Below, one piece after another: positions 1 through 64,000 of a stretch of 64,000 nucleotides of DNA (position 1 is its first letter; every line of letters starts with the position of its first letter). The notes under the pieces were generated by a model. That model saw nothing but the letters and a program-made list of their open reading frames with translations. It was not told the origin of the DNA and did no database searches. Location of the stretch: positions 62,001-126,000 of the forward strand of contig NZ_JALIEB010000006.1 in assembly GCF_025755255.1 (NCBI RefSeq), read 5' to 3'. The translations under genes were made by a program, and so were the position numbers. The DNA is from Roseobacter sinensis. GTDB taxonomy: Bacteria; Pseudomonadota; Alphaproteobacteria; Rhodobacterales; Rhodobacteraceae.

Positions 1-228
1 TGGGTGATCTCTTACGACTTGGTAGAGTTCAATTAGGTCTCTGTTCAGATCTGACAGAGTGGCACTTGTCGGTCGAAGTGCAAAGAAAACTGCGCCGCCG
101 CCGAGAAAGGGCTCAATGTACCTGTTGAAAGAGGTTGGGAGATGACGCTGGAGTTCCGGGACGAGCCATCTTTTTCCACCGGCCCACTTGAGAAAGGAGT
201 TAACACTGGGAGGACGATCTTTACTCAC
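1..228 (-). CDS. D12-class (Dam-like) adenine-specific DNA methyltransferase, N-terminal fragment
   Basis: The first 76 codons of a gene that runs off the left edge. The translation carries motif X (KWAGGKR, about residues 14-20) and the SAM-binding motif I of D12-type N6-adenine methyltransferases (YIEPFLGGGAVFF, about 38-50), followed by a DLNRDLI segment. These enzymes methylate adenine in short DNA targets using S-adenosylmethionine. I chose the GTG start because GGAAG lies about 10 bases upstream and an in-frame stop precedes it. The catalytic DPPY motif is outside the window. The region looks less GC-rich than the rest and lies just downstream of a tRNA-Asn 3' end, which suggests a restriction-modification or phage-derived island. 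An orphan methylase is also possible. Confidence 0.85.
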   Translation of the reverse strand, partial: MSKDRPPSVNSFLKWAGGKRWLVPELQRHLPTSFNRYIEPFLGGGAVFFALRPTSATLSDLNRDLIELYQVVRDHP

Positions 229-452
229 GCTGATTGTCTTCCATTTTTTTTTAGCTTCTCAAGTAAGTTAGTTGAGAAAGGAGGTGCGGTACAACCAATA
301 TCGCTCACAGCCACTGGATATTCCCACGCCCATCCGCCGGTTGAGCACGGTCGCGGGGCGTACGGCATAGGCTCTCAAAGCATTTTCTGTGCTTATTCTG
401 TACTTGAGCCCCGAGGGGCACCACGAAAATCAGTCTAAGTGCTTGATTTTTA

Positions 453-527
453 TGGCTCCGGCGGTAGGGATCGAACCTACGACCAATTGATTAACAGTCA
501 ACTGCTCTACCGCTGAGCTACGCCGGA
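453..527 (-). tRNA. tRNA-Asn (GUU)
   Basis: The reverse strand folds into a complete cloverleaf. The acceptor stem TCCGGCG pairs with CGCCGGA, the anticodon GTT lies at 495-493, the T-loop is GGTTCGATCC and the CCA end is encoded. Its 3' end faces the methyltransferase fragment, the orientation expected if an element had integrated into the tRNA 3' end. Confidence 0.97.
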
Positions 528-607
528 ACGGTCTGGGCGATATAGCAGTGGCACTTTCGGTCGTCCAGAGGGTTTTGCGCGATTCGACAGATTTTGCGAC
601 AGGGGCC

Positions 608-1525
608 TCAGAGCAAGCGAAACGGCGTATCCGCCCGCAAAGGTGCTGCCGGCGCAATTCTGTTTTTGCCAGCCAGATCAATCAGATGTGCAAGGACGTT
701 GCGGGTCGCGGCGGCCATGAGGCTGGCTGGTGTGTCCAGGTAGATCTGCTGTGCGAGCTCATGCGCGTCGGACGGACCGGCGGCCAACGCCTCGAGGATC
801 GCCGCCTCGCGGGCCAGCCGGTGCGCGATCAAGCCGTCGAGACGCGCATGCGGATCATGCACGATGTCCCCGTGCCCGGGATAGAAGCGCCGCCACCGCG
901 CGGCGCGCAGACGCCTGCAAGAGCGCATGAAATCCGTCAGATCGCCATCGGGCGGTGAGACAAGGGACGTGGCCCAACCCATGACGTGATCCGCTGTAAA
1001 GCAGACATCGTCATAGCCGAAACACAGGTGATTTCCGATATGCCCGGGCGTGTGCCACGCCTGCACCCGCCAGCCTGTCCCTTCGATCACCTCGCCATCC
1101 GCAACCTCGTGGTCGGGTGCAAAGCCACTGTCGATGCCTTCGCCACCCCCCACCAGACCGCCCTCGGCCAAGGCCTGCATGACCTCCGACCGCCCCTTCT
1201 CGGCAGGCCCGAAGCCGTAGATCGGGGCGCCACAGGCGTCTTGCAGGCCCCCCGCGAGCGGCGAGTGATCCAGATGCGCATGGCTCACGAGAATATGGGT
1301 GATCGTCTGGCCCGGCTGCACCGCGTCCAGTATCGCAGCCAGGTGGTCGCTGTCGGCGGGTCCTGGGTCGATGACCGCGAGATGCGTCTCGCCCAACAGA
1401 TAGGTGTTGGTGCCGCGATAAGTCATCGGGGAAGGGTTCGGGGCCAGCAGCCGGCGCAGGCCCGGCTCAAGCACCTGGGGTATGCCGATGGGCGGGTCGA
1501 AGTCGTGCACAGGCGGCATGGCCAT
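608..1525 (-). CDS. MBL-fold metallo-hydrolase (LACTB2-like)
   Basis: A 305-residue metallo-beta-lactamase-fold protein. The metal-binding HAHLDH motif is at residues 82-87, with later ligands in WHTPGHIGNH, TADH and FYPGHGDIVH. A C-terminal segment of about 70 residues looks like the winged-helix tail of LACTB2-type hydrolases, some of which are RNA nucleases. The length suits that family. It is divergent from the sensor kinase with about 40 bases between them. The substrate cannot be read from the sequence; a hydrolytic or nuclease role is inferred from the fold only. Confidence 0.88.
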   Translation of the reverse strand: MAMPPVHDFDPPIGIPQVLEPGLRRLLAPNPSPMTYRGTNTYLLGETHLAVIDPGPADSDHLAAILDAVQPGQTITHILVSHAHLDHSPLAGGLQDACGAPIYGFGPAEKGRSEVMQALAEGGLVGGGEGIDSGFAPDHEVADGEVIEGTGWRVQAWHTPGHIGNHLCFGYDDVCFTADHVMGWATSLVSPPDGDLTDFMRSCRRLRAARWRRFYPGHGDIVHDPHARLDGLIAHRLAREAAILEALAAGPSDAHELAQQIYLDTPASLMAAATRNVLAHLIDLAGKNRIAPAAPLRADTPFRLL

Positions 1526-1567
1526 TCGCTCTTTCTAAAGGGCAGGGGCGCAGATAGGGTCTAGCGC

Positions 1568-2893
1568 ATGTCGTTCCACTGGCTCAAACACTATATGCCG
1601 CGGAGTTTGTACGCCCGGGCGATCCTGATCCTTCTGCTGCCGGTGGTGGTGCTGCAGCTGGTGGTGACCGTTCTTTTCCTCACGCGTCACTTCGAGGACG
1701 TGACGCAGCAGATGACCACAACCGTCGCCCGCGAGTTGCAGCTGGTGCTTGACGTCATCGATGAGGCTCCGGATCGCGCGGCGATCAGCGATCACGTTCA
1801 GGCCGCCCTGTCGCAACTGGACATGACGGTCGAACCCGTCACGGCGAGGGACGTTCCGCTCACCGATCTGCGCGGCCCGCTGGATTTCTCGGGACGGGTC
1901 ATCCTGAGCATGCTGCCTGAACTGGTCGAGCAGGTGACGCGCATTGATCTGACCGAGGATCGCAGGGTCCTCGTCTATGCGGAGACGGCCTCCGGCCCCG
2001 TCATGATCGGTTTCGACCGGCGCCGCATTTCCGCGTCGAATCCGCACCAGCTGTTCGTGAACATGATCTTCTTCGGCGGTCTCGTGACCGTGATCGCCAT
2101 TCTCTACCTGCGCAATCAGCTGCGCCCGATCAAGCGGCTTGCCAGCGCGGCGGAAGCTTTCGGACGCGGCCGGCACGAACCCTATAGCCCAGCCGGGGCG
2201 CTGGAAGTGCGCGCGGCCGGCAACGCCTTTCTCGATATGCGCAACCGGATCGAGCGGCAGATCGAACAGCGCACGCTGATGCTCTCCGGTGTCAGCCACG
2301 ATCTGCGCACGCCGCTTACGCGCATGCGGCTCAGCCTCTCTATGCTGGACGACGACGAGCGCGCCGCACTCGAACAGGATGTCGATGACATGCAAGGCAT
2401 GCTCGATGCTTTCCTGAACTTCGTGAAAGGAGCCAGCGAGGGCGAGACCGAGCCGATCGAGCCGCACGCCTTTGTCGCCCAGGCCGTCGAGGAGGCGCGG
2501 CGCGCGGGGCGCAACGTCACGCTGATGCCGGCGGACGGGAACGGGGAGGGCACCGTGCAGCTCAATGCGCTGGCGATGCGCCGTGCGCTCGACAACCTGA
2601 TGTCCAACGCCGTGCGCTACGGGGCCAAGGCCGAGGTCTCCGTACTGTTGACAGACAAGACGCTGCGGGTGCGTGTGGAAGATGACGGCCCGGGCATTCC
2701 CGAACACCGCCGCGCCGAAGCGACGCGGCCCTTTACCCGGCTTGATGCCGCGCGCAACCAGGATCGGGGAGGTGGTGTCGGGCTTGGTCTCGCGATTGCG
2801 ACCGATATCGCGCGCGCCCACGGGGGGGTGTTGCGGCTCAGCAGTTCGGACCGGCTTGGCGGTCTGCGGGCCGATATCGTGATCGCCCGCTGA
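1568..2893 (+). CDS. EnvZ-like membrane sensor histidine kinase
   Basis: A 441-residue inner-membrane sensor kinase. The first transmembrane helix is about residues 17-38, followed by a periplasmic sensor of about 125 residues, a second helix about 164-182 and a HAMP linker that begins LRPIKRL. The phospho-accepting histidine is H244 in SGVSHDLRTPLTRMRL. The ATPase domain shows an N-box (NLMSNAVRYG) and G-boxes (DDGPGIP, GVGLGLAI). The layout matches the EnvZ/OmpR family, but no response regulator gene adjoins it, so its partner must be encoded elsewhere. The signal is unknown. Confidence 0.9.
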   Translation: MSFHWLKHYMPRSLYARAILILLLPVVVLQLVVTVLFLTRHFEDVTQQMTTTVARELQLVLDVIDEAPDRAAISDHVQAALSQLDMTVEPVTARDVPLTDLRGPLDFSGRVILSMLPELVEQVTRIDLTEDRRVLVYAETASGPVMIGFDRRRISASNPHQLFVNMIFFGGLVTVIAILYLRNQLRPIKRLASAAEAFGRGRHEPYSPAGALEVRAAGNAFLDMRNRIERQIEQRTLMLSGVSHDLRTPLTRMRLSLSMLDDDERAALEQDVDDMQGMLDAFLNFVKGASEGETEPIEPHAFVAQAVEEARRAGRNVTLMPADGNGEGTVQLNALAMRRALDNLMSNAVRYGAKAEVSVLLTDKTLRVRVEDDGPGIPEHRRAEATRPFTRLDAARNQDRGGGVGLGLAIATDIARAHGGVLRLSSSDRLGGLRADIVIAR

Positions 2894-2903
2894 GGAGGGG
2901 CTG

Positions 2904-3743
2904 TCAGGCTCTGCGGCGGCGCAGTGCGGCAAGCCCTGCAAGCGCAGTCAGCAGCATCCATGCGCCCAGGGGCAGCGGCACGGGGCTCGGGCTCTGGCCC
3001 TCTGGCCAATCGCCATCCGGACCTGGGGATGTGCCTGTCGGAGAGCCGTCTTCCGGCGGGTCCACCAGCGGCGTGATCGGAGTTCCGTCGTCGCCGCCAC
3101 CATCGCCACTACCGCCGCTGCCCGAACCGCCCGTGCCGGACGTGCCAGAGCCGGACGTGCCAGAGCCGCCGCTGCCTCCGGTATCGGATGTGCCAGCGCC
3201 CAACGTACCGCCACTGCCGCTGCCCGAGCTTGCTCCGAGAATCCGAGCCGCCCGGCTGAAGAGCGGTTGCGACAGAACCACTGCGCCCTGCTCGACGCGC
3301 CCGCCGAGGACCGGTGCCCAGAATGCTGCCTTCGACGGCGGCTCGGACGCCTGTGTGGCATCGGCAAAGTCGACGATCTCCTTGCGGCAGGTATCGGCAT
3401 AGCGCGAGAAGTACCTGTCCCATTCCTCAGGCTGGGCGGGCCGCCCGATCAACTCGGCGAGCCGGAAAGGCGTCAGGGCTTCATTGCAGGGATCGGGCAA
3501 ACAGGTGCGCGGCAGGCGCATTCCTTTGCCGGAGGCGAAGAATGCCAGGTCGATGTCCTCTTCCGCGATACACTCGTCCCCCAGCGGGTCCTCGCGCAGC
3601 AACTCGCCGAGCGTGAACGCTCCCAAGGGGTCGGTCTCAATGCTGGGGAGATCCGCCGTTGTCGCGGCGGTGGTCTGAAGCGGCGCGGCTGTCGCCCCGA
3701 AGAGAACCGCCACGCAAACCAGTTTTACTCGCACACCGAACAC
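2904..3743 (-). CDS. Secreted low-complexity protein with VPLPA-CTERM-like sorting tail
   Basis: A 279-residue exported protein of unknown function. It has an N-terminal signal peptide (VKLVCVAVLFGATAAPL), a middle domain with paired cysteines, a long Gly/Ser/Thr spacer (about residues 170-215) and a Pro/Asp-rich stretch. The C-terminus is VPLP, then a hydrophobic helix, then RRRRA. That tripartite end is the mark of VPLPA-CTERM proteins, which in Rhodobacterales are processed by an exosortase-like system and anchored or released at the cell surface. No exosortase gene is in the window. The repetitive spacer probably holds the domain away from the membrane. Confidence 0.75.
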   Translation of the reverse strand: MFGVRVKLVCVAVLFGATAAPLQTTAATTADLPSIETDPLGAFTLGELLREDPLGDECIAEEDIDLAFFASGKGMRLPRTCLPDPCNEALTPFRLAELIGRPAQPEEWDRYFSRYADTCRKEIVDFADATQASEPPSKAAFWAPVLGGRVEQGAVVLSQPLFSRAARILGASSGSGSGGTLGAGTSDTGGSGGSGTSGSGTSGTGGSGSGGSGDGGGDDGTPITPLVDPPEDGSPTGTSPGPDGDWPEGQSPSPVPLPLGAWMLLTALAGLAALRRRRA

Positions 3744-3813
3744 GGGCCTCGCCCCACACTTACCAAAACGATCACTACGTCTTCAGCGAAACAGACCGCT
3801 GAAATGGCCTTAT

Positions 3814-3843
3814 TTTTAACACAAATTTTCCGAATTGTGTCAA
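3814..3843 (-). promoter_or_regulatory. Putative sigma-70-type promoter of the VPLPA-CTERM gene, overlapping an inverted repeat
   Basis: On the minus strand a perfect TTGACA (3843-3838) is followed after 18 bases by TTAAAA (3819-3814), in an AT-rich patch about 70-100 bases upstream of the start at 3743. An inverted repeat, ACACAA-N10-TTGTGT (3819-3840), lies over the spacer and may be an operator. Inferred from consensus only. Confidence 0.4.
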
Positions 3844-3981
3844 AAGTATGAAGAAATGGTAAACAAAAATATGGCCCAAATTCAGCGGTTTATGCCATTT
3901 CCCGCTCAGGTTGGGTCGGAATTGCGCGCGAAACGCGCCACAAAGCTGCCTGATTCTGAGGGAAGGTCATCACGAGGGAAA

Positions 3982-4058
3982 TGGTAGGCCCGGCAGGACT
4001 TGAACCCGCAACCAAAGCGTTATGAGCGCTCTGCTCTAACCAATTGAGCTACAGGCCC
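3982..4058 (-). tRNA. tRNA with CAU anticodon, probably tRNA-Ile2
   Basis: A full 77-base cloverleaf with encoded CCA and anticodon CAT (4024-4022). The anticodon alone reads as Met. The acceptor stem has C4-G69 and C5-G68, the pairs known to be favoured by the lysidine synthase TilS, and the anticodon arm resembles E. coli ileX, so AUA-reading tRNA-Ile2 is more likely than elongator tRNA-Met. The G1.U72 terminal pair argues against an initiator tRNA. Confidence 0.9.
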
Positions 4059-4187
4059 GCCATGAGTGCTGCGTACGGCGCGCCGCTGCCGACGTCAAGA
4101 GCGCGGTTGCGGCATGCAGGTGATTGCAAGCCGCCGGTGAATGCTCTAACCCCCGGGCATCCAACGAGCGGCGCGAGGGAGCCTGCC

Positions 4188-5234
4188 ATGACACTGCCCA
4201 AGAACGGGATCACCTATGCCGACGCGGGCGTGGATATCGATGCGGGCAATGCGCTGATCGACCGGATCAAACCGGCAGCGAAGCGGACCGACCGGCCGGG
4301 TGTGATGGCGGGGTTGGGCGGCTTTGGCGCGCTCTTCGATCTCAAGGCGGCGGGATATGTCGACCCGATCCTGGTGGCGGCCACCGATGGGGTGGGCACC
4401 AAGTTGCGCATCGCCATTGACACGGGCCACGTGGACGGGGTGGGCATCGACCTCGTCGCCATGTGCGTGAACGATCTGGTGTGCCAGGGCGCGGAGCCAC
4501 TGTTTTTCCTCGACTATTTCGCGACCGGCGCGCTCGACACCGAGCAGGCGGCGCGGATCATCGAAGGGATCGCACGCGGGTGCGAGGGTGCGGGCTGTGC
4601 GCTCATCGGCGGCGAGACGGCGGAGATGCCGGGCATGTACCCCGCCGGCGATTTCGATCTGGCGGGCTTTGCGGTCGGTGCGATGGAGCGGGGGGCGGAG
4701 CTGCCAACCGGTGTCGCGGAAGGTGACATTCTGCTGGGGCTGGCCTCCGATGGCGTGCACTCCAACGGTTACAGCCTCGTGCGCAAGCTGGTCGAGATCT
4801 CGGGTCTCGGCTGGGACGATGCCTGCCCCTGGGCGGATCCATCACTGGGCGCCGAGCTTCTGACGCCGACCCGGCTCTACGTGCGCCCCGCGCTTGCTGC
4901 GCTTCGCGCCGGCGGCGTGCATGGGCTCGCGCATATCACCGGCGGCGGGTTGACGGAAAACCTGCCACGGGTGCTGCCGGATGATCTGGGCGCCCGCATC
5001 GATCTTGGCGCCTGGGCGCTTCCGGCCGTGTTCCGCTGGATGGCCAAGACCGGGGGGATTGCGCAGGCCGAGCTTCTGAAGACGTTCAACTGCGGCATCG
5101 GGCTGGTGCTGGTGGTGGAGGCTGCGCGTGCAGATGCGCTGACCGCACTTCTGGAGGCCGAAGGCGAGACCGTCCGCCGCATCGGAAGGGTCGGCACAGG
5201 GCCGGGCGTGCAGTACGACGGCGCCCTGCTTTGA
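4188..5234 (+). CDS. purM: Phosphoribosylformylglycinamidine cyclo-ligase (AIR synthetase)
   Basis: A 348-residue enzyme that closes the imidazole ring in purine synthesis, converting FGAM and ATP to AIR. Characteristic segments are [14 protein letters not shown] near the start, [39 protein letters not shown] and [13 protein letters not shown] chose ATG 4188, just behind GAGGGAG, over an in-frame start at 4044 that would lie inside the tRNA. Its stop overlaps the purN start, so the two are translationally coupled. Confidence 0.97.
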
Positions 5235-5824
5235 CGAAACGGGTCGCGATTTTCATCTCCGGCGGCGGGTCCAACATGCTCAAGCTGCTGGAGAGCATGC
5301 AGGGTGATCATCCGGCCCGGCCCTGCGTGGTGCTCTCGAACCAGCCGGAGGCGGGCGGGCTCGAACGGGCCGCGGCGCGCGGTGTGCCCACCGAGGTGGT
5401 CCGGCATCAGCCCTTCGGCGATGACCGGGAGGGCTTCGAACACGCCGTCATGGGTGTGCTTGTGCCCTACGCGCCCGACATCATTTGCCTCGCGGGGTTC
5501 ATGCGCAAGCTCACGGCGGGCTTCGTGGATCGCTGGCAGGGCCGGATGCTGAACATCCACCCCTCGCTGCTGCCCAAATACAAGGGCCTGCACACGCATC
5601 GCCGGGCACTCGCCGCGGGGGACAGGGCGCACGGATGTACCGTGCACGAAGTGACCGCCGCGCTCGATGACGGACCGATCCTCGGACAGGCGCGCGTGCC
5701 GGTCGAGCCGGGCGATACCGAGGCGAGCCTCGCCGCACGCGTCCTCGCGCAGGAGCACCGGCTCTACCCGATGGTTCTGGAGCGATTTGCGCAAGGAGAT
5801 CGCCGCCCGATCCTGCTGCCCTGA
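5231..5824 (+). CDS. purN: Phosphoribosylglycinamide formyltransferase
   Basis: A 197-residue folate-dependent GAR transformylase, the third step of purine synthesis. Signature segments are an N-terminal phosphate-binding SGGGSNM, the catalytic [20 protein letters not shown] with its asparagine and histidine, and the downstream D of [13 protein letters not shown]. It starts at TTG in TTGA, overlapping the purM stop by four bases. The purM-purN order is common in proteobacteria. Confidence 0.96.
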
Positions 5825-5920
5825 GGTTCGGGGATGCGGTTCTGGCCAAAGCCGGATGCCTCGTGTAACAGTCCCCGGACTGCGTTAAGTTGATCAAGAC
5901 GAAGAAAAAGACACGCCCGC

Positions 5921-7081
5921 ATGAGAACACTCACAACGACCGCCGAGCTGGCCGCCTTCTGTGCAGAGGCATCCCAGCATGACTATGTGACGGTCGATAC
6001 GGAGTTCCTGCGGGAACGGACCTATTATTCCAAGCTCTGCCTGATCCAGCTGGCTATGCCCGGCGATGATGACAGCACCGCCGTGCTTGTCGACCCGCTG
6101 GCCGAGGGGATCTCGCTCGAGCCGCTTTACGATCTGTTCCGCGACACCTCCGTGGTCAAGGTGTTTCACGCTGCGCGGCAGGATCTGGAGATCTTCTATG
6201 TCGACGCCGAGGTCTTTCCGACACCGCTCTTCGACACGCAGGTTGCCGCGATGGTCTGCGGCTTTGGCGAGCAGGTGGGCTATGAGACGCTGGTGCGCAG
6301 GATCGCGAAGAAGTCGCTCGACAAGACCTCACGCTTCACCGATTGGTCGCGCCGTCCGCTGACCGATGCGCAAAAACACTATGCGCTGGCCGATGTCACG
6401 CACCTGCGCGAGATCTACGAATACTTGGCCCGCAAGCTGGAGGACAGCGGGCGCAGCCGCTGGGTACAGGAGGAGCTGACCGTTCTGACCAGCCCCGATA
6501 CCTACGTCGTGGTCCCGGAAGACGCCTGGCGGCGGGTCAAGACGCGGACGAACTCGCCGCGGTTCCTCGCGGTGGTCCGCGAGCTGGCGGCCTTTCGAGA
6601 GCGCTTCGCGCAGGAGCGCAACATCCCGCGGAACCGCGTCTTCAAGGACGACGCTCTGGTGGAGCTGGCCTCCAACAAGCCGAAAACGCCCGAGGAGCTT
6701 GGCCGGTCGCGCCTCTTGCTGCGCGAGGCGCGGCGGGGCGACATCGCCGAGGGCATTCTGGCCGCCGTCGATCGCGGGCTGAACTGCGTGCAGTCCGACA
6801 TGCCCAAGCCCGACCGGTCGCGCGACAAGCTGCAGGTGAACCCGGCGCTGGCGGATCTGCTGCGCGTGCTCTTGAAGGCCAAGACCGAGAGCGCGGGCGT
6901 GGCCGCAAAGCTCATCGCGCCCGCGGCCGATCTCGATGCGATTGCCGCCGGCATCCGCGACGTTGCGGCCCTGCACGGCTGGCGCAAGGAAGTGTTCGGC
7001 GATGATGCCCTGCGCCTCTGCGACGGCAAGATCGCCCTGGCCGCGGATGGATCGGACGTTCGGATCGTCGCGCTGGATTGA
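5921..7081 (+). CDS. rnd: Ribonuclease D
   Basis: A 386-residue 3'-5' exoribonuclease that trims tRNA and other stable RNA ends. The DEDDy exonuclease domain (about residues 1-180) has VDTEFLRERTYY with the first acidic pair, FHAARQDLEIF, and YALADVTHL with the final Tyr and Asp. An HRDC-type domain follows (about 205-290). Length is normal for the family. The gene stands alone, about 100 bases after purN. Confidence 0.95.
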   Translation: MRTLTTTAELAAFCAEASQHDYVTVDTEFLRERTYYSKLCLIQLAMPGDDDSTAVLVDPLAEGISLEPLYDLFRDTSVVKVFHAARQDLEIFYVDAEVFPTPLFDTQVAAMVCGFGEQVGYETLVRRIAKKSLDKTSRFTDWSRRPLTDAQKHYALADVTHLREIYEYLARKLEDSGRSRWVQEELTVLTSPDTYVVVPEDAWRRVKTRTNSPRFLAVVRELAAFRERFAQERNIPRNRVFKDDALVELASNKPKTPEELGRSRLLLREARRGDIAEGILAAVDRGLNCVQSDMPKPDRSRDKLQVNPALADLLRVLLKAKTESAGVAAKLIAPAADLDAIAAGIRDVAALHGWRKEVFGDDALRLCDGKIALAADGSDVRIVALD

Positions 7082-7093
7082 GCGCGCGTGCCG

Positions 7094-7609
7094 TCAGCGG
7101 CGGGCTTGCAGGGCGTTCCGCGCCCCCTCGACCCGGATGGTCCGGGCGCCGGTCAGCGTCTGATCCGTGACCTTGCGCGCCACGAACACCTCGCGCGTGA
7201 CCGGGGCCCCTTGCGGCGTGCCGCCGCTGCGCAGCCCTTCCAGCCGGTACGCCAACACACCGTCGACGACCGCTTCATCCTCATTGGCCGGCGTCAGGCG
7301 GACATCATAGATCCCCTGGGTCGCCGCCACACCGGTGGCGCGGATGATGGCGCCACCCGGTACGCGTTCGATCACCAAGTCACTTACCGTGTCGATCGGC
7401 TGGCCAAGGTAGACGTCGCGCGGCCGGTTGGAGCTGAAGAGCCCGGTTCGCGTCGGGATCAGGGTGTTCTCGTCGCCCTCGGCGACGGCCACCGGTGCAG
7501 GTTCGCTGCGGCCGAACCAGTTGAAGGGGTTGGCGCGGCTGTCGCGGAAGCCCCCGCAGGCAGAGAGCACGAGGGTCGAGACCAGAAGGGCGGAAACTGT
7601 CGTACGCAT
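7094..7609 (-). CDS. Putative outer-membrane lipoprotein of unknown function
   Basis: A 171-residue protein that begins MRTTVSALLVSTLVLSACGG, a lipoprotein signal ending in the lipobox LSAC, so the mature protein should be acylated on that cysteine. I prefer the internal ATG at 7609 because it gives a standard signal; ATGs a few codons upstream are possible. After NWFGRSEPAP comes a globular region with no motif I recognise. It is divergent from sufE and convergent with rnd. No function is proposed. Confidence 0.75.
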   Translation of the reverse strand: MRTTVSALLVSTLVLSACGGFRDSRANPFNWFGRSEPAPVAVAEGDENTLIPTRTGLFSSNRPRDVYLGQPIDTVSDLVIERVPGGAIIRATGVAATQGIYDVRLTPANEDEAVVDGVLAYRLEGLRSGGTPQGAPVTREVFVARKVTDQTLTGARTIRVEGARNALQARR

Positions 7610-7736
7610 GGAGCCTGCCATCAATTCTTCTTCTTCCTCTTCGACTATCCCATCTGGTCCCGGTTGAAAAGCGCCAAGGCGGGCTGGACCTTCGGCATGG
7701 TGCGGCTTACCTGCAAGGAAGAAAAAGAGGACCGAG

Positions 7737-8147
7737 ATGGCACAGGCAGAATTTGAGGAACTGGTCGAGGATTTCGAATTCCTCGAAGATTGGGAAGATC
7801 GCTATCGCATGGTGATCGAGGCGGGCAGGGCGATGCCGCCGCTCGATGCTGCCCTGAAAGTACCGGCCACCAAGGTGGAGGGCTGCGCAAGCCAGGTATG
7901 GCTGCACGCCGTGACCGAGGGCGGAAGGCTGCACTTCGATGGGGAAAGCGATGCGATGATCGTGAACGGGCTGATCGCCGTTCTGCGCAAGCTCTACAAC
8001 GGGTTGCCGCTCTCCGAAGTCCTGACCGTCGACGCGCGGGCCGAGATGGCCCGGCTGGGGTTGAACGATCACCTCTCGGCGCAGCGCTCGAACGGGCTGC
8101 GGGCCATGATCGAGCGCATCCGTTCCGTGGCCTCCGCGGCGGCCTGA
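7737..8147 (+). CDS. sufE: SufE-family cysteine desulfurase activator
   Basis: A 136-residue protein that accepts persulfide sulfur from a cysteine desulfurase of the SUF system and passes it on for Fe-S cluster assembly. The catalytic cysteine is C50 in KVEGCASQVW, with the typical N-terminus EFEFLEDWEDRYRMVIEAG. Length matches E. coli SufE (138 residues). No other suf genes adjoin it. Three 28-base repeats begin at its stop codon. Confidence 0.95.
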   Translation: MAQAEFEELVEDFEFLEDWEDRYRMVIEAGRAMPPLDAALKVPATKVEGCASQVWLHAVTEGGRLHFDGESDAMIVNGLIAVLRKLYNGLPLSEVLTVDARAEMARLGLNDHLSAQRSNGLRAMIERIRSVASAAA

Positions 8148-8228
8148 TCCGGCGAGGGCGCCTGTCGTGTCGTAATCCGGCGGAGGCACCTGCGGCATTC
8201 TGATCCAGCGGGCGCGCCTGCGGCGCGA
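8145..8228. repeat. Three imperfect 28-base tandem repeats
   Basis: Units at 8145-8172, 8173-8200 and 8201-8228 share the frame t(g/a)atcc(g/a)gcg, then a G-rich stretch, then (g/a)cctg at the same offset. The first unit contains the sufE stop codon. The array fills most of the gap before the terminator hairpin. Confidence 0.7.
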
Positions 8229-8240
8229 CGCGATTTCTGG

Positions 8241-8260
8241 CAAAGCCCTGCCGGGCTTTG
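8241..8260. terminator. Bidirectional terminator-like hairpin between sufE and the DUF1638 gene
   Basis: CAAAGCCC (8241-8248) and GGGCTTTG (8253-8260) form a perfect 8-bp stem with loop TGCC between two convergent genes. There is no strong T-run on either side, so this is a plausible but not certain intrinsic terminator. Confidence 0.55.
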
Positions 8261-8275
8261 GGCCGCGTCTCTGTC

Positions 8276-8908
8276 TCAGAGTCGTTCCAGCGTGGTTGCG
8301 AGATCGCCGTAGCCGGTAAACCGGCGCTCGAAGCTGAGGCCGAGCATCGCGGCACAGGCTTCCGCCTTGCGGGTGAGATCCGGGTCATCGGTCTGCGCCT
8401 GGTAGACCAGCTTTTCGTAATTGCCGAAATACATGTCGCGCAACTCGGGATGACGGTCGAGACCCATGGGCTTGATGACGAAGGCGTCGAACTGCCGCAC
8501 GAGAAAATCTGTAAGATAGAAGGCGGTGATCTCGGTCTCGCTGTGCTGGGCGAAGCGCGCGTTGCCTTCGAAGAAGGAATAGCAGTGCGGACCCGGGATC
8601 ATCTCGACCCCCAGATCATCGCAGGCCGCCTGCAATTGCCCACCCGTGCCGCAATCGGCGTAGACGACGAAGATCTGCTCGTAAGCGGCGCGGTGTTTCG
8701 CCACGCTCTCACGCACGCCTTCGGTGATCTTGTCGGGCGTGAGGTGATATTTCGCGGGCAGGCAGGTCAGATCGAGGTGGGTCCAGCCGTTGGCCGCCTT
8801 GAGGTCGAGGATTTCGCGGGCGAGCGCGCCACAGGCGATCAGGAGGACGCGGCCGACGCCGCTGGGCGACAGGCCATCTTCGGTCAGCTCTGTGTCACGA
8901 AGTGGCAT
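8276..8908 (-). CDS. DUF1638 family protein
   Basis: A 210-residue soluble protein of the DUF1638 family: VLLIACGALAREI at the N-terminus, LPAKYHLTPDKI, VVYADCGTGG and GPHCYSFFEG. The family often occurs beside corrinoid-dependent methyltransferase genes, as here, but its biochemical role is not established. The conserved cysteines in IACGAL, YADCGTG and GPHCYSF could bind a metal. The start overlaps the end of the upstream YbjQ gene by 14 bases, suggesting one transcript with the corrinoid protein. Confidence 0.85.
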   Translation of the reverse strand: MPLRDTELTEDGLSPSGVGRVLLIACGALAREILDLKAANGWTHLDLTCLPAKYHLTPDKITEGVRESVAKHRAAYEQIFVVYADCGTGGQLQAACDDLGVEMIPGPHCYSFFEGNARFAQHSETEITAFYLTDFLVRQFDAFVIKPMGLDRHPELRDMYFGNYEKLVYQAQTDDPDLTRKAEACAAMLGLSFERRFTGYGDLATTLERL

Positions 8909-9218
8909 CGAGGCGCACCGCCGTTCCGTAGGCCACGATTTCGGAGGCGCCGCCCATGATCTGCGAGGTCTCGAACCGCACGGCGATCACCGCATCCGCG
9001 CCGAGCCCCTGGGCCTCGGCAATCATCCGGTCGAGCGCCTGCTCGCGTGCCCCGGCCATGAGCGATGAGTAGCCCGTGACCTCCCCGCCCACGAGGTTTT
9101 TCAGGCCGGCGACGATGTCGGTGCCGATGTGCTTGGCGCGCACGGTCGAGCCGCGCACGAGGCCGAGGGTCTCCAGCACGGGCCGCCCGGCGATTTCGGA
9201 GGCGGTCACGACCAGCAT
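8895..9218 (-). CDS. YbjQ family (UPF0145) protein
   Basis: A 107-residue member of the YbjQ/UPF0145 family, described as heavy-metal-binding-like small oligomeric proteins. The conserved GADAVIAVRFETS and VAYGTAVRL segments are near the C-terminus, with GEVTGYSSLMAGAREQALDRM in the middle. Function is unknown. It lies between the small membrane protein (two-base gap) and the DUF1638 gene (overlap) in the corrinoid group. Confidence 0.88.
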   Translation of the reverse strand: MLVVTASEIAGRPVLETLGLVRGSTVRAKHIGTDIVAGLKNLVGGEVTGYSSLMAGAREQALDRMIAEAQGLGADAVIAVRFETSQIMGGASEIVAYGTAVRLDATS

Positions 9219-9220
9219 GG

Positions 9221-9436
9221 TCAGTGTTTCATCCTGTCGTAGTGATCCTCATCGGCGTTGCCCAGCCGTTCGGCCAGCACCCGGTAGAAGATGTATGCCG
9301 CAAGTGCGGCGGGGATCAGCGCCAGCCATCCGGCGGGGACCTGCAGCGCCGTCAGCACCAGCGCCGCGAGCCACAGGGTGACGCCGAAAGCGGCGAGCAC
9401 ACAGACGCAAATCAGAACAAGTTTGTCGAGCGGCAC
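9221..9436 (-). CDS. Small two-helix membrane protein
   Basis: A 71-residue protein with two hydrophobic helices (VLICVCVLAAFGVTLWLAALV and GWLALIPAALAAYIFYRVL) and a charged C-terminus. I place the start at the GTG at 9436 because AAAGGAG lies nine bases upstream; a longer ATG reading would begin close behind the preceding gene without such a site. No family is recognised. Its position between the corrinoid protein and YbjQ suggests co-expression. Confidence 0.65.
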   Translation of the reverse strand: MPLDKLVLICVCVLAAFGVTLWLAALVLTALQVPAGWLALIPAALAAYIFYRVLAERLGNADEDHYDRMKH

Positions 9437-9477
9437 GCGCAGTTCTCCTTTGAAGCCTGCGGCCATGCGGCGGGGTC

Positions 9478-10176
<699 letters not shown>

Positions 10177-10387
10177 GGGCATTCCTCTATCGCTGACCCC
10201 GCAAGGAGGTTCGGCCTCTTCTCGGTTCTGACAGATTGCATAAAACGCACTGTCCAAATAGCGACACGCGGATAACGGCGTGCGACCATCCGCCGCGAAT
10301 TTATCGCGCCGGATGCGGCCCGCACAAGCGGTTGCGACGTCGCCGCGTCCGAAAACTTTTCATAAAGATGTAGAGGTTAAGCGTGAG

Positions 10388-13300
10388 TTACTCGGCGGCC
10401 CGCACGAGGTTGAGGACGGGTTCCGCCTGTGGTCGGGCAGGGTCCTTCCGCGTGCGCCGGGCGTAGAGAAGCGCGAACATCGGCGGCGTGAAATAGAAGG
10501 ACACCACCGTCGAGAGCAGCACGCCGCCGGCCACCGACATCGCGAAGGGCGGCCAGAAGCCACCCCCGGCGAGGATGAGGGGCAGGAAGCCTCCGAAGGT
10601 GGTGATCGTGGTGCTGATGATGTGGCGGCTGGAGCCCATCAGCACACCGACCATGGCGTCAGCGTCGCCCGTGCGGGCCTTCGCGTCGTCACGCAGGCCC
10701 GTCATGATGATGATTGCGGCGTTGATCGACACACCGATGGAGCCGATGACCCCGATGATCGCGTTGATCCCGAAGGGATACTGGAAGATGGCCAGGGCGA
10801 GGATGCTGAGACCGGCAGAGAGCACGCTGACCACCAGGGCGATGGCTGACAGCCGGAAGGAGTTGAAGGTCATCACGATGGCCGCGATCGACAGCGTCAC
10901 GATCAGCCCGAGCGAGGCAAGCAGGTTGCCCATGGTCTCGGCGCGCGCGTCGCTGTCGCCGCCGATCTCCAGCCGGTAGCCCGCGGGCAGCGCGAAGCCC
11001 TCTGCATCGAGGGCCGCCTGCACGTCGACCAGCGCCTCTTCGGGCAGCACGTCGCGCAGGATGAACGCCTGTATCGTATTGACCCGCTCCGCGTTGCGCC
11101 GGGTGATGATCGGCTCGCTCGGCACCAGCGTCAGATTTGCGATGGCGGACAGCGGGATGCCAGGGAAGCGCCCCTCCGCCGAGAGCGCCGCAGCGGTCGG
11201 CGGCAGCAGGATCAGATCGGCGATTGCGGTGAGGTCACTTCGCGTGGCATCGCCGAAGCGCACCCGCACCGGCAGCTCCTCCGGCCCTTCCAGCAGCGAG
11301 CCGCCCGCGACACCTTCAAGGCCCGCTTCGAGCTGGCGCGAGACGGTGGCCAGTTCCAGCCCAAGCTGGCGGGCCTTGGCTTCATCGACGTCGATCCGCA
11401 CCTCCGGCGCGCCGGTGGTGACTGTCCCGCGCGCCAGCGTCACCATGTCCACATCCGCCACGATCCGCCGGACCTCTGCGCCAACCTCGCGCAGGGTAGC
11501 GAGATCGGGGCCGACGATGCGCAACTCGACAGGCGCGTCGACGGGGGGGCCCTGTACGAGACCCCGCACCAGCACCTGCGCTTCCGGGGCGACGGCGTCG
11601 ATTTCGCGCTCCAGCCGGGCAATCAGGGTCTCCGTGGCCTCCGGAGACGTGGTCGTCACCAGAGCTTCCGCGAAGCGAGCGGCGTCGTCGCGGCCGCCGG
11701 CCATATTGTAGTAGAAGGCTGGCGCGGATTTCCCCAAGACCCAGGAGACCTGCCGCGTCTCGGGCGCCTCCCGCAGAAGCGTGTCGAGCCGTTCCACCAC
11801 CGCGCTGGTCTGGCCGATGGCGGCACCCGGGCGCAGGTCGACTTCGATGTGGAACTGGTCGCGGTCCACGCCGGGGAAAAACTGCGCTGTCAGCAACGGC
11901 ATCGACAGGAAGCCCAGCACCGGCAGCACCAGTGCAAAGGCGACCGATCGGATCGGGTTCTGCACCGCCCACCGCAGGCTTGCGGCGAAGGCGGCCGAAA
12001 CAGCCGGAAGCTTGAGACCCGAGGACATCGGGCCGGTCTTGTCCGCGGCAGGCATTGTCCAGCCAGCGATGGCCGGGGTCAGCGTCACCGCAACGACGAA
12101 GGACCACAGCAGCATGGTGACCACGGCGATGGCGATGGACCCCACGAAATCACCGGCCGGGCCGGGCAACAGGATCATCGGTGTGAAGGAGAGGGCGGTG
12201 GTGACCGTCGAGGCAAAGAGCGGGGCAAGCAGCCGGCGCACGGCACCCCGCACCGCGGTGACCCGCGCCTGCCCGCGCGCGATCCGCTGGCCGACTTCGT
12301 CGGTCATCACGATGCCCGCATCGACCAGAAGGCCCAGGGCCACGATCAGCCCGGTGACGGACATCTGGTGGATGGCAAGCCCGATGATGTTCATGGTCGC
12401 GAGCGTCGCGAGCGACACAATCGGCAGGATCAGCGCGACGATCAGGGCCGCGCGCACGCCCATGGTGATCAGCAGAACGCCCACGACCAGGCTCACGCCA
12501 ATTGCCATGTTCCCGCCGACCTCGGCGAGCCGCTCCGCCGTATAGCGGCTTTGGTCGAAGACCAGCTCGGCGGTGATGCTGTCGGGGACGGTGGCCGCAA
12601 ACGCATCAAGCGCCGCGATCACCCGGTCCATCCAGACGTCGACCTGAAGCCCGTCTTCCAGCTTGGCGGCCACCAGCACTGCTGGGGCGCCGTTGTGGAT
12701 CGCCTGCTCGGCCAGCGGCAAGCGCGGCCCGCGGCTGATCTCGGCGATGTCGGCGACATGGGTCACCTGGCCATCGGGCCCCTCGCGCACGATCATCTCG
12801 CGCACCCGCTCCAGCGCGGTGATGTCTCCGGCGATATCGAGGATCAGTTCATTCTCGAGGCTGCGCAACCGGCCCGCCTGGCCCTTGCTGTCGGCGCGGG
12901 CAACCGCGGCGGAGACGTCGTCGGCCGTCAGGCCGAGAGCGGCGGTTTTCACCGGGTCGAGCGTGACCAGCACCTCTTCCTCGGGTGCGCCGAAGGTTTC
13001 GACCTGTTTGGTGCCGGCGGTGCTGCGCAAGCTGTCCGCCAGTGTCTCCGCATAGCGGCCCATGATCGACAGCGGCACCCCGGCGTGATCGGCGGACAGC
13101 GCTATGATCGCGCCGAAGGTGCCGGCCCCGTCGGAGGAGAACTCGGGCGTCAGCGCGCCTTGTGGGAAATTGGCCTCCGCATCGCCCAGAGCGTCTCGGA
13201 TCTCCGACCAGACCTGCTCGATCCGGTCGTCCGGCAGGGTCTCGAGCAGATCCACCCGCACGATGGAAATGCCTGTGGCGGAGGTCGAGTTGATCTCGTC

Positions 13301-13525
13301 GACTTCAGGGATTTCGCGCAGCTCGTCTTCGATCTCGGCGGTGACCAGCGTCTCGACACGCGCCGGATCGGCGCCGGGGTAGGGCGTGGTGATGGTCGCG
13401 AAGAGGTTGGTGATCGTCGGATCCTCCTGCCGCCCGATGGCGAGCAGGGCCGAAAGACCGGCCGCGATGATGACGAGCAGCGCCAGCGCGACAAGACGCG
13501 GCTCCCGGAAGGTGAGAGTTTCCAT
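10388..13525 (-). CDS. RND-family efflux permease (AcrB/MMPL-like)
   Basis: A 1045-residue inner-membrane proton-driven exporter. One N-terminal helix, two large periplasmic loops and two blocks of hydrophobic helices give the twelve-helix RND layout. Helix 4 carries the proton-relay signature GLLVDAGIVMTDE with its acidic residues, and the second half has GSIGVSINAAIIIMTGL. It is fused head-to-tail with its adaptor gene by a one-base stop/start overlap. No outer-membrane channel gene is adjacent, so it probably shares a TolC-like partner. The substrate is unknown. Confidence 0.93.
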   Translation of the reverse strand: METLTFREPRLVALALLVIIAAGLSALLAIGRQEDPTITNLFATITTPYPGADPARVETLVTAEIEDELREIPEVDEINSTSATGISIVRVDLLETLPDDRIEQVWSEIRDALGDAEANFPQGALTPEFSSDGAGTFGAIIALSADHAGVPLSIMGRYAETLADSLRSTAGTKQVETFGAPEEEVLVTLDPVKTAALGLTADDVSAAVARADSKGQAGRLRSLENELILDIAGDITALERVREMIVREGPDGQVTHVADIAEISRGPRLPLAEQAIHNGAPAVLVAAKLEDGLQVDVWMDRVIAALDAFAATVPDSITAELVFDQSRYTAERLAEVGGNMAIGVSLVVGVLLITMGVRAALIVALILPIVSLATLATMNIIGLAIHQMSVTGLIVALGLLVDAGIVMTDEVGQRIARGQARVTAVRGAVRRLLAPLFASTVTTALSFTPMILLPGPAGDFVGSIAIAVVTMLLWSFVVAVTLTPAIAGWTMPAADKTGPMSSGLKLPAVSAAFAASLRWAVQNPIRSVAFALVLPVLGFLSMPLLTAQFFPGVDRDQFHIEVDLRPGAAIGQTSAVVERLDTLLREAPETRQVSWVLGKSAPAFYYNMAGGRDDAARFAEALVTTTSPEATETLIARLEREIDAVAPEAQVLVRGLVQGPPVDAPVELRIVGPDLATLREVGAEVRRIVADVDMVTLARGTVTTGAPEVRIDVDEAKARQLGLELATVSRQLEAGLEGVAGGSLLEGPEELPVRVRFGDATRSDLTAIADLILLPPTAAALSAEGRFPGIPLSAIANLTLVPSEPIITRRNAERVNTIQAFILRDVLPEEALVDVQAALDAEGFALPAGYRLEIGGDSDARAETMGNLLASLGLIVTLSIAAIVMTFNSFRLSAIALVVSVLSAGLSILALAIFQYPFGINAIIGVIGSIGVSINAAIIIMTGLRDDAKARTGDADAMVGVLMGSSRHIISTTITTFGGFLPLILAGGGFWPPFAMSVAGGVLLSTVVSFYFTPPMFALLYARRTRKDPARPQAEPVLNLVRAAE

Positions 13526-14688
13526 CAGCCGGCCTCACCGGTCAGCTGAACCGCCTGACCGGCGACGACGCGGTGCGGCCCGTCGGGGATGAACCGCGCC
13601 CCGTCCGCGAAGGTGCCGCGCACATAGGCCCGCGCACCGTCCGAAAACAGCACTTCGACCGCTTCGATGCCGACCGTGAGGCGCTCGGCGTCCTCAGCCA
13701 GGGTCATCAGCTGCCACAAACCGCGCGGGGCGTCCTGCAACGCCGACAGCGGAACCCAGGCGCCGCGCTCGGAGACCGACTGGCGCAGCACCAGCGTGCC
13801 GGTTTCGCGCAAGGGTGGCAGATCATCGCCCGCGAAGTCGAGCAGGACGGTGCGTGTCCGGGTTGCGCCGTCCAGCTCTGGCAGCACCGAATGCAGGGTG
13901 AGCGGATAGTGCCGCCCGGCAAAGACGGCTTCATAGCTGTCGGTTTGCGACAGGGTGCTGACGATGTCCGGTGCGAGCCCGACGCGGAACTGCTGCCCGC
14001 CCGTCTCGACCAGCGACAGGATCGCCTGTCCTGCACCGACCGTGGCCCCGGTATCGACCGCCCGGGTCGAGATGGTTGCGTCGAAGGGCGCGCGCAGCTC
14101 CGATTTTTCGAGCTGAATAGCCACAGAGACCAGGCTCGCGTCGATCTCGGCGATCCGCGCTTCGAGCTCCGCCAGCCGCAGGGCCACGTCATCCACCGCC
14201 TGATTGGAGGCGAAACCGCGTTCGCGCAGTTCGGTCTGGCGGTCGGTGGTGCGCCGTGCGAGCTCGGTCTGGGCTTCGAGCGCGCGGCGCGCGGCCAGAA
14301 GGCGCGTCCGTTCCGCTTCGATCAACCGGGTGTCGAGGCGCGCGACAAGGGCCCCGGCCTCGACCGTATCGCCTTCGTCCACGGCGAGGGAGGCGACCGT
14401 CCCGCCTTGCTCGAAGGCCATGGTGGTGCGTTGGGCCGCCTGGATCTGTCCGGGGAACTTGCGGGCCACGGCATATCCGTCTTCGACCGTCAGACGGTCA
14501 GCCGTCACTCTCAGGGGCGTTGTGGCCTGCGGGGCGTCCACGTCGGCTGCGCGCTCCGCCAGCACGCTCTGCCCGAAGATCATCAGACCGATCGCAGCGG
14601 CTATGGCCAAAAGGGTGAAGACTAAGGTTGCACCTTGTCGTAGGATGCGACGCCAGAGCGGTTTTTGCGGAGTTGCCGTAGCGGTCAT
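13525..14688 (-). CDS. RND efflux periplasmic adaptor (HlyD/AcrA family)
   Basis: A 387-residue membrane-fusion protein linking the RND pump to an outer-membrane channel. It has a cytoplasmic N-terminus, one membrane helix (ATLVFTLLAIAAAIGLMIFG), a biotinyl/lipoyl-like half (EQGGTVASLAVDEGDTVEAG), a coiled-coil hairpin of about 100 residues and a beta-barrel domain. I use the ATG at 14688; a start at 14718 would lie inside the putative TetR operator. It is divergent from the TetR gene. Confidence 0.9.
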   Translation of the reverse strand: MTATATPQKPLWRRILRQGATLVFTLLAIAAAIGLMIFGQSVLAERAADVDAPQATTPLRVTADRLTVEDGYAVARKFPGQIQAAQRTTMAFEQGGTVASLAVDEGDTVEAGALVARLDTRLIEAERTRLLAARRALEAQTELARRTTDRQTELRERGFASNQAVDDVALRLAELEARIAEIDASLVSVAIQLEKSELRAPFDATISTRAVDTGATVGAGQAILSLVETGGQQFRVGLAPDIVSTLSQTDSYEAVFAGRHYPLTLHSVLPELDGATRTRTVLLDFAGDDLPPLRETGTLVLRQSVSERGAWVPLSALQDAPRGLWQLMTLAEDAERLTVGIEAVEVLFSDGARAYVRGTFADGARFIPDGPHRVVAGQAVQLTGEAG

Positions 14689-14707
14689 GTGGAGCCTCAC
14701 TTGCGAA

Positions 14708-14722
14708 GTAAGTGTCACTTAC
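14708..14722. promoter_or_regulatory. Palindromic operator, probable TetR-family binding site
   Basis: GTAAGTG-T-CACTTAC, a perfect 7+7 inverted repeat, sits in the 78-base space between the divergent efflux adaptor and TetR genes. It is where a TetR repressor would control both directions. The match to this particular regulator is inferred from location. Confidence 0.7.
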
Positions 14723-14766
14723 ATATGTTATAGGCTCTAACTTTATCAAGCGAAAAGGAGCTTTTT

Positions 14767-15396
14767 TTGTCAGACGCGCAAGACACGCTGCCGGACCGGC
14801 GCACGACCTATCACCACGGAGATCTGCGAGAGCAGCTTCTCGACGTTGTGCGCGAGCTCGTGGAAACCCATGGTCCTGAAGGGTTTTCCGTGGCCGAGGC
14901 GGCCCGGCGGGCCGGGGTCAGCACCGCTGCCCCCTACAAGCATTTCAAGGATCGGACGGATCTGATGAATGCGCTGGTCTCAAAGGCCATGGACCGGATG
15001 GCGGCGCAGATGGCGCAGGGGCGCGATCGCTTCGAGGCGGGTACCTACGAGTCGGTCGCGGGAATCGGGCAGGCCTATATCGACTTCGCAAAAGACGAGC
15101 CGGGCATCTTCCGGCTGATGTTCGGGCTGACCGAAGGCCATGAAGACCAGGAGGTGCTGCAGCAGAAGGGCGAGGACTGTTTCGGCATCGTCGTCGAGGA
15201 CTGCGCGCGGTTTCTTGACACAGCGCCCGAGTCAGAGGCAGCGCGCCGGGCCGCCTACATTCTCTGGACCAACGTGCACGGGCACGCCTTTCTGAGCATC
15301 GACAACAAGAAGAAGACCGAGGCGAAGGCGCTTGAAGACTGGGATTTCCTGATGACTGTCAGCCGCGCCGTGCTCGATGCATCAGCCCGGGGCTGA
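14767..15396 (+). CDS. TetR/AcrR family transcriptional regulator
   Basis: A 209-residue repressor. The N-terminal helix-turn-helix is at about residues 15-60 (YHHGDLREQLLDVV, then FSVAEAARRAGVSTAAPYKHF), followed by a WHG-type ligand domain with IYFDAKDEPGIF-like packing around IDFAKDEPGIFRLMFG. The start is TTG 14767, six bases behind AAAGGAG. It is divergent from the RND efflux pair and very likely represses it until a pump substrate binds. The ligand is unknown. Confidence 0.92.
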   Translation: MSDAQDTLPDRRTTYHHGDLREQLLDVVRELVETHGPEGFSVAEAARRAGVSTAAPYKHFKDRTDLMNALVSKAMDRMAAQMAQGRDRFEAGTYESVAGIGQAYIDFAKDEPGIFRLMFGLTEGHEDQEVLQQKGEDCFGIVVEDCARFLDTAPESEAARRAAYILWTNVHGHAFLSIDNKKKTEAKALEDWDFLMTVSRAVLDASARG

Positions 15397-15401
15397 GGCG
15401 G

Positions 15402-16424
15402 TCAGCTTGCGGCGCGGCGGCGGCGCGCGCTGCGCCGAGCGGGGGCGGCGCCTTCGCCGGTGCCATCGCTTTGCGACGAGAAGGCGCCCAGTCGGTCCGC
15501 GATTTCCTCCAGCGATGGTGGTTCGGTCATCGTGCGCGTGTCGAGCGCTTCGCGCATTTGGCGCAGATGCTCGGGCTGGGTGCCGCAGCAGCCGCCGATG
15601 ATGGTCGCACCGCAGGCGCGCGCCATCACGGCATAATCGGCCATCAACTCCGGCGTGCCGTCATAGTGGATGTGACCGTCGACATACTTGGGAATGCCCG
15701 CATTGCCCTTCGCGATAACGGGGCGGTCGGGGCTCTGCGTGGCAAACCCCAGAACCGTGCGCAGCAGATCCGATGCGCCCGTGCCGCAATTGGCCCCGAA
15801 GGCGAGCGGCGCCTGATCGCCCAGATCACCGACCATCTTGACCATATCGGCGCTGGTGAGACCCATCATTGTGCGCCCCGCGGTGTCAAAGCTCATGGTG
15901 CCGGCCCAGTCGAGCCCGGCCAGGGCAAACCCCTCGGCGGCGGCCCGGTATTCCTCCGGGGCGCTGATCGTCTCGAGCCAGCCGATGTCTGCGCCGCCGG
16001 ATTTGAGCCCGTCGGCGGCCTCGTGGAACATTTCGACCGCGAGGCTGTGCCTGAGCGTGCCGACCGGCTCCATGATCTCGCCCGTTGGTCCGACGGACCC
16101 GGCGACAATCACCCGGCGCCCGGCGGTGTCGGCCACGTCGCGGGCGATCTCGGCCGATACACGGGCGAGCTCATGCACGCGCTTCTCGGCGTCATGCAGC
16201 TTCAGCCGCGCGGCGTTTGCGCCGAAGGAGTTGGTGAGAAAGAGATCGCTGCCCGCCTCGACCGCGCCACTGTAGAGAGCCTTGATCTTGTGCGGCTCTT
16301 CGGTGTTCCAAAGCTCGGGCGCATCACCCGACATCAGCCCCATGTTGAAGAGATTGGTTCCGGTTGCGCCGTCGGCCAGCAGGGTGCCTTTTTCCGACAG
16401 CAGCTCGATCATGGGGTTGGTCAT
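15402..16424 (-). CDS. bmt: Homocysteine S-methyltransferase (Bmt, MetH N-terminal-type)
   Basis: A 340-residue zinc methyltransferase that makes methionine from homocysteine. The zinc cysteines are C213 (FGANCGTG) and C279/C280 (IIGGCCGTQPEH), with the N-terminal ADGATGTNL signature. It is commonly named betaine-homocysteine methyltransferase, but with a free-standing corrinoid protein nearby it more likely acts as the homocysteine module of a split methionine synthase. The Arg/Ala-rich tail (about the last 25 residues) is probably disordered. I saw no clear SAM or SAH riboswitch in the 150 bases upstream. Confidence 0.88.
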   Translation of the reverse strand: MTNPMIELLSEKGTLLADGATGTNLFNMGLMSGDAPELWNTEEPHKIKALYSGAVEAGSDLFLTNSFGANAARLKLHDAEKRVHELARVSAEIARDVADTAGRRVIVAGSVGPTGEIMEPVGTLRHSLAVEMFHEAADGLKSGGADIGWLETISAPEEYRAAAEGFALAGLDWAGTMSFDTAGRTMMGLTSADMVKMVGDLGDQAPLAFGANCGTGASDLLRTVLGFATQSPDRPVIAKGNAGIPKYVDGHIHYDGTPELMADYAVMARACGATIIGGCCGTQPEHLRQMREALDTRTMTEPPSLEEIADRLGAFSSQSDGTGEGAAPARRSARRRRAAS

Positions 16425-16578
16425 GGGGCGCCTCGATGGAGAGTTCGCCCTGCGGATGTCACGAACGCCACCTCAAGGCAAACCCATAAAACTCATCTTG
16501 GTTATGAGGCGCGCAACAGCGCGTGCGCAACGCTGGCGCAGGTGTAGGGCGGCTCGGCCATCGCCACCTTGCGACGGC

Positions 16579-16893
16579 TCAGTGTTCCTTCATCAGCTGC
16601 GCCTTGGCTTCGGCCATCAGCTCGACCATCTTCGTACGAATGGTCTGCTCGTCGGCGCGGTGGCCGAGGTCGCCCGAGACCTTGCGATAGACATCCTCGT
16701 CGCCCGCTTCCTCGAAATCGGCTTTCACGACCTCCTTGGCGTACTCTGCCGCATCCTCTCCAGTCTTGCCAAGAAGATCTGCGGCCCAGAGCCCCAGGAG
16801 CTTGTTGCGACGGGCTTCGGCCTTGAACTGCATCTCCGCATCGTGGGCGTATTTGTTTTCAAACGCGTTTTCGCGATCATCGAAGGTGGTCAT
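16579..16893 (-). CDS. F1-ATPase inhibitor zeta subunit (DUF1476)
   Basis: A 104-residue, highly charged helical protein of the DUF1476 family, known in Paracoccus as the zeta subunit that blocks ATP hydrolysis by the F1Fo-ATP synthase through its N-terminal segment. Conserved parts include FDDRENAFENKYAHDAEM at the N-terminus and LLGLWAADLLG. The start at 16893 gives the family's usual length. It is divergent from purC, an arrangement I recall as common in Rhodobacterales. Confidence 0.9.
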   Translation of the reverse strand: MTTFDDRENAFENKYAHDAEMQFKAEARRNKLLGLWAADLLGKTGEDAAEYAKEVVKADFEEAGDEDVYRKVSGDLGHRADEQTIRTKMVELMAEAKAQLMKEH

Positions 16894-17047
16894 CGGCTCG
16901 TCTCCTGAAGAAGGGGTTCGTGTTGCACCAGATATGCGGACTTGCGGCAGCTTGCGCAAGTGGCGCTGGCTTGCAGCAACGCGGGGCTTCCACTAAGAGA
17001 GGCGCAACGCGGTCGTGATCACCATGGCCCGAGGGGAAAGGACGCCC

Positions 17048-17809
17048 ATGGCCAGGCGCAAGAAAATCTACGAAGGCAAAGCGAAAATTCTGTACGAAGG
17101 CCCCGAGCCAGGCACGATTGTTCAATATTTCAAGGATGATGCCACCGCATTCAATGCCGAGAAAAAGGCCGTGATCGAGGGCAAGGGTGTGTTGAACAAC
17201 CGCCTCAGCGAATTCTTCATGACCGGCTTGGGCCAGATTGGCGTGCCCAATCATTTCATCAAGCGGCTGAACATGCGCGAGCAACTGGTGCGCAGCGTCG
17301 AGATCATCCCGCTCGAGATCATCGTACGCAACTATGCGGCGGGCACCATGTCGAAGCGTCTGGGCATCGAGGAAGGGACGCAGCTGCCGCGGCCGATCGT
17401 CGAGTATTGCTATAAGGACGACTCCCTGGGCGACCCGCTGGTGACCGAAGAGCATATTGCAGCCTTCGGCTGGGCCAGCCAGCAGGACATGGACGACATT
17501 CTCAGCCTCGCGCTGCGGGTGAATGATTTCCTCTCTGGCGTGATGCTGGCCGTCGGCATTCGGTTGGTGGACTTCAAGATCGAAGTCGGGCGGATCTTTG
17601 ACGGCGACTTCCAGCGTCTGATCGTGGCGGATGAGATCAGCCCGGACAGCTGCCGGCTTTGGGACATCGAGACCGGGCAGAAGCTGGACAAGGATGTGTT
17701 CCGGCGCGATCTGGGCGATTTGAAGGACGCCTACACCGAGGTGGCGCGGCGGCTCGGCGTCATGCCGAAGACGACAGCGCCGATCACCAAGCCGACGCTC
17801 ATCAATTGA
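17048..17809 (+). CDS. purC: Phosphoribosylaminoimidazole-succinocarboxamide synthase
   Basis: A 253-residue SAICAR synthetase joining aspartate to CAIR with ATP. Recognised segments are [14 protein letters not shown] at the start, [17 protein letters not shown] and the metal/ATP region [11 protein letters not shown] 17048 is well placed behind GGGGAAAGGA; the in-frame start at 17015 would add 11 non-conserved residues. It is the first gene of a purC-purS-purQ run. Confidence 0.97.
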
Positions 17810-17850
17810 GCGTCGGACATTTATATTTGGGGAACAATGAAGGGCAGGAC

Positions 17851-18081
17851 ATGAAAGCGCGCGTGCAGGTGATGCTGAAAAACGGTGTGTTGGACCCGCA
17901 GGGCGAAGCGGTGCGGCATGCGCTCGGGGCGCTGGGCTTCGATGGCGTCAAGGGGGTGCGGCAGGGCAAGGTCATCGAGCTTGATCTGGACGCGGGCGCG
18001 ACCGAGGCCGATGTGACCGCCATGTGTGAGAAGCTGCTGGCCAACACGGTGATCGAATCCTACTCCGTGGAGATGATCTGA
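17851..18081 (+). CDS. purS: Phosphoribosylformylglycinamidine synthase subunit PurS
   Basis: A 76-residue small subunit that bridges PurQ and PurL in the three-part FGAM synthetase. It shows the typical V[14 protein letters not shown] start and a VIELDLD strand. ATG 17851 follows AGGGCAGGA. The stop overlaps the purQ start by one base, so the two are coupled. The large subunit purL is not in the window. Confidence 0.95.
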
Positions 18082-18749
18082 TGCATGCAGCGGTTGTTGT
18101 CTTTCCCGGTTCGAACTGCGACCGCGATCTGGCCGTGGCCTTCAAGGCCGCGGGTGCACAGGTCAGCATGGTCTGGCACAAGGACAGCAGCCTGCCGGCA
18201 GGTGTGGACATCGTTGGCATCCCCGGCGGCTTCTCCTTCGGCGATTACCTGCGGTGCGGGGCGATTGCCGCCAATTCGCCGATCTGCCGCTCGGTTGCGG
18301 AGCACGCGGGCCGGGGCGGATACGTCTTGGGCGTGTGCAACGGCTTTCAGGTGCTGACGGAGACCGGGTTGTTGCCGGGCGCTCTGCTGCGCAATGCGGG
18401 GTTGAAGTACATCTGCCAAACCGTTGGATTAAAAGTAGAAACCTCACAATCGGCCTACACGGAAGGCTACAACGCCGGCGATGTGATCGATATTCCGATT
18501 GCCCATCACGATGGCAACTACTTCGCGGACGACGAGACCATCGCGCGGCTGCAGGGCGATGACCGGATCGCATTCACCTACACCGACAACCCCAACGGCG
18601 CCCGCGCCGACATCGCCGGCATCCTCTCGGAAAACCGCCGGGTTCTCGGCATGATGCCGCATCCGGAGCGCGCTGCGGACCCCGTCCATGGCGGCACCGA
18701 CGGGCAGGCGCTCTTCCGCGCATTGGCCGGCGCGCTTGTCAAAGCGTGA
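18081..18749 (+). CDS. purQ: Phosphoribosylformylglycinamidine synthase subunit PurQ
   Basis: A 222-residue class I glutamine amidotransferase that supplies ammonia to PurL. The nucleophile is C86 in GVCNGFQ and the His/Glu pair is in MMPHPERA. The N-terminal [10 protein letters not shown] and [15 protein letters not shown] segments are typical. A short weak hairpin follows the stop (18754-18768) before dctB. Confidence 0.96.
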
Positions 18750-18786
18750 CTTGAGCGCGTAAGGCGCTTTCGCGTACTGTCGCGCC

Positions 18787-20547
18787 ATGGATAACTCTGC
18801 CGATCCTGATCCACAGACCCGCACCATCAACTGGCGCGTGCGCGTTGCCTTGGCGGTGCTGCTGCTACTGGCTGTGGTTGTGGTGTCGGTGACCAACAAG
18901 CTGTTGACCGATCGCTTCACAGAAAGCACGCGCAACCGGGCCGAGCTTCGTCTGGCGCTCTACAGCGGTAACCTCTTGTCGGAGCTGCGCCAGAACGCCG
19001 TTGTGCCGCAGCTTCTGGCCCGCGACGCGGAGTTGATCGGAGCGCTGAATTCCGCTGACTACACCGCCTCGACGCGGCGGCTGATCTCTTTCGTCGAAGA
19101 GATCGGCGCGGCCTCGCTGATGCTGCTGGATATCGATGGGCGCACCGTCGCCGCCACCGACCGCAGCCGCCTGGGCTCCAGCCACCGTGCGGAGCCCTAT
19201 TTCGTCGATGCGATCCGCGCCAATGCCACGATTTTCACCGTCGCCCCGCGGGAGGCGGGGGGCTATGGCTTCTTCTACTCGCGCCGGGTGCAATCGGGGT
19301 CGGACGTGCTCGGCGTCATCGCGGTCGAGGTCGATCTGCAGAAATTCGGCCGCGCTTGGGCCGGGATCTCGGATGCGGTGATCGTGACGGACAGCACCGG
19401 GACGATCATTCTGACCACCGAGCCACGCTGGCGCGGGCGCACCGAGGAAGAGGCGCTGGCGCGTCAGACCCCGCAGAACGCCATCCAGCGCGCTATCCAG
19501 GCAACTGCGGATTGGACCGCGCAGCCGACCGACTCCTATCTCGAAGGCGAGGCGGTGATGCGGCTCGAGACGCGGATTCCGTTCCGGGGCTGGCGCATGG
19601 CCAGCTTCACCACCTACGCCTCGGTGCGCGAACGCGTGAACGGCGTTTTGGCACTGGAAATCATGGGCTTCGCGATTCTGCTGGCGCTGAGCTTCTATGC
19701 GCTGAGCCGACGCACCGCGCTCAGGATGGCGCTGTTTCAGCGGGAATCTGCCGAGCTGCGGACGCTGAATGCAGCGCTCCAGCGGGAAATTGCCGAGCGA
19801 AAACGCGTGCAGGAAACGCTTGCGGTGGCCGAGCAGACGCTGGAGCAATCGAGCAAGCTCGCAGCGCTCGGTGAGATGTCGGCGGCTGTCAGCCACGAGC
19901 TCAACCAACCGCTCGCTGCGATGAAAACCTATCTGGCCGGAGCGCGGCTCTTGCTGCGCCGCAACCGGCTCGATGAGGCGCTGTCGTCCTTCGGTCGGAT
20001 CGACGACCTGATCGAGCGCATGGGCGGGATCACGCGGCAATTGAAGTCTTATGCACGCAAGGGGCAAGAGGCGTTTTCCCCTGTAGATATGGGCGATGCG
20101 CTGGCGTCTGCCCTGTCGATGATGGAGCCACAGCTGCGTCAGCGTCATGTCCAGATCAACCGGATTGTCCCGGATCAGCCGGTGCAGGTGATGGGCGACC
20201 GTCTGCGGATCGAGCAGGTCATGGTGAACCTCTTGCGCAATGCGATTGACGCCACCAAATCCGAAGCGGCGCCGAAGGTGGAAATCCTGCTGACCGCAGG
20301 CGAAACGGCCACGCTGACGGTGCGCGACAACGGTCCGGGCATCGAGGATCTCGATCAGCTGTTCGAGCCATTTTACACGACAAAGCAGCCGGGAGACGGC
20401 GTGGGGCTGGGCCTCGCCATTTCATCTGGTATCGTGAACGACTTAGGGGGGCGCCTGACGGCGCGCAATGGACAGGCCGGGGGCGCGGTCTTTGAGATGC
20501 AGTTGCCAATTATGGGTGACGAGCACAGTACACAAGCGGCGGAGTAA
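18787..20547 (+). CDS. dctB: DctB-like C4-dicarboxylate sensor histidine kinase
   Basis: A 586-residue membrane kinase with the DctB layout: transmembrane helices at about residues 19-36 and 285-306 enclosing a double PAS-like (Cache) periplasmic sensor of about 250 residues, then a coiled coil (RTLNAALQREIAERKRVQ) and the kinase core. The phospho-accepting histidine is H370 in SAAVSHELNQPLAAMKTY. The ATPase domain has NLLRNAIDAT, DNGPGI and GVGLGLAIS. It should sense succinate, malate or fumarate and phosphorylate the adjacent regulator. No dct transporter genes are nearby, so the ligand class is inferred. Confidence 0.85.
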   Translation: MDNSADPDPQTRTINWRVRVALAVLLLLAVVVVSVTNKLLTDRFTESTRNRAELRLALYSGNLLSELRQNAVVPQLLARDAELIGALNSADYTASTRRLISFVEEIGAASLMLLDIDGRTVAATDRSRLGSSHRAEPYFVDAIRANATIFTVAPREAGGYGFFYSRRVQSGSDVLGVIAVEVDLQKFGRAWAGISDAVIVTDSTGTIILTTEPRWRGRTEEEALARQTPQNAIQRAIQATADWTAQPTDSYLEGEAVMRLETRIPFRGWRMASFTTYASVRERVNGVLALEIMGFAILLALSFYALSRRTALRMALFQRESAELRTLNAALQREIAERKRVQETLAVAEQTLEQSSKLAALGEMSAAVSHELNQPLAAMKTYLAGARLLLRRNRLDEALSSFGRIDDLIERMGGITRQLKSYARKGQEAFSPVDMGDALASALSMMEPQLRQRHVQINRIVPDQPVQVMGDRLRIEQVMVNLLRNAIDATKSEAAPKVEILLTAGETATLTVRDNGPGIEDLDQLFEPFYTTKQPGDGVGLGLAISSGIVNDLGGRLTARNGQAGGAVFEMQLPIMGDEHSTQAAE

Positions 20548-20550
20548 GCC

Positions 20551-21885
20551 ATGACACAAGCCATGAAAATTGCAATTGTTGATGACGAACAAGATATGCG
20601 GCAGTCGATTAGCCAATGGTTGGCCTTGTCGGGATACGACACCGAGACTTTTGGCAGCGCCGAGGATGCGCTCAAGGTCTTGGGTCCCGATTATCCGGGG
20701 ATCGTGATTTCCGACATCAAGATGCCCGGCATGGACGGGATGCAGTTCCTTAAGAAGTTGATGGGCAACGACAGCGCCCTGCCGGTGATCATGATCACCG
20801 GGCATGGCGATGTGCCGATGGCGGTGGAAGCGATGCGCGTGGGGGCGTTCGACTTCCTCGAAAAGCCGTTCAACCCGGACCGGATGAACGAACTGGCCAA
20901 GAAGGCCACGGGCGCGCGGCGTCTGGTGATGGACAACCGCGCGCTGCGCCGCGAGCTCAGCGACGGCGGCCAGCTGATGAAAAAGCTGATCGGGCAGAGC
21001 CCGGTGATGGAGCGGCTGCGTGAGGACATTCTCGATCTCGGCCAGGCCGATGGCCACGTGCTGATCGACGGCGAGACCGGCACCGGCAAGACGCTGGTGG
21101 CGCATGCGCTGCATGCCGTGGGCTCCCGTGCGGGCAAGAAGTTCGTCTTGATCAGCTGTGGTGCTTATGAAGAGGAGGCGCTGAGCAAGCGGCTCTTTGG
21201 CCCGATGAACCCGGAAGACGCGCAGTTACCGGCCATTGAGGAAGCGCGCGGCGGCACGCTGGTGCTGGAAGACATCGAGGCCTTGTCGGAAACGATGCAG
21301 GCGCGGCTCCTGAGCGTAATCAACGAGCAGGGCGCGCCGGCGGAGACGCGGATCGTGGCGATTTCCAACCTGCAGGAGGCGGGACGCACCTGCGAGGACG
21401 CCCTGCGCGCGGACCTGTTTTACCGGTTGGCCGCGCTGCGGATTACCGTGCCGCCGCTGCGCCAGCGCGGCGAAGACATCCTGACCCTCTTCACCCGTCT
21501 AAGCGAACAATTCTCGGACGAATACGGTTGTGACGCGCCGCAGGTTTCGGCGCAGGAGGCCGCACAGCTGCTGCAGGCGCCCTGGCCCGGCAATGTACGT
21601 CAGCTGATCAACGTGGCGGAACGCGCGGTGCTGCAGTCGCGCCGCGGCTCCGGCACCATCGCGTCGCTGCTGATGAACGATCACGAAGACATGCAGCCGG
21701 TGATGACGACGGAAGGCAAGCCGCTCAAGGAGTATGTGGAAGCCTTCGAGCGGATGCTGATCGACAACACCATGCGCCGTCATCGTGGGTCCATCGCGTC
21801 GGTGATGGAGGAATTATGCCTGCCACGCCGCACGTTAAACGAGAAAATGGCGAAGTACGGCTTGCAGCGGTCTGATTACCTCTGA
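20551..21885 (+). CDS. dctD: DctD-like response regulator with degenerate AAA+ domain
   Basis: A 444-residue regulator three bases after dctB. The receiver domain has the phospho-acceptor D55 in ISDIKMPGMDG. The AAA+ domain keeps the Walker A motif GETGTGKT (174-181), but after LFG (215-217), where sigma-54 activators carry the GAFTGA loop, it reads PMNPEDAQL. Walker B is LVLEDIE rather than LFLDEI. A Fis-type helix-turn-helix ends the protein (SIASVMEELCLPRRTLNEKM). Without GAFTGA it should not remodel sigma-54 polymerase; NtrC of Rhodobacter capsulatus is a known precedent that acts with sigma-70 polymerase. Confidence 0.85.
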   Translation: MTQAMKIAIVDDEQDMRQSISQWLALSGYDTETFGSAEDALKVLGPDYPGIVISDIKMPGMDGMQFLKKLMGNDSALPVIMITGHGDVPMAVEAMRVGAFDFLEKPFNPDRMNELAKKATGARRLVMDNRALRRELSDGGQLMKKLIGQSPVMERLREDILDLGQADGHVLIDGETGTGKTLVAHALHAVGSRAGKKFVLISCGAYEEEALSKRLFGPMNPEDAQLPAIEEARGGTLVLEDIEALSETMQARLLSVINEQGAPAETRIVAISNLQEAGRTCEDALRADLFYRLAALRITVPPLRQRGEDILTLFTRLSEQFSDEYGCDAPQVSAQEAAQLLQAPWPGNVRQLINVAERAVLQSRRGSGTIASLLMNDHEDMQPVMTTEGKPLKEYVEAFERMLIDNTMRRHRGSIASVMEELCLPRRTLNEKMAKYGLQRSDYL

Positions 21886-21931
21886 GAGCCGCGACTTTCC
21901 GCTGATGTCGCGAAAAATCGCGTAGAATCCG

Positions 21932-21960
21932 GGGGCTAGAGCCGTTTTGCGGCTCGCCCC
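21932..21960 (+). terminator. Terminator-like hairpin after dctD
   Basis: GGGGC...GAGCCG (loop TTTTG) CGGCTC...GCCCC forms an 11-bp stem with a two-base bulge about 45 bases after the dctD stop. No T-run follows, so the call rests on the stem and its position. Confidence 0.5.
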
Positions 21961-22174
21961 GCACATTCCCCATTGTGTTTTCTCACACAGTCGCATTATC
22001 TAAGGGAACGATGGTGCGCTGCATCTGTGCATGCTGCCGTCGGATGAGATTCGCTGCTCTGGGCGCGGTGTGGGACGTATTACACCGCCGGGGTAGACCG
22101 ATTGGGCTGGAAACGGCCAACGAACCGCTGACGTGGACAAGGCGCAAGCGCCCCAAACCACGCAGTATATAATG

Positions 22175-22204
22175 GACACGAGGCCGCCTTGGCGTGCCCG
22201 TGTC
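22175..22204 (+). promoter_or_regulatory. Strong hairpin in the RNase E 5' leader
   Basis: GACACG-a-GGC-CGCC and GGCG-t-GCC-CGTGTC pair over 12-13 positions with two one-base bulges, about 160 bases upstream of the rne start. In E. coli, RNase E feeds back on its own mRNA through a leader hairpin; a similar role here is only an inference. Confidence 0.4.
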
Positions 22205-22364
22205 GGAGAAGAACCGCGATGACGCGCGCCGATGCACTGAGCAGATCCGCCATGGCCCCGAGGGGCCGGGCGCAGCGCACGTCTAAGATCGCCCTGACAA
22301 GACACGTCCCTTACCTCGCCGACCCGCCAGGGTCTGCGCGGTCACGGCTGTGCAAACTGGAAAT

Positions 22365-24953
22365 ATGGCTAAGAAAATGCTTATCGATGCCACCCACGCG
22401 GAGGAGACCCGCGTTGTGGTGGTGGACGGAAACAAGGTCGAGGAGTTCGATTTTGAATCCGAAAACCGCCGGCAGCTGGCCGGCAACATCTATCTTGCAA
22501 AGGTAACGCGCGTCGAACCGTCGCTGCAGGCGGCATTCGTTGACTACGGCGGCAATCGCCACGGGTTCCTCGCGTTCTCGGAGATCCATCCCGACTACTA
22601 TCAGATCCCGGTCGCGGACCGTCAGGCTCTGATGGAAGAGGAACGGGCCTATGCCGAAGCGCAGAGAGCCAAGGAGGACGAGGACGAAAAACCCAAGCGC
22701 CGCTCGCGCAGCCGCAGCCGCACCAAGGTGAAAGCCGAGGAGACGGTGAGCGAGGACGCCACCGCGTCCGCCGATGTGGACACCGACCAGATCGACGGGA
22801 TGCAGACCATCGACCTCGACGACGAGGAAGGTTCCTCGCCGATGGAGCGGGTGGCGGAAACCCCTGTGGAAGAACCCGAAGATGACGCCGAGGTGGCAGA
22901 GGTCGACGCGGAGGACGACGCGGGCGACGATGACGATGCCGCACCATCTGCGCGCAAATCCGACGCGTCGGCCAAGGATGACAGCATCGAATCCGTGGCC
23001 GATGACGACGACCAGGAAGACATTCGCCCGGTCCGCAAGCCGCGGCCCCGGCGCTACAAGATCCAGGAGGTCATCAAGGTCCGTCAGATCCTGCTGGTGC
23101 AGGTCGTCAAGGAAGAGCGCGGCAACAAGGGCGCGGCGCTGACCACCTATCTGTCGCTGGCAGGTCGCTATTGCGTGCTGATGCCCAACACCGCGCGGGG
23201 CGGCGGCATTTCCCGCAAGATCACCAACGCGGCCGACCGCAAGAAGCTGAAGGAGATCGCCAACGAGATCGAGGTGCCCGATGGCGCCGGGCTGATCGTG
23301 CGCACGGCAGGCGCCAAGCGCACCAAGGCCGAGATCAAGCGCGACTACGAGTATCTGCAGCGGCTTTGGGAGCAGATCCGCGAGCTCACGCTGAAGTCCA
23401 TTGCGCCGACGAAAATCTATGAGGAGGGCGACCTGATCAAGCGGTCGATCCGCGACCTCTACAACCGCGAGATCGACGAGGTTTTCGTGGAAGGCGAACG
23501 CGGTTACCGCATCGCCAAGGACTTCATGAAGATGATCATGCCGTCTCACGCGAAGAACGTGAAGCTCTACACAGAGAGCCTGCCGCTCTTTGCGCGCTAT
23601 CAGGTGGAAAGCTACCTGGCGGCCATGTTCAACCCGACGGTGCAGCTGCCGTCGGGCGGCTATATCGTCATCGGTGTCACCGAGGCTCTGGTGGCGATCG
23701 ACGTGAACTCCGGGCGCGCGACCAAGGAAGGCTCGATCGAGCAGACCGCGACCAAGACCAACCTGGAAGCCGCCGATGAGGTGGCGCGCCAGCTGCGGCT
23801 GCGCGACCTTGCCGGTCTGATCGTGATCGACTTCATCGACATGGACGAGCGCAAGAACAACGCCGCCGTCGAGAAGCGCGTGAAAGAGAAGCTCAAGACC
23901 GACCGCGCGCGCATCCAGGTGGGCCGGATCTCGGGGTTCGGCCTGATGGAAATGTCCCGGCAGCGCCTGCGCCCCGGCATGCTTGAAGCGTCGACCCAAC
24001 CGTGTCCGCACTGCCACGGCACCGGGCTTATCCGCTCCGATGACAGCATGGCGTTGTCGATCCTGCGGCAGATCGAGGAAGAGGGGACGCGCAAACGCTC
24101 GCGCGAGGTGCTTGTGCGCGCTCCGGTTGGTATCGCGAACTTTCTCATTAACCAGAAGCGCGAACACATCGCCCAGATCGAAGCGCGCTATGGCATGTCG
24201 GTGCGGATCGAGGGAGACCCGATGCTGGTCAGCCCCGATTTCGACCTTCAGAAGTTCAAGACGGCCACGCGCGTTGTGACGGCGGCCCCGGACACTGTGG
24301 TCTCGGTCGACACCTCGATCATGGATCAGGTGGACGCCGACGACGATAGCGATGCGGTCGCCGAAGAGGCGCCAGCGGCGGACCAGGGACGACCGGACGA
24401 CGGGGAGGGGGACGGCAAGCCCAAGCGCCGCCGTCGCCGTCGTCGGCGCAGCCGGAACAAGTCGAACGGTGCGGAGAACGGCCAGTCCGCCGAGACGCAG
24501 GACGCAAGCGAGGATGCGCCGGTCGAGAACGGCGCGGATACCTCCGAGACACCGGCAGAAGCGCCGGTCGAGGCTGCGCCGGACGAGAGTGCCGACGCGG
24601 AAAAGCCCAAGCCCAAGCGCCGCACACGCAAGTCGAAGGCCAAGGAAGAGGCGGAAGCGGTCACCACCGAAGACGCAAAGACAAGTGAAGCCGCCCCGGA
24701 ACCTGCGGCGGAGGCCCCCGAGGAGGTGGCGGAAAAACCCAAGCGCAAGCGCGCCAGTCGCGCCAAGAAGCCGAAAGGTGAGGAGGTGGCCCCCGAAGCT
24801 GCCGAGGCGCCCGCGCCCGAACCCGCAGCCGCAGAACCTGCGCCCGAACCGGAGCCTGTGGCGGCAGAGCCGGCGACGGCCACACCGGAGCCTGCGCCCG
24901 AACCGGCACCTGCAAAGCCCAAACGCAAGGGTTGGTGGTCGCTCGGTAGCTGA
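22365..24953 (+). CDS. rne: Ribonuclease E
   Basis: An 862-residue endoribonuclease that starts mRNA decay and processes rRNA and tRNA precursors. It opens MAKKMLIDATHAEETRVVVVDG and enters an S1 domain that is interrupted at about residues 92-225 by a long acidic/basic low-complexity insert. The catalytic core has the metal-binding aspartates in ALVAIDVNSGR and VIDFIDMD, and the zinc-link cysteines in CPHCHGTG. The last 250 residues are disordered, with Arg/Lys patches and Ala-Pro-Glu repeats, ending KGWWSLGS: a scaffold for degradosome partners. The start is ATG 22365; an in-frame ATG at 22350 would add five residues. Confidence 0.96.
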   Translation: MAKKMLIDATHAEETRVVVVDGNKVEEFDFESENRRQLAGNIYLAKVTRVEPSLQAAFVDYGGNRHGFLAFSEIHPDYYQIPVADRQALMEEERAYAEAQRAKEDEDEKPKRRSRSRSRTKVKAEETVSEDATASADVDTDQIDGMQTIDLDDEEGSSPMERVAETPVEEPEDDAEVAEVDAEDDAGDDDDAAPSARKSDASAKDDSIESVADDDDQEDIRPVRKPRPRRYKIQEVIKVRQILLVQVVKEERGNKGAALTTYLSLAGRYCVLMPNTARGGGISRKITNAADRKKLKEIANEIEVPDGAGLIVRTAGAKRTKAEIKRDYEYLQRLWEQIRELTLKSIAPTKIYEEGDLIKRSIRDLYNREIDEVFVEGERGYRIAKDFMKMIMPSHAKNVKLYTESLPLFARYQVESYLAAMFNPTVQLPSGGYIVIGVTEALVAIDVNSGRATKEGSIEQTATKTNLEAADEVARQLRLRDLAGLIVIDFIDMDERKNNAAVEKRVKEKLKTDRARIQVGRISGFGLMEMSRQRLRPGMLEASTQPCPHCHGTGLIRSDDSMALSILRQIEEEGTRKRSREVLVRAPVGIANFLINQKREHIAQIEARYGMSVRIEGDPMLVSPDFDLQKFKTATRVVTAAPDTVVSVDTSIMDQVDADDDSDAVAEEAPAADQGRPDDGEGDGKPKRRRRRRRRSRNKSNGAENGQSAETQDASEDAPVENGADTSETPAEAPVEAAPDESADAEKPKPKRRTRKSKAKEEAEAVTTEDAKTSEAAPEPAAEAPEEVAEKPKRKRASRAKKPKGEEVAPEAAEAPAPEPAAAEPAPEPEPVAAEPATATPEPAPEPAPAKPKRKGWWSLGS

Positions 24954-24974
24954 GGCAGCAAGGACAGAATCAGG

Positions 24975-25003
24975 AGGGCGTGCCGGAGGGCGCGCCCTTT
25001 TTC
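24975..25003 (+). terminator. Rho-independent terminator of rne
   Basis: AGGGCGTG (24975-24982) pairs with CGCGCCCT (24991-24998) around an eight-base loop and runs into TTTTT. It lies 20 bases after the rne stop and just before the convergent TusA-like gene. Confidence 0.85.
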
Positions 25004-25006
25004 GTG

Positions 25007-25237
25007 TCAGGTTTTGCGGATGACATAGACCTGCACGGGACCCTCTATGTCGGATGACACAAGCTCATGCCCAGATTCTGCACAAAAATGCGGCACATCG
25101 ACCACCGCCGCCGGGTCGTCGGCGCGCAGGGTGAGCGTGCTGCCGGGGGTGAGGGCCTGCAACCTCTTGCGGGCCTTCAGGACGGGCAGGGGGCAGAGCA
25201 GCCCGGTTGCGTCAAGCTCTGTTCTGGTCTCACTCAT
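25007..25237 (-). CDS. TusA-family sulfurtransferase-like protein
   Basis: A 76-residue SirA/TusA-type protein. The LLCPLPVLKARK motif near residue 15 contains the persulfide-carrying cysteine and the CPxP start of the first helix. Members move sulfur for tRNA thiolation, molybdenum cofactor or sulfur oxidation. I chose the ATG at 25237 because the longer reading adds 12 non-conserved residues. Its stop abuts the rne terminator, and it is divergent from ccdA, a thiol-redox gene. Confidence 0.88.
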   Translation of the reverse strand: MSETRTELDATGLLCPLPVLKARKRLQALTPGSTLTLRADDPAAVVDVPHFCAESGHELVSSDIEGPVQVYVIRKT

Positions 25238-25329
25238 GGCCCTCAGATAGGCGCGATGTTTCACTCTGTCCACAAGGTTGTGACTGTCATCTGCGTGACG
25301 TCTTAACGCTTATCCGTTAGGGGTTGGGC

Positions 25330-26082
25330 ATGTTCGGAATCGAAATCATTGACGCCAGTCTGCTGCCTGCCATGATGGTTGCCCTGCTTGCCGGGATCAT
25401 CAGCTTTCTGAGCCCCTGCGTGCTGCCGATCGTACCGCCCTATCTCGCCTATATGAGCGGGGTCTCGGTCGGCGACATGAGCGGCGAGACCGCGGCGCGC
25501 CGCCGTGCGGTGATTTCGGCGCTGTTCTTTGTGTTGGGTCTGAGTACGGTCTTCCTGCTGCTTGGCTTCACGGCCTCGGCATTCGGGGCGTTTTTCCTTC
25601 AAAATCAAGTGCTTTTCGCCCAGCTGTCGGGCCTCGTGGTGATCGTCTTCGGCCTGCATTTTCTCGGCCTCTTTCGCATCCCCTTTCTGGACCGCGAGGC
25701 ACGGCTGGACGCAGGCGATCAGGGCGGGTCGAGTTTTGGCGCCTATATCCTCGGCCTTGCCTTCGCCTTTGGCTGGACACCCTGCATCGGGCCGCAGCTT
25801 GGCGCGATCCTGTCGCTCGCCGCGTCTGAGGCCTCGGTCAGCCGCGGCACGGTCTTGCTGGGTGTCTATGCGGCGGGGCTGGGCATCCCCTTCCTGCTGG
25901 CCGCGATGTTCATGACACGGGCTGTCGGCGTGATGAACCGCCTCAAGCGCCACATGAAAGCGATCGAGCGCGTGATGGGTGGCCTTCTGATCTTCGTGGG
26001 TCTCGCCATGGTCACCGGCGCCTTCACCACCTTCTCCTACTGGCTGCTGGAGCAATTCCCGGCCTTGGCTTTGCTGGGCTGA
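25330..26082 (+). CDS. ccdA: Cytochrome c biogenesis protein CcdA
   Basis: A 250-residue inner-membrane protein with six hydrophobic helices that passes reducing power from cytoplasmic thioredoxin to the periplasm. The paired redox cysteines are in SFLSPCVLPIVPPY (helix 1) and GWTPCIGP (helix 4), the DsbD-beta/CcdA hallmark. I prefer ATG 25330 over TTG 25324 because AGGGG precedes it. In many alphaproteobacteria CcdA serves cytochrome c maturation. Confidence 0.94.
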   Translation: MFGIEIIDASLLPAMMVALLAGIISFLSPCVLPIVPPYLAYMSGVSVGDMSGETAARRRAVISALFFVLGLSTVFLLLGFTASAFGAFFLQNQVLFAQLSGLVVIVFGLHFLGLFRIPFLDREARLDAGDQGGSSFGAYILGLAFAFGWTPCIGPQLGAILSLAASEASVSRGTVLLGVYAAGLGIPFLLAAMFMTRAVGVMNRLKRHMKAIERVMGGLLIFVGLAMVTGAFTTFSYWLLEQFPALALLG

Positions 26083-26137
26083 TCCCCTTAGACTGGTCGG
26101 CAACCCTGCGTTGCTGCCGGGATTAGTAAGGTTTGCC

Positions 26138-27376
26138 ATGGGCAGCACGTCTGAAACACAGGTGAGACGCCGCAAGGTTTTCTATATTCCGGGATACGAC
26201 CCCTTTCCGCCGCGCCGCTATCGCGAGCTCTACCGCACCGAGGGCGCAGCGCAGGCAGCGATCAGCGGCTACACGCTGGAGGTAAGCGCCAACGCCCAGG
26301 CCGAGCGCTTCGGCTGGCAGGTGCGCAGCGAGATCGACGGCGCCGTCACACAGGCCGAAATCGAAGTGCTGATCTGGTCCGATATCGTGCAGGAGAGCTT
26401 CCACGCCTCGATCACACGCACGTATCTCGCGATGCTGCGCACCGCTTGGATCTATGTCTCGACAGGTGCGCTCTGGCGGCTGATGCGGCTGCGCAAGGGG
26501 CCGGTGATCGCAGCGCTCTACCCGGTGGTCATGCTGACGGGCCAGTTCATCTTTGCGGTCGCCCTGGGGTGGGCTGTGGGCCGCGTCGTGCAGGTGCTGC
26601 TCGCGCTCTTGCCGATCTGGCCCACGGCGCAGATCATCGTGGCCGCCTGCGCTGCGGCGGCGGTCTTCGCGGCGTGCCTGCGCTTCTTCCAGAAGATCGA
26701 CGGCAAGATCTTCGCCCATTACCTCATGCATGATTTTGCCCACAGCGCGGCGCTGCGTGGGGCCTACCCGCCCGCGATCCTCTCTCGGCTGCAGGACTTC
26801 CGGGCCGCGATCGCGGCCGCCCTCGAAGAGCCCGTGGACGAGGTGCTGGTCGTGGGTCATTCCTCCGGCGCGCATCTGGCCGTGACGGTGCTGGCGGATC
26901 TGCTCCGCGGCGGAGCGCTGGCCGGTGCGCGGCCTGCGTTGAGCTTCCTGTCGCTGGGCCATGTGGTGCCGATGATCGCCTTTCTGCCCGAGGCGCAGCA
27001 GATGCGCCGCGACCTGCGCGATCTGTCGGTGGCGGAGGAGATCGCCTGGGTCGATGTCACCGCCCCGGGGGACGGCTGCTCCTTTGCACTCTGTGATCCG
27101 GTGAGCGTTTCGGGGCAGGAGACGCCTGACAAGCGCTGGCCGCTGGTCTTTTCGGCGGCCTTCACGCAGAGCCTGAGCCCCGCGCGCTGGCGGGCCTTGC
27201 GCTGGCGCTTCTTCCGGCTGCATTTTCAGTATCTCTGCGCTTTCGACCGGCCCAAGGACTACGACTATTTCCAGATCACCGCCGGCCCGCTGACGCTGCG
27301 GGCGCGCTACGCGGGGCGCCCGGCCTCGGCCTCACGGATCACGCGCGCGGTCAGCAAATACACATCCATCTCGTGA
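26138..27376 (+). CDS. Membrane-associated alpha/beta hydrolase-like protein
   Basis: A 412-residue protein of uncertain function. The start KVFYIPGYDPF resembles the first strand of lipase-like alpha/beta hydrolases, and a nucleophile elbow GHSSGA follows at residues 240-245 (S242). Two hydrophobic stretches (about 124-148 and 150-182) sit between them, so it probably anchors in the inner membrane. The Asp and His of a triad cannot be assigned by eye. Its stop overlaps the P450 start (GTGA), so the two should be made together and may act on the same lipid or hydrophobic compound. Confidence 0.7.
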   Translation: MGSTSETQVRRRKVFYIPGYDPFPPRRYRELYRTEGAAQAAISGYTLEVSANAQAERFGWQVRSEIDGAVTQAEIEVLIWSDIVQESFHASITRTYLAMLRTAWIYVSTGALWRLMRLRKGPVIAALYPVVMLTGQFIFAVALGWAVGRVVQVLLALLPIWPTAQIIVAACAAAAVFAACLRFFQKIDGKIFAHYLMHDFAHSAALRGAYPPAILSRLQDFRAAIAAALEEPVDEVLVVGHSSGAHLAVTVLADLLRGGALAGARPALSFLSLGHVVPMIAFLPEAQQMRRDLRDLSVAEEIAWVDVTAPGDGCSFALCDPVSVSGQETPDKRWPLVFSAAFTQSLSPARWRALRWRFFRLHFQYLCAFDRPKDYDYFQITAGPLTLRARYAGRPASASRITRAVSKYTSIS

Positions 27377-28725
27377 CCCGGCCGCCGAAACCTCGGAGCC
27401 GCCCGGAGAAGGTCAGCCTCTGGCAGTACATGCGGCTCTTTCGGCGCGATATCCTGTCGGCTCAACCGGAGAAGCTCTACCGTGCCTGGATGGCCGAATT
27501 CCGCACGCCGTTTTTCCGCAGCTACATGGTCAATGATCGCGATGTCATCCGCGCGGTGCTGAAGGATCGGCCCAAGGCCTTTCCCAAGTCGGATCGTGTG
27601 GGTTCCGGGCTGCGGCCGCTCCTGGGCAATTCGGTCTTCCTGACGAATGGCGCCACCTGGGAGCGGCAGCGGCGCATCATCGACCCGGCTTTCGAAGGCG
27701 GGCGGCTGCGCGAGACATTCCCCTCGATCTGTCGGGCCGCGCAGGACGCAGCGGAGCGCTTCGCCGGGCACATGGATCAGGACATCGACATCGAACCGGA
27801 GACGAGCCATGCCGCGGCGGACGTGATCTTTCGCACGCTCTTCTCCATCCCCATCGAGCATGCGGTGGCGCGAGAGGTCTTCGAGGCCTTCCAGACCTAC
27901 CAGCGCAGCCAGCCGATCCTGAACCTCGCCGCCTTCGTGCCGGTTCCACCTTGGGTGCCGCGTGGGTATCGGCGCGAGACACGGGCGAGTGCTGCACGGA
28001 TCCGCCGGCTGATCCACCAGCTGACAGCAGAGCGGCAAATCGAGATCGACGCCGGGCGCGCCCCGCAGGACCTCGCGACCAAGATCATGACAACGGCGGA
28101 CCCGCAGACCGGCGAGCGCTTCGATGTGGATGAAATGGTCGATCAGGTGGCGATCTTCTTTCTGGCCGGCCATGAGACGAGTGCGTCGGCGCTGGCCTGG
28201 GCGCTCTATCTGCTCGCGTTGTTTCCCGACTGGCAGGACCGGGTCGCGCAAGAGGCGCAAGGCGCTGACCTGACCGCGTTTTCGCAGATGTCGAAACTGA
28301 AGGCCACGCGCGATGTCTTTCGCGAGACGCTGCGCCTCTACCCGCCGGTGCCGATGATGGTGCGGGAGACCACGGCGCCAGAGCGGTTTCGCAACCGCGA
28401 CGTGCGCCCCGGCGCGCAGGTGGTGATCAGCCAGTGGCATCTGCACCGGCAAACGCGGATATGGGAGCATCCGGATGACTTCGACCCGACCCGCTGGGAC
28501 ACTGAGACCGGGCAAACCTGCGCGCGGGACGCCTATCTGCCGTTCAGCGCCGGTCCGCGTGTGTGCCCCGGGGCCGGGTTTGCAATGCTCGAAGGGGTGA
28601 TGATGCTGGCGCATATTCTACGCGATCTGAGGGTGACCTTAGGCGAGGGTCCGCCGCCCATCCCGGTGGCGCATCTGACCGTGCGGTCCCGCGACGGGAT
28701 CCGGCTTAAGGTTGTCCGGCGCTAA
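27373..28725 (+). CDS. Cytochrome P450
   Basis: A 450-residue bacterial P450. The heme-thiolate cysteine is C398 in FSAGPRVCPGAG, the oxygen-activating helix I motif is AGHETS (265-270) and the ExxR pair is E318/R321 in FRETLR. Start is GTG 27373, overlapping the hydrolase stop. There is no membrane anchor and no fused reductase, so it needs separate ferredoxin and reductase partners, not seen here. Its general look is like the CYP4/CYP102-type clan that often oxidises fatty acids, but the substrate is not known. Confidence 0.95.
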   Translation: MTRPPKPRSRPEKVSLWQYMRLFRRDILSAQPEKLYRAWMAEFRTPFFRSYMVNDRDVIRAVLKDRPKAFPKSDRVGSGLRPLLGNSVFLTNGATWERQRRIIDPAFEGGRLRETFPSICRAAQDAAERFAGHMDQDIDIEPETSHAAADVIFRTLFSIPIEHAVAREVFEAFQTYQRSQPILNLAAFVPVPPWVPRGYRRETRASAARIRRLIHQLTAERQIEIDAGRAPQDLATKIMTTADPQTGERFDVDEMVDQVAIFFLAGHETSASALAWALYLLALFPDWQDRVAQEAQGADLTAFSQMSKLKATRDVFRETLRLYPPVPMMVRETTAPERFRNRDVRPGAQVVISQWHLHRQTRIWEHPDDFDPTRWDTETGQTCARDAYLPFSAGPRVCPGAGFAMLEGVMMLAHILRDLRVTLGEGPPPIPVAHLTVRSRDGIRLKVVRR

Positions 28726-28794
28726 CATGTACCATCCCGCGCCGGTCTGTTTTATGGAGAGGCCAAGGGGCGGAATCAGAAGGATATTTCGATC

Positions 28795-29685
28795 ATGTCA
28801 GACCACAGCGTGATGCGCGAACAAATGAAATCCGGCGCAGGCTTCATCGCCGCCCTTGACCAGTCGGGCGGCTCCACGCCCAAGGCGTTGAGCCTCTATG
28901 GTGTTGAACCGTCGGACTATTCCGGCGACGAAGAGATGTTCCGCGCCATGCATGACATGCGGGCCCGGATCATCCTGGCGGATGATTTCACCAAGGACAA
29001 GGTGATCGGCGCCATTCTCTTCGAGCGCACCATGCACGACACGATCAACGACACCCCCGTGGCCGAGCTGCTCTGGTCTGAGCGCGGGGTTGTCCCCTTT
29101 CTGAAGATCGACAAGGGGCTCGAAGAGCAGGCCGACGGGGTACAGCTCCTCAAGCCCATGCCCGGCCTGGAGGAGACCCTGCAGGTCGCGAAATCGAAGG
29201 GCATTTTTGGCACCAAGGAACGCTCGGTCATCCATGAGGCGAACGAGACAGGCATCGCCGAGAACGTCGCCCAGCAGTTCGAGGTGGCGCGCACGGTGAT
29301 CGCTGCTGGCCTCGTGCCGATCCTTGAGCCGGAGGTGAATATCCATTCCAAAACCAAAGGAGAGGCCGAGACAATCCTCGAAGCGGAGATCGCCAAGCAC
29401 CTCGATACTTTGGACGATGGTGTGGACGTAATGCTGAAGCTGACGCTGCCGGACGAGCCCTGGCGCTATGACAAGATCGCGGCCCACCCGCGGGTGCTGC
29501 GGGTCGTGGCGCTCTCGGGTGGCTATTCGACCGACGAGGCCTGTCAGCGGTTGACGCAGGCCACCAGCATGATCGCGAGCTTCAGCCGTGCGCTGACCGA
29601 AGGCCTGAACGTGAAGATGTCGGATGCGGAGTTCAACGCCGCCTTGGGCAGCAATATCGACAAGATCTACCGGGCGTCGATCTAA
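28795..29685 (+). CDS. Fructose-bisphosphate aldolase class I
   Basis: A 296-residue bacterial class I aldolase (Schiff-base type, metal-independent) that splits fructose 1,6-bisphosphate in glycolysis and makes it in gluconeogenesis. Typical segments are GFIAALDQSGGSTPKAL at the N-terminus, ILFERTMHD, VPFLKIDKGLEE and LEPEVNIHSKTK. Length fits the family. It stands alone and is followed by a strong hairpin. Confidence 0.93.
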   Translation: MSDHSVMREQMKSGAGFIAALDQSGGSTPKALSLYGVEPSDYSGDEEMFRAMHDMRARIILADDFTKDKVIGAILFERTMHDTINDTPVAELLWSERGVVPFLKIDKGLEEQADGVQLLKPMPGLEETLQVAKSKGIFGTKERSVIHEANETGIAENVAQQFEVARTVIAAGLVPILEPEVNIHSKTKGEAETILEAEIAKHLDTLDDGVDVMLKLTLPDEPWRYDKIAAHPRVLRVVALSGGYSTDEACQRLTQATSMIASFSRALTEGLNVKMSDAEFNAALGSNIDKIYRASI

Positions 29686-29743
29686 GGGGCCATCGCGGTT
29701 GGCGGAGCGCCCGACTTTCTAAGAGACGCAACGAGGATGTCCC

Positions 29744-29763
29744 GCCCGGCTGACAAGCCGGGC
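29744..29763 (+). terminator. Terminator-like hairpin after the aldolase gene
   Basis: GCCCGGCT (29744-29751) and AGCCGGGC (29756-29763) form a perfect 8-bp stem with loop GACA, 60 bases after the stop codon. No T-run follows. The rest of 29686-29945 shows no gene. Confidence 0.5.
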
Positions 29764-29945
29764 ATCGGTTGCCGTTGTCGCGCCATTGGTTCGAGCGACA
29801 GTGGCGACACCTCCCCCCGCAGGGCGATTTTCACGTTGGCAAGCAGCTCGACGTCAGCTGGTCTTCAGCGCATCGCTTAACATAGACCCAACGAGAAGCC
29901 CTCCGGGTCGTGCGATGCCCTCAGTGCAAAGAGGGGTCTGGCGCG

Positions 29946-30206
29946 CTATCGTCCGGCAGGAGGCATATCCTTTCCATTGGCTGGTTCCGCACGAGCCTGC
30001 AGATCCCTCAGCACATGGACGCGGATGGCGGACGCCAGGCCCATCTCCGCCCCGCGGGCGACGTCGATCTCAGCGACCAGTGCGTTGATCGGCTTGCCCT
30101 GCCGTTCGGCGATGGCGCGCAGCGCCTGCCAAAACTCCTCTTCCAGTGAAACCGACGTGCGATGCCCCTTAAGCGTCACCGAATGCTTCACCGGTCGCCG
30201 GCTCAT
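29946..30206 (-). CDS. Ribbon-helix-helix domain protein
   Basis: An 86-residue protein with a ribbon-helix-helix fold at about residues 8-65: the strand SVTLKGHRTSVSLEEEFW, then helices ALRAIAERQGKPINALVAEI. Such proteins usually bind DNA as dimers. Its start overlaps the DUF4169 stop (ATGA). Together they form a small tail downstream of fumC, an arrangement I recall in other Rhodobacterales; the target is unknown. Confidence 0.82.
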   Translation of the reverse strand: MSRRPVKHSVTLKGHRTSVSLEEEFWQALRAIAERQGKPINALVAEIDVARGAEMGLASAIRVHVLRDLQARAEPANGKDMPPAGR

Positions 30207-30379
30207 GTCTCGCGTTTGTGGCCATCGAGATGGCGGGCGTCTTTCGCGGCCTGCGATTTCTCAGCGTCTTTCTCGGCCTTGGTTCGGCCAAAGCGCACCG
30301 CATTCTCATCCGCCTGCGTCTTCTTCGCAGCCTTGGCCCGCGCCTTGCGGTGCTTGTTGAGGTTGATCGGTGCGCTCAT
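30203..30379 (-). CDS. DUF4169 family small basic protein
   Basis: A 58-residue protein beginning MSAPINLNKHRKARAK and continuing as a Lys/Arg/Ala-rich helix with FGRTKAEKDAEKS and a closing HLDGHKRET. This is the DUF4169 pattern, a very short family of unknown role. The start is four bases after the fumC stop and the stop overlaps the next start, so all three genes should be co-translated. Confidence 0.85.
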   Translation of the reverse strand: MSAPINLNKHRKARAKAAKKTQADENAVRFGRTKAEKDAEKSQAAKDARHLDGHKRET

Positions 30380-30383
30380 CGTC

Positions 30384-31775
30384 TCACTTCGGGCCGACCA
30401 TGTTCTCTGGCCGGACCACCTCGTTGAAGCGCTCCTCGGTGACGAATCCGAGGTTCACCGCCTCCTCGATCAGGGTGGTGCCGTTCTTATGCGCGGTCTT
30501 GGCGACGGTGGTGGCGTTGTCATAGCCGATCTCGGGGGCGAGGGCCGTCACGAGCATCAGCGACTCGCGCATGAGCTTGTCGATGCGCTCCGCATCCGCT
30601 TTCAGGCCCACAACGAGATTGTCGGTGAAGGCCGAGGCGGCGTCTCCAAGCAGTTGCATGGATTGCAGGACATTGTAGGCCATCATGGGCTTGTAGACGT
30701 TGAGCTCGAAGTGGCCCTGGCTGCCCGCAAAGCCCACAGCGGCGTCATTGCCGAAGACATGGGCGCAGACCTGGGTGAGCGCTTCGCATTGCGTGGGGTT
30801 GACCTTGCCCGGCATGATCGAGGAGCCGGGCTCGTTCTCGGGCAGGATCAGCTCGCCCAAGCCGCAACGCGGCCCGGAGCCGAGAAGGCGAATGTCATTG
30901 GCGATCTTGAAAAGGCTCGCAGCCACGGTCTTCAGCGCCCCGGACATCTCGACCATCGCGTCATGGGCGGCAAGCGCTTCGAACTTGTTCGGTGCGGTCA
31001 CGAAAGGCAGGCCGGTGATCTCGGCCATGTTCTTGGCCACCATGACGTCCCAGCCTTTCGGCGTGTTGAGCCCGGTGCCGACGGCGGTGCCGCCTTGGGC
31101 CAGCTCGTAGATGCGCCCCAACGCGTCCTTGACCCGCTGGATGCCCATGGCGACCTGATGCGTGTAGCCGGAGAATTCCTGGCTGAGCGTGAGTGGTGTG
31201 GCGTCCTGCGTATGCGTCCGCCCGATCTTGATGATGCCATCGAATTCCTCGACCTTGGCCTGCAGGGCATCATGCAGTTTGTTCAAGCCCGGAAGCAGCA
31301 CGTCACGGGCCATCATCGCGGTGGCGATGTGCATGGCCGTCGGGAAGGTGTCGTTGGAGGATTGTCCCATGTTGCAGTGATCGTTGGGGTGCACCGGGTC
31401 CTTCGAGCCGATCTCGCCGCCGAGGATCTCGATGGCGCGGTTGGCGATCACCTCATTGGCGTTCATGTTCGACTGGGTGCCCGAGCCCGTCTGCCAGACC
31501 ACCAGCGGGAAGTTGTCATCAAACTTGCCCGCAACCACCTCGGAGGCGGCCTGCATGATCGCATTGCCGCGCTCCGCATCGAGCTTGCCCAACTCCAGAT
31601 TCGCCTGGGCGCAGGCCTGTTTGATCACGCCGAGGGCGCGGACGACGGCCACGGGCTGTTTCTCCCAACCGATGGGGAAATTCAGGATCGACCGCTGCGT
31701 CTGCGCACCCCAATACTTGTCCGAGGGGACCTCAAGCGGGCCAAAGCTATCGGTTTCTGTGCGGGTCTCAGCCAT
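30384..31775 (-). CDS. fumC: Fumarate hydratase class II
   Basis: A 463-residue iron-independent fumarase that interconverts fumarate and malate in the citric acid cycle. Signature regions are [38 protein letters not shown] and the catalytic-loop motif [12 protein letters not shown] chose ATG 31775, behind GGGAAGAG, because it begins the conserved [11 protein letters not shown]-like start ([12 protein letters not shown]). Two small genes follow without a gap. Confidence 0.97.
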
Positions 31776-32002
31776 GATCTCTTCCCTACAATTGCGGTAT
31801 TCGCGGTGTAGCCTCGCGTGCTGTGCGGTGCAACTGGCAGATCGTCCGGGGGTGCACGCACGCACAAATACTTGTGATCGCCGATGGCCCTATTGAATGG
31901 CGCTGCCCGTTGAACGGGCGCCCCGAGATGCTATCTTTGATGTGAGGAGGTCCGCGGTCTGCCGCGCCGCCTCGCGGTGCGTAATGAGAAGGACCCCCGG
32001 CC

Positions 32003-32557
32003 ATGCGTGTGACCCGCCAGATGACGTCATGGGCAGCGCTTGCGGTTGCAGCGCTGCTGCTCCTGGCCGCCGCTGTGCAGGCCGCGCAGGCGGACATCTC
32101 GCGCTTTGTGGGCAGTTACACGGGATCGGCTGAGGTGAAGTCGGCCGATGGCAGCACGCAAGATCGTGACATGAGCGTGACCATTTCCGAGACCAAACAG
32201 GGGTTCGTGGTCTCTTGGACCACGTCAACCTTTCGCCCGGACGGATCTACCAAGCAGAAATCCTACAAGGTCGAGTTCGTGCCGTCGGACCGCGGCGATG
32301 TTTATGCCTCGGCCATGAAGCGCAATGTCTTCGGCCATGACGTGCAGCTCGATCCGATGAAGGGCGAACCCTATGTCTGGAGCCGGATCGAAGGCGACAC
32401 GCTGAGTGTCTATTCGCTCTTTGTGTCGGAAGACGGCGGATACGAGATCCAGCAGTTCAACCGCACCTTGGCCGAAGGCGGGCTGGAGCTGGACTACAAG
32501 AGCGTGCGCAACGGTGAAATCCAGCGCACCGTGACCACCTTTCTCGAAGCGGAGTGA
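32003..32557 (+). CDS. Exported protein of unknown function
   Basis: A 184-residue protein with a clear Sec signal peptide (SWAALAVAALLLLAAAVQAAQA, cleavage near residue 30). The mature part is rich in beta-strand-like segments (YTGSAEVKSADGS, MSVTISETKQGFVVSW) and has no cysteines, suggesting a periplasmic beta-barrel or lipocalin-like fold. No family is recognised. It is divergent from fumC and convergent with sspB, three bases apart. Confidence 0.7.
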   Translation: MRVTRQMTSWAALAVAALLLLAAAVQAAQADISRFVGSYTGSAEVKSADGSTQDRDMSVTISETKQGFVVSWTTSTFRPDGSTKQKSYKVEFVPSDRGDVYASAMKRNVFGHDVQLDPMKGEPYVWSRIEGDTLSVYSLFVSEDGGYEIQQFNRTLAEGGLELDYKSVRNGEIQRTVTTFLEAE

Positions 32558-32560
32558 CCG

Positions 32561-33079
32561 CTACTTGCGGAAACTGTCGAGCGAGACGATTTCCGCATCT
32601 TGCGGTTTCTTGTCTGTTTTCTTGGCGTCTGTCTCGGCGGGCAGCTTGTCCTCGGGCTTGAGCGCCGGCAGGCCGGCCGCGGGGGCAGGGGCAAGCTCTG
32701 TCCGGGCCGGCGCGGTCTCTTCCTCTTCCTGCGTCTCGAACCGCAGGCCAAACTCGACCGATGGATCCACGAAGGTCTTGATCGCATCGTAAGGAATGTA
32801 GAGCGGTTCGGGCGAATCCCCGAAATTCAGCGTGACCGAAAAGCCATCCTCGCCCACATCGAGATTGTCGTACCAATGCTGCATCACCACTGTCATTTCG
32901 CCCGGGTAGCGGTCCGACAGCCAATCTGCCAGTTCGGCGTCTGGGTGGCTGGTGTCAAAGGTGATGAAGAAGTGATGCGCGCCGGGCAGCCCGTTCTCCG
33001 CCACATCGTCCAGCACCTTCCGGATGAGGCCACGCATGGCTTCATGCATCAGGTTGCCATAATCAATGCTGCGGCCCAT
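32561..33079 (-). CDS. sspB: ClpXP adaptor SspB (alphaproteobacterial type)
   Basis: A 172-residue adaptor that delivers ssrA-tagged proteins to the ClpXP protease. It starts MGRSIDYGNLMHEAMRGLI, has the substrate-groove segment HHFFITFDTSHPDAELADWL and FSVTLNFGDSPEPLYIPYDAI, then a flexible Ala/Pro/Glu linker and a C-terminal IVSLDSFRK, the ClpX-binding tail. ATG 33079 follows AGAGGA. Its partner, the tmRNA gene that makes the ssrA tag, is 2.4 kb away in this window. Confidence 0.93.
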   Translation of the reverse strand: MGRSIDYGNLMHEAMRGLIRKVLDDVAENGLPGAHHFFITFDTSHPDAELADWLSDRYPGEMTVVMQHWYDNLDVGEDGFSVTLNFGDSPEPLYIPYDAIKTFVDPSVEFGLRFETQEEEETAPARTELAPAPAAGLPALKPEDKLPAETDAKKTDKKPQDAEIVSLDSFRK

Positions 33080-33160
33080 GAAGTCCTCTGCACGTCTCGG
33101 GGGTATGATCAAAGCATAGCCGATTCCCGCAGGGAGGAAAGAGGGGATGCAGAATTCACC

Positions 33161-34414
33161 TCAGCCCCAGATGGCTGACAGCACCAGCCCGGCGGCCGCC
33201 ATCGTGGCGAGCGTTTCCACGAGCCCGCGCTTCAGTCCGAGGAGCAGAACCGCCGCCAGCAGCGTGAGACCAAGCGCGCCGGGATCGAGCGAAGCCGGTT
33301 GCGGGACGGGGATCGCGTGCCACTCCGCGCTGCCGATGTCGCGAAAGAGCACGTGGATGCCGAACCAGATCGCGAGGTTCAGGATCACCCCGACGACAGC
33401 CGCAGTGATGGCGCGCAGGGCTGCCGCAACCCGCGGTTTGGTCGAGATCAGATCGAGGTAGGGGCCGGCCAGAAAAATCCAGAGGAAACAGGGCGTGAAG
33501 GTGACCCAGAGCGCCAGCGCCCCTGCTGCGAGCGCGAGCAGGATCCCGCCTTGGGCGAACCCCGCCAACAGGGCGACGAATTCGGTCACCAGGATCAGCG
33601 GCCCCGGGGTGGTTTCGGCCAGACCCAGCGCGTCGATCATCTGCGCGGTGCTGATCCAGCCATAGTCCTGCACGACTGTCTGGGTCATATAGGCCAGCAC
33701 CGCATAGGCCCCGCCGAAGGTCACGACGGCCAGTTTGGAAAAGAACAGGGCGATCTGTGTCAGGAAGCTGTGATCTGCGAGCCAGACTGCGACGACGGGC
33801 AAGGCCCAAAGGCTGCCCCAAAGCCCCAGCGTCCGGACGGTGTGGGGCGCGGCGCCGGGCGCGGCGCGCGCCTCGCCCGGCACCGCGCCCGCCGCCCCAG
33901 CGCCGTAAAGCGCTGCGGCGGCGATGATCAGCGGAAAGGGCAGCCCCAGGACGAAGAGTGCCAGAAAGGCGCACCCCGCGAGGACATAGGCGCTGCGCGT
34001 CGTCAACGCCTTCTGTGCGACTTTCAGCAAGGCCTGCAGCACGATGATGATCACCGCTGCCTTGATACCCGAAAACGCCGCCTGCACCAGCGGCACCTGC
34101 CCGTAGAGCGCATAGCCGAGCGCCAGACACAGGATCACCGCCGCGCCCGGCAGCACGAAGAGCAGGCCCGCAATCAGCCCGCCGAGCGTGCCGCGCAGCC
34201 GCCATCCGGCGTAGGTTGCAAGCTGCATCGCTTCGGGGCCGGGCAGCAGCATGCAGAGCGAGAGCGCGCGCAGAAACCCGTCTTCCGTCAGCCAGGGACG
34301 CTCTTCGACCAGCTCCCGGTGCATCAGTGCAATCTGGGCCGCCGGTCCGCCGAAGGACAAAAGGCCAATCCGCCCGAAGACGCGGATCAACTCGGCCTGG
34401 CTGGGCGCGCTCAT
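33161..34414 (-). CDS. chrA: Chromate transporter ChrA
   Basis: A 417-residue inner-membrane CHR-family exporter with two homologous halves. The first carries FGRIGLLSFGGPAAQIALMH and MLLPGPEAMQLATY; the second repeats the pattern with FSKLAVVTFGGAYAVLAYM and AETTPGPLILV. Ten or so hydrophobic helices are visible. The start overlaps the stop of the upstream ChrB-like gene, so the two form a chromate-resistance operon. Confidence 0.94.
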   Translation of the reverse strand: MSAPSQAELIRVFGRIGLLSFGGPAAQIALMHRELVEERPWLTEDGFLRALSLCMLLPGPEAMQLATYAGWRLRGTLGGLIAGLLFVLPGAAVILCLALGYALYGQVPLVQAAFSGIKAAVIIIVLQALLKVAQKALTTRSAYVLAGCAFLALFVLGLPFPLIIAAAALYGAGAAGAVPGEARAAPGAAPHTVRTLGLWGSLWALPVVAVWLADHSFLTQIALFFSKLAVVTFGGAYAVLAYMTQTVVQDYGWISTAQMIDALGLAETTPGPLILVTEFVALLAGFAQGGILLALAAGALALWVTFTPCFLWIFLAGPYLDLISTKPRVAAALRAITAAVVGVILNLAIWFGIHVLFRDIGSAEWHAIPVPQPASLDPGALGLTLLAAVLLLGLKRGLVETLATMAAAGLVLSAIWG

Positions 34415-35169
34415 GCGGCCAGCTCCGGTGTCTGCCCGTCCCGCGCCCAGAGATAGAGCGCATCGCAGAGCGTCATCGCCGCTGCGAGGCGCGCATGATC
34501 GCCCGCGCCGCTCAGTTCCAGTCCGGTGCCAAGCGCGGCAATGCCCGCAGCCTCTGCCGGTGCTGCGCGGGGCGCCAGCACGCCCGCCATCTTGCGGAGC
34601 GCATCGGTGTCGAGCCCCATGCGCTGAGACAGGGCACTGAAGGCCGCGGCCGAGCCCTCCGTCGTGCCAAAGGGGATCGCCGAAAACCGCTCCGCAACAT
34701 CGTCCACCTCCGCAGGAGGTACGAAGAGAAACTCCGCATCGGGTGCGATGAACCGCCGGATCAGCCAGGCGCAGGCGAGACTCTCAAGCGCCGGGTCTGT
34801 CACGGTCACCCAGCGGCCTGGCCCGGCCGGGGCTGGCAGCTGGCCAAGCGGCACCCGTGGCAAACCGGCGGCGCGCCAGGCGAAATTGCCACCTTCGAGG
34901 ACCAGCGCGTCTGCGCCCCGCTGCCGCAGCAGGGCCGCCACCCCGTGGCTGAGCTTGCGCCCTTTCTGACAGACGATAACGAAGGTTTTTTCTTTTAAGT
35001 CAGAGAGAAGAGCGTCGATCTTCAAGTGACTCCAGCGACGAGCAGTCGGCACGATGAAAGGGTCTTTCTGCACGTCGCCGTCCAGAGCCACATCAACGAT
35101 TGCCGGAGCGTGATCGGTTCCGATCAGGCGCATGAGAGTTTGCGGGGTCAGTGTGGCGAATTGCGCCAT
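34411..35169 (-). CDS. Rhodanese-ChrB-like chromate resistance protein
   Basis: A 252-residue two-domain protein. Residues about 1-105 form a rhodanese fold with the active-site cysteine C67 in VIVCQKGRK. Residues about 120-240 match the C-terminal domain of ChrB (WVTVTDPALESLACAWLIRRFIAPDAEF and FGTTEGSAAAFSALSQRM). ChrB proteins sense chromate or assist its reduction; here the usual N-terminal DNA-binding part is replaced by rhodanese, so an enzymatic role seems more likely than regulation. ATGA overlap with chrA supports joint translation. Confidence 0.85.
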   Translation of the reverse strand: MAQFATLTPQTLMRLIGTDHAPAIVDVALDGDVQKDPFIVPTARRWSHLKIDALLSDLKEKTFVIVCQKGRKLSHGVAALLRQRGADALVLEGGNFAWRAAGLPRVPLGQLPAPAGPGRWVTVTDPALESLACAWLIRRFIAPDAEFLFVPPAEVDDVAERFSAIPFGTTEGSAAAFSALSQRMGLDTDALRKMAGVLAPRAAPAEAAGIAALGTGLELSGAGDHARLAAAMTLCDALYLWARDGQTPELAA

Positions 35170-35429
35170 ATCGAAGCATCCTTTTGTCACGTCAACAGGA
35201 TGCGATACTTGGGCCAACGCCTCACGGGGCGATCGCGAACTCCCCTGAGGTCAGGGGTGCCATAGAAGAGCGCGCGCGGTCAACGCCGATGTCGCCCGAG
35301 CGGCACGGCCGCCCGGGCAGGCACGGAAGCGGCCGGTTATGACAGTGGCCGCAATACCAGTCCGGGCTGCGGCCGCTGGACAATGCGCGATCAGCATTCC
35401 GCGCTGTCTGTGGGCGGCGGCTGTGAGGA

Positions 35430-35746
35430 GAAGAAGTGCAGGCTTCTGTTGCCAGGTGCCTGCGAACCCCGCCTAGCGCTGCAAGGCGCTAGGGCTTAAG
35501 ATTTCGGTAGTTCCGACTGCTTACGCAGCCATTGCCACCGGTGCACGATTGTCATTTGCAATTGTACGTTTTGAACCGATAACGGTGGTATCTCACCGGG
35601 ACAAAGCAAACCCCTTTAGACGTTCGTCGATCCTGTTTCGGCCCCATGATCCCCAAATGAAGGATGGTGGTGGAGCCGCCGGGTACCGCCCCCGGGTCCG
35701 ATCCGCTTATTGCGAGCGCGTTTATGTCCATAGTTCCGAAGAACAC
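35430..35746 (-). ncRNA. ssrA: Circularly permuted two-piece tmRNA (alpha type)
   Basis: On the minus strand the acceptor piece comes first and ends ...GGCGGCTCC-A-CCA at 35668. After a 22-base spacer the coding piece starts GGGGCCG at 35645, which pairs with CGGCTCC to form the acceptor stem. The tag frame GCA...TAA (35559-35521) encodes ANDNRAPVAMAA, a normal alphaproteobacterial degradation tag ending in AA. A perfect CCTAGCGC/GCGCTAGG hairpin (35472-35493) and a second stem (35438-35463) follow. tmRNA rescues stalled ribosomes and tags the product for ClpXP. The 5' end is set from the promoter; the 3' boundary is approximate. Confidence 0.93.
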
Positions 35747-35750
35747 GATA

Positions 35751-35779
35751 GATATAGGCCGCCCGGACGAAAATCTCAA
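35751..35779 (-). promoter_or_regulatory. ssrA: Promoter of ssrA
   Basis: On the minus strand TTGAGA (35779-35774), a 17-base spacer and TATATC (35756-35751) place the start of transcription near 35746, just before the acceptor piece of the tmRNA. Upstream to 35880 the sequence is AT-rich and shows no gene. Confidence 0.65.
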
Positions 35780-35936
35780 GAGGGAAGCCGCCTGCATAGG
35801 TTTGGCGGTCGTTACATGGCCGAAGAGGAAAAATAAAATAGTATCAACTCATAAGTAGATGTAATTAATGTCATTCGAAGCCAGGCCGTACGTCCGTCGG
35901 CGGTCGGCACACAGGACGACAACCGCGCGGACGCGC

Positions 35937-36290
35937 TCAAACCAGGTTAGCGCCCAGAAAGGCCGCAGCGAGTGCGGCTTCGATCCCACCAAAGATCAGC
36001 ACCTTGCGTCGCGGCGGCTCATCGAAGATCAAGGACAGCCCGCGTCCCAGCGCGGCCCCGACGAACGCGAAGCCGATCATCGCATAGGCCAGCGGCTCAT
36101 CGAGCCAGAGGGCCGCGAGCCCGGCCACCACGAAGAGACCACCCACCGAGGCGCGCATCTCGCTGAGCCCCATGGTGCTGTCGGTCGGCGCGAGGTCCAG
36201 CGCGGCGGCGGTGTAGCGTGGTGCGAGGAATCCGAAGAGCCCGAAGGTGATGGTCATGAGGCTTGCGCAGATGTTCAGAAGGTCCAGCAT
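35937..36290 (-). CDS. DUF4345-like four-helix membrane protein
   Basis: A 117-residue integral membrane protein with four hydrophobic helices. The pattern FGFLAPRYTAAALDL, then STMGLSEMRASVGGLFVVAGLAAL and FVGAALGRGLSLIFDEP matches the DUF4345 family, whose function is unknown. It lies alone between ssrA and the metalloprotease gene. Confidence 0.72.
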   Translation of the reverse strand: MLDLLNICASLMTITFGLFGFLAPRYTAAALDLAPTDSTMGLSEMRASVGGLFVVAGLAALWLDEPLAYAMIGFAFVGAALGRGLSLIFDEPPRRKVLIFGGIEAALAAAFLGANLV

Positions 36291-36328
36291 GCGGCGCGAT
36301 CTAGACTGCGCGCGGCCGCTGGCAAGCG

Positions 36329-37063
36329 TCAGTTCAACACAACCGGCTCGGGACGGCCCATGCGGCAGAGATCGCAGATGCGCACCGCCTCGGTGATGCC
36401 CATCTCGGCCAGCGCGCGGAAATCGGGCAGGGTGTAGTCATCCGCGGCGCCCAGATCGACCTCGTAGCCGAGGTCCTGAAAGGAAGCGATGGAGAGCCGG
36501 CTGATCGGCCGGTTGGCGCCCGACAGAAAACCGGTGAGCAACTCGTCTCCGAAAATGAGCTCGCGCCAGTGGCCCTCGCGCGTGCCCGCGCCGCCGGTGT
36601 TGGCAATGGGCACCGCGGCACCCGTGCCGCCGAGATCGCGGTACTCGACCGTTGATTGCGCGCCGACGAAGCGCGGATCGTTCGTGCCGCTGGCCTGCAC
36701 CAGCCCGGCGCGGGCCCAGAGTGTGCCGAACCCCAGCACATGTGCCATCTCATGCAGCACCACGTCCTCGAAACTGGTGTTGGCCTCCAGCCGTTCGACG
36801 TCGGCGGTGTCGAACTGCATGATGCCTGCGACGGGAAGCTCCGAGCCCGGGCGCAAGGCGGTGGGGCCGGCTTGCCCGAGTACGCCGTCCGGCCCGTCGA
36901 TCGGGGCGATCGACACCTCGATGAGCACGCCGTCCAGGCGGCGCCCATCGAAGTCGATCGGCTCGAAGGCGGTTTCGATGATGGCATCCCAGCGGTCGGC
37001 GGCGCGGGTGAAGGCACCGCGGCGGCTGTCGGAGATTGGGGTGGTGAAATCGAGTGTGATCAT
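36329..37063 (-). CDS. Leishmanolysin-like zinc metalloprotease
   Basis: A 244-residue protein with a metzincin zinc site: HEMAHVLGFG at residues 104-113 (H104, E105, H108) and a probable third ligand H165 in TREGHWREL, the long spacing typical of leishmanolysin (M8)-like enzymes. It begins directly with the catalytic region and shows no signal peptide or RTX tail, so it is either intracellular or exported by an unrecognised route. The start ATG 37063 follows GAGG. The substrate is unknown. Confidence 0.75.
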   Translation of the reverse strand: MITLDFTTPISDSRRGAFTRAADRWDAIIETAFEPIDFDGRRLDGVLIEVSIAPIDGPDGVLGQAGPTALRPGSELPVAGIMQFDTADVERLEANTSFEDVVLHEMAHVLGFGTLWARAGLVQASGTNDPRFVGAQSTVEYRDLGGTGAAVPIANTGGAGTREGHWRELIFGDELLTGFLSGANRPISRLSIASFQDLGYEVDLGAADDYTLPDFRALAEMGITEAVRICDLCRMGRPEPVVLN

Positions 37064-37329
37064 ATCAGGGCCTCATGCTTTGACGCGGCCTCTCGGGCCG
37101 TCTTCTCCATGACGTGGGGGCGCGGTAGCCCAGGGGGAACGGCCACCCCTGCAAGCGGCGCATTCCTGCGAGAACGACGAATGGCGGGCGGCGGGTTCCG
37201 GCCTAGAGACTGCGGTGAGGGACTTTCGCTCCAACCGTGGAGGTGTTTTGCCTGTTGGGCAGCGCGAGGCCAAGGACGAAGGCTGTCCTCAACGCAAAGG
37301 ACAGACAGGGAGACGTGTCGTCCGCTGCT

Positions 37330-38061
37330 CTAGCGGCGGGCGGCACGCGCGGCGAAAACGCTTTGTGCCAGCGTTTGGGTTTCCTGCTCCAGCGCAGTCA
37401 GAGCGGTGGCCGTGGCGCCACCGTCTTGCGCTTCGATGGCGTCGGCGATGCCTTCATGCAGCGCGATGATGCGGGCGCGGTCGCGGGCGGTGAAGGTGAT
37501 CATGTTCATCAGCGGCTGCATCGCCTCCACAGCGCCCGCGAGCTGGTAGCTCAGCACCGGGTTTCCGGCCCCATCCACCAACGCGCGGTGAAAGGCCACG
37601 TCGGAGGCGCAGAAGGCTTCGTCAGTCAGGCCCGGCTGAGCCTGGCGATGGATCTCGGCGCGCATGGTCGCGAGGTGATCCGGCGTCCGCCGTGCGGCTG
37701 AGAGCGGGGCGCAGGCGCGCTCGAGCGCGTAGCGCGCCTCGCAGGCGGTTTCGAAACTCACCGCGTTCATGCTCAGCAGCAGCGTCGAGGTGGTGATCTG
37801 CTGGGGTTGCGCCGCCTCGAAGCTGAGCCGGTTCACGAAAGCGCCGCCAGTCGCCCCGCGCTGCGTGCGGATGAGCGACTGCGCGGCCAGCCGCTTCAGC
37901 GCCTCGCGCACAGTGGGGCGCGAGACGTCGAATTGCTCGGCGAGCTCCGCCTCGGACGGCAGGCGTTCGTCGACAATCAGGCTGCCGGAGATGATCGCAT
38001 CGCGGATGGCGCCCGCGATCTGGGCAGAGAGGTCGACGGTGCTGTCGGGGTCGATTTTCAT
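37330..38061 (-). CDS. FadR-subfamily GntR regulator, candidate DmdR
   Basis: A 243-residue regulator: winged helix at about residues 10-75 (AIISGSLIVDERLPSEAELAEQFDVSRPTVREALKRL region) and an FCD effector domain (about 95-230) with acidic and histidine residues typical of metal-assisted carboxylate binding (DVAFHRALVDGAGN, ALHEGIADAI). I use ATG 38061; the longer reading lacks a ribosome site. It is divergent from the DUF2182-DUF1326-DinB-dmdA-acuI run. In Ruegeria a GntR-type regulator next to dmdA-acuI (DmdR) responds to acrylate, so I infer a similar role. Confidence 0.85.
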   Translation of the reverse strand: MKIDPDSTVDLSAQIAGAIRDAIISGSLIVDERLPSEAELAEQFDVSRPTVREALKRLAAQSLIRTQRGATGGAFVNRLSFEAAQPQQITTSTLLLSMNAVSFETACEARYALERACAPLSAARRTPDHLATMRAEIHRQAQPGLTDEAFCASDVAFHRALVDGAGNPVLSYQLAGAVEAMQPLMNMITFTARDRARIIALHEGIADAIEAQDGGATATALTALEQETQTLAQSVFAARAARR

Positions 38062-38072
38062 ATGTCTTACAT
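38062..38072. promoter_or_regulatory. GntR operator site 1
   Basis: ATGTCTTACAT is an inverted repeat that fits the FadR-subfamily consensus (tGT-N-AC pattern). It touches the regulator's own start codon, so binding would repress its transcription or block its translation start region. Confidence 0.6.
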
Positions 38073-38094
38073 TTAATGTTTGCCCGGGTTCTAA

Positions 38095-38105
38095 ATGTCT
38101 GGCAT
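38095..38105. promoter_or_regulatory. GntR operator site 2
   Basis: ATGTCTGGCAT repeats site 1 with two changes. The centres are 33 bases apart, about three helical turns, so dimers at both sites would lie on the same face of the DNA upstream of the DUF2182 gene. Confidence 0.55.
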
Positions 38106-38132
38106 TTGAATCGCAAGGAGACAAGGCGACTC

Positions 38133-38906
38133 ATGCAAGGCACCCTGCGCACCACTCTCTGGTTGGGCTTTTTCGCGGCAATCTTGGCCGCGTGGTGGGT
38201 GATGTATGCGATGAGCGTCGAAATGGACCTCGACCTGCTGGGCCGTCCCGGCCCGGCGGGGCAGGCGATGGCGGCGATGGATCCGCGCATGCCCATGTAT
38301 ATGCCGATGGCGACTTTCGGGCCGCTGTTCGCGATGTGGGCGGTGATGATGGCGGCGATGATGCTGCCGACGCTGGTGCCCACGCTCCGCGCATATGAGG
38401 ACCTGATGGTCAGCGCAAACGGAACCCGCGCCGGGTGGTTGGGCGTGCTGCTGGGCTACTTCATCGTTTGGGTGGGCTTTGCCGCGGTCATCACGGGTGC
38501 ACAGCTTGCGCTGCTCTTTGGTGGCGTGGTGGATATGCTGGGCATCGCCCGGAGCCCTTGGGTCGCGGGCGGATTGTTGCTCGCCGTGGGCGCCTTCCAG
38601 TTCACGCGCGCCAAGGACATCTGCCATGGTGTGTGCCACGCGCCGGCCATGTATTTCCTGGGGCACTGGCGCACCGGCTTTGCGGGCGGGCTCCGCATGG
38701 GTCTGGGCCTGGGCGCATTCTGCGTCGGCTGTTGCTGGGGGTTCATGAGCCTCGGCTTTGTCGGCGGGGTGATGAACCTGGCGTGGATGGGCCTCGCGAC
38801 GCTCTTCATGGTGATCGAGAAGCTGCCGCAGATCGGGCATTATGTGACGAAACCAATGGGTGTGCTGCTGTGCCTCGCGGGGCTTGCGGTCATCGTGGGA
38901 GGATAG
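38133..38906 (+). CDS. DUF2182 integral membrane protein
   Basis: A 257-residue membrane protein with about six helices, of the DUF2182 family (predicted metal-binding). Features include MWAVMMAAMMLPTLVPTL, the cysteine/histidine segment DICHGVCHAPAMYF and a second cysteine cluster AFCVGCCWGF within helices. Abundant Met, Cys and His suggest copper or another soft metal. I start at ATG 38133, behind the AAGGAG region, because the longer frame reads through the operator region. It is the first gene of the run leading to dmdA and is three bases from the DUF1326 gene. Confidence 0.85.
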   Translation: MQGTLRTTLWLGFFAAILAAWWVMYAMSVEMDLDLLGRPGPAGQAMAAMDPRMPMYMPMATFGPLFAMWAVMMAAMMLPTLVPTLRAYEDLMVSANGTRAGWLGVLLGYFIVWVGFAAVITGAQLALLFGGVVDMLGIARSPWVAGGLLLAVGAFQFTRAKDICHGVCHAPAMYFLGHWRTGFAGGLRMGLGLGAFCVGCCWGFMSLGFVGGVMNLAWMGLATLFMVIEKLPQIGHYVTKPMGVLLCLAGLAVIVGG

Positions 38907-38909
38907 GAT

Positions 38910-39617
38910 ATGGCCAAGAACAGAAAGCCGGATGCGGATCGTCTGCCGATCAGCCAGCGGATCGACCAGCGGATGCCGAACCCAAAGCGTCGGGAGATGA
39001 GCCCGACGGAATGGGCGATCAAGGGGGAACTGTTCCTCAACTGCTCCTGCACGGTGTTCTGCCCTTGCGTGGTGTCGCTGGGCGCGCATCCGCCCACTGA
39101 AGGGCACTGCCACGCCTGGATGGCGATTGCCATCGACGAGGGGCACTACGAGGGCGAAGACCTCGGCGGTCTGAACATCGGGCTGCTCGTCGACATCCCT
39201 GGCCGGATGGGCGAGGGGAACTGGAAGGTCGCGGCTTACGTGGACGAACGCGCCACGGGCAAGGCCTACAACGGGATCTTGCAGATTTTCTCGGGTGCTG
39301 CGGGAGGCACGACGGGGCTCTTCACGATGCTGGTGAGCGAGATTATCGGGGCGGAACGCGCGCCAGTGGAGATCGTGCGGGACGGCAACCGCCGCTCCAT
39401 CATGATCGGGCGCAAGATACAAGGAGAGATCGAGATGCTGGCGGGCAAGGATCCCGAGCATCCGGTGATGGTGAGCAACTCGAAGTACTGGATGGGCCCC
39501 GATATCATCGCGGCCACCGGGCTGAAGAGCCGGGTGCGGGATTATGGCCGCGTCTGGGATTTCGGCGGGAAATCGGCCGAGATCTGCCCGATTGACTGGA
39601 AAGGTCCCAAGCCGTGA
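38910..39617 (+). CDS. DUF1326 family protein
   Basis: A 235-residue soluble protein of the DUF1326 family. Its N-terminal motif has C45, C47, C51 and C53 (NCSCTVFCPC), then H60 and GHCHAW (66-68), a likely soft-metal site. The function is unknown; DUF1326 and DUF2182 genes recur side by side, so the two probably act together. The stop overlaps the DinB start (GTGA). Confidence 0.85.
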   Translation: MAKNRKPDADRLPISQRIDQRMPNPKRREMSPTEWAIKGELFLNCSCTVFCPCVVSLGAHPPTEGHCHAWMAIAIDEGHYEGEDLGGLNIGLLVDIPGRMGEGNWKVAAYVDERATGKAYNGILQIFSGAAGGTTGLFTMLVSEIIGAERAPVEIVRDGNRRSIMIGRKIQGEIEMLAGKDPEHPVMVSNSKYWMGPDIIAATGLKSRVRDYGRVWDFGGKSAEICPIDWKGPKP

Positions 39618-40129
39618 TCGACCGGGAGTATGTGCGGCTGATGGCGCGCTACAACGCCTGGCAGAACCATTCGCTCTATTACGCGGCCGCTGGTCTGGAC
39701 GCCGAGGCGCGCGAGGCCGACCGCGGCGCGTTCTGGGGGTCGATCCGCAAGACGCTGGCGCACCTTGCCTGGGGCGACCAGATCTGGATCGCGCGCTTTG
39801 ATGGCGGTGACGGTCCGGCGATGGGCGCGATGGAGGCATTCGAGGCCTATGATTGGGAGACGCTCTGGTCGCTGCGGCCCGAACTCGATGCCCGCATCGC
39901 TGGATGGGCTTGGTCGGTGGCGGACGATGATCTGAAGGGGGACTTGACGTGGCATTCGGGCTTTCTCGGCGCCGACCTGACCCGTCCGAAGGCGCTCTGT
40001 GTCGTGCAGCTTTTTAACCATGAGACCCATCACCGCGGGCAGGTCCATGCGATGCTCACCGCGGCCGGCGCACGGCCCGACGATACCGATGTACCCTTCA
40101 TGCCTGACGAGGTGCCGGAATGGCGCTGA
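39614..40129 (+). CDS. DinB/YfiT-family metal-dependent protein
   Basis: A 171-residue four-helix-bundle protein of the DinB superfamily. The metal-binding histidine triad appears as H50 (KTLAHLAWGDQ) and H136/H140 (FNHETHHRGQ). Relatives include thiol transferases that use glutathione, mycothiol or bacillithiol, and maleylpyruvate isomerases. GTG start at 39614 overlaps the previous stop; the 3' end overlaps dmdA by ten bases, so it is translationally tied to DMSP demethylation. Its substrate is unknown. Confidence 0.85.
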   Translation: MIDREYVRLMARYNAWQNHSLYYAAAGLDAEAREADRGAFWGSIRKTLAHLAWGDQIWIARFDGGDGPAMGAMEAFEAYDWETLWSLRPELDARIAGWAWSVADDDLKGDLTWHSGFLGADLTRPKALCVVQLFNHETHHRGQVHAMLTAAGARPDDTDVPFMPDEVPEWR

Positions 40130-41223
40130 TTTCTCCCTCGCGGCGGTTGCGCCGCACGCCCTTTTCCGACGGTGTCGAGGCCGCGGGCGTGAAAGCCTAC
40201 ACGATCTACAACCACATGCTGTTGCCGACGGTCTTCGAGAGCGTTGAAGCGGATTATCACCACCTGAAGAACCACGTTCAGGTCTGGGATGTCTCGGTAG
40301 AGCGGCAGGTGGAACTGCGCGGGCCTGATGCGGCGCGTCTGATGCAGATGCTGACCCCGCGCGATCTGCGGGGGATGCTGCCGGGGCGGTGTTTCTACAT
40401 CCCCATCGTGGATGAAACCGGGGGCATGCTGAATGATCCTGTGGCGGTGAAGCTGGCCGAGGACCGCTGGTGGATCTCGATTGCGGATTCGGACTTGCTG
40501 CTCTGGGTCAAGGGCATTGCCAATGGCTGGCGGCTCGATGTGCTGATCGACGAGCCGGACGTGAGCCCGTTGGCCGTGCAGGGGCCCAAGGCGGACGACC
40601 TCATGGCGCGGGTCTTTGGCGACAGCATCCGGGATGTGCGGTTTTTCCGCTTCGGCCTTTTCGAGTTTGAGGGGCGCGAGCTGGCGATTGCGCGCTCGGG
40701 CTACTCCAAGCAGGGCGGCTTCGAGATCTACATGGAGGGCAGCGACCTGGGCATGCCGTTGTGGAATGCGCTCTTCAAGGCGGGCGAAGACCTGAACGTG
40801 CGCGCCGGCTGTCCAAACGCCATCGAGCGGATCGAGGGCGGTTTGCTGAGTTACGGCAACGACATGACCGACGACAATACGCCCCATGAATGCGGGCTCG
40901 GGCGGTTCTGCGACACGCAGACGGCGATTGGCTGCATCGGGCGCGATGCGCTCCTGCGGGTCGCCAAGGAAGGGCCCGTGCAGCAGGTCCAGGCGATTGC
41001 GATTCAAGGCGATCCGGTGCCGGTCTGTGATCGGATCTGGCCGCTTTATGGCTCGGGCCGACGCGTGGGGCAGGTGACCTCTGCCGCCTGGAGCCCCGAC
41101 TTTCAGACCAATGTCGCCATCGGTATGGTGCGCATGACCCATTGGGACAGCGGCACCGAGTTGGAGGTGGAGACGCCCGATGGCATGCGCAAGGCTGTGG
41201 TGCAACCAGGCTTCTGGGCGTGA
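40120..41223 (+). CDS. dmdA: Dimethylsulfoniopropionate demethylase
   Basis: A 367-residue GcvT-fold enzyme that moves a methyl group from DMSP to tetrahydrofolate, giving methylmercaptopropionate. The start SPSRRLRRTPFSDGVEAAGVKAYTIYNHMLLP and later SPLAVQGPKAD, SGYSKQGGFEIYMEG, CPNAIERIEGGLLSYGNDMT match the characterised Ruegeria DmdA closely in memory, rather than glycine-cleavage GcvT. The adjacent acuI supports this. The gene overlaps DinB by ten bases. Confidence 0.93.
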   Translation: MALISPSRRLRRTPFSDGVEAAGVKAYTIYNHMLLPTVFESVEADYHHLKNHVQVWDVSVERQVELRGPDAARLMQMLTPRDLRGMLPGRCFYIPIVDETGGMLNDPVAVKLAEDRWWISIADSDLLLWVKGIANGWRLDVLIDEPDVSPLAVQGPKADDLMARVFGDSIRDVRFFRFGLFEFEGRELAIARSGYSKQGGFEIYMEGSDLGMPLWNALFKAGEDLNVRAGCPNAIERIEGGLLSYGNDMTDDNTPHECGLGRFCDTQTAIGCIGRDALLRVAKEGPVQQVQAIAIQGDPVPVCDRIWPLYGSGRRVGQVTSAAWSPDFQTNVAIGMVRMTHWDSGTELEVETPDGMRKAVVQPGFWA

Positions 41224-41315
41224 GCGAGGCGACAGCTGTTGCGCCATTGAGTATTTGTGGACGGGTGAAGCGGGAGGCCATTTGCCCCACGCATCCCGAA
41301 GGACAGGAGAGAGCG

Positions 41316-42308
41316 ATGTTCAAGGCACTTGTGGTGGACAAGGATGAGGAAAGCGGCAAGACATCCGCTGCCGTCGAGGAGATCGATGCAGCCCGCCTGC
41401 CCGAGGGGGATGTGACTGTCGCAGTGGAGTATTCCACGGTGAACTACAAGGATGGTTTGTGCATTGGGCCCGGAGGCGGGCTGGTGCGGCAGTATCCGCA
41501 TGTGCCGGGGATCGATTTTGCCGGGACCGTCGAGGCATCGGACGATGACCGCTACACACCCGGCGACAAGGTGGTGCTGACCGGCTGGCGCGTGGGCGAG
41601 GTGCATTGGGGCGGCTATGCGCAGAAGGCGCGGGTCAAGGCCGATTGGCTGGTGCCCTTGCCCGAGGGGCTGGACACGCGGGCGGCGATGGCCGTGGGGA
41701 CAGCGGGTTTCACCGCGATGCTGGCGGTGATGGCACTGGAGGACCATGGGTTGAAGGTTGGCGACGGGCCGGTTCTGGTGACAGGGGCCGCGGGTGGCGT
41801 GGGCTCGGTCGCGACGGCGATCCTTGCGCAACTCGGCCATGAGGTGGCCGGTGTGACAGGCCGCCCAGAGACCGCCGAGTATCTGAAAGGCCTCGGCGCG
41901 AGCCAGATCGTGGCGCGCGAGGAGATCAATGAGACCGTGAAGCGCCCGCTGGAGGCGGAGACCTGGTCGGGATGCGTCGATGCGGTGGGTGGCGCCATGC
42001 TGGCACGGGTGCTGGGGCAGATGAAATATGGCGCCTCGGTTGCCGCTGTGGGGCTTGCGGGCGGCGCGGGGCTGCCTGCGACCGTCATTCCCTTCCTGCT
42101 GCGAGGTGTGAACCTCCTGGGCATCGACAGCGTCATGCAGCCCTATGACAATCGCGTGCGGGCCTGGAGCCGGATTGCCAGCGATCTGCCGATGGACAAG
42201 CTCGAGGCGATGGTACAGCCCGCAACCCTGTCTGACCTGCCGCAGCTCGGCGCCGAGATTCTCAAAGGTCAGGTCAAGGGCCGTGTGGTCGTCGATGTGA
42301 ACGGATGA
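41316..42308 (+). CDS. acuI: Acrylyl-CoA reductase AcuI
   Basis: A 330-residue zinc-less medium-chain dehydrogenase that reduces toxic acryloyl-CoA to propionyl-CoA with NADPH. Recognised regions are YSTVNYKDGL, HVPGIDFAGTVE and the nucleotide-binding GAAGGVGSVATAI. It follows dmdA by 92 bases and starts at ATG 41316 behind AGGAGAGAG. dmdA-acuI is the standard roseobacter order and lets the cell handle acrylate from DMSP cleavage. Confidence 0.95.
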   Translation: MFKALVVDKDEESGKTSAAVEEIDAARLPEGDVTVAVEYSTVNYKDGLCIGPGGGLVRQYPHVPGIDFAGTVEASDDDRYTPGDKVVLTGWRVGEVHWGGYAQKARVKADWLVPLPEGLDTRAAMAVGTAGFTAMLAVMALEDHGLKVGDGPVLVTGAAGGVGSVATAILAQLGHEVAGVTGRPETAEYLKGLGASQIVAREEINETVKRPLEAETWSGCVDAVGGAMLARVLGQMKYGASVAAVGLAGGAGLPATVIPFLLRGVNLLGIDSVMQPYDNRVRAWSRIASDLPMDKLEAMVQPATLSDLPQLGAEILKGQVKGRVVVDVNG

Positions 42309-43093
42309 CCGCTGTCCCCGAGCACGGGTCGCATGGGGCAGCGATTGCGGTCATTGCGGATGTGCATGGCAACAGCGATGCCCTGCGCGCCGTGCTGGCC
42401 GATATCGATGCTCTGGGGATCGGCCCGATCCTGAACCTCGGGGACCATTTCAGCGGGCCGCTTGCTGCCGCCGAGACCGCAGAGCTGATCGCTGCGCGCG
42501 ACATGATCTGCATTCGCGGCAATCATGACCGCTGGCTGATCGACCAGTCCCCGGACGAGATGGGGCCCTCGGACCGGGTTGCCTACGATCAACTGGCGGA
42601 GCGTGATCTCGACTGGCTGCGGTCATTGCCCGCGACCCTGCCTCTGGGCGACGATATCTTCATGTGCCACGGGACCCCGGCCAGCGATACGAGCTACTGG
42701 ATGGAGCGGGTGGCGCCCTCGGGTGAGGTGCTGTTCCGCCCGCTTGATGAGATCGAGACGGCAGCGGACGGGCTAGAGGCGCCCGTCCTGCTCTGCGGGC
42801 ACACGCATCGCCCTCGGCTGGTTCGGTTGCGCGATGGTCGGATCATCCTGAACCCCGGCAGCGTCGGACTGCCGGCCTATGACGACGATCTGCCCGTCTA
42901 CCACGTGATGGAAAGTGGAAATCCAGCGGCCTGTTATGCCGTCCTGAGCAAGGGGGCTGCGGGGTGGGATGTCAGTTTCCGCGCGGTGCCCTATGACGCC
43001 TCGCGGATGGCGGCCCTGGCCGAGGCGGCCGGACGACCGGACTGGGCCAGTGCCGTGGCAACGGGGTGGCTGAGGGCGCAGACACAAGCGTGA
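42305..43093 (+). CDS. Calcineurin-like metallophosphoesterase
   Basis: A 262-residue YfcE/MJ0936-type phosphodiesterase. Metal-binding motifs appear in order: DVHGN (near residue 19), GDHF, GNHDR, and CGHTHRP with NPGSVGLP. The start overlaps the acuI stop (ATGA). Substrates in this family vary from cyclic nucleotides to protein phosphates, so the role is unknown; its coupling with acuI may be incidental. Confidence 0.88.
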   Translation: MTAVPEHGSHGAAIAVIADVHGNSDALRAVLADIDALGIGPILNLGDHFSGPLAAAETAELIAARDMICIRGNHDRWLIDQSPDEMGPSDRVAYDQLAERDLDWLRSLPATLPLGDDIFMCHGTPASDTSYWMERVAPSGEVLFRPLDEIETAADGLEAPVLLCGHTHRPRLVRLRDGRIILNPGSVGLPAYDDDLPVYHVMESGNPAACYAVLSKGAAGWDVSFRAVPYDASRMAALAEAAGRPDWASAVATGWLRAQTQA

Positions 43094-43134
43094 ACGCCCC
43101 AAGGGTGGGGCGCCCACGTTGGTGCGGTGGCCGG

Positions 43135-44988
43135 TTACTCGGCCGGTTGCGGATCGGTCTCGCCGATGGTCATGCCGGCCTTCACGCGGCGGCCGTCGTT
43201 GACGAGCGCCTTGATCAGCGCGATCGCCATCAGCACCATCACCATGGTGAAGGGCAGGGCACCGACGATCATCGCGTCCTGAAGCGGTGCGAGCGGGTCC
43301 GCGTTGTTCGGATCGATGGCCCCCGCCACAATCAGGCTGCCGATCACGAAGGTCAGGATCAGGCCCCAGATGATGCGATGCTTGACGCCCGTCTCCTGCT
43401 CGCCGCCCGACATGATGGTGTTCATCACGAGGATGCCGCTGTCCGCCGAGGTCACCAGGAACGTCATGATCAGCACGACGCACATGATGATGACCGCACC
43501 CAGCAGCCACTCCGGCACGATCATCTGCAGTGAAACGAAGAGCTTGTTGGTGTTCGACGCGGCGATGATGGCGCCGTCGGCCACGCCCTGAAGCTCGTTG
43601 TTGACCGCGGTGCCGCCGAGAATGGTGAGCCAGGCAAAGCACACCAGCGCCGGGGCGATGACGCAGCCGAAGATGAACTCGCGCACCGTGCGGCCCTTGG
43701 AGATGCGCGCGAGGAACAGGCCCACGAAGGGTGAAAACGCGATCCACCAGGCCCAGTAGAAGGTCGTCCAGCCCGACTGCCAGCCGAAAAGACGGCCCTG
43801 GGTGCCGGCCTCATAAGCCGCGGCCAGAGTGGCTGGCGCAAGGGCGGCGGCGTCGCCGTCTAGGCCGGAGGCGAAGCTGTCGTAGCTGCCCCAGGCATTG
43901 GTGGCTCCGCTGTAGAGGCTCCCCGCGACGGGCTGTGCCTCGGCGGGCAGGGCGGCGGCGAAACTCGCCTCATCTAGCGGGCTATAGGCTTCGAAGCTCA
44001 GCGGGATGAAGTTCCAGACGTAATCCGCCAGTGCGGTGCCATAGGTTGTCAGCGAGAAGAGGAACGAGCCGAAGACGATGAAGGTCAAGAGTAGCAGGAG
44101 CGACAGCACCAGATTGAGGTTCGACAGATACTTGATGCCGCGCCCGACGCCGGAGACGGCGGAGAGGATCGACATGCCCATGATGATCGAAAGCGCCGTG
44201 ATCAGCCCGACGGTGGAAGGTTTTGCGGCCTCACCTTCGGCGGCGGTGCCCATAAGCCACTCCATGCCCGTCACGTTGTAGACGCCATCGACGAACTGGC
44301 TAACGCCATAACCGATGGTGACGGCGACGCCCAGGATGGTTGCAACCACCCCCAGCACGTCGACCACATGGCCCAGGAAGCCATTGGCAAAGCGGCCCAG
44401 AAGCGGGGTCAGCGCCGAGCGGATGGTCAGCGGCATGTCGCGGGTATAGGCGTAGTAGGCGAGGCTCAGCCCGGTGATCACGTAGATCGCCCAGGCATGA
44501 AAGCCGAAGTGCAGCAGCGCATAGCGGAAGGCCGATTGCACCGCCTCGGCCGAATTGGGATCGGCGCCTTGCGCCACGATCACCGGGTTCGAGCCCCAGA
44601 GGCCCACTGGCTCGGCGGTGGCGAAGACCATGAGCCCCACACCGAGACCGGCGCCGAACATCATCGCGAACCACGAAAAAGTCGTGAATTCGGTTTTGGT
44701 GTCCGGCCCGCCGAGCTTGCGTTTGCCCGTGGGCAGCAGCGCCACGACAAACAGAAAGAACGCGAAGAAGCCGACGGAGATGATGTAGAAGGCGTTGAAA
44801 TCCTGAAGCGTCGCCCAATTCCAGGCGTCGAGCGTTTGGGTGGCTCCGATGGGCCAGATGATGGCCCAGAGCACGAGGGCGACCATGGTGATTTTCGACA
44901 ACAGCGCAATCGGCAAGCTGTAGCCTTCGTAAAAGCCGGAGTCCTGGGTGTTGATCTCCAGGTCCGTAAAGGGCGGTTTGACTGACAT
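43135..44988 (-). CDS. BCCT-family transporter (betaine/choline/DMSP type)
   Basis: A 617-residue transporter with twelve hydrophobic helices. The family signature WAWWIAFSPFVG is in helix 8, and helix 3 has GAGLGVG, where ion-coupled BCCT carriers show a glycine-rich turn. A long periplasmic loop of about 80 residues sits between helices 7 and 8. I start at MSVKPPFTD (44988); the longer frame has no conserved sequence. It is convergent with the dmdA run. BCCT carriers import DMSP and betaines, so it may feed the demethylase. Confidence 0.92.
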   Translation of the reverse strand: MSVKPPFTDLEINTQDSGFYEGYSLPIALLSKITMVALVLWAIIWPIGATQTLDAWNWATLQDFNAFYIISVGFFAFFLFVVALLPTGKRKLGGPDTKTEFTTFSWFAMMFGAGLGVGLMVFATAEPVGLWGSNPVIVAQGADPNSAEAVQSAFRYALLHFGFHAWAIYVITGLSLAYYAYTRDMPLTIRSALTPLLGRFANGFLGHVVDVLGVVATILGVAVTIGYGVSQFVDGVYNVTGMEWLMGTAAEGEAAKPSTVGLITALSIIMGMSILSAVSGVGRGIKYLSNLNLVLSLLLLLTFIVFGSFLFSLTTYGTALADYVWNFIPLSFEAYSPLDEASFAAALPAEAQPVAGSLYSGATNAWGSYDSFASGLDGDAAALAPATLAAAYEAGTQGRLFGWQSGWTTFYWAWWIAFSPFVGLFLARISKGRTVREFIFGCVIAPALVCFAWLTILGGTAVNNELQGVADGAIIAASNTNKLFVSLQMIVPEWLLGAVIIMCVVLIMTFLVTSADSGILVMNTIMSGGEQETGVKHRIIWGLILTFVIGSLIVAGAIDPNNADPLAPLQDAMIVGALPFTMVMVLMAIALIKALVNDGRRVKAGMTIGETDPQPAE

Positions 44989-45262
44989 GTGTTTTGTTTT
45001 CTCTCTGTTGCGATCCGACCATCTTGATGGGTCGGTATCGGGGTCAGACCGGCGTTCGCGCGATGGCGCGGTATGTTTCGCCGACCGTTTGGAGGACGCG
45101 CGGACCCCGCGCGATGCTTGAGTCTGCCAAATGATTCCCGTGCCAGTTGTCGAATCCGCGACATGTCCGGCACTAAAGCGACGAAAAATGAGACTCGTGC
45201 CTGCCGCGCCTCTCTGTATTTCGTTTCTTGACCTGCGCCCTCCATCGGGGAACGGTGCGGGC

Positions 45263-46486
45263 ATGACACTTGATACAGACTTCGTCCGCCGCCAGTTTCC
45301 CGCCTTCTCCGAGCCGAGCCTGCAGGGGCAGGCGTTTTTCGAGAACGCGGGCGGCTCCTACACCTGTGGGGCCGTGATCGACCGGCTGATACGGTTCTAC
45401 CGAGAGCGCAAGGTCCAGCCCTATGCTCCCTACGAGGCCAGCCGGCTGGCGGGAGCCGAGATGGATGAGGCGCGCACGCGACTGGCGGCGATCCTCGGGG
45501 TGGAAAGTGATGAGCTGAGCTTTGGCCCCTCGACCACGCAAAACACTTACGTGCTTGCGCAGGCCTTTGCGCAGATGTTGCAGCCCGGCGAAGCGATCGT
45601 CGTGACCAATCAGGACCACGAGGCGAACTCCGGACCCTGGCGGCGGCTCTCGGATCGCGGCATCGAGGTCCGGGAATGGCGGCTTGATCCCGACACCGGG
45701 CATCTCGATCCCGAGGATCTGGAAAACCTGCTGGACGATGATGTCCGGCTGGTGTGCTTTCCGCATTGTTCGAACGTTGTGGGCGAGATCAACCCGGTGA
45801 CGGAGATCACGGCCCTGGCCCATGCGGCGGGCGCCTTCACCTGCGTCGACGGAGTGTCGTACGCGCCGCACGGGCTGCCGGATGTGGGCAGCCTGGGCCC
45901 CGACATCTACCTCTTCTCGGCCTACAAGACCTATGGGCCGCATCAGGGGCTGATGGTGATCCGCCGCACGCTGGGCCAGTTGCTGCCGAACCAGGGGCAC
46001 CATTTCAACGGCGACGTGCTCACCAAGCGCTTCACGCCCGCGGGGCCCGATCACGCGCAGGTGGCGGCCTGCGCCGGCATGGCGGATTACATCGACGCGC
46101 TCCATGACCACCACATCGGCGGGGCCGCCAGTCCGGTGGAGACGGGCCGCGCCGTGCACGACTTGATGCGCGCACATGAGGTCGCGCTGCTTGCGCCGCT
46201 GCTCGAGGCGGTCAAATCGCGCAACTCCGTCCGGCTGATCGGGCCGGGCGACGCAGAGCGGCGTGCACCCACGGTGGCCCTGGCGCTGGAACAGCCGGGC
46301 GAAGAGGTGGCCGCTCTGCTGGCCGATCACGGCATCATGGCGGGCGGCGGCGACTTCTACGCGGGCCGCCCGCTGGAGGCGATGGGCGTCGATACACAGA
46401 AAGGCGTTCTGCGCCTGAGCTTTACGCATTACACGACCCCCGGCGAGATCGACCAGCTGCTGAACGCGCTCGACGATGTTTTGTGA
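45263..46486 (+). CDS. Class V aminotransferase-fold PLP enzyme
   Basis: A 407-residue PLP enzyme related to cysteine desulfurases and isopenicillin epimerase. The cofactor lysine is K222 in LFSAYKTYGPHQG, and D196 (CVDGVSYAPH) should hold the PLP ring nitrogen. The N-terminus FFENAGGSYT is typical. The start is ATG 45263, behind GGGGAACGG. No cysteine-loop diagnostic of a desulfurase is evident, so the substrate is uncertain. It is divergent from the BCCT transporter. Confidence 0.85.
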   Translation: MTLDTDFVRRQFPAFSEPSLQGQAFFENAGGSYTCGAVIDRLIRFYRERKVQPYAPYEASRLAGAEMDEARTRLAAILGVESDELSFGPSTTQNTYVLAQAFAQMLQPGEAIVVTNQDHEANSGPWRRLSDRGIEVREWRLDPDTGHLDPEDLENLLDDDVRLVCFPHCSNVVGEINPVTEITALAHAAGAFTCVDGVSYAPHGLPDVGSLGPDIYLFSAYKTYGPHQGLMVIRRTLGQLLPNQGHHFNGDVLTKRFTPAGPDHAQVAACAGMADYIDALHDHHIGGAASPVETGRAVHDLMRAHEVALLAPLLEAVKSRNSVRLIGPGDAERRAPTVALALEQPGEEVAALLADHGIMAGGGDFYAGRPLEAMGVDTQKGVLRLSFTHYTTPGEIDQLLNALDDVL

Positions 46487-46496
46487 GCTTTCGGGT

Positions 46497-46522
46497 TGAT
46501 CCAAAGCGATTTGGCTTACGTA
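46497..46522 (+). promoter_or_regulatory. Candidate ECF (RpoE-ChrR type) promoter of the photolyase gene
   Basis: TGATCC (46497-46502), a 16-base spacer and CGTA (46519-46522) lie just upstream of the photolyase start. TGATCC is the -35 element of Rhodobacter sigma-E targets of the singlet-oxygen response, where photolyase and CFA synthase genes are known members. Confidence 0.5.
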
Positions 46523-46554
46523 GCATTTGAAATGAATTGCAAAGGCCTTGCTGC

Positions 46555-47973
46555 GTGAGTGTGTCTCCTGTTCTTGTGTGGTTTCGCCGCGATCTGCGGT
46601 TGAGCGACCATCCGGCCTTGCATGCAGCCTGCGACAGCGGGCGCCCCGTGATCCCGGTCTTTATCCATGACGACAGCGTGGCCAGCTTGGGTGCTGCGCC
46701 GAAATGGCGGCTGGGGCTGGGGTTGGAGTGTTTCGACGCTGCGCTCCGCGAGAAAGGCAGCCGCTTGGTGCTGCGGCGCGGAGACGCATTGGAGGTGTTG
46801 CAGGATTTGATCGACCAGACGGGAGCCGAGGCGGTCTATTGGTCGCGGCTTTACGATCCCGAAGCGATCAAGCGCGACACCGCGATCAAATCGGCGCTGA
46901 AGGAGGCCGGCGTCGAGGCGAAGTCCTTCGGCGGGCATCTGATGTTCGAACCCTGGACGGTCGAGACCAAGACCGGCGGGTTCTACAAGGTCTATACGCC
47001 GTTTTGGAACATGGTGAAGAGCCGCGCCGTCGAGGCACCGCTGTCCGCGCCCAGCGAGATTCCGGCGCCGGAGAGCTGGCCCGGCAGCGACGATCTGGAC
47101 GACTGGCACCTGGGGGCGGCGATGGATCGCGGCGCGGCAGTGGTGCGGCCCCACGTGCGGCTGGGGGAAAAGGCGGCGCAATCGCGGCTGGGGGCCTTCA
47201 TGGCGCAGATCGTGGCCGGCTATGACGAAACCCGGGATCTGCCTGCGGTGGACGGGACCTCGGGGCTGTCTGAAAACCTCAGCTTGGGTGAGATCAGCCC
47301 GCACCAGTGCTGGCATGCCGGGCTGCGGGCGCGGGAAGAGGGAAAGGCGGGCGCCGAGACATTCCTGAAGGAGTTGGTCTGGCGCGAGTTCGCCTACCAC
47401 CTGATGCACCACACGCCGCAGCTGCTCACTGGCAACTGGAAAGAAGACTGGGACGCCTTCCCCTGGAATCAGGACGAGCGCCTTGCCGAGGTGCGGCGAT
47501 GGAAACAGGGCCGCACCGGCATCCAGTTCGTCGATGCGGCGATGCGCGAGATGTATGTGACGGGGCGGATGCACAACCGTGGGCGGATGATCGTGGCGAG
47601 CTACCTCACCAAGCATCTGCTCTGCCACTGGAAGATCGGGCTGCAGTGGTTCGAGGACTGCCTGATCGACTGGGACCCGGCGAGCAACGCGATGGGCTGG
47701 CAATGGTCGGCAGGCTCCGGCCCCGATGCCACGCCCTACTTTCGCGTCTTCAACCCGGTCACACAGCTCGACAAATTCGACAAGGATCGCGCCTACGTGC
47801 GCCGCTGGATCGCGGAAGGACGCAAAAGCCCGTCGGAGACCGCGCTGGCCTACTTCGACGCGGTGCCGCGCAGCTGGGGGTTGAGCCCGGAGGACAGCTA
47901 TCCGGAGCCGGTCGTAGCCGCTGACGAAGGGCGGCAACGAGCCCTTGCGGCTTACGAGAACCGGGAGTTTTAG
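46555..47973 (+). CDS. phrB: Deoxyribodipyrimidine photolyase (cryptochrome/photolyase family)
   Basis: A 472-residue light-driven DNA repair enzyme. The N-terminal photolyase domain starts VLVWFRRDLRLSDHPAL. The FAD-binding C-terminal part has ELVWREFAYHLMHHTP, GRTGIQFVDAAMREMYVTGRMHNRGRM-like order (segments GIQFVDAAMREM and MHNRGRMIVAS) and WQWSAGSGPDATPYFRVFNP. I chose GTG 46555 behind AAAGG. It is followed after 75 bases by cfa and may share its transcript. Confidence 0.95.
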   Translation: MSVSPVLVWFRRDLRLSDHPALHAACDSGRPVIPVFIHDDSVASLGAAPKWRLGLGLECFDAALREKGSRLVLRRGDALEVLQDLIDQTGAEAVYWSRLYDPEAIKRDTAIKSALKEAGVEAKSFGGHLMFEPWTVETKTGGFYKVYTPFWNMVKSRAVEAPLSAPSEIPAPESWPGSDDLDDWHLGAAMDRGAAVVRPHVRLGEKAAQSRLGAFMAQIVAGYDETRDLPAVDGTSGLSENLSLGEISPHQCWHAGLRAREEGKAGAETFLKELVWREFAYHLMHHTPQLLTGNWKEDWDAFPWNQDERLAEVRRWKQGRTGIQFVDAAMREMYVTGRMHNRGRMIVASYLTKHLLCHWKIGLQWFEDCLIDWDPASNAMGWQWSAGSGPDATPYFRVFNPVTQLDKFDKDRAYVRRWIAEGRKSPSETALAYFDAVPRSWGLSPEDSYPEPVVAADEGRQRALAAYENREF

Positions 47974-48048
47974 AAAATGAAGCAATATCAACTTGCTATG
48001 GGATATGTGTCAGCCTAGCCTGACCAAGATGCGAAACGGGGAGCGCAG

Positions 48049-49260
48049 ATGGTTTTAACGACGACTCAGGGGCAGGCGGGGCTGCCGCGGTACTTCACGC
48101 ATGTCTTTGCGATGGCACAGCAGATGCAGAGCGGGCGGGCGGATTTCGTCCTGCCGGACGGGCGCCGCTTTCGGGCCGAAGGGCACGGTCCCGGCCCGGT
48201 GGCCGAGCTGCATATCCACAACGAGGATCTCTTTGCACGGCTCATTCGCGAGGGCGATCTGGGGTTCTGCGATGCCTATCTCGATGCCTGGTGGTCCACA
48301 CCCGATTTGCAGGCCTTCATGGATCTGGTGCACGCGCAGGACAACGAGCACATCTACGACGGCTTTCCGGGCATGATCGTGCTGCGCAACTTCGAGAAGT
48401 TCCGCTTCTGGCTGCAGCGCAATCACAAGACACAGGCGCGGCGCAACATCAGTTTTCACTACGATCTCGGCAACGAGTTCTACGGGCTCTGGCTTGACGA
48501 CACGATGACCTACTCCTCCGCGCTCTTCGAGAACGGGCAAGAGAGCACAGAGAAGGCGCAGATCGCCAAGTACAAGTCCATGGTCGATGAGATGGGCGCG
48601 CAGCCGGGCGATCATATCCTCGAGATCGGCTGCGGCTGGGGCGGGTTCGCCGAATACGCAGCACGCGAGCGCGGGCTCAAGGTTACGGGGCTGACAATCT
48701 CTGAAGAGCAGTTTAGGTACGCTCAGGAACGTATTGAAAAAGCAGGACTTTCTGATCGCGTCGACTTCAAACTGCAAGATTACCGGGATGAGACGGGCAT
48801 CTATGACGGGATCGCCAGCATCGAGATGTTCGAAGCGGTCGGCGAGCGCTATTGGCCCGCTTACTTCAACGTGGTGCGCGAGCGGCTGAAGCCGGGCAAG
48901 GCGGCCACGCTGCAGATCATCACCGTCGCGGACCGGCGCTGGGCGGTCTACAAGCGCGGGGTGGATTTCATCCAGAAATACATCTTTCCGGGTGGCATGC
49001 TGCCGAGCCCCAGCGTATTGCGCGACCAGATCGGCAAGGCGGGGCTGGCGGTGGAACGCTCCATCGAGTTCGGCGAGAGCTATTCCGTGACACTGCGCCG
49101 CTGGCACGAGACGTTCAACGAGAAATGGGATCAGGTCAGCGGCTTGGGCTTTGACGAACGCTTCCGTCGGCTGTGGAATTTTTATCTCACCTCTTGTGCT
49201 GCGACCTTCCAAAGTGCCAATTGTGATGTCACACAGATCACCGTGAAGCGGCCGGGGTAG
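48049..49260 (+). CDS. cfa: Cyclopropane-fatty-acyl-phospholipid synthase
   Basis: A 403-residue SAM-dependent enzyme that adds a methylene bridge to unsaturated acyl chains in membrane lipids. The SAM motif is LEIGCGWGGFAEYAA; the family-specific ISFHYDLGNEFYGLWLDDTMTYSSA, SIEMFEAVG and KYIFPGGMLPS follow. Length is normal. It sits between photolyase and trgA. In Rhodobacter a CFA synthase belongs to the singlet-oxygen response, which fits the photolyase neighbour. Confidence 0.94.
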   Translation: MVLTTTQGQAGLPRYFTHVFAMAQQMQSGRADFVLPDGRRFRAEGHGPGPVAELHIHNEDLFARLIREGDLGFCDAYLDAWWSTPDLQAFMDLVHAQDNEHIYDGFPGMIVLRNFEKFRFWLQRNHKTQARRNISFHYDLGNEFYGLWLDDTMTYSSALFENGQESTEKAQIAKYKSMVDEMGAQPGDHILEIGCGWGGFAEYAARERGLKVTGLTISEEQFRYAQERIEKAGLSDRVDFKLQDYRDETGIYDGIASIEMFEAVGERYWPAYFNVVRERLKPGKAATLQIITVADRRWAVYKRGVDFIQKYIFPGGMLPSPSVLRDQIGKAGLAVERSIEFGESYSVTLRRWHETFNEKWDQVSGLGFDERFRRLWNFYLTSCAATFQSANCDVTQITVKRPG

Positions 49261-49286
49261 GGTCGCACGACTGACAAGGACGACAG

Positions 49287-49727
49287 ATGCCCGACGCCGC
49301 CCGCCTCGTTGCAGCCATTTGCATCGGTCTTCTGGGTTACATCGTGTCTCTCCAGATTATCCCGTTGATGCCCGAAAGCACCGATTTCGGTTATTTTGTC
49401 TACGTGAACGCGGTGATCGGTGTGTTCGTGGGCTGGACCGTGATGGGCAAGCGTGCGGGCCGCGGGCTCGCGGCGGCAGTGAACAACGGGTTCGGCGGCG
49501 CGCTGATGCTGGTGCTCTGGGGGCTTTTCATCCACTCCTGCGTGCAGATGTTCGACCGGGCGATGGCGAATTGGTACAACGGTGCCTTCCAGGCTCTGCT
49601 CGCCATCGTGAAATTCATGGCGGAATACGGGCTGGTGATGATCAACCCGCTGGTGATCTTCACGCTGATTGCGGGCGGTCTCTTGGCCGGCCTCTTCACG
49701 GAATTCGCCTGGCGGACCTGGCGATGA
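49287..49727 (+). CDS. trgA: TrgA family tellurite-resistance membrane protein
   Basis: A 146-residue inner-membrane protein with four hydrophobic helices, starting with LVAAICIGLLGYIVSLQIIPLMPE. With the next two genes it reproduces the trgA-trgB-cysK order described for tellurite resistance in Rhodobacter sphaeroides. Its biochemical role is not known. A 26-base gap separates it from cfa. Confidence 0.88.
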   Translation: MPDAARLVAAICIGLLGYIVSLQIIPLMPESTDFGYFVYVNAVIGVFVGWTVMGKRAGRGLAAAVNNGFGGALMLVLWGLFIHSCVQMFDRAMANWYNGAFQALLAIVKFMAEYGLVMINPLVIFTLIAGGLLAGLFTEFAWRTWR

Positions 49728-49731
49728 GCAC

Positions 49732-50847
49732 ATGGGGGCCGTGAGCCCGCTCTTCTTTTTCGGCACGCTGCGACACCCGCCACTGCTTGAGGCGGTGCTG
49801 GGGGACATCACGCACCTCACGCTCAGTGCGGCCGAGCTGCCGGGCTACCGCGTCAGCGCCGCGCGCGAAGGCCCCTTTCCGGTCATCACGGTGGCGCCAG
49901 GTGCCGTCACCTCGGGCCTTCGGGCCGAGGGCCTGCGCCCGAACGATGTGGCGCGGCTCGATTACTATGAACAGGCCTTCGGCTACCAGCTTTGCGATGT
50001 CACGCTCGCGGATGGCACCGGCGCGCGCGCCTATTTGCCCCGAGCGGGCGTCTCGACGCCAGACGGCCCCTGGTTGCTGGCGGATTGGGTGCGGGATTGG
50101 GCGCCGCTCAGCCTGCGGGCGGCGCGTGAGGTGATGGGCTATCGCGACGCGAAGACACCGGACGAGGTGGGCGTGATCTTCCCGCGCATCCGGGCCCGTG
50201 CCTGGTCGCAGATCAACGCGGCCAACAGTCGCCATGGCGCCGGGACGCTCGACGGGCAGATCGACATCGTCGACCGCCGCCGGGTCTATTCGGAGTTCTT
50301 CGCGCTTGACGAGATCGACTTGCGGCACCGCCGATTTGACGGCGACATGGGGCCGCAGACAACCCGCGGCGTCTTCGTCGTCTCGGACGCGGCGCTGGTG
50401 CTACCCTATGACCCGCAGCGGGACCGTGTGCTGCTGGTGGAGCAGTTGCGTGTCGGCCCGCTGGCGCGCGGTGACCGGGCCTGCTGGCAGCTGGAGCCCA
50501 TCGCGGGGCTGATCGACCCCGGCGAGACGGCCGAGCATGCGGCCCGTCGTGAGGCCGAGGAAGAGGCGGGCCTGACCCTTGGCGCCTTGCATCCCGTGGG
50601 CGAAACCTATGCCTCGCCCGGCAATTCAACCGAGTTCTACTATACTTTCGTCGGGATCGCCGATTTGCCCGATGAAACGGCTGGCCTCGGCGGGCTGGAA
50701 GCCGAGCACGAGGACATTCGCGCGCATCTGATGTCCTTCGACGCGCTGATGGCGCTCTGCGACAGCGGCCAGGCGGCCAATACGCCGCTGGTGATGATCG
50801 CCTATTGGCTGGCCCGCCACCGGGACCGATTGCGCAGCGCCTCTTGA
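49732..50847 (+). CDS. trgB: TrgB: gamma-glutamylcyclotransferase-like plus NUDIX hydrolase
   Basis: A 371-residue two-domain protein. Residues about 1-150 look like a gamma-glutamylcyclotransferase/AIG2-like fold (LFFFGTLRHPPLLEAVLGD). Residues about 200-360 form a NUDIX domain of the ADP-ribose pyrophosphatase kind, with the box GLIDPGETAEHAARREAEEE followed by AG. The second gene of the tellurite locus. ATG 49732 is used; a GTG at 49741 is nearly as good. Confidence 0.88.
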   Translation: MGAVSPLFFFGTLRHPPLLEAVLGDITHLTLSAAELPGYRVSAAREGPFPVITVAPGAVTSGLRAEGLRPNDVARLDYYEQAFGYQLCDVTLADGTGARAYLPRAGVSTPDGPWLLADWVRDWAPLSLRAAREVMGYRDAKTPDEVGVIFPRIRARAWSQINAANSRHGAGTLDGQIDIVDRRRVYSEFFALDEIDLRHRRFDGDMGPQTTRGVFVVSDAALVLPYDPQRDRVLLVEQLRVGPLARGDRACWQLEPIAGLIDPGETAEHAARREAEEEAGLTLGALHPVGETYASPGNSTEFYYTFVGIADLPDETAGLGGLEAEHEDIRAHLMSFDALMALCDSGQAANTPLVMIAYWLARHRDRLRSAS

Positions 50848-50901
50848 GGTCGCCTCACCGCACGGCTAGGTGTTGAGAACGCTGAGAGAAGGACCTCACC
50901 C

Positions 50902-51939
50902 ATGCATGTTGCGAGCGATCTGGCTGCGGCCATTGGAAACACCCCTCTCATTCGCTTGAAACAGGCCAGCGAGGCGACGGGCTGCGAAATTCTCGGCAAG
51001 GCGGAGTTCATGAACCCCGGCCAGTCGGTAAAGGACCGTGCGGCGCTCTACATCATCAAGGATGCGGTCGAGAAAGGGCTGCTGCGCCCCGGCGGCACGA
51101 TCGTCGAGGGCACCGCAGGAAACACCGGTATCGGGCTGGCGCTGGTGGGCGCCTCGATGGGCTTCAAGACGGTGATCGTGATCCCCGAGACCCAGAGCCA
51201 GGAGAAGAAGGACATGCTGCGGCTCGCAGGCGCTGAGCTGGTGCAGGTGCCTGCGGCGCCCTATCGCAATCCGAACAACTTCGTGCGCTATTCCGAGCGG
51301 TTGGCGGCCGAGATGGCGCGCACGACAAACGAAGGTGTGATCTGGGCCAACCAGTTCGACAATGTCGCCAACCGCCAGGCCCATGTCGAGACCACGGCCC
51401 CCGAGATCTGGGAGCAGACCGGCGGCAAGGTCGATGGCTTCATCTGCGCTGTGGGCTCGGGCGGGACGCTGGCGGGGGTGTCGGAGGTGCTCAAACCCAA
51501 AGGTGTGAAGATCGGCCTGGCCGATCCCGATGGCGCTTCGCTCTACAATTACTACACCAAGGGCGAGCTTGCGATGTCCGAGGGCTCGTCGATCAACGAA
51601 GGGATCGGGCAGATCCGCATCACCAAGAACCTTCAAGGCTTCACACCCGACTATGCCTACAACATCCACGATTCCGAAGCGCTGCCGGTAGTGTTCGATC
51701 TGCTGCAGAACGAGGGGCTGTGCCTCGGTGGCTCGTCCGGCGTGAACATCGCAGGGGCCATGCGCATGGCGCGCGACCTCGGCCCGGGCCATACCGTCGT
51801 GACGATCCTGTGCGACTATGGCACACGCTACCAGTCGAAGCTCTTCAACCCGGAGTTTCTGAAGGAGAAGGGGCTGCCCGTGCCTGGCTGGCTCGATCGC
51901 GCGCCCATGAGCATTCCCGGCGTCTTCGAAGACGCATGA
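50902..51939 (+). CDS. cysK: Cysteine synthase A (O-acetylserine sulfhydrylase)
   Basis: A 345-residue PLP enzyme that makes cysteine from O-acetylserine and sulfide. The PLP lysine is K44 in NPGQSVKDRAALY; GTAGNTGIGLAL is the phosphate/substrate loop and GSGGTLAGV the PLP-phosphate loop. ATG 50902 follows GAGAGAAGGA. It completes the trgA-trgB-cysK set; in Rhodobacter this gene is needed for full tellurite resistance. Its stop overlaps the channel gene. Confidence 0.95.
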   Translation: MHVASDLAAAIGNTPLIRLKQASEATGCEILGKAEFMNPGQSVKDRAALYIIKDAVEKGLLRPGGTIVEGTAGNTGIGLALVGASMGFKTVIVIPETQSQEKKDMLRLAGAELVQVPAAPYRNPNNFVRYSERLAAEMARTTNEGVIWANQFDNVANRQAHVETTAPEIWEQTGGKVDGFICAVGSGGTLAGVSEVLKPKGVKIGLADPDGASLYNYYTKGELAMSEGSSINEGIGQIRITKNLQGFTPDYAYNIHDSEALPVVFDLLQNEGLCLGGSSGVNIAGAMRMARDLGPGHTVVTILCDYGTRYQSKLFNPEFLKEKGLPVPGWLDRAPMSIPGVFEDA

Positions 51940-54275
51940 GGCGCGTCCTCACAGCTCTTCTGACGGTTGTTCTCGCCCTTTGGGTGGGTGTGGCCGCAGC
52001 GCAGCACACCGCCCCCGAGGGCCTAGACTACGACGCCTGGGAGCAGCTGGCAGAGCTGTCCGAGACCGCCATCGACAACCAGGAAAGCAGCAGCGAGCAA
52101 TTCGAGGCGCTGCGCAGCAGCATCGCCGATTTCCGGGCGCGGTTTTCATCGGCACGCTCGGTCAATGCGGAGCGGATCGCCACGCTGCGCGCGCAGATCG
52201 AGGCGCTTGGCCCGGCACCCGAGGACGGCAGTGAACCGGCGGAGCTGGCCGCCCGGCGGGCAGAGCTCGAAACACAGCTCCAGACCTTGCAAGCGCCCGT
52301 GCAGGTGGCCGATGAGGCCTTCCGCCGCGCCGACGGGCTGATCCGGGAAATCGACATCATCATCCGCGAGCGCCAGGCAGAGCGCCTGTTGTCGCTGGGC
52401 CCGTCACCGCTGAACCCGGTGCATTGGCCGATCGCTCTGCGCGAGTTCGGCACGATCCTGTCGCGCCTGGGCGAGGAGTCGCAAAGCTGGGCAGATCCCG
52501 AAAACCGGCGGCAACTGCGCGAGAACGCTCCGCTGACCCTGCTGCTGTTTGCTGTCGGGTTGCTCCTGATCATCCGCGGACGGGCCTGGGCGGGGTTTGC
52601 GCTAAGCCACCTGCGCCGCTGGGGTGGGCCGGGCAGCGGCGTCTGGCGCTTTCTGGTCTCGCTCTTCCGGATCATCATCCCGCTGATCGGGCTGGTGATT
52701 TTCGTCGAAGCGTTGCGCAGCACCGGGCTGGCGGGCGAGCGCACCAACCAGATCCTCGACGGGCTGCCGATCTGGGGCGGGGTGCTTCTGGGGTTCCGCT
52801 GGCTGGCCGAACGGCTCTTCGCCCGCGACCAGGACGACGCGCTGATTCACCTGACCGACGCCAAGCGCTCGCAGGCGCGGTTCTATACGCTGCTGCTGTC
52901 GGTGCTCTTCGTGATGCGTGGGGCCGCGGAGATGATCCTGCAATTCGACGGCGCCGCGCCGGAGACCAGAGCCGTGGTCGCCTTCCCCATCGTGCTGCTG
53001 ACCGGGCTGGTGCTGGCCACCATCGGGCAGCTCTTGCGTGGTCTGGGGACCGAGGCGGCGGAGGGAGAAGACGAGAACGCACGTGGCGCCGGGTTGGTGC
53101 GGGTGCTGCGCTTTGCCGGCATTGCGATGATCTTTGTATCGATCGCCGCTCCGGCGATGGCCGCCATCGGTTATGAGGCTGCGGGGGACGCGCTGCTCTA
53201 CCCGACGCTGGTCAGCGCGCTGCTGCTCGGGTTGGTGCTGGTGCTGCAACGCTTCTCGGCGGATGTCTATTGTCTGGTGACCGGGCAAGGGCCGCAGGGG
53301 CGCGATGCGCTGATCCCGGTGCTGATGGGTTTTGTGCTTCTGATCGCAGCGAGCCCGCTCCTGGCGCTGGCCTGGGGCGCGCGCGTCGCCGATCTGACCG
53401 AGCTCTGGGCAACCTTCAGCCGCGGCTTCGCCATTGGCGAGACGCGGATCTCCCCCGGAGACTTTCTGACCTTCGCGATCATCTTCGTTGCGGGCTACAC
53501 GCTGACCCGGCTGATCCAGGGGGCGCTCCGCAGCAATGTGCTGCCGAAGACGCGCATCGATATCGGCGGGCAGAACGCGATTGTGTCAGGCGTCGGCTAT
53601 GTGGGGATCTTCCTTGCGGCCCTGCTGGCGATCACCGGAGCGGGGATCAACCTGTCGTCGCTGGCCATCGTGGCCGGCGCGCTGTCGGTGGGGATCGGGT
53701 TCGGCCTTCAGAACATCGTGCAGAACTTCGTCTCCGGTATCATCCTGCTGATCGAACGGCCGATTTCCGAAGGCGACTGGATCGAGGTGGGCGGGCAGAT
53801 GGGATATGTGCGCGACATCTCGGTGCGTTCCACCCGGATCGAGACGTTCGACCGCACCGATGTGATCGTGCCCAACGCCGATCTGGTCTCGGGCACGGTC
53901 ACCAACTTCACCCGGGGCAACAAGGTGGGGCGGTTGATCGTGCAGATTGGCGTGGCCTACGGAACCGACACGCGCAAGGTTGACCGCATCCTGCGCGAGA
54001 TCGCCGAGGACCAGCCCATGGTGCTGCGCAACCCGGCGCCGCTCATCCTGTTCAACAACTTCGGAGCGGACTCACTGGAGTTCGAAATCCGTGCGATCCT
54101 GCGCGATGTGAACTGGATCATGGCGGTGAAGAACGACATCAACCACGCCATCGCCGAGCGGTTCGCAGAGGAGGGCATCGAAGTGCCCTTCGCACAGCGC
54201 GACATCTGGCTGCGCAACCCTGAAGTGCTCCATCCCGGCCCATCCGAGCCCTCGCCGAAGGACAGCGAAGGCTGA
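51936..54275 (+). CDS. Large MscS-family mechanosensitive channel (DUF3772 type)
   Basis: A 779-residue channel. A signal sequence ([19 protein letters not shown]) leads into a periplasmic helical domain of the DUF3772 kind (about residues 25-170), then about ten membrane helices. The MscS pore and beta domain follow at about 540-700, with [16 protein letters not shown] and [16 protein letters not shown]. Such channels release solutes after osmotic downshock. ATG 51936 overlaps the cysK stop. Confidence 0.92.
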
Positions 54276-54378
54276 GTGCGGCAGGCCTGCAGCGCGGGCA
54301 ATACGGGCCCCCCTGCCTGCCAGCAACAGCGTTTTGGCTCTTGCAAAGCGCGGCTCAGCCGGGCTACACCGCCCGGAC

Positions 54379-54468
54379 GGAGCGGTGGCCGAGTGGTCGA
54401 AGGCGCACGCCTGGAAAGTGTGTAGGCGGGAGACCGTCTCCAGGGTTCGAATCCCTGTCGCTCCGCCA
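54379..54468 (+). tRNA. tRNA-Ser (GGA)
   Basis: A 90-base class II tRNA with the long variable arm. The acceptor stem GGAGCGG pairs with TCGCTCC, the anticodon GGA lies in CCTGGAAAG, the T-loop is GGTTCGAATCC and CCA is encoded. It stands alone after the MscS gene. Confidence 0.97.
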
Positions 54469-54712
54469 GATCACCACAGAGCGTCTGATCGTGTCCTGAC
54501 GGCTCGCGCAGCCTCGGTGCTTCCGGGGTGCGACACCGCAATTGGCCGCATTGGGTCAGGCCTACGGCTTGGCTAGCACACCACGATTCTCCGCATATCG
54601 GCCAAACGCAGACCGCCACCACGAACCGCCAATCCGGCGACAACGTGCACTCCACAACAGGAGTGCGGCTATCGCCTTGGAGGTGGTTTGGGAGCTTGTT
54701 AGACTGTGCCGC

Positions 54713-54967
54713 ATGAAGAAGACGGCACCGCTCCTCACCTCGCTCGAGAAGGCATGCTTTCAAGTGGTGGCTCACGGTCTCTCGCGCCTTCTGCGCAGGG
54801 AGATGCGGGTTGAGCTGCGCCGACTCGAGCGACAGCCGAAGATCCGCAGCTACCTGGAGGTTGGCAGCTTTCTGGCGCTTCTCTTTGCGCTTTCCATCGT
54901 CGCGGCGAGCCTCGGCTGGATTGCTTTCGGCGCCTTCTTTCTCCTCGTTATCATCCTGTTTCGCTAG
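54713..54967 (+). CDS. Hypothetical membrane-anchored small protein
   Basis: An 84-residue protein beginning MKKTAPLLTSLEKACFQ. An amphipathic, Arg-rich helix (SRLLRREMRVELRRLERQ) is followed by two close hydrophobic stretches (FLALLFALSIVAASLGWIAF and GAFFLLVIILFR) that end the protein. No family is recognised. I use ATG 54713; the longer reading from 54542 looks non-coding. It lies downstream of tRNA-Ser. Confidence 0.55.
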   Translation: MKKTAPLLTSLEKACFQVVAHGLSRLLRREMRVELRRLERQPKIRSYLEVGSFLALLFALSIVAASLGWIAFGAFFLLVIILFR

Positions 54968-55120
54968 GTTGCGTCAGCCTGCCGCAGGCGTGGCGCAACT
55001 CTCTGACAATCCAAGGCTTTTGGCGCGTATACGAATGTATGCTATTGAATTTTATAAATAATTTTAATCCAACTGTCACAAGGACACGTAAGCCGGGTAT
55101 CAGCAATCATGGAGAACTCA

Positions 55121-55282
55121 ATGGGAACTTTGATGACCGTCCTCGCCTTCGGCACTGTGGGTTTCGTTGCAGTGTTCGCCTACATGAATGCCCGCGCAAC
55201 CGAGCGGCTAAAAGACGACCCGTCGCACAAGCCGTCCTCGCTTTGCGTCAAAAGTGGCCATTGGCAAGCCGCTGGCCAATAA
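55121..55282 (+). CDS. Single-helix membrane microprotein
   Basis: A 53-residue protein: one membrane helix (LMTVLAFGTVGFVAVFAYMN) followed by a charged, cytosolic-looking tail KDDPSHKPSSLC. ATG 55121 is behind GGAG with a six-base gap; the upstream ATG at 55109 is less likely. A perfect terminator hairpin follows (55318-55343), which supports an expressed gene. The family is not recognised with certainty. Confidence 0.65.
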   Translation: MGTLMTVLAFGTVGFVAVFAYMNARATERLKDDPSHKPSSLCVKSGHWQAAGQ

Positions 55283-55317
55283 CGCCACTCACTGTTGAAC
55301 GACCTTTGCAATGCTTT

Positions 55318-55343
55318 GACGCCGGGCTCTGGTGCCCGGCGTC
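55318..55343 (+). terminator. Strong terminator-like hairpin
   Basis: GACGCCGGGC (55318-55327) and GCCCGGCGTC (55334-55343) form a perfect 10-bp stem with loop TCTGGT, 35 bases after the microprotein stop. No T-run follows. The remainder to 55541 shows no gene. Confidence 0.65.
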
Positions 55344-55541
55344 GCTGCCTTCAATCTGCATCGATGCCGAACGTGTTCTTCCCCAAACTGGCTGGCGTCT
55401 CGCATCCGCTGATGTCCCAGACCGTTGAGACATGCACCCACGCATGCTTCGCCACAGTGCAAGAGACACCCCGGCCCAAGGGCCCTTCAGCGATCCCATC
55501 GCGGGGTCGACCTCGCAACCGCGGACAGCGAAACGATCCTC

Positions 55542-55811
55542 TCAATTGCCGGCGTCGATCCCGAAGATACCCCTGAGTTGCGCGATGGTTTTGGGCGACA
55601 TCCGGTAGTATCCGCCGATCTCTTCATCGTTCAGACCATAATCGACCATTGCGATCAGCGCGTTGCGCGGGCAGGGCCCGAGTTTGTCGAAGATGTGGTC
55701 TGACAGGATGTCGCGGTAATCGCTCCGCGAACCGCATCTTCCATCCTGCCGAGGATGCACGGGAGGTTCTGTCGCTGAGGCACGCGACATCTGCAGTGAC
55801 ACGTCGGCCAT
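55542..55811 (-). CDS. Small protein with a helix-turn-helix-like C-terminus
   Basis: An 89-residue protein. The second half (CPRNALIAMVDYGLNDEEIGGYYRMSPKTIAQLRGI, residues about 50-85) has the spacing of a sigma-region-4/LuxR-type helix-turn-helix. The start at 55811 is supported by GGAG nine bases upstream. It is divergent from the MarR gene and shares its control region, so it may be part of the same circuit. No named family. Confidence 0.6.
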   Translation of the reverse strand: MADVSLQMSRASATEPPVHPRQDGRCGSRSDYRDILSDHIFDKLGPCPRNALIAMVDYGLNDEEIGGYYRMSPKTIAQLRGIFGIDAGN

Positions 55812-55892
55812 GGTCGGTCTCCAGTTTGGCATTCACCTTCAGCTGTGCTGCGCGCGCCCGGCGTCTGCGATACCTGCCTGCGGCGCATATTG

Positions 55893-55955
55893 GTTTCGAG
55901 TCGAAACTAAGTTTGCTCTAGATCTCTTGTCAAAGTGATTTCGCTTCGATACTAC
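55893..55955 (+). promoter_or_regulatory. Promoter and palindromic operator of the MarR-Mrp-Nfu operon
   Basis: GTTTCGA-G-TCGAAAC (55893-55907) is a perfect 7+7 palindrome; a partial copy, GATTTCGCTTCGATAC, lies at 55937-55952. TTGTCA (55927-55932), a 17-base spacer and TACTAC (55950-55955) make a likely promoter. The -10 box ends only seven bases before the MarR ATG, so the message should be nearly leaderless. The partial repeat overlaps the promoter, as expected for autorepression. Confidence 0.65.
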
Positions 55956-55962
55956 TTTTGGC

Positions 55963-56556
55963 ATGTCGCTGCCTGTCACCCCGTCAGACCGTATCGCGGA
56001 ATTGCTCATCCACATCGGGCGCTCGTCCCGAAGCGAGGATGAGCGCTCCACACTCACGGCAGCGCAATGGACCTGCCTTCGGTTCTTCGCGCGGGCCAAT
56101 CGCACCACCCGCACCCCATCGGGTTTCGCGAGTTTTCATGCAACAACGCGCGGCACCGCCTCGCAGATCATCAAATCTCTGGAAGCGCAGGACATGATTG
56201 TCCGTCGGAAATCCCCCGATGATGGCCGCAGCGTGTTTTTCGACCTGACAAAGGCGGGGTGTGCCGCGCTTGAGAGCGATCCGCTGGGGCACCTGATCGC
56301 GGTGATCGACAGCCTCGATCACACTGACAGGGCTGCATTCCTGTCGACCCTGAACCGGCTGACCTCGGCGCTTGCCGAGAGCCGCGGGGCGCGTGCCTTC
56401 GGCACTTGCGGCGACTGTGCGCATTTCACCTCGACCGGGCAAAGTGGCTATTGCAGCTGCATGTCAAAAGAGCTCGACGTCGACCGGATCGACCAGCTCT
56501 GCGCCAGCTACAGCCCATTTGCCCCTGCGGGAAAGGATGCCGATGTCAGAGCGTGA
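55963..56556 (+). CDS. MarR-family regulator with C-terminal cysteine cluster
   Basis: A 197-residue protein. Residues about 10-140 form a MarR winged helix with the recognition region TRGTASQIIKSLEAQDMIVRRKSPDDGRS. The last 55 residues add five cysteines, C149, C152, C164, C166 and C180 (FGTCGDCAHF, GYCSCMS, DQLC). This spacing could hold an Fe-S cluster or zinc, making it a plausible Fe-S or redox sensor controlling the Fe-S proteins encoded downstream. It overlaps the Mrp gene by 14 bases. Confidence 0.85.
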   Translation: MSLPVTPSDRIAELLIHIGRSSRSEDERSTLTAAQWTCLRFFARANRTTRTPSGFASFHATTRGTASQIIKSLEAQDMIVRRKSPDDGRSVFFDLTKAGCAALESDPLGHLIAVIDSLDHTDRAAFLSTLNRLTSALAESRGARAFGTCGDCAHFTSTGQSGYCSCMSKELDVDRIDQLCASYSPFAPAGKDADVRA

Positions 56557-57724
56557 GCCAAGCGCCGGGTCGGCCCGGCTGCCGCGCATGATTGCCGTCA
56601 GCAGCGGCAAGGGCGGGGTCGGAAAATCGACCGTCACCGTGAACCTGGCCGTTGCCCTCGCGCGCACAGGCCAACGTATAGGGATCGTCGATGCCGACAT
56701 CTACGGGCCTTCGGTGCCGGGCATGCTGGGCATCGCCGCGGACACGCCGCCTGCGATGTCGCCTGACCGCAAGGTGATCCCGTCGGAGGCCTTTGACGTG
56801 AAGGTCATCTCGATGGCGATGCTGTCGGATGATGATGCGCCGGCAATACTGCGCGGACCAATGGTCACGAAGTACCTGCAGATGTTTGTGCGTCAGGTGG
56901 ATTGGGGCGAACTGGACCTGCTGCTGCTCGACCTGCCGCCCGGAACGGGTGATATTCAGTTGACACTGGCGCAGGCCTTTCCGCTGGCCGGCGCTGTGGT
57001 CGTCACCACCCCGCAGGACGTGAGCCTGAAGATCGCGCGTCGCGGGGTGCGCATGATGGAACAGGTCAACGTGCCCATCCTCGGTGTCGTCGAGAACATG
57101 AGCGGCTTCACCTGTCCGTCCTGCGGCACGGTCACGAACATCTTTCACCAGGGCGGGGGCGAGGCGGCCGCAGAGCAGCTCGATGTCGATTTCCTCGGCC
57201 GCGTGCCACTGGACCCGGCCATTGTCGACGCCGGCGACGACGGTCGCCCGCTTGTCGTGTCACAACCGGAGAGCCCGGCGGCCAGTGCGTACCGCAGCAT
57301 TGCTGACGCGCTTGGGGCGGCTCCGAGCTTGGAGGGCGGCATCGTGACGCCCTTCGCCTGGACGCTCTCCGACGGCTCAGGCAAGCCGGCCCCAGCCACG
57401 CCGATTTCAGGCGGTGCGCCGGATCGGCTTGTGCGGCTCGATCACGATCAGGCGGGGCTCATCCTGCACTGGGCCGATGGACAGGAGCAGCGCTTTGTCC
57501 CGCGTGATCTGCGGATCGCCTGTCAGTGCGCCAAGTGCCGGGACGAGATCACCGGCAACCGCGTGCTTGCGCCGGACAGCGTGTCGCGCGGCATCGCGAT
57601 CACGCGCATCTGGAGCGTCGGGAACTACGCACTTGGCATGGCCTTCAGCGATGGCCATGACACCGGGATCTACACGTTCGAACAGTTGCGCGGACTGCGG
57701 GGAGCGACGCTCGAAGATGTCTGA
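56543..57724 (+). CDS. mrp: Mrp/NBP35-type ATPase with C-terminal DUF971 domain
   Basis: A 393-residue Fe-S cluster carrier. The P-loop is GKGGVGKST (residues 22-30), with DADIYGPSVPGMLG, LDLPPGTGD and the cluster-binding CPSC (C191, C194). Residues about 295-385 are a DUF971 domain (HWADGQEQRFVPRDLR...CQCAKC...GNYALGMAFSDGHDTGIYTF). The order P-loop then DUF971 is that of plant HCF101, a 4Fe-4S scaffold, but the N-terminal DUF59 is missing. ATG 56543 follows AAAGGA. Confidence 0.92.
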   Translation: MSEREPSAGSARLPRMIAVSSGKGGVGKSTVTVNLAVALARTGQRIGIVDADIYGPSVPGMLGIAADTPPAMSPDRKVIPSEAFDVKVISMAMLSDDDAPAILRGPMVTKYLQMFVRQVDWGELDLLLLDLPPGTGDIQLTLAQAFPLAGAVVVTTPQDVSLKIARRGVRMMEQVNVPILGVVENMSGFTCPSCGTVTNIFHQGGGEAAAEQLDVDFLGRVPLDPAIVDAGDDGRPLVVSQPESPAASAYRSIADALGAAPSLEGGIVTPFAWTLSDGSGKPAPATPISGGAPDRLVRLDHDQAGLILHWADGQEQRFVPRDLRIACQCAKCRDEITGNRVLAPDSVSRGIAITRIWSVGNYALGMAFSDGHDTGIYTFEQLRGLRGATLEDV

Positions 57725-57779
57725 CAACCTGTCCCGGAGACGTATCCGCGCGCAGTCGTCGCCCGGGGAGGAGAACTTG

Positions 57780-58979
57780 ATGGGGTTCGTCCTCGACGCG
57801 CCGCTGTCTGAGGGGCCCGCGATGGATCTGATACCGCTCGATGCGCAGACGCCACTGGGTCGTGAGCTGTTGAGCGTGGCGGGTGTCGACAGGGTCGAGC
57901 TCGCCAGCGCGACGGTATGGGTCAGCAAGACCGAAGCTGCCGATTGGGCGATGCTCAAGCCTGCGGTCGCCCTGGCGATCCGGCAGGTGCTGGAGGAAAC
58001 GGACAGCCCCCTCGGCGCGGTCGGATCAGACGCGGCGCCTTCGGAGGATACTGCTCTGTTGCGCGCCGTCAAAGAGCTGTTGGACCGGCAGGTGAACCCT
58101 TCGGTTGCGGCTCACGGCGGTCACATCTCGGTCGAACAGGTCGAAAACGGTAGGGTTCATCTGCGCATGTCCGGTGGCTGCCAGGGCTGCGCCGCCTCCT
58201 CGGCCACCTTGCGTCAGGGGGTGGAGCGGATGCTGCGTGCCGCCTTGCCCGAGATCGCCGAGATTGTGGACGTCACCGACCACGAGGCGGGGCAGACGCC
58301 CTTCTATGCGCGCGACCCGGGCGCGTCAGCCATGCTGGATCGGACAATCCCGCCCGGGGTCGTCGAATGGTCGGACGGTCAGGTCGTCGTCGATCCCGAC
58401 TATCTTGCCCCGCGGCTCGGGCTCACGCCGCAGGCGCTGCGCGCGGGCCTGCAGAGCGGCGAGGTCGTCGGAGTGACGGAAACCGGGATCGGGGAGAAAG
58501 AGGGCAGCGCCCGCATTGTGCTGCGCAGTGCCACCCGCGCCTGGGCGGCAGAGTTGGGTCCCGATGGCACCGCACGAGAGGTGCCGCCGCCCCGAGAGGC
58601 AACAGCTGCCTCTCAACAGGAGCGTGCCCTGGCGGCGCGGGTACGGGCGCATCTGGAGGCGCTTCCGGAGGAGGCCAAGCCGATCACCTACGGGGCCTTG
58701 GCGCGCGCGCTCGGGCTTTGGGCGCCGGGATCGGTGCGCAAGATCACCCGCGCGCTCGAGATGACCATGCAGGAAGACGCGCAACATGGGCGGCCGTTCA
58801 TCGCCGCCCGTGCGATCAGCCGAGGGACCGGTGGACTGCCTGGCAGGGGCTTTTTCGATCTTGCCCGTGCCCTGTCCCGCGGACCCGACGCAAACGAGAG
58901 TGACCAGGCCTTTCATGCCCGGGAACTCCATCGGACCACACGCCGGCCGGCAGACGCCGGCGGGGTCGGGACAGTCTGA
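57780..58979 (+). CDS. Nfu/NifU-like Fe-S scaffold fused to two extra domains
   Basis: A 399-residue fusion. Residues about 1-75 resemble the Nfu N-terminal domain (TPLGRELLSVAGVDRVELAS...VSKTEAADWAMLKP). Residues about 92-170 are the NifU C-terminal domain with the cluster cysteines C134 and C137 in GGCQGCAASSATLRQGVE. Residues about 185-265 look like a DUF6522-type domain (VVVDPDYLAPRLGLTPQALRAGL). Residues about 285-365 resemble the winged-helix part of alkyltransferase-like proteins (PITYGALARALGLWAPGSVRK, then RGTGGLPGRGFFDLARAL), without the PCHR cysteine. A GGGGAGGAG site supports ATG 57780; an ATG at 57717 overlapping the mrp stop is the alternative. Confidence 0.8.
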   Translation: MGFVLDAPLSEGPAMDLIPLDAQTPLGRELLSVAGVDRVELASATVWVSKTEAADWAMLKPAVALAIRQVLEETDSPLGAVGSDAAPSEDTALLRAVKELLDRQVNPSVAAHGGHISVEQVENGRVHLRMSGGCQGCAASSATLRQGVERMLRAALPEIAEIVDVTDHEAGQTPFYARDPGASAMLDRTIPPGVVEWSDGQVVVDPDYLAPRLGLTPQALRAGLQSGEVVGVTETGIGEKEGSARIVLRSATRAWAAELGPDGTAREVPPPREATAASQQERALAARVRAHLEALPEEAKPITYGALARALGLWAPGSVRKITRALEMTMQEDAQHGRPFIAARAISRGTGGLPGRGFFDLARALSRGPDANESDQAFHARELHRTTRRPADAGGVGTV

Positions 58980-59045
58980 AGACCAAGACCAACACGGTCC
59001 GGTCGCGCTGACACCGCGCCGGGCCGTTTTCAAAGACCGTGTCGA

Positions 59046-59059
59046 TTGATGTAGCGCAA
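59046..59059 (+). promoter_or_regulatory. Imperfect FNR/NnrR-like half-palindrome
   Basis: TTGAT-GTAG-CGCAA combines an FNR-type left half with an NnrR-type right half, 110 bases upstream of the P-type ATPase start. It is weak evidence for control by oxygen or nitric oxide. The gap 58980-59168 shows nothing else clear. Confidence 0.3.
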
Positions 59060-59168
59060 CTCGCGCGGCTCCGGCTGTGCGATGCCTCCTTCTATCGGAG
59101 CCACGGCGCGGGATCACCGCGGTCGAAGATCAACGCCGGCACAACAGGCGCAACAGGATTGAGGGCCT

Positions 59169-61943
59169 ATGAAAGACAATCAGACCCGCGGCGATTACAT
59201 CCGGCAGGACAGCTCCGGTACGCCGTGGCACAGCCGACCCGTGGCCGACGCACTGAAGGCCTTCGGCGTCGGCTCGGAGGGTTTGACCGAGGCCGAGGCC
59301 GCGGAGCAGCGCAAGCGCCACGGACCCAACCGGTTGCCCGCCCCAAAGCCCCCCGGCCCCCTGGCGCGGTTTTTGCGACAGTTCCATAACCTTCTGATCT
59401 ATGTGCTGATTGCGGCCGCAACCGTCACTGCAGCCCTGGGCCATCTTGTCGACACGCTCGTGATCGCGGCGGTCGTTCTGGTCAATGCGGTCATCGGGTT
59501 CGTGCAGGAGGGGCGCGCCGAAGGGGCGTTGTCTGCCATTCGCGACATGTTGGCACCGGATGCCCGCGTCTTGCGACACGGTCGGCGCCATACCGTTCCG
59601 GCCGAAGCCCTGGTTCCTGGCGACATCGTTCTGCTGGAGCCTGGCGACAGGGTGCCCGCCGATCTTCGATTGACCGCAACGAACAGCCTGCGCGTCCAGG
59701 AGGCTGTGCTGACCGGCGAGTCCGTCGCCGTCGAGAAAGGGGCCGACCCCGTCCCGGCCGATGCGGCCTTGGGCGATCGCAGATCGATGGCCTTCAGCGG
59801 CACGCTGGTTGCGGCGGGCAGGGGGCAGGGCCTTGTGGTTGCAACGGGTGCCGCGACGGAGATCGGGCGGATCAGCGGCCTTCTCAAGTCGGTCGAGACG
59901 GGGACCACGCCGCTGCTGAAACAGATGGAGGTCTTTGCCCGCGGTCTGACCGTTGTCATTTTGGCCCTTGCCGCCCTGATCCTCGCGTTCGGGTTCTTCG
60001 GTGCGGGGCTGCCCTTCAGCGAGATTTTCATGGCCGTCGTGGGGTTGACAGTCGCGGCCATTCCCGAAGGGCTACCTGCGATCCTAACCGTGACACTCGC
60101 CATTGGGGTACAGCTGATGGCGAAGCGGCGGGCCATCGTGCGGCGGTTGCCGGCCATCGAGGCGCTGGGGTCGGTTTCGGTGATCTGCTCCGACAAGACC
60201 GGCACGCTCACCCGCAACGAGATGACGGTTGCGTCAGTCGCGACGGCAAAACGGCTCTTCGCGGTGTCCGGTGCGGGCTATGCCCCCGTAGGAGGCATAA
60301 GCCTCGGCGAGCGGGAGGTGTCGGCCTCCGATTATCCGCTTCTGGCGGATGTCGCGCTCGGGGCCGCGCTTTGCAATGACGCCGATCTCGCGATGACCGA
60401 TGGCGACTGGCGCATCGACGGTGACCCGATGGAGGGTGCGCTTCTGACCTTTGCCTGCAAGGCGGGGCTTGATCTCGACGCCCTGCGCAAGGCCAACCCG
60501 CGGACCGATGCCATTCCCTTCGACGCCCAGCATCGGTTCATGGCCACGCTGCACCATGACCACGCAGGCGGAACAGCGATCCATGTGAAGGGCGCGCCGG
60601 AACGGATCATCCCGATGTGCACGAGCGCGCATGGCGAGGAGGATGGCGCCCAACCCATCGACCCCGACTACTGGACGAGGCGTGCGCAGGAGATTGCGGA
60701 ACGCGGCCAGCGCGTCATCGCGATTGCTTTGCGGTCCGATGTGTCGGACAGGCGCAGGCTGACCTTCTCTGCGGTGGAGGGCGGCCTTACGCTCCTCGGG
60801 CTCGTTGGGCTGATCGATCCCCCGCGGGACGAGGCGGTCGCGGCCGTCGCCGAGTGTCAATCGGCCGGCATCCGGGTGAAGATGATCACCGGCGATCATG
60901 CAGGCACGGCGATGGCGATCGCGCGCGAGTTGGGCCTTGAGCGCAGCACCGAGGTTCTGACCGGGGCCGAAATCGACTGCCTCGATGACGCTGCGCTGAG
61001 GACGCGCGCGCTGCAGGTCGATGTCTTTGCGCGCACCAGCCCCGAAAACAAGCTGCGGCTGGTCGAGGCCTTGCAGGCGATGGGCCAGACGGTGGCGATG
61101 ACCGGTGACGGGGTGAACGACGCACCTGCGCTCAAGCGGGCGGACATCGGCGTGGCCATGGGCCGTACCGGGACCGAAGCGGCCAAGGAGGCGGCGGAGA
61201 TCGTTCTGGCCGACGACAACTTTGCGACGATTGCGGCGGCGGTCCGGTCCGGGCGCACGGTCTATGACAATCTCAAGAAAGCCATCGTCTTCCTGCTCCC
61301 GGTCAACGGCGGGGAGGCGCTGGCGCTGATCATCGCGCTGCTGCTCGGGCTGACGCTGCCGATCACGCCGGTGCAAATCCTCTGGGTCAATATGGTCAGC
61401 TCGGTCGTGCTGGCCATGGCCTTGGCCTTCGAAGCGGCCGAGCCGAATATCATGCGCCGTCCGCCGCGACCTGCCGACGAGCCGATCTTGTCGCGTTTCG
61501 TCCTTTGGCGCGTCGGCTTCGTCTCGCTGCTGTTCTGTCTCGGCATCTTCGGCATGTTCACCCATGCGATGGATCGCGGTGCCAGCCTCGAAGAGGCCCG
61601 GACCGTCGCCGTCAATACCTTGGTCGTGATGGAAATCTTCTATCTCTTCTCCGTCAGATTCCTGAACTCCTCGTCGCTGTCGTTGAAGGCGATGCTCGGC
61701 ACACCGCCCGTCCTGATCGCGATCACGGCGGTGACCGCTCTGCAACTGGCCTTCACCTATGCACCCTTCATGGAGCTCTTCTTCGACACGCGCCCCATCG
61801 GCGTGGCGCAAGGGCTCATGATCCTCGCGGTCGGCCCGGTCCTCCTGCTGCTGCTGGAGGTCGAAAAGCAGGTTGTCCGAGCACTGCGATCGCGCAGCCA
61901 AGGCATCGACCCAAATCCCCCTGAAACCCAGAAAAGGAGCTAA
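59169..61943 (+). CDS. P-type cation-transporting ATPase (calcium-ATPase-like, type II)
   Basis: A 924-residue ion pump. Motifs are TGES (182-185, actuator domain), PEGLP (299-303) in helix 4, the phosphorylated D342 in [19 protein letters not shown] for nucleotide binding, and [22 protein letters not shown]. Ten membrane helices are visible. The PEGLP motif and the N-terminal cation-ATPase domain point to a type II (Ca2+/Mn2+ or Na+/K+-like) pump, not a heavy-metal type. The ion is uncertain. It is five bases from adhP. Confidence 0.93.
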
Positions 61944-61948
61944 CCGAA

Positions 61949-62965
61949 ATGGGCAGCATGAAAGCCGCCGTCGTCACCGACTTTACGCAGCCGCTCGACA
62001 TCCGAGAGGTCGAGCGACCGACCGTGTCAGACGGCAAGGTCGTCGTGAAGATCGAGGCCTGTGGCGTTTGTCACACCGATCTGCACGCCGCGCGCGGTGA
62101 CTGGCCCGTGAAGCCGACACCGCCATTCATACCCGGGCACGAGGGCGTCGGTACCGTCGCGGAGGTGGGCCGCGGCGTGACGTCCGTGAAGGAAGGCGAC
62201 CGGGTCGGCGTGCCCTGGCTGCACACGGCCTGCGGCCATTGCCGGCACTGCGTGGGCGGGTGGGAGACACTCTGCCCCGATCAGTCCAACACCGGCTACA
62301 GCGTGAATGGCGGGTTCGCGGAATATGTGCTGGCCGATCCGGGCTATGTCGGGCACCTCCCGCGTGCCCTCGAGTTTTCGCCCGCCGCACCGATCCTGTG
62401 TGCCGGGGTCACGGTCTACAAAGGGTTGAAGGAAACCGATGCGCGCCCCGGTCAGACGGTCGCAATCGTCGGCGTGGGCGGTCTCGGGCACCTGGCAGTG
62501 CAATACGCCAAGGCGATGGGGTTTCACGTCATCGCCGTGGATATCTCGGATGAGAAGCTTGCCTTGGCCGCGTCGCTCGGGGCGGATCTGACGGTGAATT
62601 CCGCCACAACCGATGCGGCAGCCGAGCTTCAGAAAGGCGGCGGTGTCGAAGGCGTTCTGGTCACTGCGGTCTCGCGCGACAGCTTTGCCCAATCCGTCGG
62701 GATGCTGGGCCGGGGCGGCACGATGAGCCTCGTCGGTCTGCCACCCGGCGCCTTCGACCTTCCGATTTTCGAGGTCGTGCTGATGCGGAAGACCATCCGC
62801 GGGTCGATCGTGGGCACGCGAAACGATCTGGTCGAGGCGCTGGAGTTTGCGGCCGAAGGCAAGGTCGCCTCGCACTACAGCACGGATCGGCTCGACAACA
62901 TCAACGGGATCTTCGACCGGATGGAACAGGGCCAGATCGAGGGGCGTGTCGTGATGGAGATCTGA
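61949..62965 (+). CDS. adhP: Zinc-dependent alcohol dehydrogenase (AdhP-like)
   Basis: A 338-residue medium-chain alcohol dehydrogenase. Catalytic zinc ligands include C41 ([16 protein letters not shown]) and H64 (GHEGVGTV); the structural-zinc cysteines are in [15 protein letters not shown]. The NAD-binding [14 protein letters not shown] follows. The match is to AdhP/Adh1-type ethanol dehydrogenases. It is five bases downstream of the P-type ATPase, so the two are likely co-transcribed, but a shared role is unclear. Confidence 0.94.
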
Positions 62966-63014
62966 GCTTTCGACGGTTGGGTGTCGGACGACGTGCGAGT
63001 CGAGAAGGTGGATC

Positions 63015-64000
63015 ATGACAGAGGCAATCGAGGGGTATCTGTTTTACGAGATCGCGGCGCTGCTCGTTTTAGCGGCGGGGGTCGGATTTATTGGCCTGAT
63101 GCTGCGTCAGCCGCTGATCGTGAGTTTCATCGCCGTCGGCATCCTTGCGGGGCCGTCCGTGCTGGACATCGCGCAATCGCATCAGCAGATCGATCTTCTG
63201 GCCGAGTTGGGGATCGCGCTTCTCCTCTTCCTCGTCGGCCTGAAGCTCGACTTCAATCTTGTCAGGACATTGGGGCCCGTCGCGCTGGTGACCGGCCTCG
63301 GCCAGGTGATCTTCACGACGGTTTTCGGTTTCCTGATTGCGCTCGCGCTCGGGATACCTCCGCTGACGGCGCTCTACGTCGCCATCGCCCTGACGTTCTC
63401 CTCGACGATCATCATTGTGAAGCTGCTGTCGGACAAGCGCGAGATCGATGCCTTGCACGGGCGCATCGCACTGGGCTTTCTGATTGTGCAGGATGTGGTC
63501 GTTGTGGTGGCCATGATCTCGCTGGCCGCCATCGGTGTTGGTGGCGCGGCCACGGGTGATGGCGCCGTCGGCGATGTGCTGATCGTCCTGGGCTACGGGG
63601 TGGCGATGCTGGTCTTCGTGGTTGTGGTCATCCGATACGTCGCAACGCCGGTCGTCGAGCGCCTTGCGCGCGCGCCCGAGCTTCTGGTGTCCTTCGCCAT
63701 CGGTTGGGCGGCCCTTCTCGCTGCAATCGGACACTACCTGGGCTTTGGCAAGGAACTCGGCGGATTGCTCGCCGGCGTTTCGCTGGCCTCGACCCACTTC
63801 CGCGAGGCCATCTCCGCACGGCTTGCGAGCTTGCGCGATTTCCTTCTGCTGTTCTTCTTCATCGCACTGGGGGCCTCGCTCGATCTGTCCGTTCTGGGCA
63901 CCAATGTCGGACCGGCCATCGTGCTGTCGCTTTTCGTTCTGATCGGCAATCCGTTGATCGTGCTGACGATCATGGGCGCCATGGGTTATCGCAAGCGGAC
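63015..64000 (+). CDS. CPA2-family cation:proton antiporter, 3'-truncated by the window
   Basis: The first 328 residues of a KefB/Ybal-like transporter (monovalent cation:proton antiporter-2). It has about ten hydrophobic helices; FSSTIIIVKLLSDKREIDALHGRIALGFL and VQDVVVVV are the typical central motifs with the proton-binding acidic residue. ATG 63015 follows AAGGTGG. The gene continues beyond the window, so any TrkA-N regulatory domain cannot be seen. Confidence 0.9.
   Translation, partial: MTEAIEGYLFYEIAALLVLAAGVGFIGLMLRQPLIVSFIAVGILAGPSVLDIAQSHQQIDLLAELGIALLLFLVGLKLDFNLVRTLGPVALVTGLGQVIFTTVFGFLIALALGIPPLTALYVAIALTFSSTIIIVKLLSDKREIDALHGRIALGFLIVQDVVVVVAMISLAAIGVGGAATGDGAVGDVLIVLGYGVAMLVFVVVVIRYVATPVVERLARAPELLVSFAIGWAALLAAIGHYLGFGKELGGLLAGVSLASTHFREAISARLASLRDFLLLFFFIALGASLDLSVLGTNVGPAIVLSLFVLIGNPLIVLTIMGAMGYRKR

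Follow-up and report, generated by a model that had tools for sequence, protein, structure and literature searches.

Organization of the locus

The question raised by this locus of Roseobacter sinensis was why genes of three families, DUF2182, DUF1326, and DinB, stand between a GntR-type regulator gene and dmdA-acuI, and what they might contribute there. The whole stretch of DNA analyzed, referred to as the window, comprised 64,000 nucleotides of contig NZ_JALIEB010000006.1. The DUF2182 gene (38133 to 38906, plus strand, ATG start) is followed after a 3-base gap by the DUF1326 gene (38910 to 39617, plus strand). The GTG start of the DinB-family gene (39614 to 40129, plus strand) lies inside the DUF1326 stop (GTGA, a 4-base overlap), and the start of dmdA, encoding DMSP demethylase (40120 to 41223, plus strand), overlaps the end of the DinB gene by 10 bases. 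DMSP is a sulfur compound made by algae, and acrylate is a toxic by-product of its breakdown. These genes and junctions are all present as first described. The tight linkage to dmdA-acuI claimed at the same time stood as far as dmdA but not for acuI: the acuI/yhdH-family acrylyl-CoA reductase gene (41316 to 42308, plus strand) begins 92 bases past dmdA, and therefore the near-zero spacing stops short of it. Divergent to the operon is a gene for a GntR/FCD-family regulator (37330 to 38061, minus strand; PF00392, 68.1 bits; PF07729, 72.2 bits).

DmdA of the window scored over the NCBIfam equivalog cutoff (NF009133, 700.1 bits against 410). AcuI scored over the subfamily cutoff of TIGR02823 (448.8 bits against 297.25) and narrowly below that of the AcuI equivalog NF051456 (426.5 against 440), for which the AcuI homologues of two further loci, L125 and L127, gave 427.1 and 423.5.

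Conservation of the gene order around dmdA

A survey of dmdA neighborhoods in roseobacters, proposed with the original prediction, was made at two levels, and at both it supported the linkage. The named loci were the best 80 of at least 590 matches to the window DmdA, so that near relatives are over-represented among them. A genus-level survey (one genome per genus, n = 120), in which the family was called roseobacters after its named relatives, served as a correction for this bias. Gene calls on fetched loci were made with a crude ORF script, and tblastn pieces were dropped below 60 bits for the named loci, 40 bits for loci outside the family, and 45 bits for loci distant from dmdA.

Among the best 80 of at least 590 matches, the DUF2182-DUF1326 pair was found upstream of dmdA in 72 loci and acuI downstream of dmdA in all 80. 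In 56 of these 80, the pair was separated from dmdA by DinB, whose junction to dmdA ranged from a 10-base overlap to a 14-base gap (56/56). Because the order and the near-zero gaps recur across loci, the arrangement is not due to chance. At the genus level, 58 of the 120 genomes gave a DmdA-like match at E ≤ 1e-100, of which only the 48 over the curated cutoff were counted; DUF1326 lay within 3.5 kb upstream of dmdA in 37 of these 48. Co-occurrence of dmdA and DUF1326 across the 120 genomes (40/8/20/52) gave a Fisher p of 2.6e-9, a value not corrected for phylogeny.

The pair is not essential, since DUF1326 was absent at E ≤ 1e-20 from 8 of the 48 dmdA genomes and dmdA-acuI occurred without the pair in 8 of the best 80 named loci. 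Its two types, A and B, are swapped in place, and on a DmdA+AcuI tree the states A, B, and none needed 7 changes. The original prediction also had GntR directly preceding dmdA in Ruegeria. This was not borne out, as all 20 Ruegeria/Silicibacter loci among the best 80 have the pair, and the 8 loci of this set with GntR directly before dmdA were all from other genera or unassigned (R. pomeroyi was not among the 80).

A putative tandem operator adjoining the GntR gene

GntR and the operon were divergently oriented in 78 of the best 80 named loci. In the window, two operator-like sites, ATGTCTTACATTT and ATGTCTGGCATTT, lie 33 bases apart in conserved gap sequence abutting the GntR start (38062 to 38109, no strand; half-sites at 38064 and 38097). 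Across the 1.146 Mb of these named loci, 148 of 155 half-site matches fell in the gap between GntR and the first gene; L066 and L067, two of the 78 loci with GntR, had no half-site at one mismatch. No half-site was found within 200 bases before dmdA in the named loci with the pair, and in the pairless ones (8/8) the operator preceded dmdA. The tandem operator precedes whichever gene is first, DUF2182 if the pair is present and dmdA if it is absent. A search of 59 genomes gave 46 strict sites, compared with 6 when the pattern was reversed; the 46 were divided among the operon or its variants (33), the position before an SBP56 gene (8), and other places (5); two genus genomes, G001 and G008, had no strict match at all. 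Comparison across loci shows the unit to stand behind a putative tandem operator of the TTGTCTGACATTT type adjoining the GntR gene.

GntR would act as a repressor, with repression relieved by a DMSP-derived acrylate compound. Such relief is proposed because acrylate, and not methylmercaptopropionate, induced dmdA-acuI fusions in R. pomeroyi (PMC3338564). According to the same account, 26 dmdA-bearing roseobacters have acuI following dmdA, with two exceptions, and the two genes are co-induced by acrylate (Todd et al. 2012, PMC3338564). The R. pomeroyi operon resembles that of the window in the order dmdA then acuI, but the available part of its description mentions no upstream DUF2182, DUF1326, or DinB and no GntR operator (PMC3338564), whereas the window unit is headed by them. 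No GntR gene tied to dmdA was seen in the available part of PMC4334477.

Features of the DUF2182, DUF1326, and DinB proteins

All three proteins passed the Pfam gathering scores of their families, namely, PF09948 PpoB2/DUF2182 (198.4 bits, cutoff 28.7), PF07040 for DUF1326 (175.6 bits, cutoff 25), and PF05163 for DinB (77.7 bits, cutoff 23). The soft-metal or thiol features originally ascribed to the trio were upheld in that such residues are among the most conserved. DUF2182 is predicted to be a multi-helix membrane protein (helical model with pLDDT 82; hydrophobic segments), in which M68, M72, M76, M77, and five Cys residues are conserved; no PDB structure matched its fold at an E value below 1.1, and the single match to PDB sequences was at E 0.57. 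In DUF1326, C45, C47, C51, C53, and C67 are conserved in both the pathway-type and the generic class (n = 42; 18 pathway-type sequences and 24 of 53 generic ones), and the protein had no match among PDB sequences. The Cys and Met residues were invariant in the sequence comparison of the pair. For DinB, a His triad (H50, H136, and H140, numbered by the L105 homologue) was found in 56/56 homologues, and the only match to PDB sequences was marginal (3di5, E 0.0066). DinB is divergent and looks exchanged.

The best-surviving alternative to a metal-handling role is that DUF1326 is an enzyme with a beta fold like that of acetoacetate decarboxylase (ADC), whose substrate is a small acyl or aldehyde compound released in acrylate/DMSP breakdown, with DUF2182 as membrane partner or transporter and the Cys cluster structural or catalytic. 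The predicted fold of DUF1326 may be ADC-like; the ten best entries share 8 to 14% identity at an rmsd of 4.3 to 5.1 Å, with Foldseek TM-scores of only 0.35 to 0.43, in a model of pLDDT 76.5 whose Cys loop is poorly modeled. ADC uses a Schiff-base lysine. This lysine is not kept, because no Lys column is conserved across the pathway-type and generic DUF1326 sequences (n = 42; the best, K38, reached 0.78 and 0.25). Any likeness to the ADC superfamily would be one of fold only, DUF1326 having no conserved Lys and a conserved CxCx3CPC...C cluster. The enzyme explanation appears unlikely. The best fold match being an enzyme fold favors catalysis as much as a chaperone.

Relation to SBP56

Of 17 genus genomes, only 8 had the same operator before the gene for SBP56, a member of the methanethiol-oxidase family; the 17 carry the close type, 81 to 100% identical to the copy of the window genome, and G010 and G012, with only a 43 to 44% type, were left out. 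The SBP56 of the window genome belongs to the family by PF05694 (595.5 bits), and a simple scan of it revealed no hydrophobic segment. It scored under the MtoX equivalog cutoff (NF052453, 115.9 against 650), and its methanethiol-oxidase activity is therefore itself presumed.

The pair could be a copper loader specific to the cytosolic type of SBP56 methanethiol oxidase, comparable to the supposed role of SCO1/SenC for the periplasmic type. This would agree with the common operator, with the single run of pair, ligase, dmdA, acuI, and SBP56 on Marinovum plasmid pMaD9, with the presence of DUF1326, a truncated DUF2182, a ligase, and SBP56 at L166, and with the copper dependence of Hyphomicrobium MtoX (PMC5739008). 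However, three genomes (G023, G029, and G033) have the pair and dmdA without SBP56, and the 28 genomes searched included 11 further ones with pathway-type DUF1326, 8 of which lack SBP56. With the low MtoX score added, a dedicated loader seems rather improbable, and a strict MtoX chaperone was rejected as the main reading, as many carriers lack SBP56. In the same 28-genome search, three carriers of generic DUF1326 (G095, G339, and G345) had SBP56. The mtoX gene of R. pomeroyi is described as following an IclR gene and responding to methanethiol (PMC5739008). The mtoX-SCO1/SenC-mauG cluster is alike in that a putative copper chaperone gene is placed with organosulfur catabolism, but SCO1/SenC belongs to a different family of proteins, and the MTO of that cluster is a periplasmic enzyme (PMC5739008).

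The pair away from dmdA

Places with DUF1326 distant from dmdA numbered 33, of which 20 were fetched, 5 were loci already in the set (L125 to L129), and 8 were left out (two in G449, four in G442, and one each in G474 and G520). At 13 loci with the pair distant from dmdA, the next gene was acuI in 9 and Ccr, another enoyl-CoA reductase, in 1, and a contig edge followed in 2. The pair also adjoined acuI, without dmdA between, in L125 and L127. In G523, ∼54 kb separates dmdA from a run of pair, DinB, and acuI that is itself intact, and in L251, the pair and DinB have neither dmdA nor acuI adjoining. Sixty class-level loci, a part of all class-level places found, were added. In another family (one genus, four genomes), the pathway-type pair stands beside an acyl-CoA ligase gene near a DddP-like gene. 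At three loci with pathway-type DUF1326 outside the family (L184, L207, and L215), no pathway gene among those searched was found nearby, and in L184 and L215 no DUF2182 was found.

Comparison shows acuI to be the steadiest apparent partner of the pair, often with DinB, within the family; dmdA lies between in most dmdA-bearing genera and can be absent. Because acuI or Ccr follows the dmdA-distant pair, and given the ligase and DddP-like case in another family, the module appears to belong to acrylate/DMSP catabolism and not to demethylation alone.

The original prediction had tied the trio to products of DMSP demethylation. Part of this stood: the trio apparently shares a transcription unit with dmdA-acuI, family-wide and behind the GntR-side operator. 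The tie to demethylation as such did not, and a demethylation-only link was rejected, as pair-acuI units exist without dmdA. A role directed at methylmercaptopropionate and methanethiol would be in keeping with the pair directly preceding dmdA in most dmdA-bearing genera surveyed and with the operator also preceding SBP56 in some genomes of the genus. Against it stand those pair-acuI units, the distant dmdA of G523, and the failure of methylmercaptopropionate to induce R. pomeroyi dmdA-acuI (PMC3338564), which leave it improbable. It is very improbable that the trio are passenger genes sharing a promoter by history with no pathway role: absence of the trio from 8 of the best 80 named loci and the exchanged look of DinB would suit this, but pair types A and B replace each other in the same slot, and the linkage extends across 37 genera and reaches another family (L188), whereas generic DUF1326 loci have no common neighbor.

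At those generic DUF1326/DUF2182 loci (DUF1326 below 290 bits), no recurring neighbor family was found among 354 neighbor proteins, and generic pairs were rejected as a guide to function. The best neighbor cluster there, present in 7 loci, resembles an SDR dehydrogenase on visual inspection.

Proposed role

The explanation we prefer, with slightly less than even confidence in the whole including its mechanism, is that the window holds the full form of the roseobacter acrylate/DMSP operon (GntR, operator, DUF2182-DUF1326-DinB-dmdA-acuI) in which the pair would be a device for handling a soft metal, most likely Cu(I). Metal would pass between DUF2182, which is rich in Met and Cys and lies in the membrane, and the Cys cluster of DUF1326 in the cytosol. 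In this way copper would be either kept safe or delivered at times when the thiol pool is upset by acrylyl-CoA and methanethiol, and DinB would assist as a metal-dependent protein linked to thiols.

Copper handling we infer from the family name (PpoB2, "copper chaperone," in Pfam) and the conserved Cys and Met residues. The copper reading was adopted because of the name of PF09948, the invariance of these residues, and an analogy with PpoB2 (COG5486) of Marinomonas mediterranea, a transmembrane protein that passes copper to a tyrosinase and is encoded in an operon with an oxidase (PMC2855505); Pfam named PF09948 (DUF2182) after it. PpoB2 serves a tyrosinase (PMC2855505), whereas the partners in the window are DUF1326, DinB, dmdA, and acuI, with no known cuproenzyme in the operon itself. 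PpoB2 is one family member, from another pathway.

In the open-access literature searched, mostly from listings, DUF2182-DUF1326(-DinB) was not found as a pathway component. Neither the name DUF2182 nor DUF1326 was found there, nor were SPO1911 and SPO1912; SPO1913 was. In record CP010864, the depositor labeled the pair "involved in DMSP breakdown." It is tentatively suggested, with rather less confidence than the operon reading, that DUF2182-DUF1326(-DinB) may be an undescribed, widely conserved part of marine DMSP/acrylate catabolism, either a Cu(I)-handling or a Cys-cluster enzyme module, in a GntR regulon joining acuI, dmdA, and, for some genomes of the genus, SBP56, with copper and thiol stress built in.

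Roseobacters turn over DMSP by dmdA-acuI as a core route. If the genes heading the operon in most of the dmdA-bearing genera surveyed are a metal/thiol module, the pathway has a component not found in the literature searched, and use of DMSP may depend on copper. DUF1326 and the pathway-type DUF2182, both uncharacterized, would gain a physiological setting, and the common operator offers a testable regulator and a regulon through which acrylate, demethylation, and the oxidation of methanethiol would be linked.

Operon layout and conservation

In the window, a GntR/FCD gene (37330-38061) stands divergent to a run of five genes, DUF2182 (38133-38906), DUF1326 (38910-39617), DinB (39614-40129), dmdA (40120-41223), and acuI (41316-42308). 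The 3-base gap, GTGA overlap, and 10-base overlap of the original prediction were all exact, and dmdA and acuI are separated by 92 bases. This kind of operon is already known; its conserved head module, the tie of that module to acuI, and an operator shared with the methanethiol oxidase (MtoX) family gene SBP56 were not found in the literature searched.

The DUF2182-DUF1326 pair was sought by tblastn, with the window proteins as queries, at 80 named dmdA loci, the best 80 of at least 590 dmdA matches. It was found upstream of dmdA in 72 of these, 58 with a window-like pair (type A) and 14 with a divergent pair (type B; 40 to 51% identity to the window protein for DUF2182 and 55 to 64% for DUF1326). 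In the other eight, dmdA directly followed GntR. DinB lay between pair and dmdA in 56/80 loci and 3' of dmdA in one, acuI followed dmdA in 80/80, and GntR was divergent in 78/80, the exceptions being one locus cut off by a contig end and one with GntR displaced. The direct GntR-dmdA arrangement given for Ruegeria in the original prediction fails for the sampled loci, since all 20 from Ruegeria/Silicibacter carried the pair; R. pomeroyi DSS-3 lay outside the 80-locus sample.

A survey of 120 genera of the window's family, one genome each, gave DmdA above the curated cut-off in 48 and DUF1326 in 60. Both were present in 40, dmdA alone in 8, DUF1326 alone in 20, and neither in 52 (Fisher P = 2.6e-9, uncorrected for phylogeny), and DUF1326 lay within 3.5 kb upstream of dmdA on the same strand in 37 of the 48 dmdA genomes.

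Several neighbors were also observed. A BCCT-family transporter gene (43135-45264; 467.1 bits) is convergent with the operon and may serve DMSP or betaine uptake; BCCT genes also lie 3' of acuI at many related loci. Class V aminotransferase (cysteine desulfurase-like) genes with similar N termini lie downstream in the window (45131-46486; Aminotran_5, 173.9 bits) and in comparison loci L250 (8366-9604; under its cut-off) and L126 (12975-14201; recognized by eye), a possible further linked gene. At 33161-35217, a chromate transporter gene (PF02417, 246 bits) adjoins one with a ChrB C-terminal domain (PF09828, 70.7 bits).

A probable shared operator

At the same 80 best-matching loci, the intergenic gap separating GntR from the first gene mostly contained two sites that fit (A)TTGTCTGACATTT. 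With up to one mismatch, the half-site GTCTGACATTT matched 155 times in the 1.146 Mb of these loci, 148 of them in this gap. At least one half-site was present in 76 of the 78 GntR-bearing loci, and none was found at L066 and L067; where the pair was present, none was found within 200 bases before dmdA. The eight pairless loci have the sites in front of dmdA.

The motif was derived from these same loci, and genome-wide placement therefore served as the independent test. In the window's genome, the strict 14-mer had three perfect matches, two at the operon and one just upstream of SBP56, and one further match with a mismatch. Over 59 genomes, it matched 46 times versus 6 for the reversed pattern: 33 at the operon or variants, 8 in front of SBP56, and the remaining 5 at other places (G016:C1:485271, G003:C91:61164, G026:C71:59369, G032:C77:9096, and G030:C22:8362, as genome, contig, and position). 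The operator stood 76 to 132 bases before the SBP56 start in 8/17 genus genomes with the close SBP56 type, including the window's. From this placement, the DUF2182-DUF1326-DinB trio and dmdA-acuI are most likely under common control, and SBP56 may belong to the regulon in some members of the genus. R. pomeroyi argues against a general rule, as its mtoX lies behind an IclR gene and is methanethiol responsive (PMC5739008).

The SBP56 of the window's genome (L136, 6919-9938, contig C16) lacks a hydrophobic segment and is followed by a membrane protein, recurring in most relatives, and a YghU-type glutathione-dependent disulfide oxidoreductase (511.3 bits, cut-off 325), shared with L157 and L159 only. 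A second SBP56 type adjoins a distant DUF2182 (L138, 5402-7969; L156, 7964-10403), in L138 also flanked by an IclR-like regulator and a ferredoxin-like gene, both under curated cut-offs.

Partners of the pair

In a class-level scan of 387 genomes, 56 had DUF1326, and 60 loci were fetched. A roseobacter HMM separated DUF1326 of the pathway type (scoring at least 290 bits) from a generic remainder. Of 11 pathway-type loci, four (L188, L199, L213, and L216) had dmdA and acuI, and four from one genus (L196, L202, L209, and L214) had an acyl-CoA ligase in the vicinity of a DddP-like gene (394.7, 387.1, 398.8, and 381.3 bits, respectively, versus an equivalog cut-off of 600); none of the searched pathway genes was found at L184, L207, and L215. 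Generic loci showed no recurring neighbor when compared, and their order was mostly reversed (DUF1326 first in 28, DUF2182 first in 1, no adjacent DUF2182 in 20).

Within the window's family, 13 of 20 dmdA-distant loci were of the pathway type, all with adjacent DUF2182, and in 9/13 acuI came next after the pair or pair plus DinB. L250 instead had a crotonyl-CoA carboxylase/reductase, another enoyl-CoA reductase (TIGR01751, 544.8 bits, cut-off 378.55), L240 and L243 ended at a contig edge, and L251 had the pair with DinB and no acuI. In genome G523, dmdA lay ∼54 kb from an intact pair-DinB-acuI run (L255). Among other variants, acuI followed the pair in L125 and L127 (with DinB between in L127), acuI was preceded in L128 by a DmdA-like gene that tblastn recovered in fragments, and it was divergent across GntR in L126. 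Marinovum algicola pMaD9 carries GntR/DUF2182-DUF1326-ligase-dmdA-acuI-SBP56, its pair labeled "involved in DMSP breakdown" by the depositor. Because acuI follows the pair without dmdA in dmdA-distant loci, it is, by gene order, the steadiest partner of the pair within the family, and dmdA is a frequent insert. The original prediction of a function tied to DMSP demethylation products holds as to one unit behind one operator and soft-metal features but was too narrow as to those products.

A GntR/operator unit in L164 (genome G021, 9759-12502) has acyl-CoA dehydrogenase-DinB-acuI without the pair; the dehydrogenase is nearest the acryloyl-CoA reductase AcrC model (232.7 bits, cut-off 640).

Apparent exchange of pair types and of DinB

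A quick DmdA+AcuI tree, for which SH-aLRT was the sole measure of support, required 7 changes among the labels A, B, and none, and each of 200 shuffles needed more. A type B locus (L088) fell within a type A clade, and the pairless loci shared a clade with type B. Nucleotide identity of the window to three genus relatives dropped to 0.61 to 0.67 over ∼39733-40130, versus 0.81 to 0.90 just outside. The window DinB protein shares 78% identity with that of an Aestuariivita MAG (L105), in which the 10-base overlap recurs, and 41 to 59% with those of congeners. The window DinB (39614-40129) thus looks like a one-gene replacement within an operon that otherwise resembles those of congeners, although fast divergence may account for the same pattern.

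Possible role of the module

DUF2182, now named "PpoB2, copper chaperone" in Pfam, was modeled as a helical membrane protein (pLDDT 82), for which a fold search found no PDB match. Its invariant residues include M68, M72, M76, M77, C164, C168, C197, C200, and C201. DUF1326 keeps W35, C45, C47, C51, C53, C67, and D112 across both classes, and DinB keeps its His triad. That DUF1326 acts as an enzyme is a serious rival explanation: its predicted model resembles acetoacetate decarboxylase, but alignment of both classes revealed no conserved lysine. A dedicated MtoX chaperone role for the pair is weakened by carriers without SBP56, namely, G023, G029, G033, and 8/11 further pathway-type carriers. 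In published work, PpoB2 passes copper to tyrosinase (PMC2855505), Hyphomicrobium MtoX is Cu dependent (PMC5739008), and R. pomeroyi dmdA-acuI is co-induced by acrylate and not by methylmercaptopropionate (PMC3338564). Together with the conserved residues and models, these reports suggest, with moderate confidence, that the module would provide Cu(I)/thiol protection around acrylyl-CoA and methanethiol.
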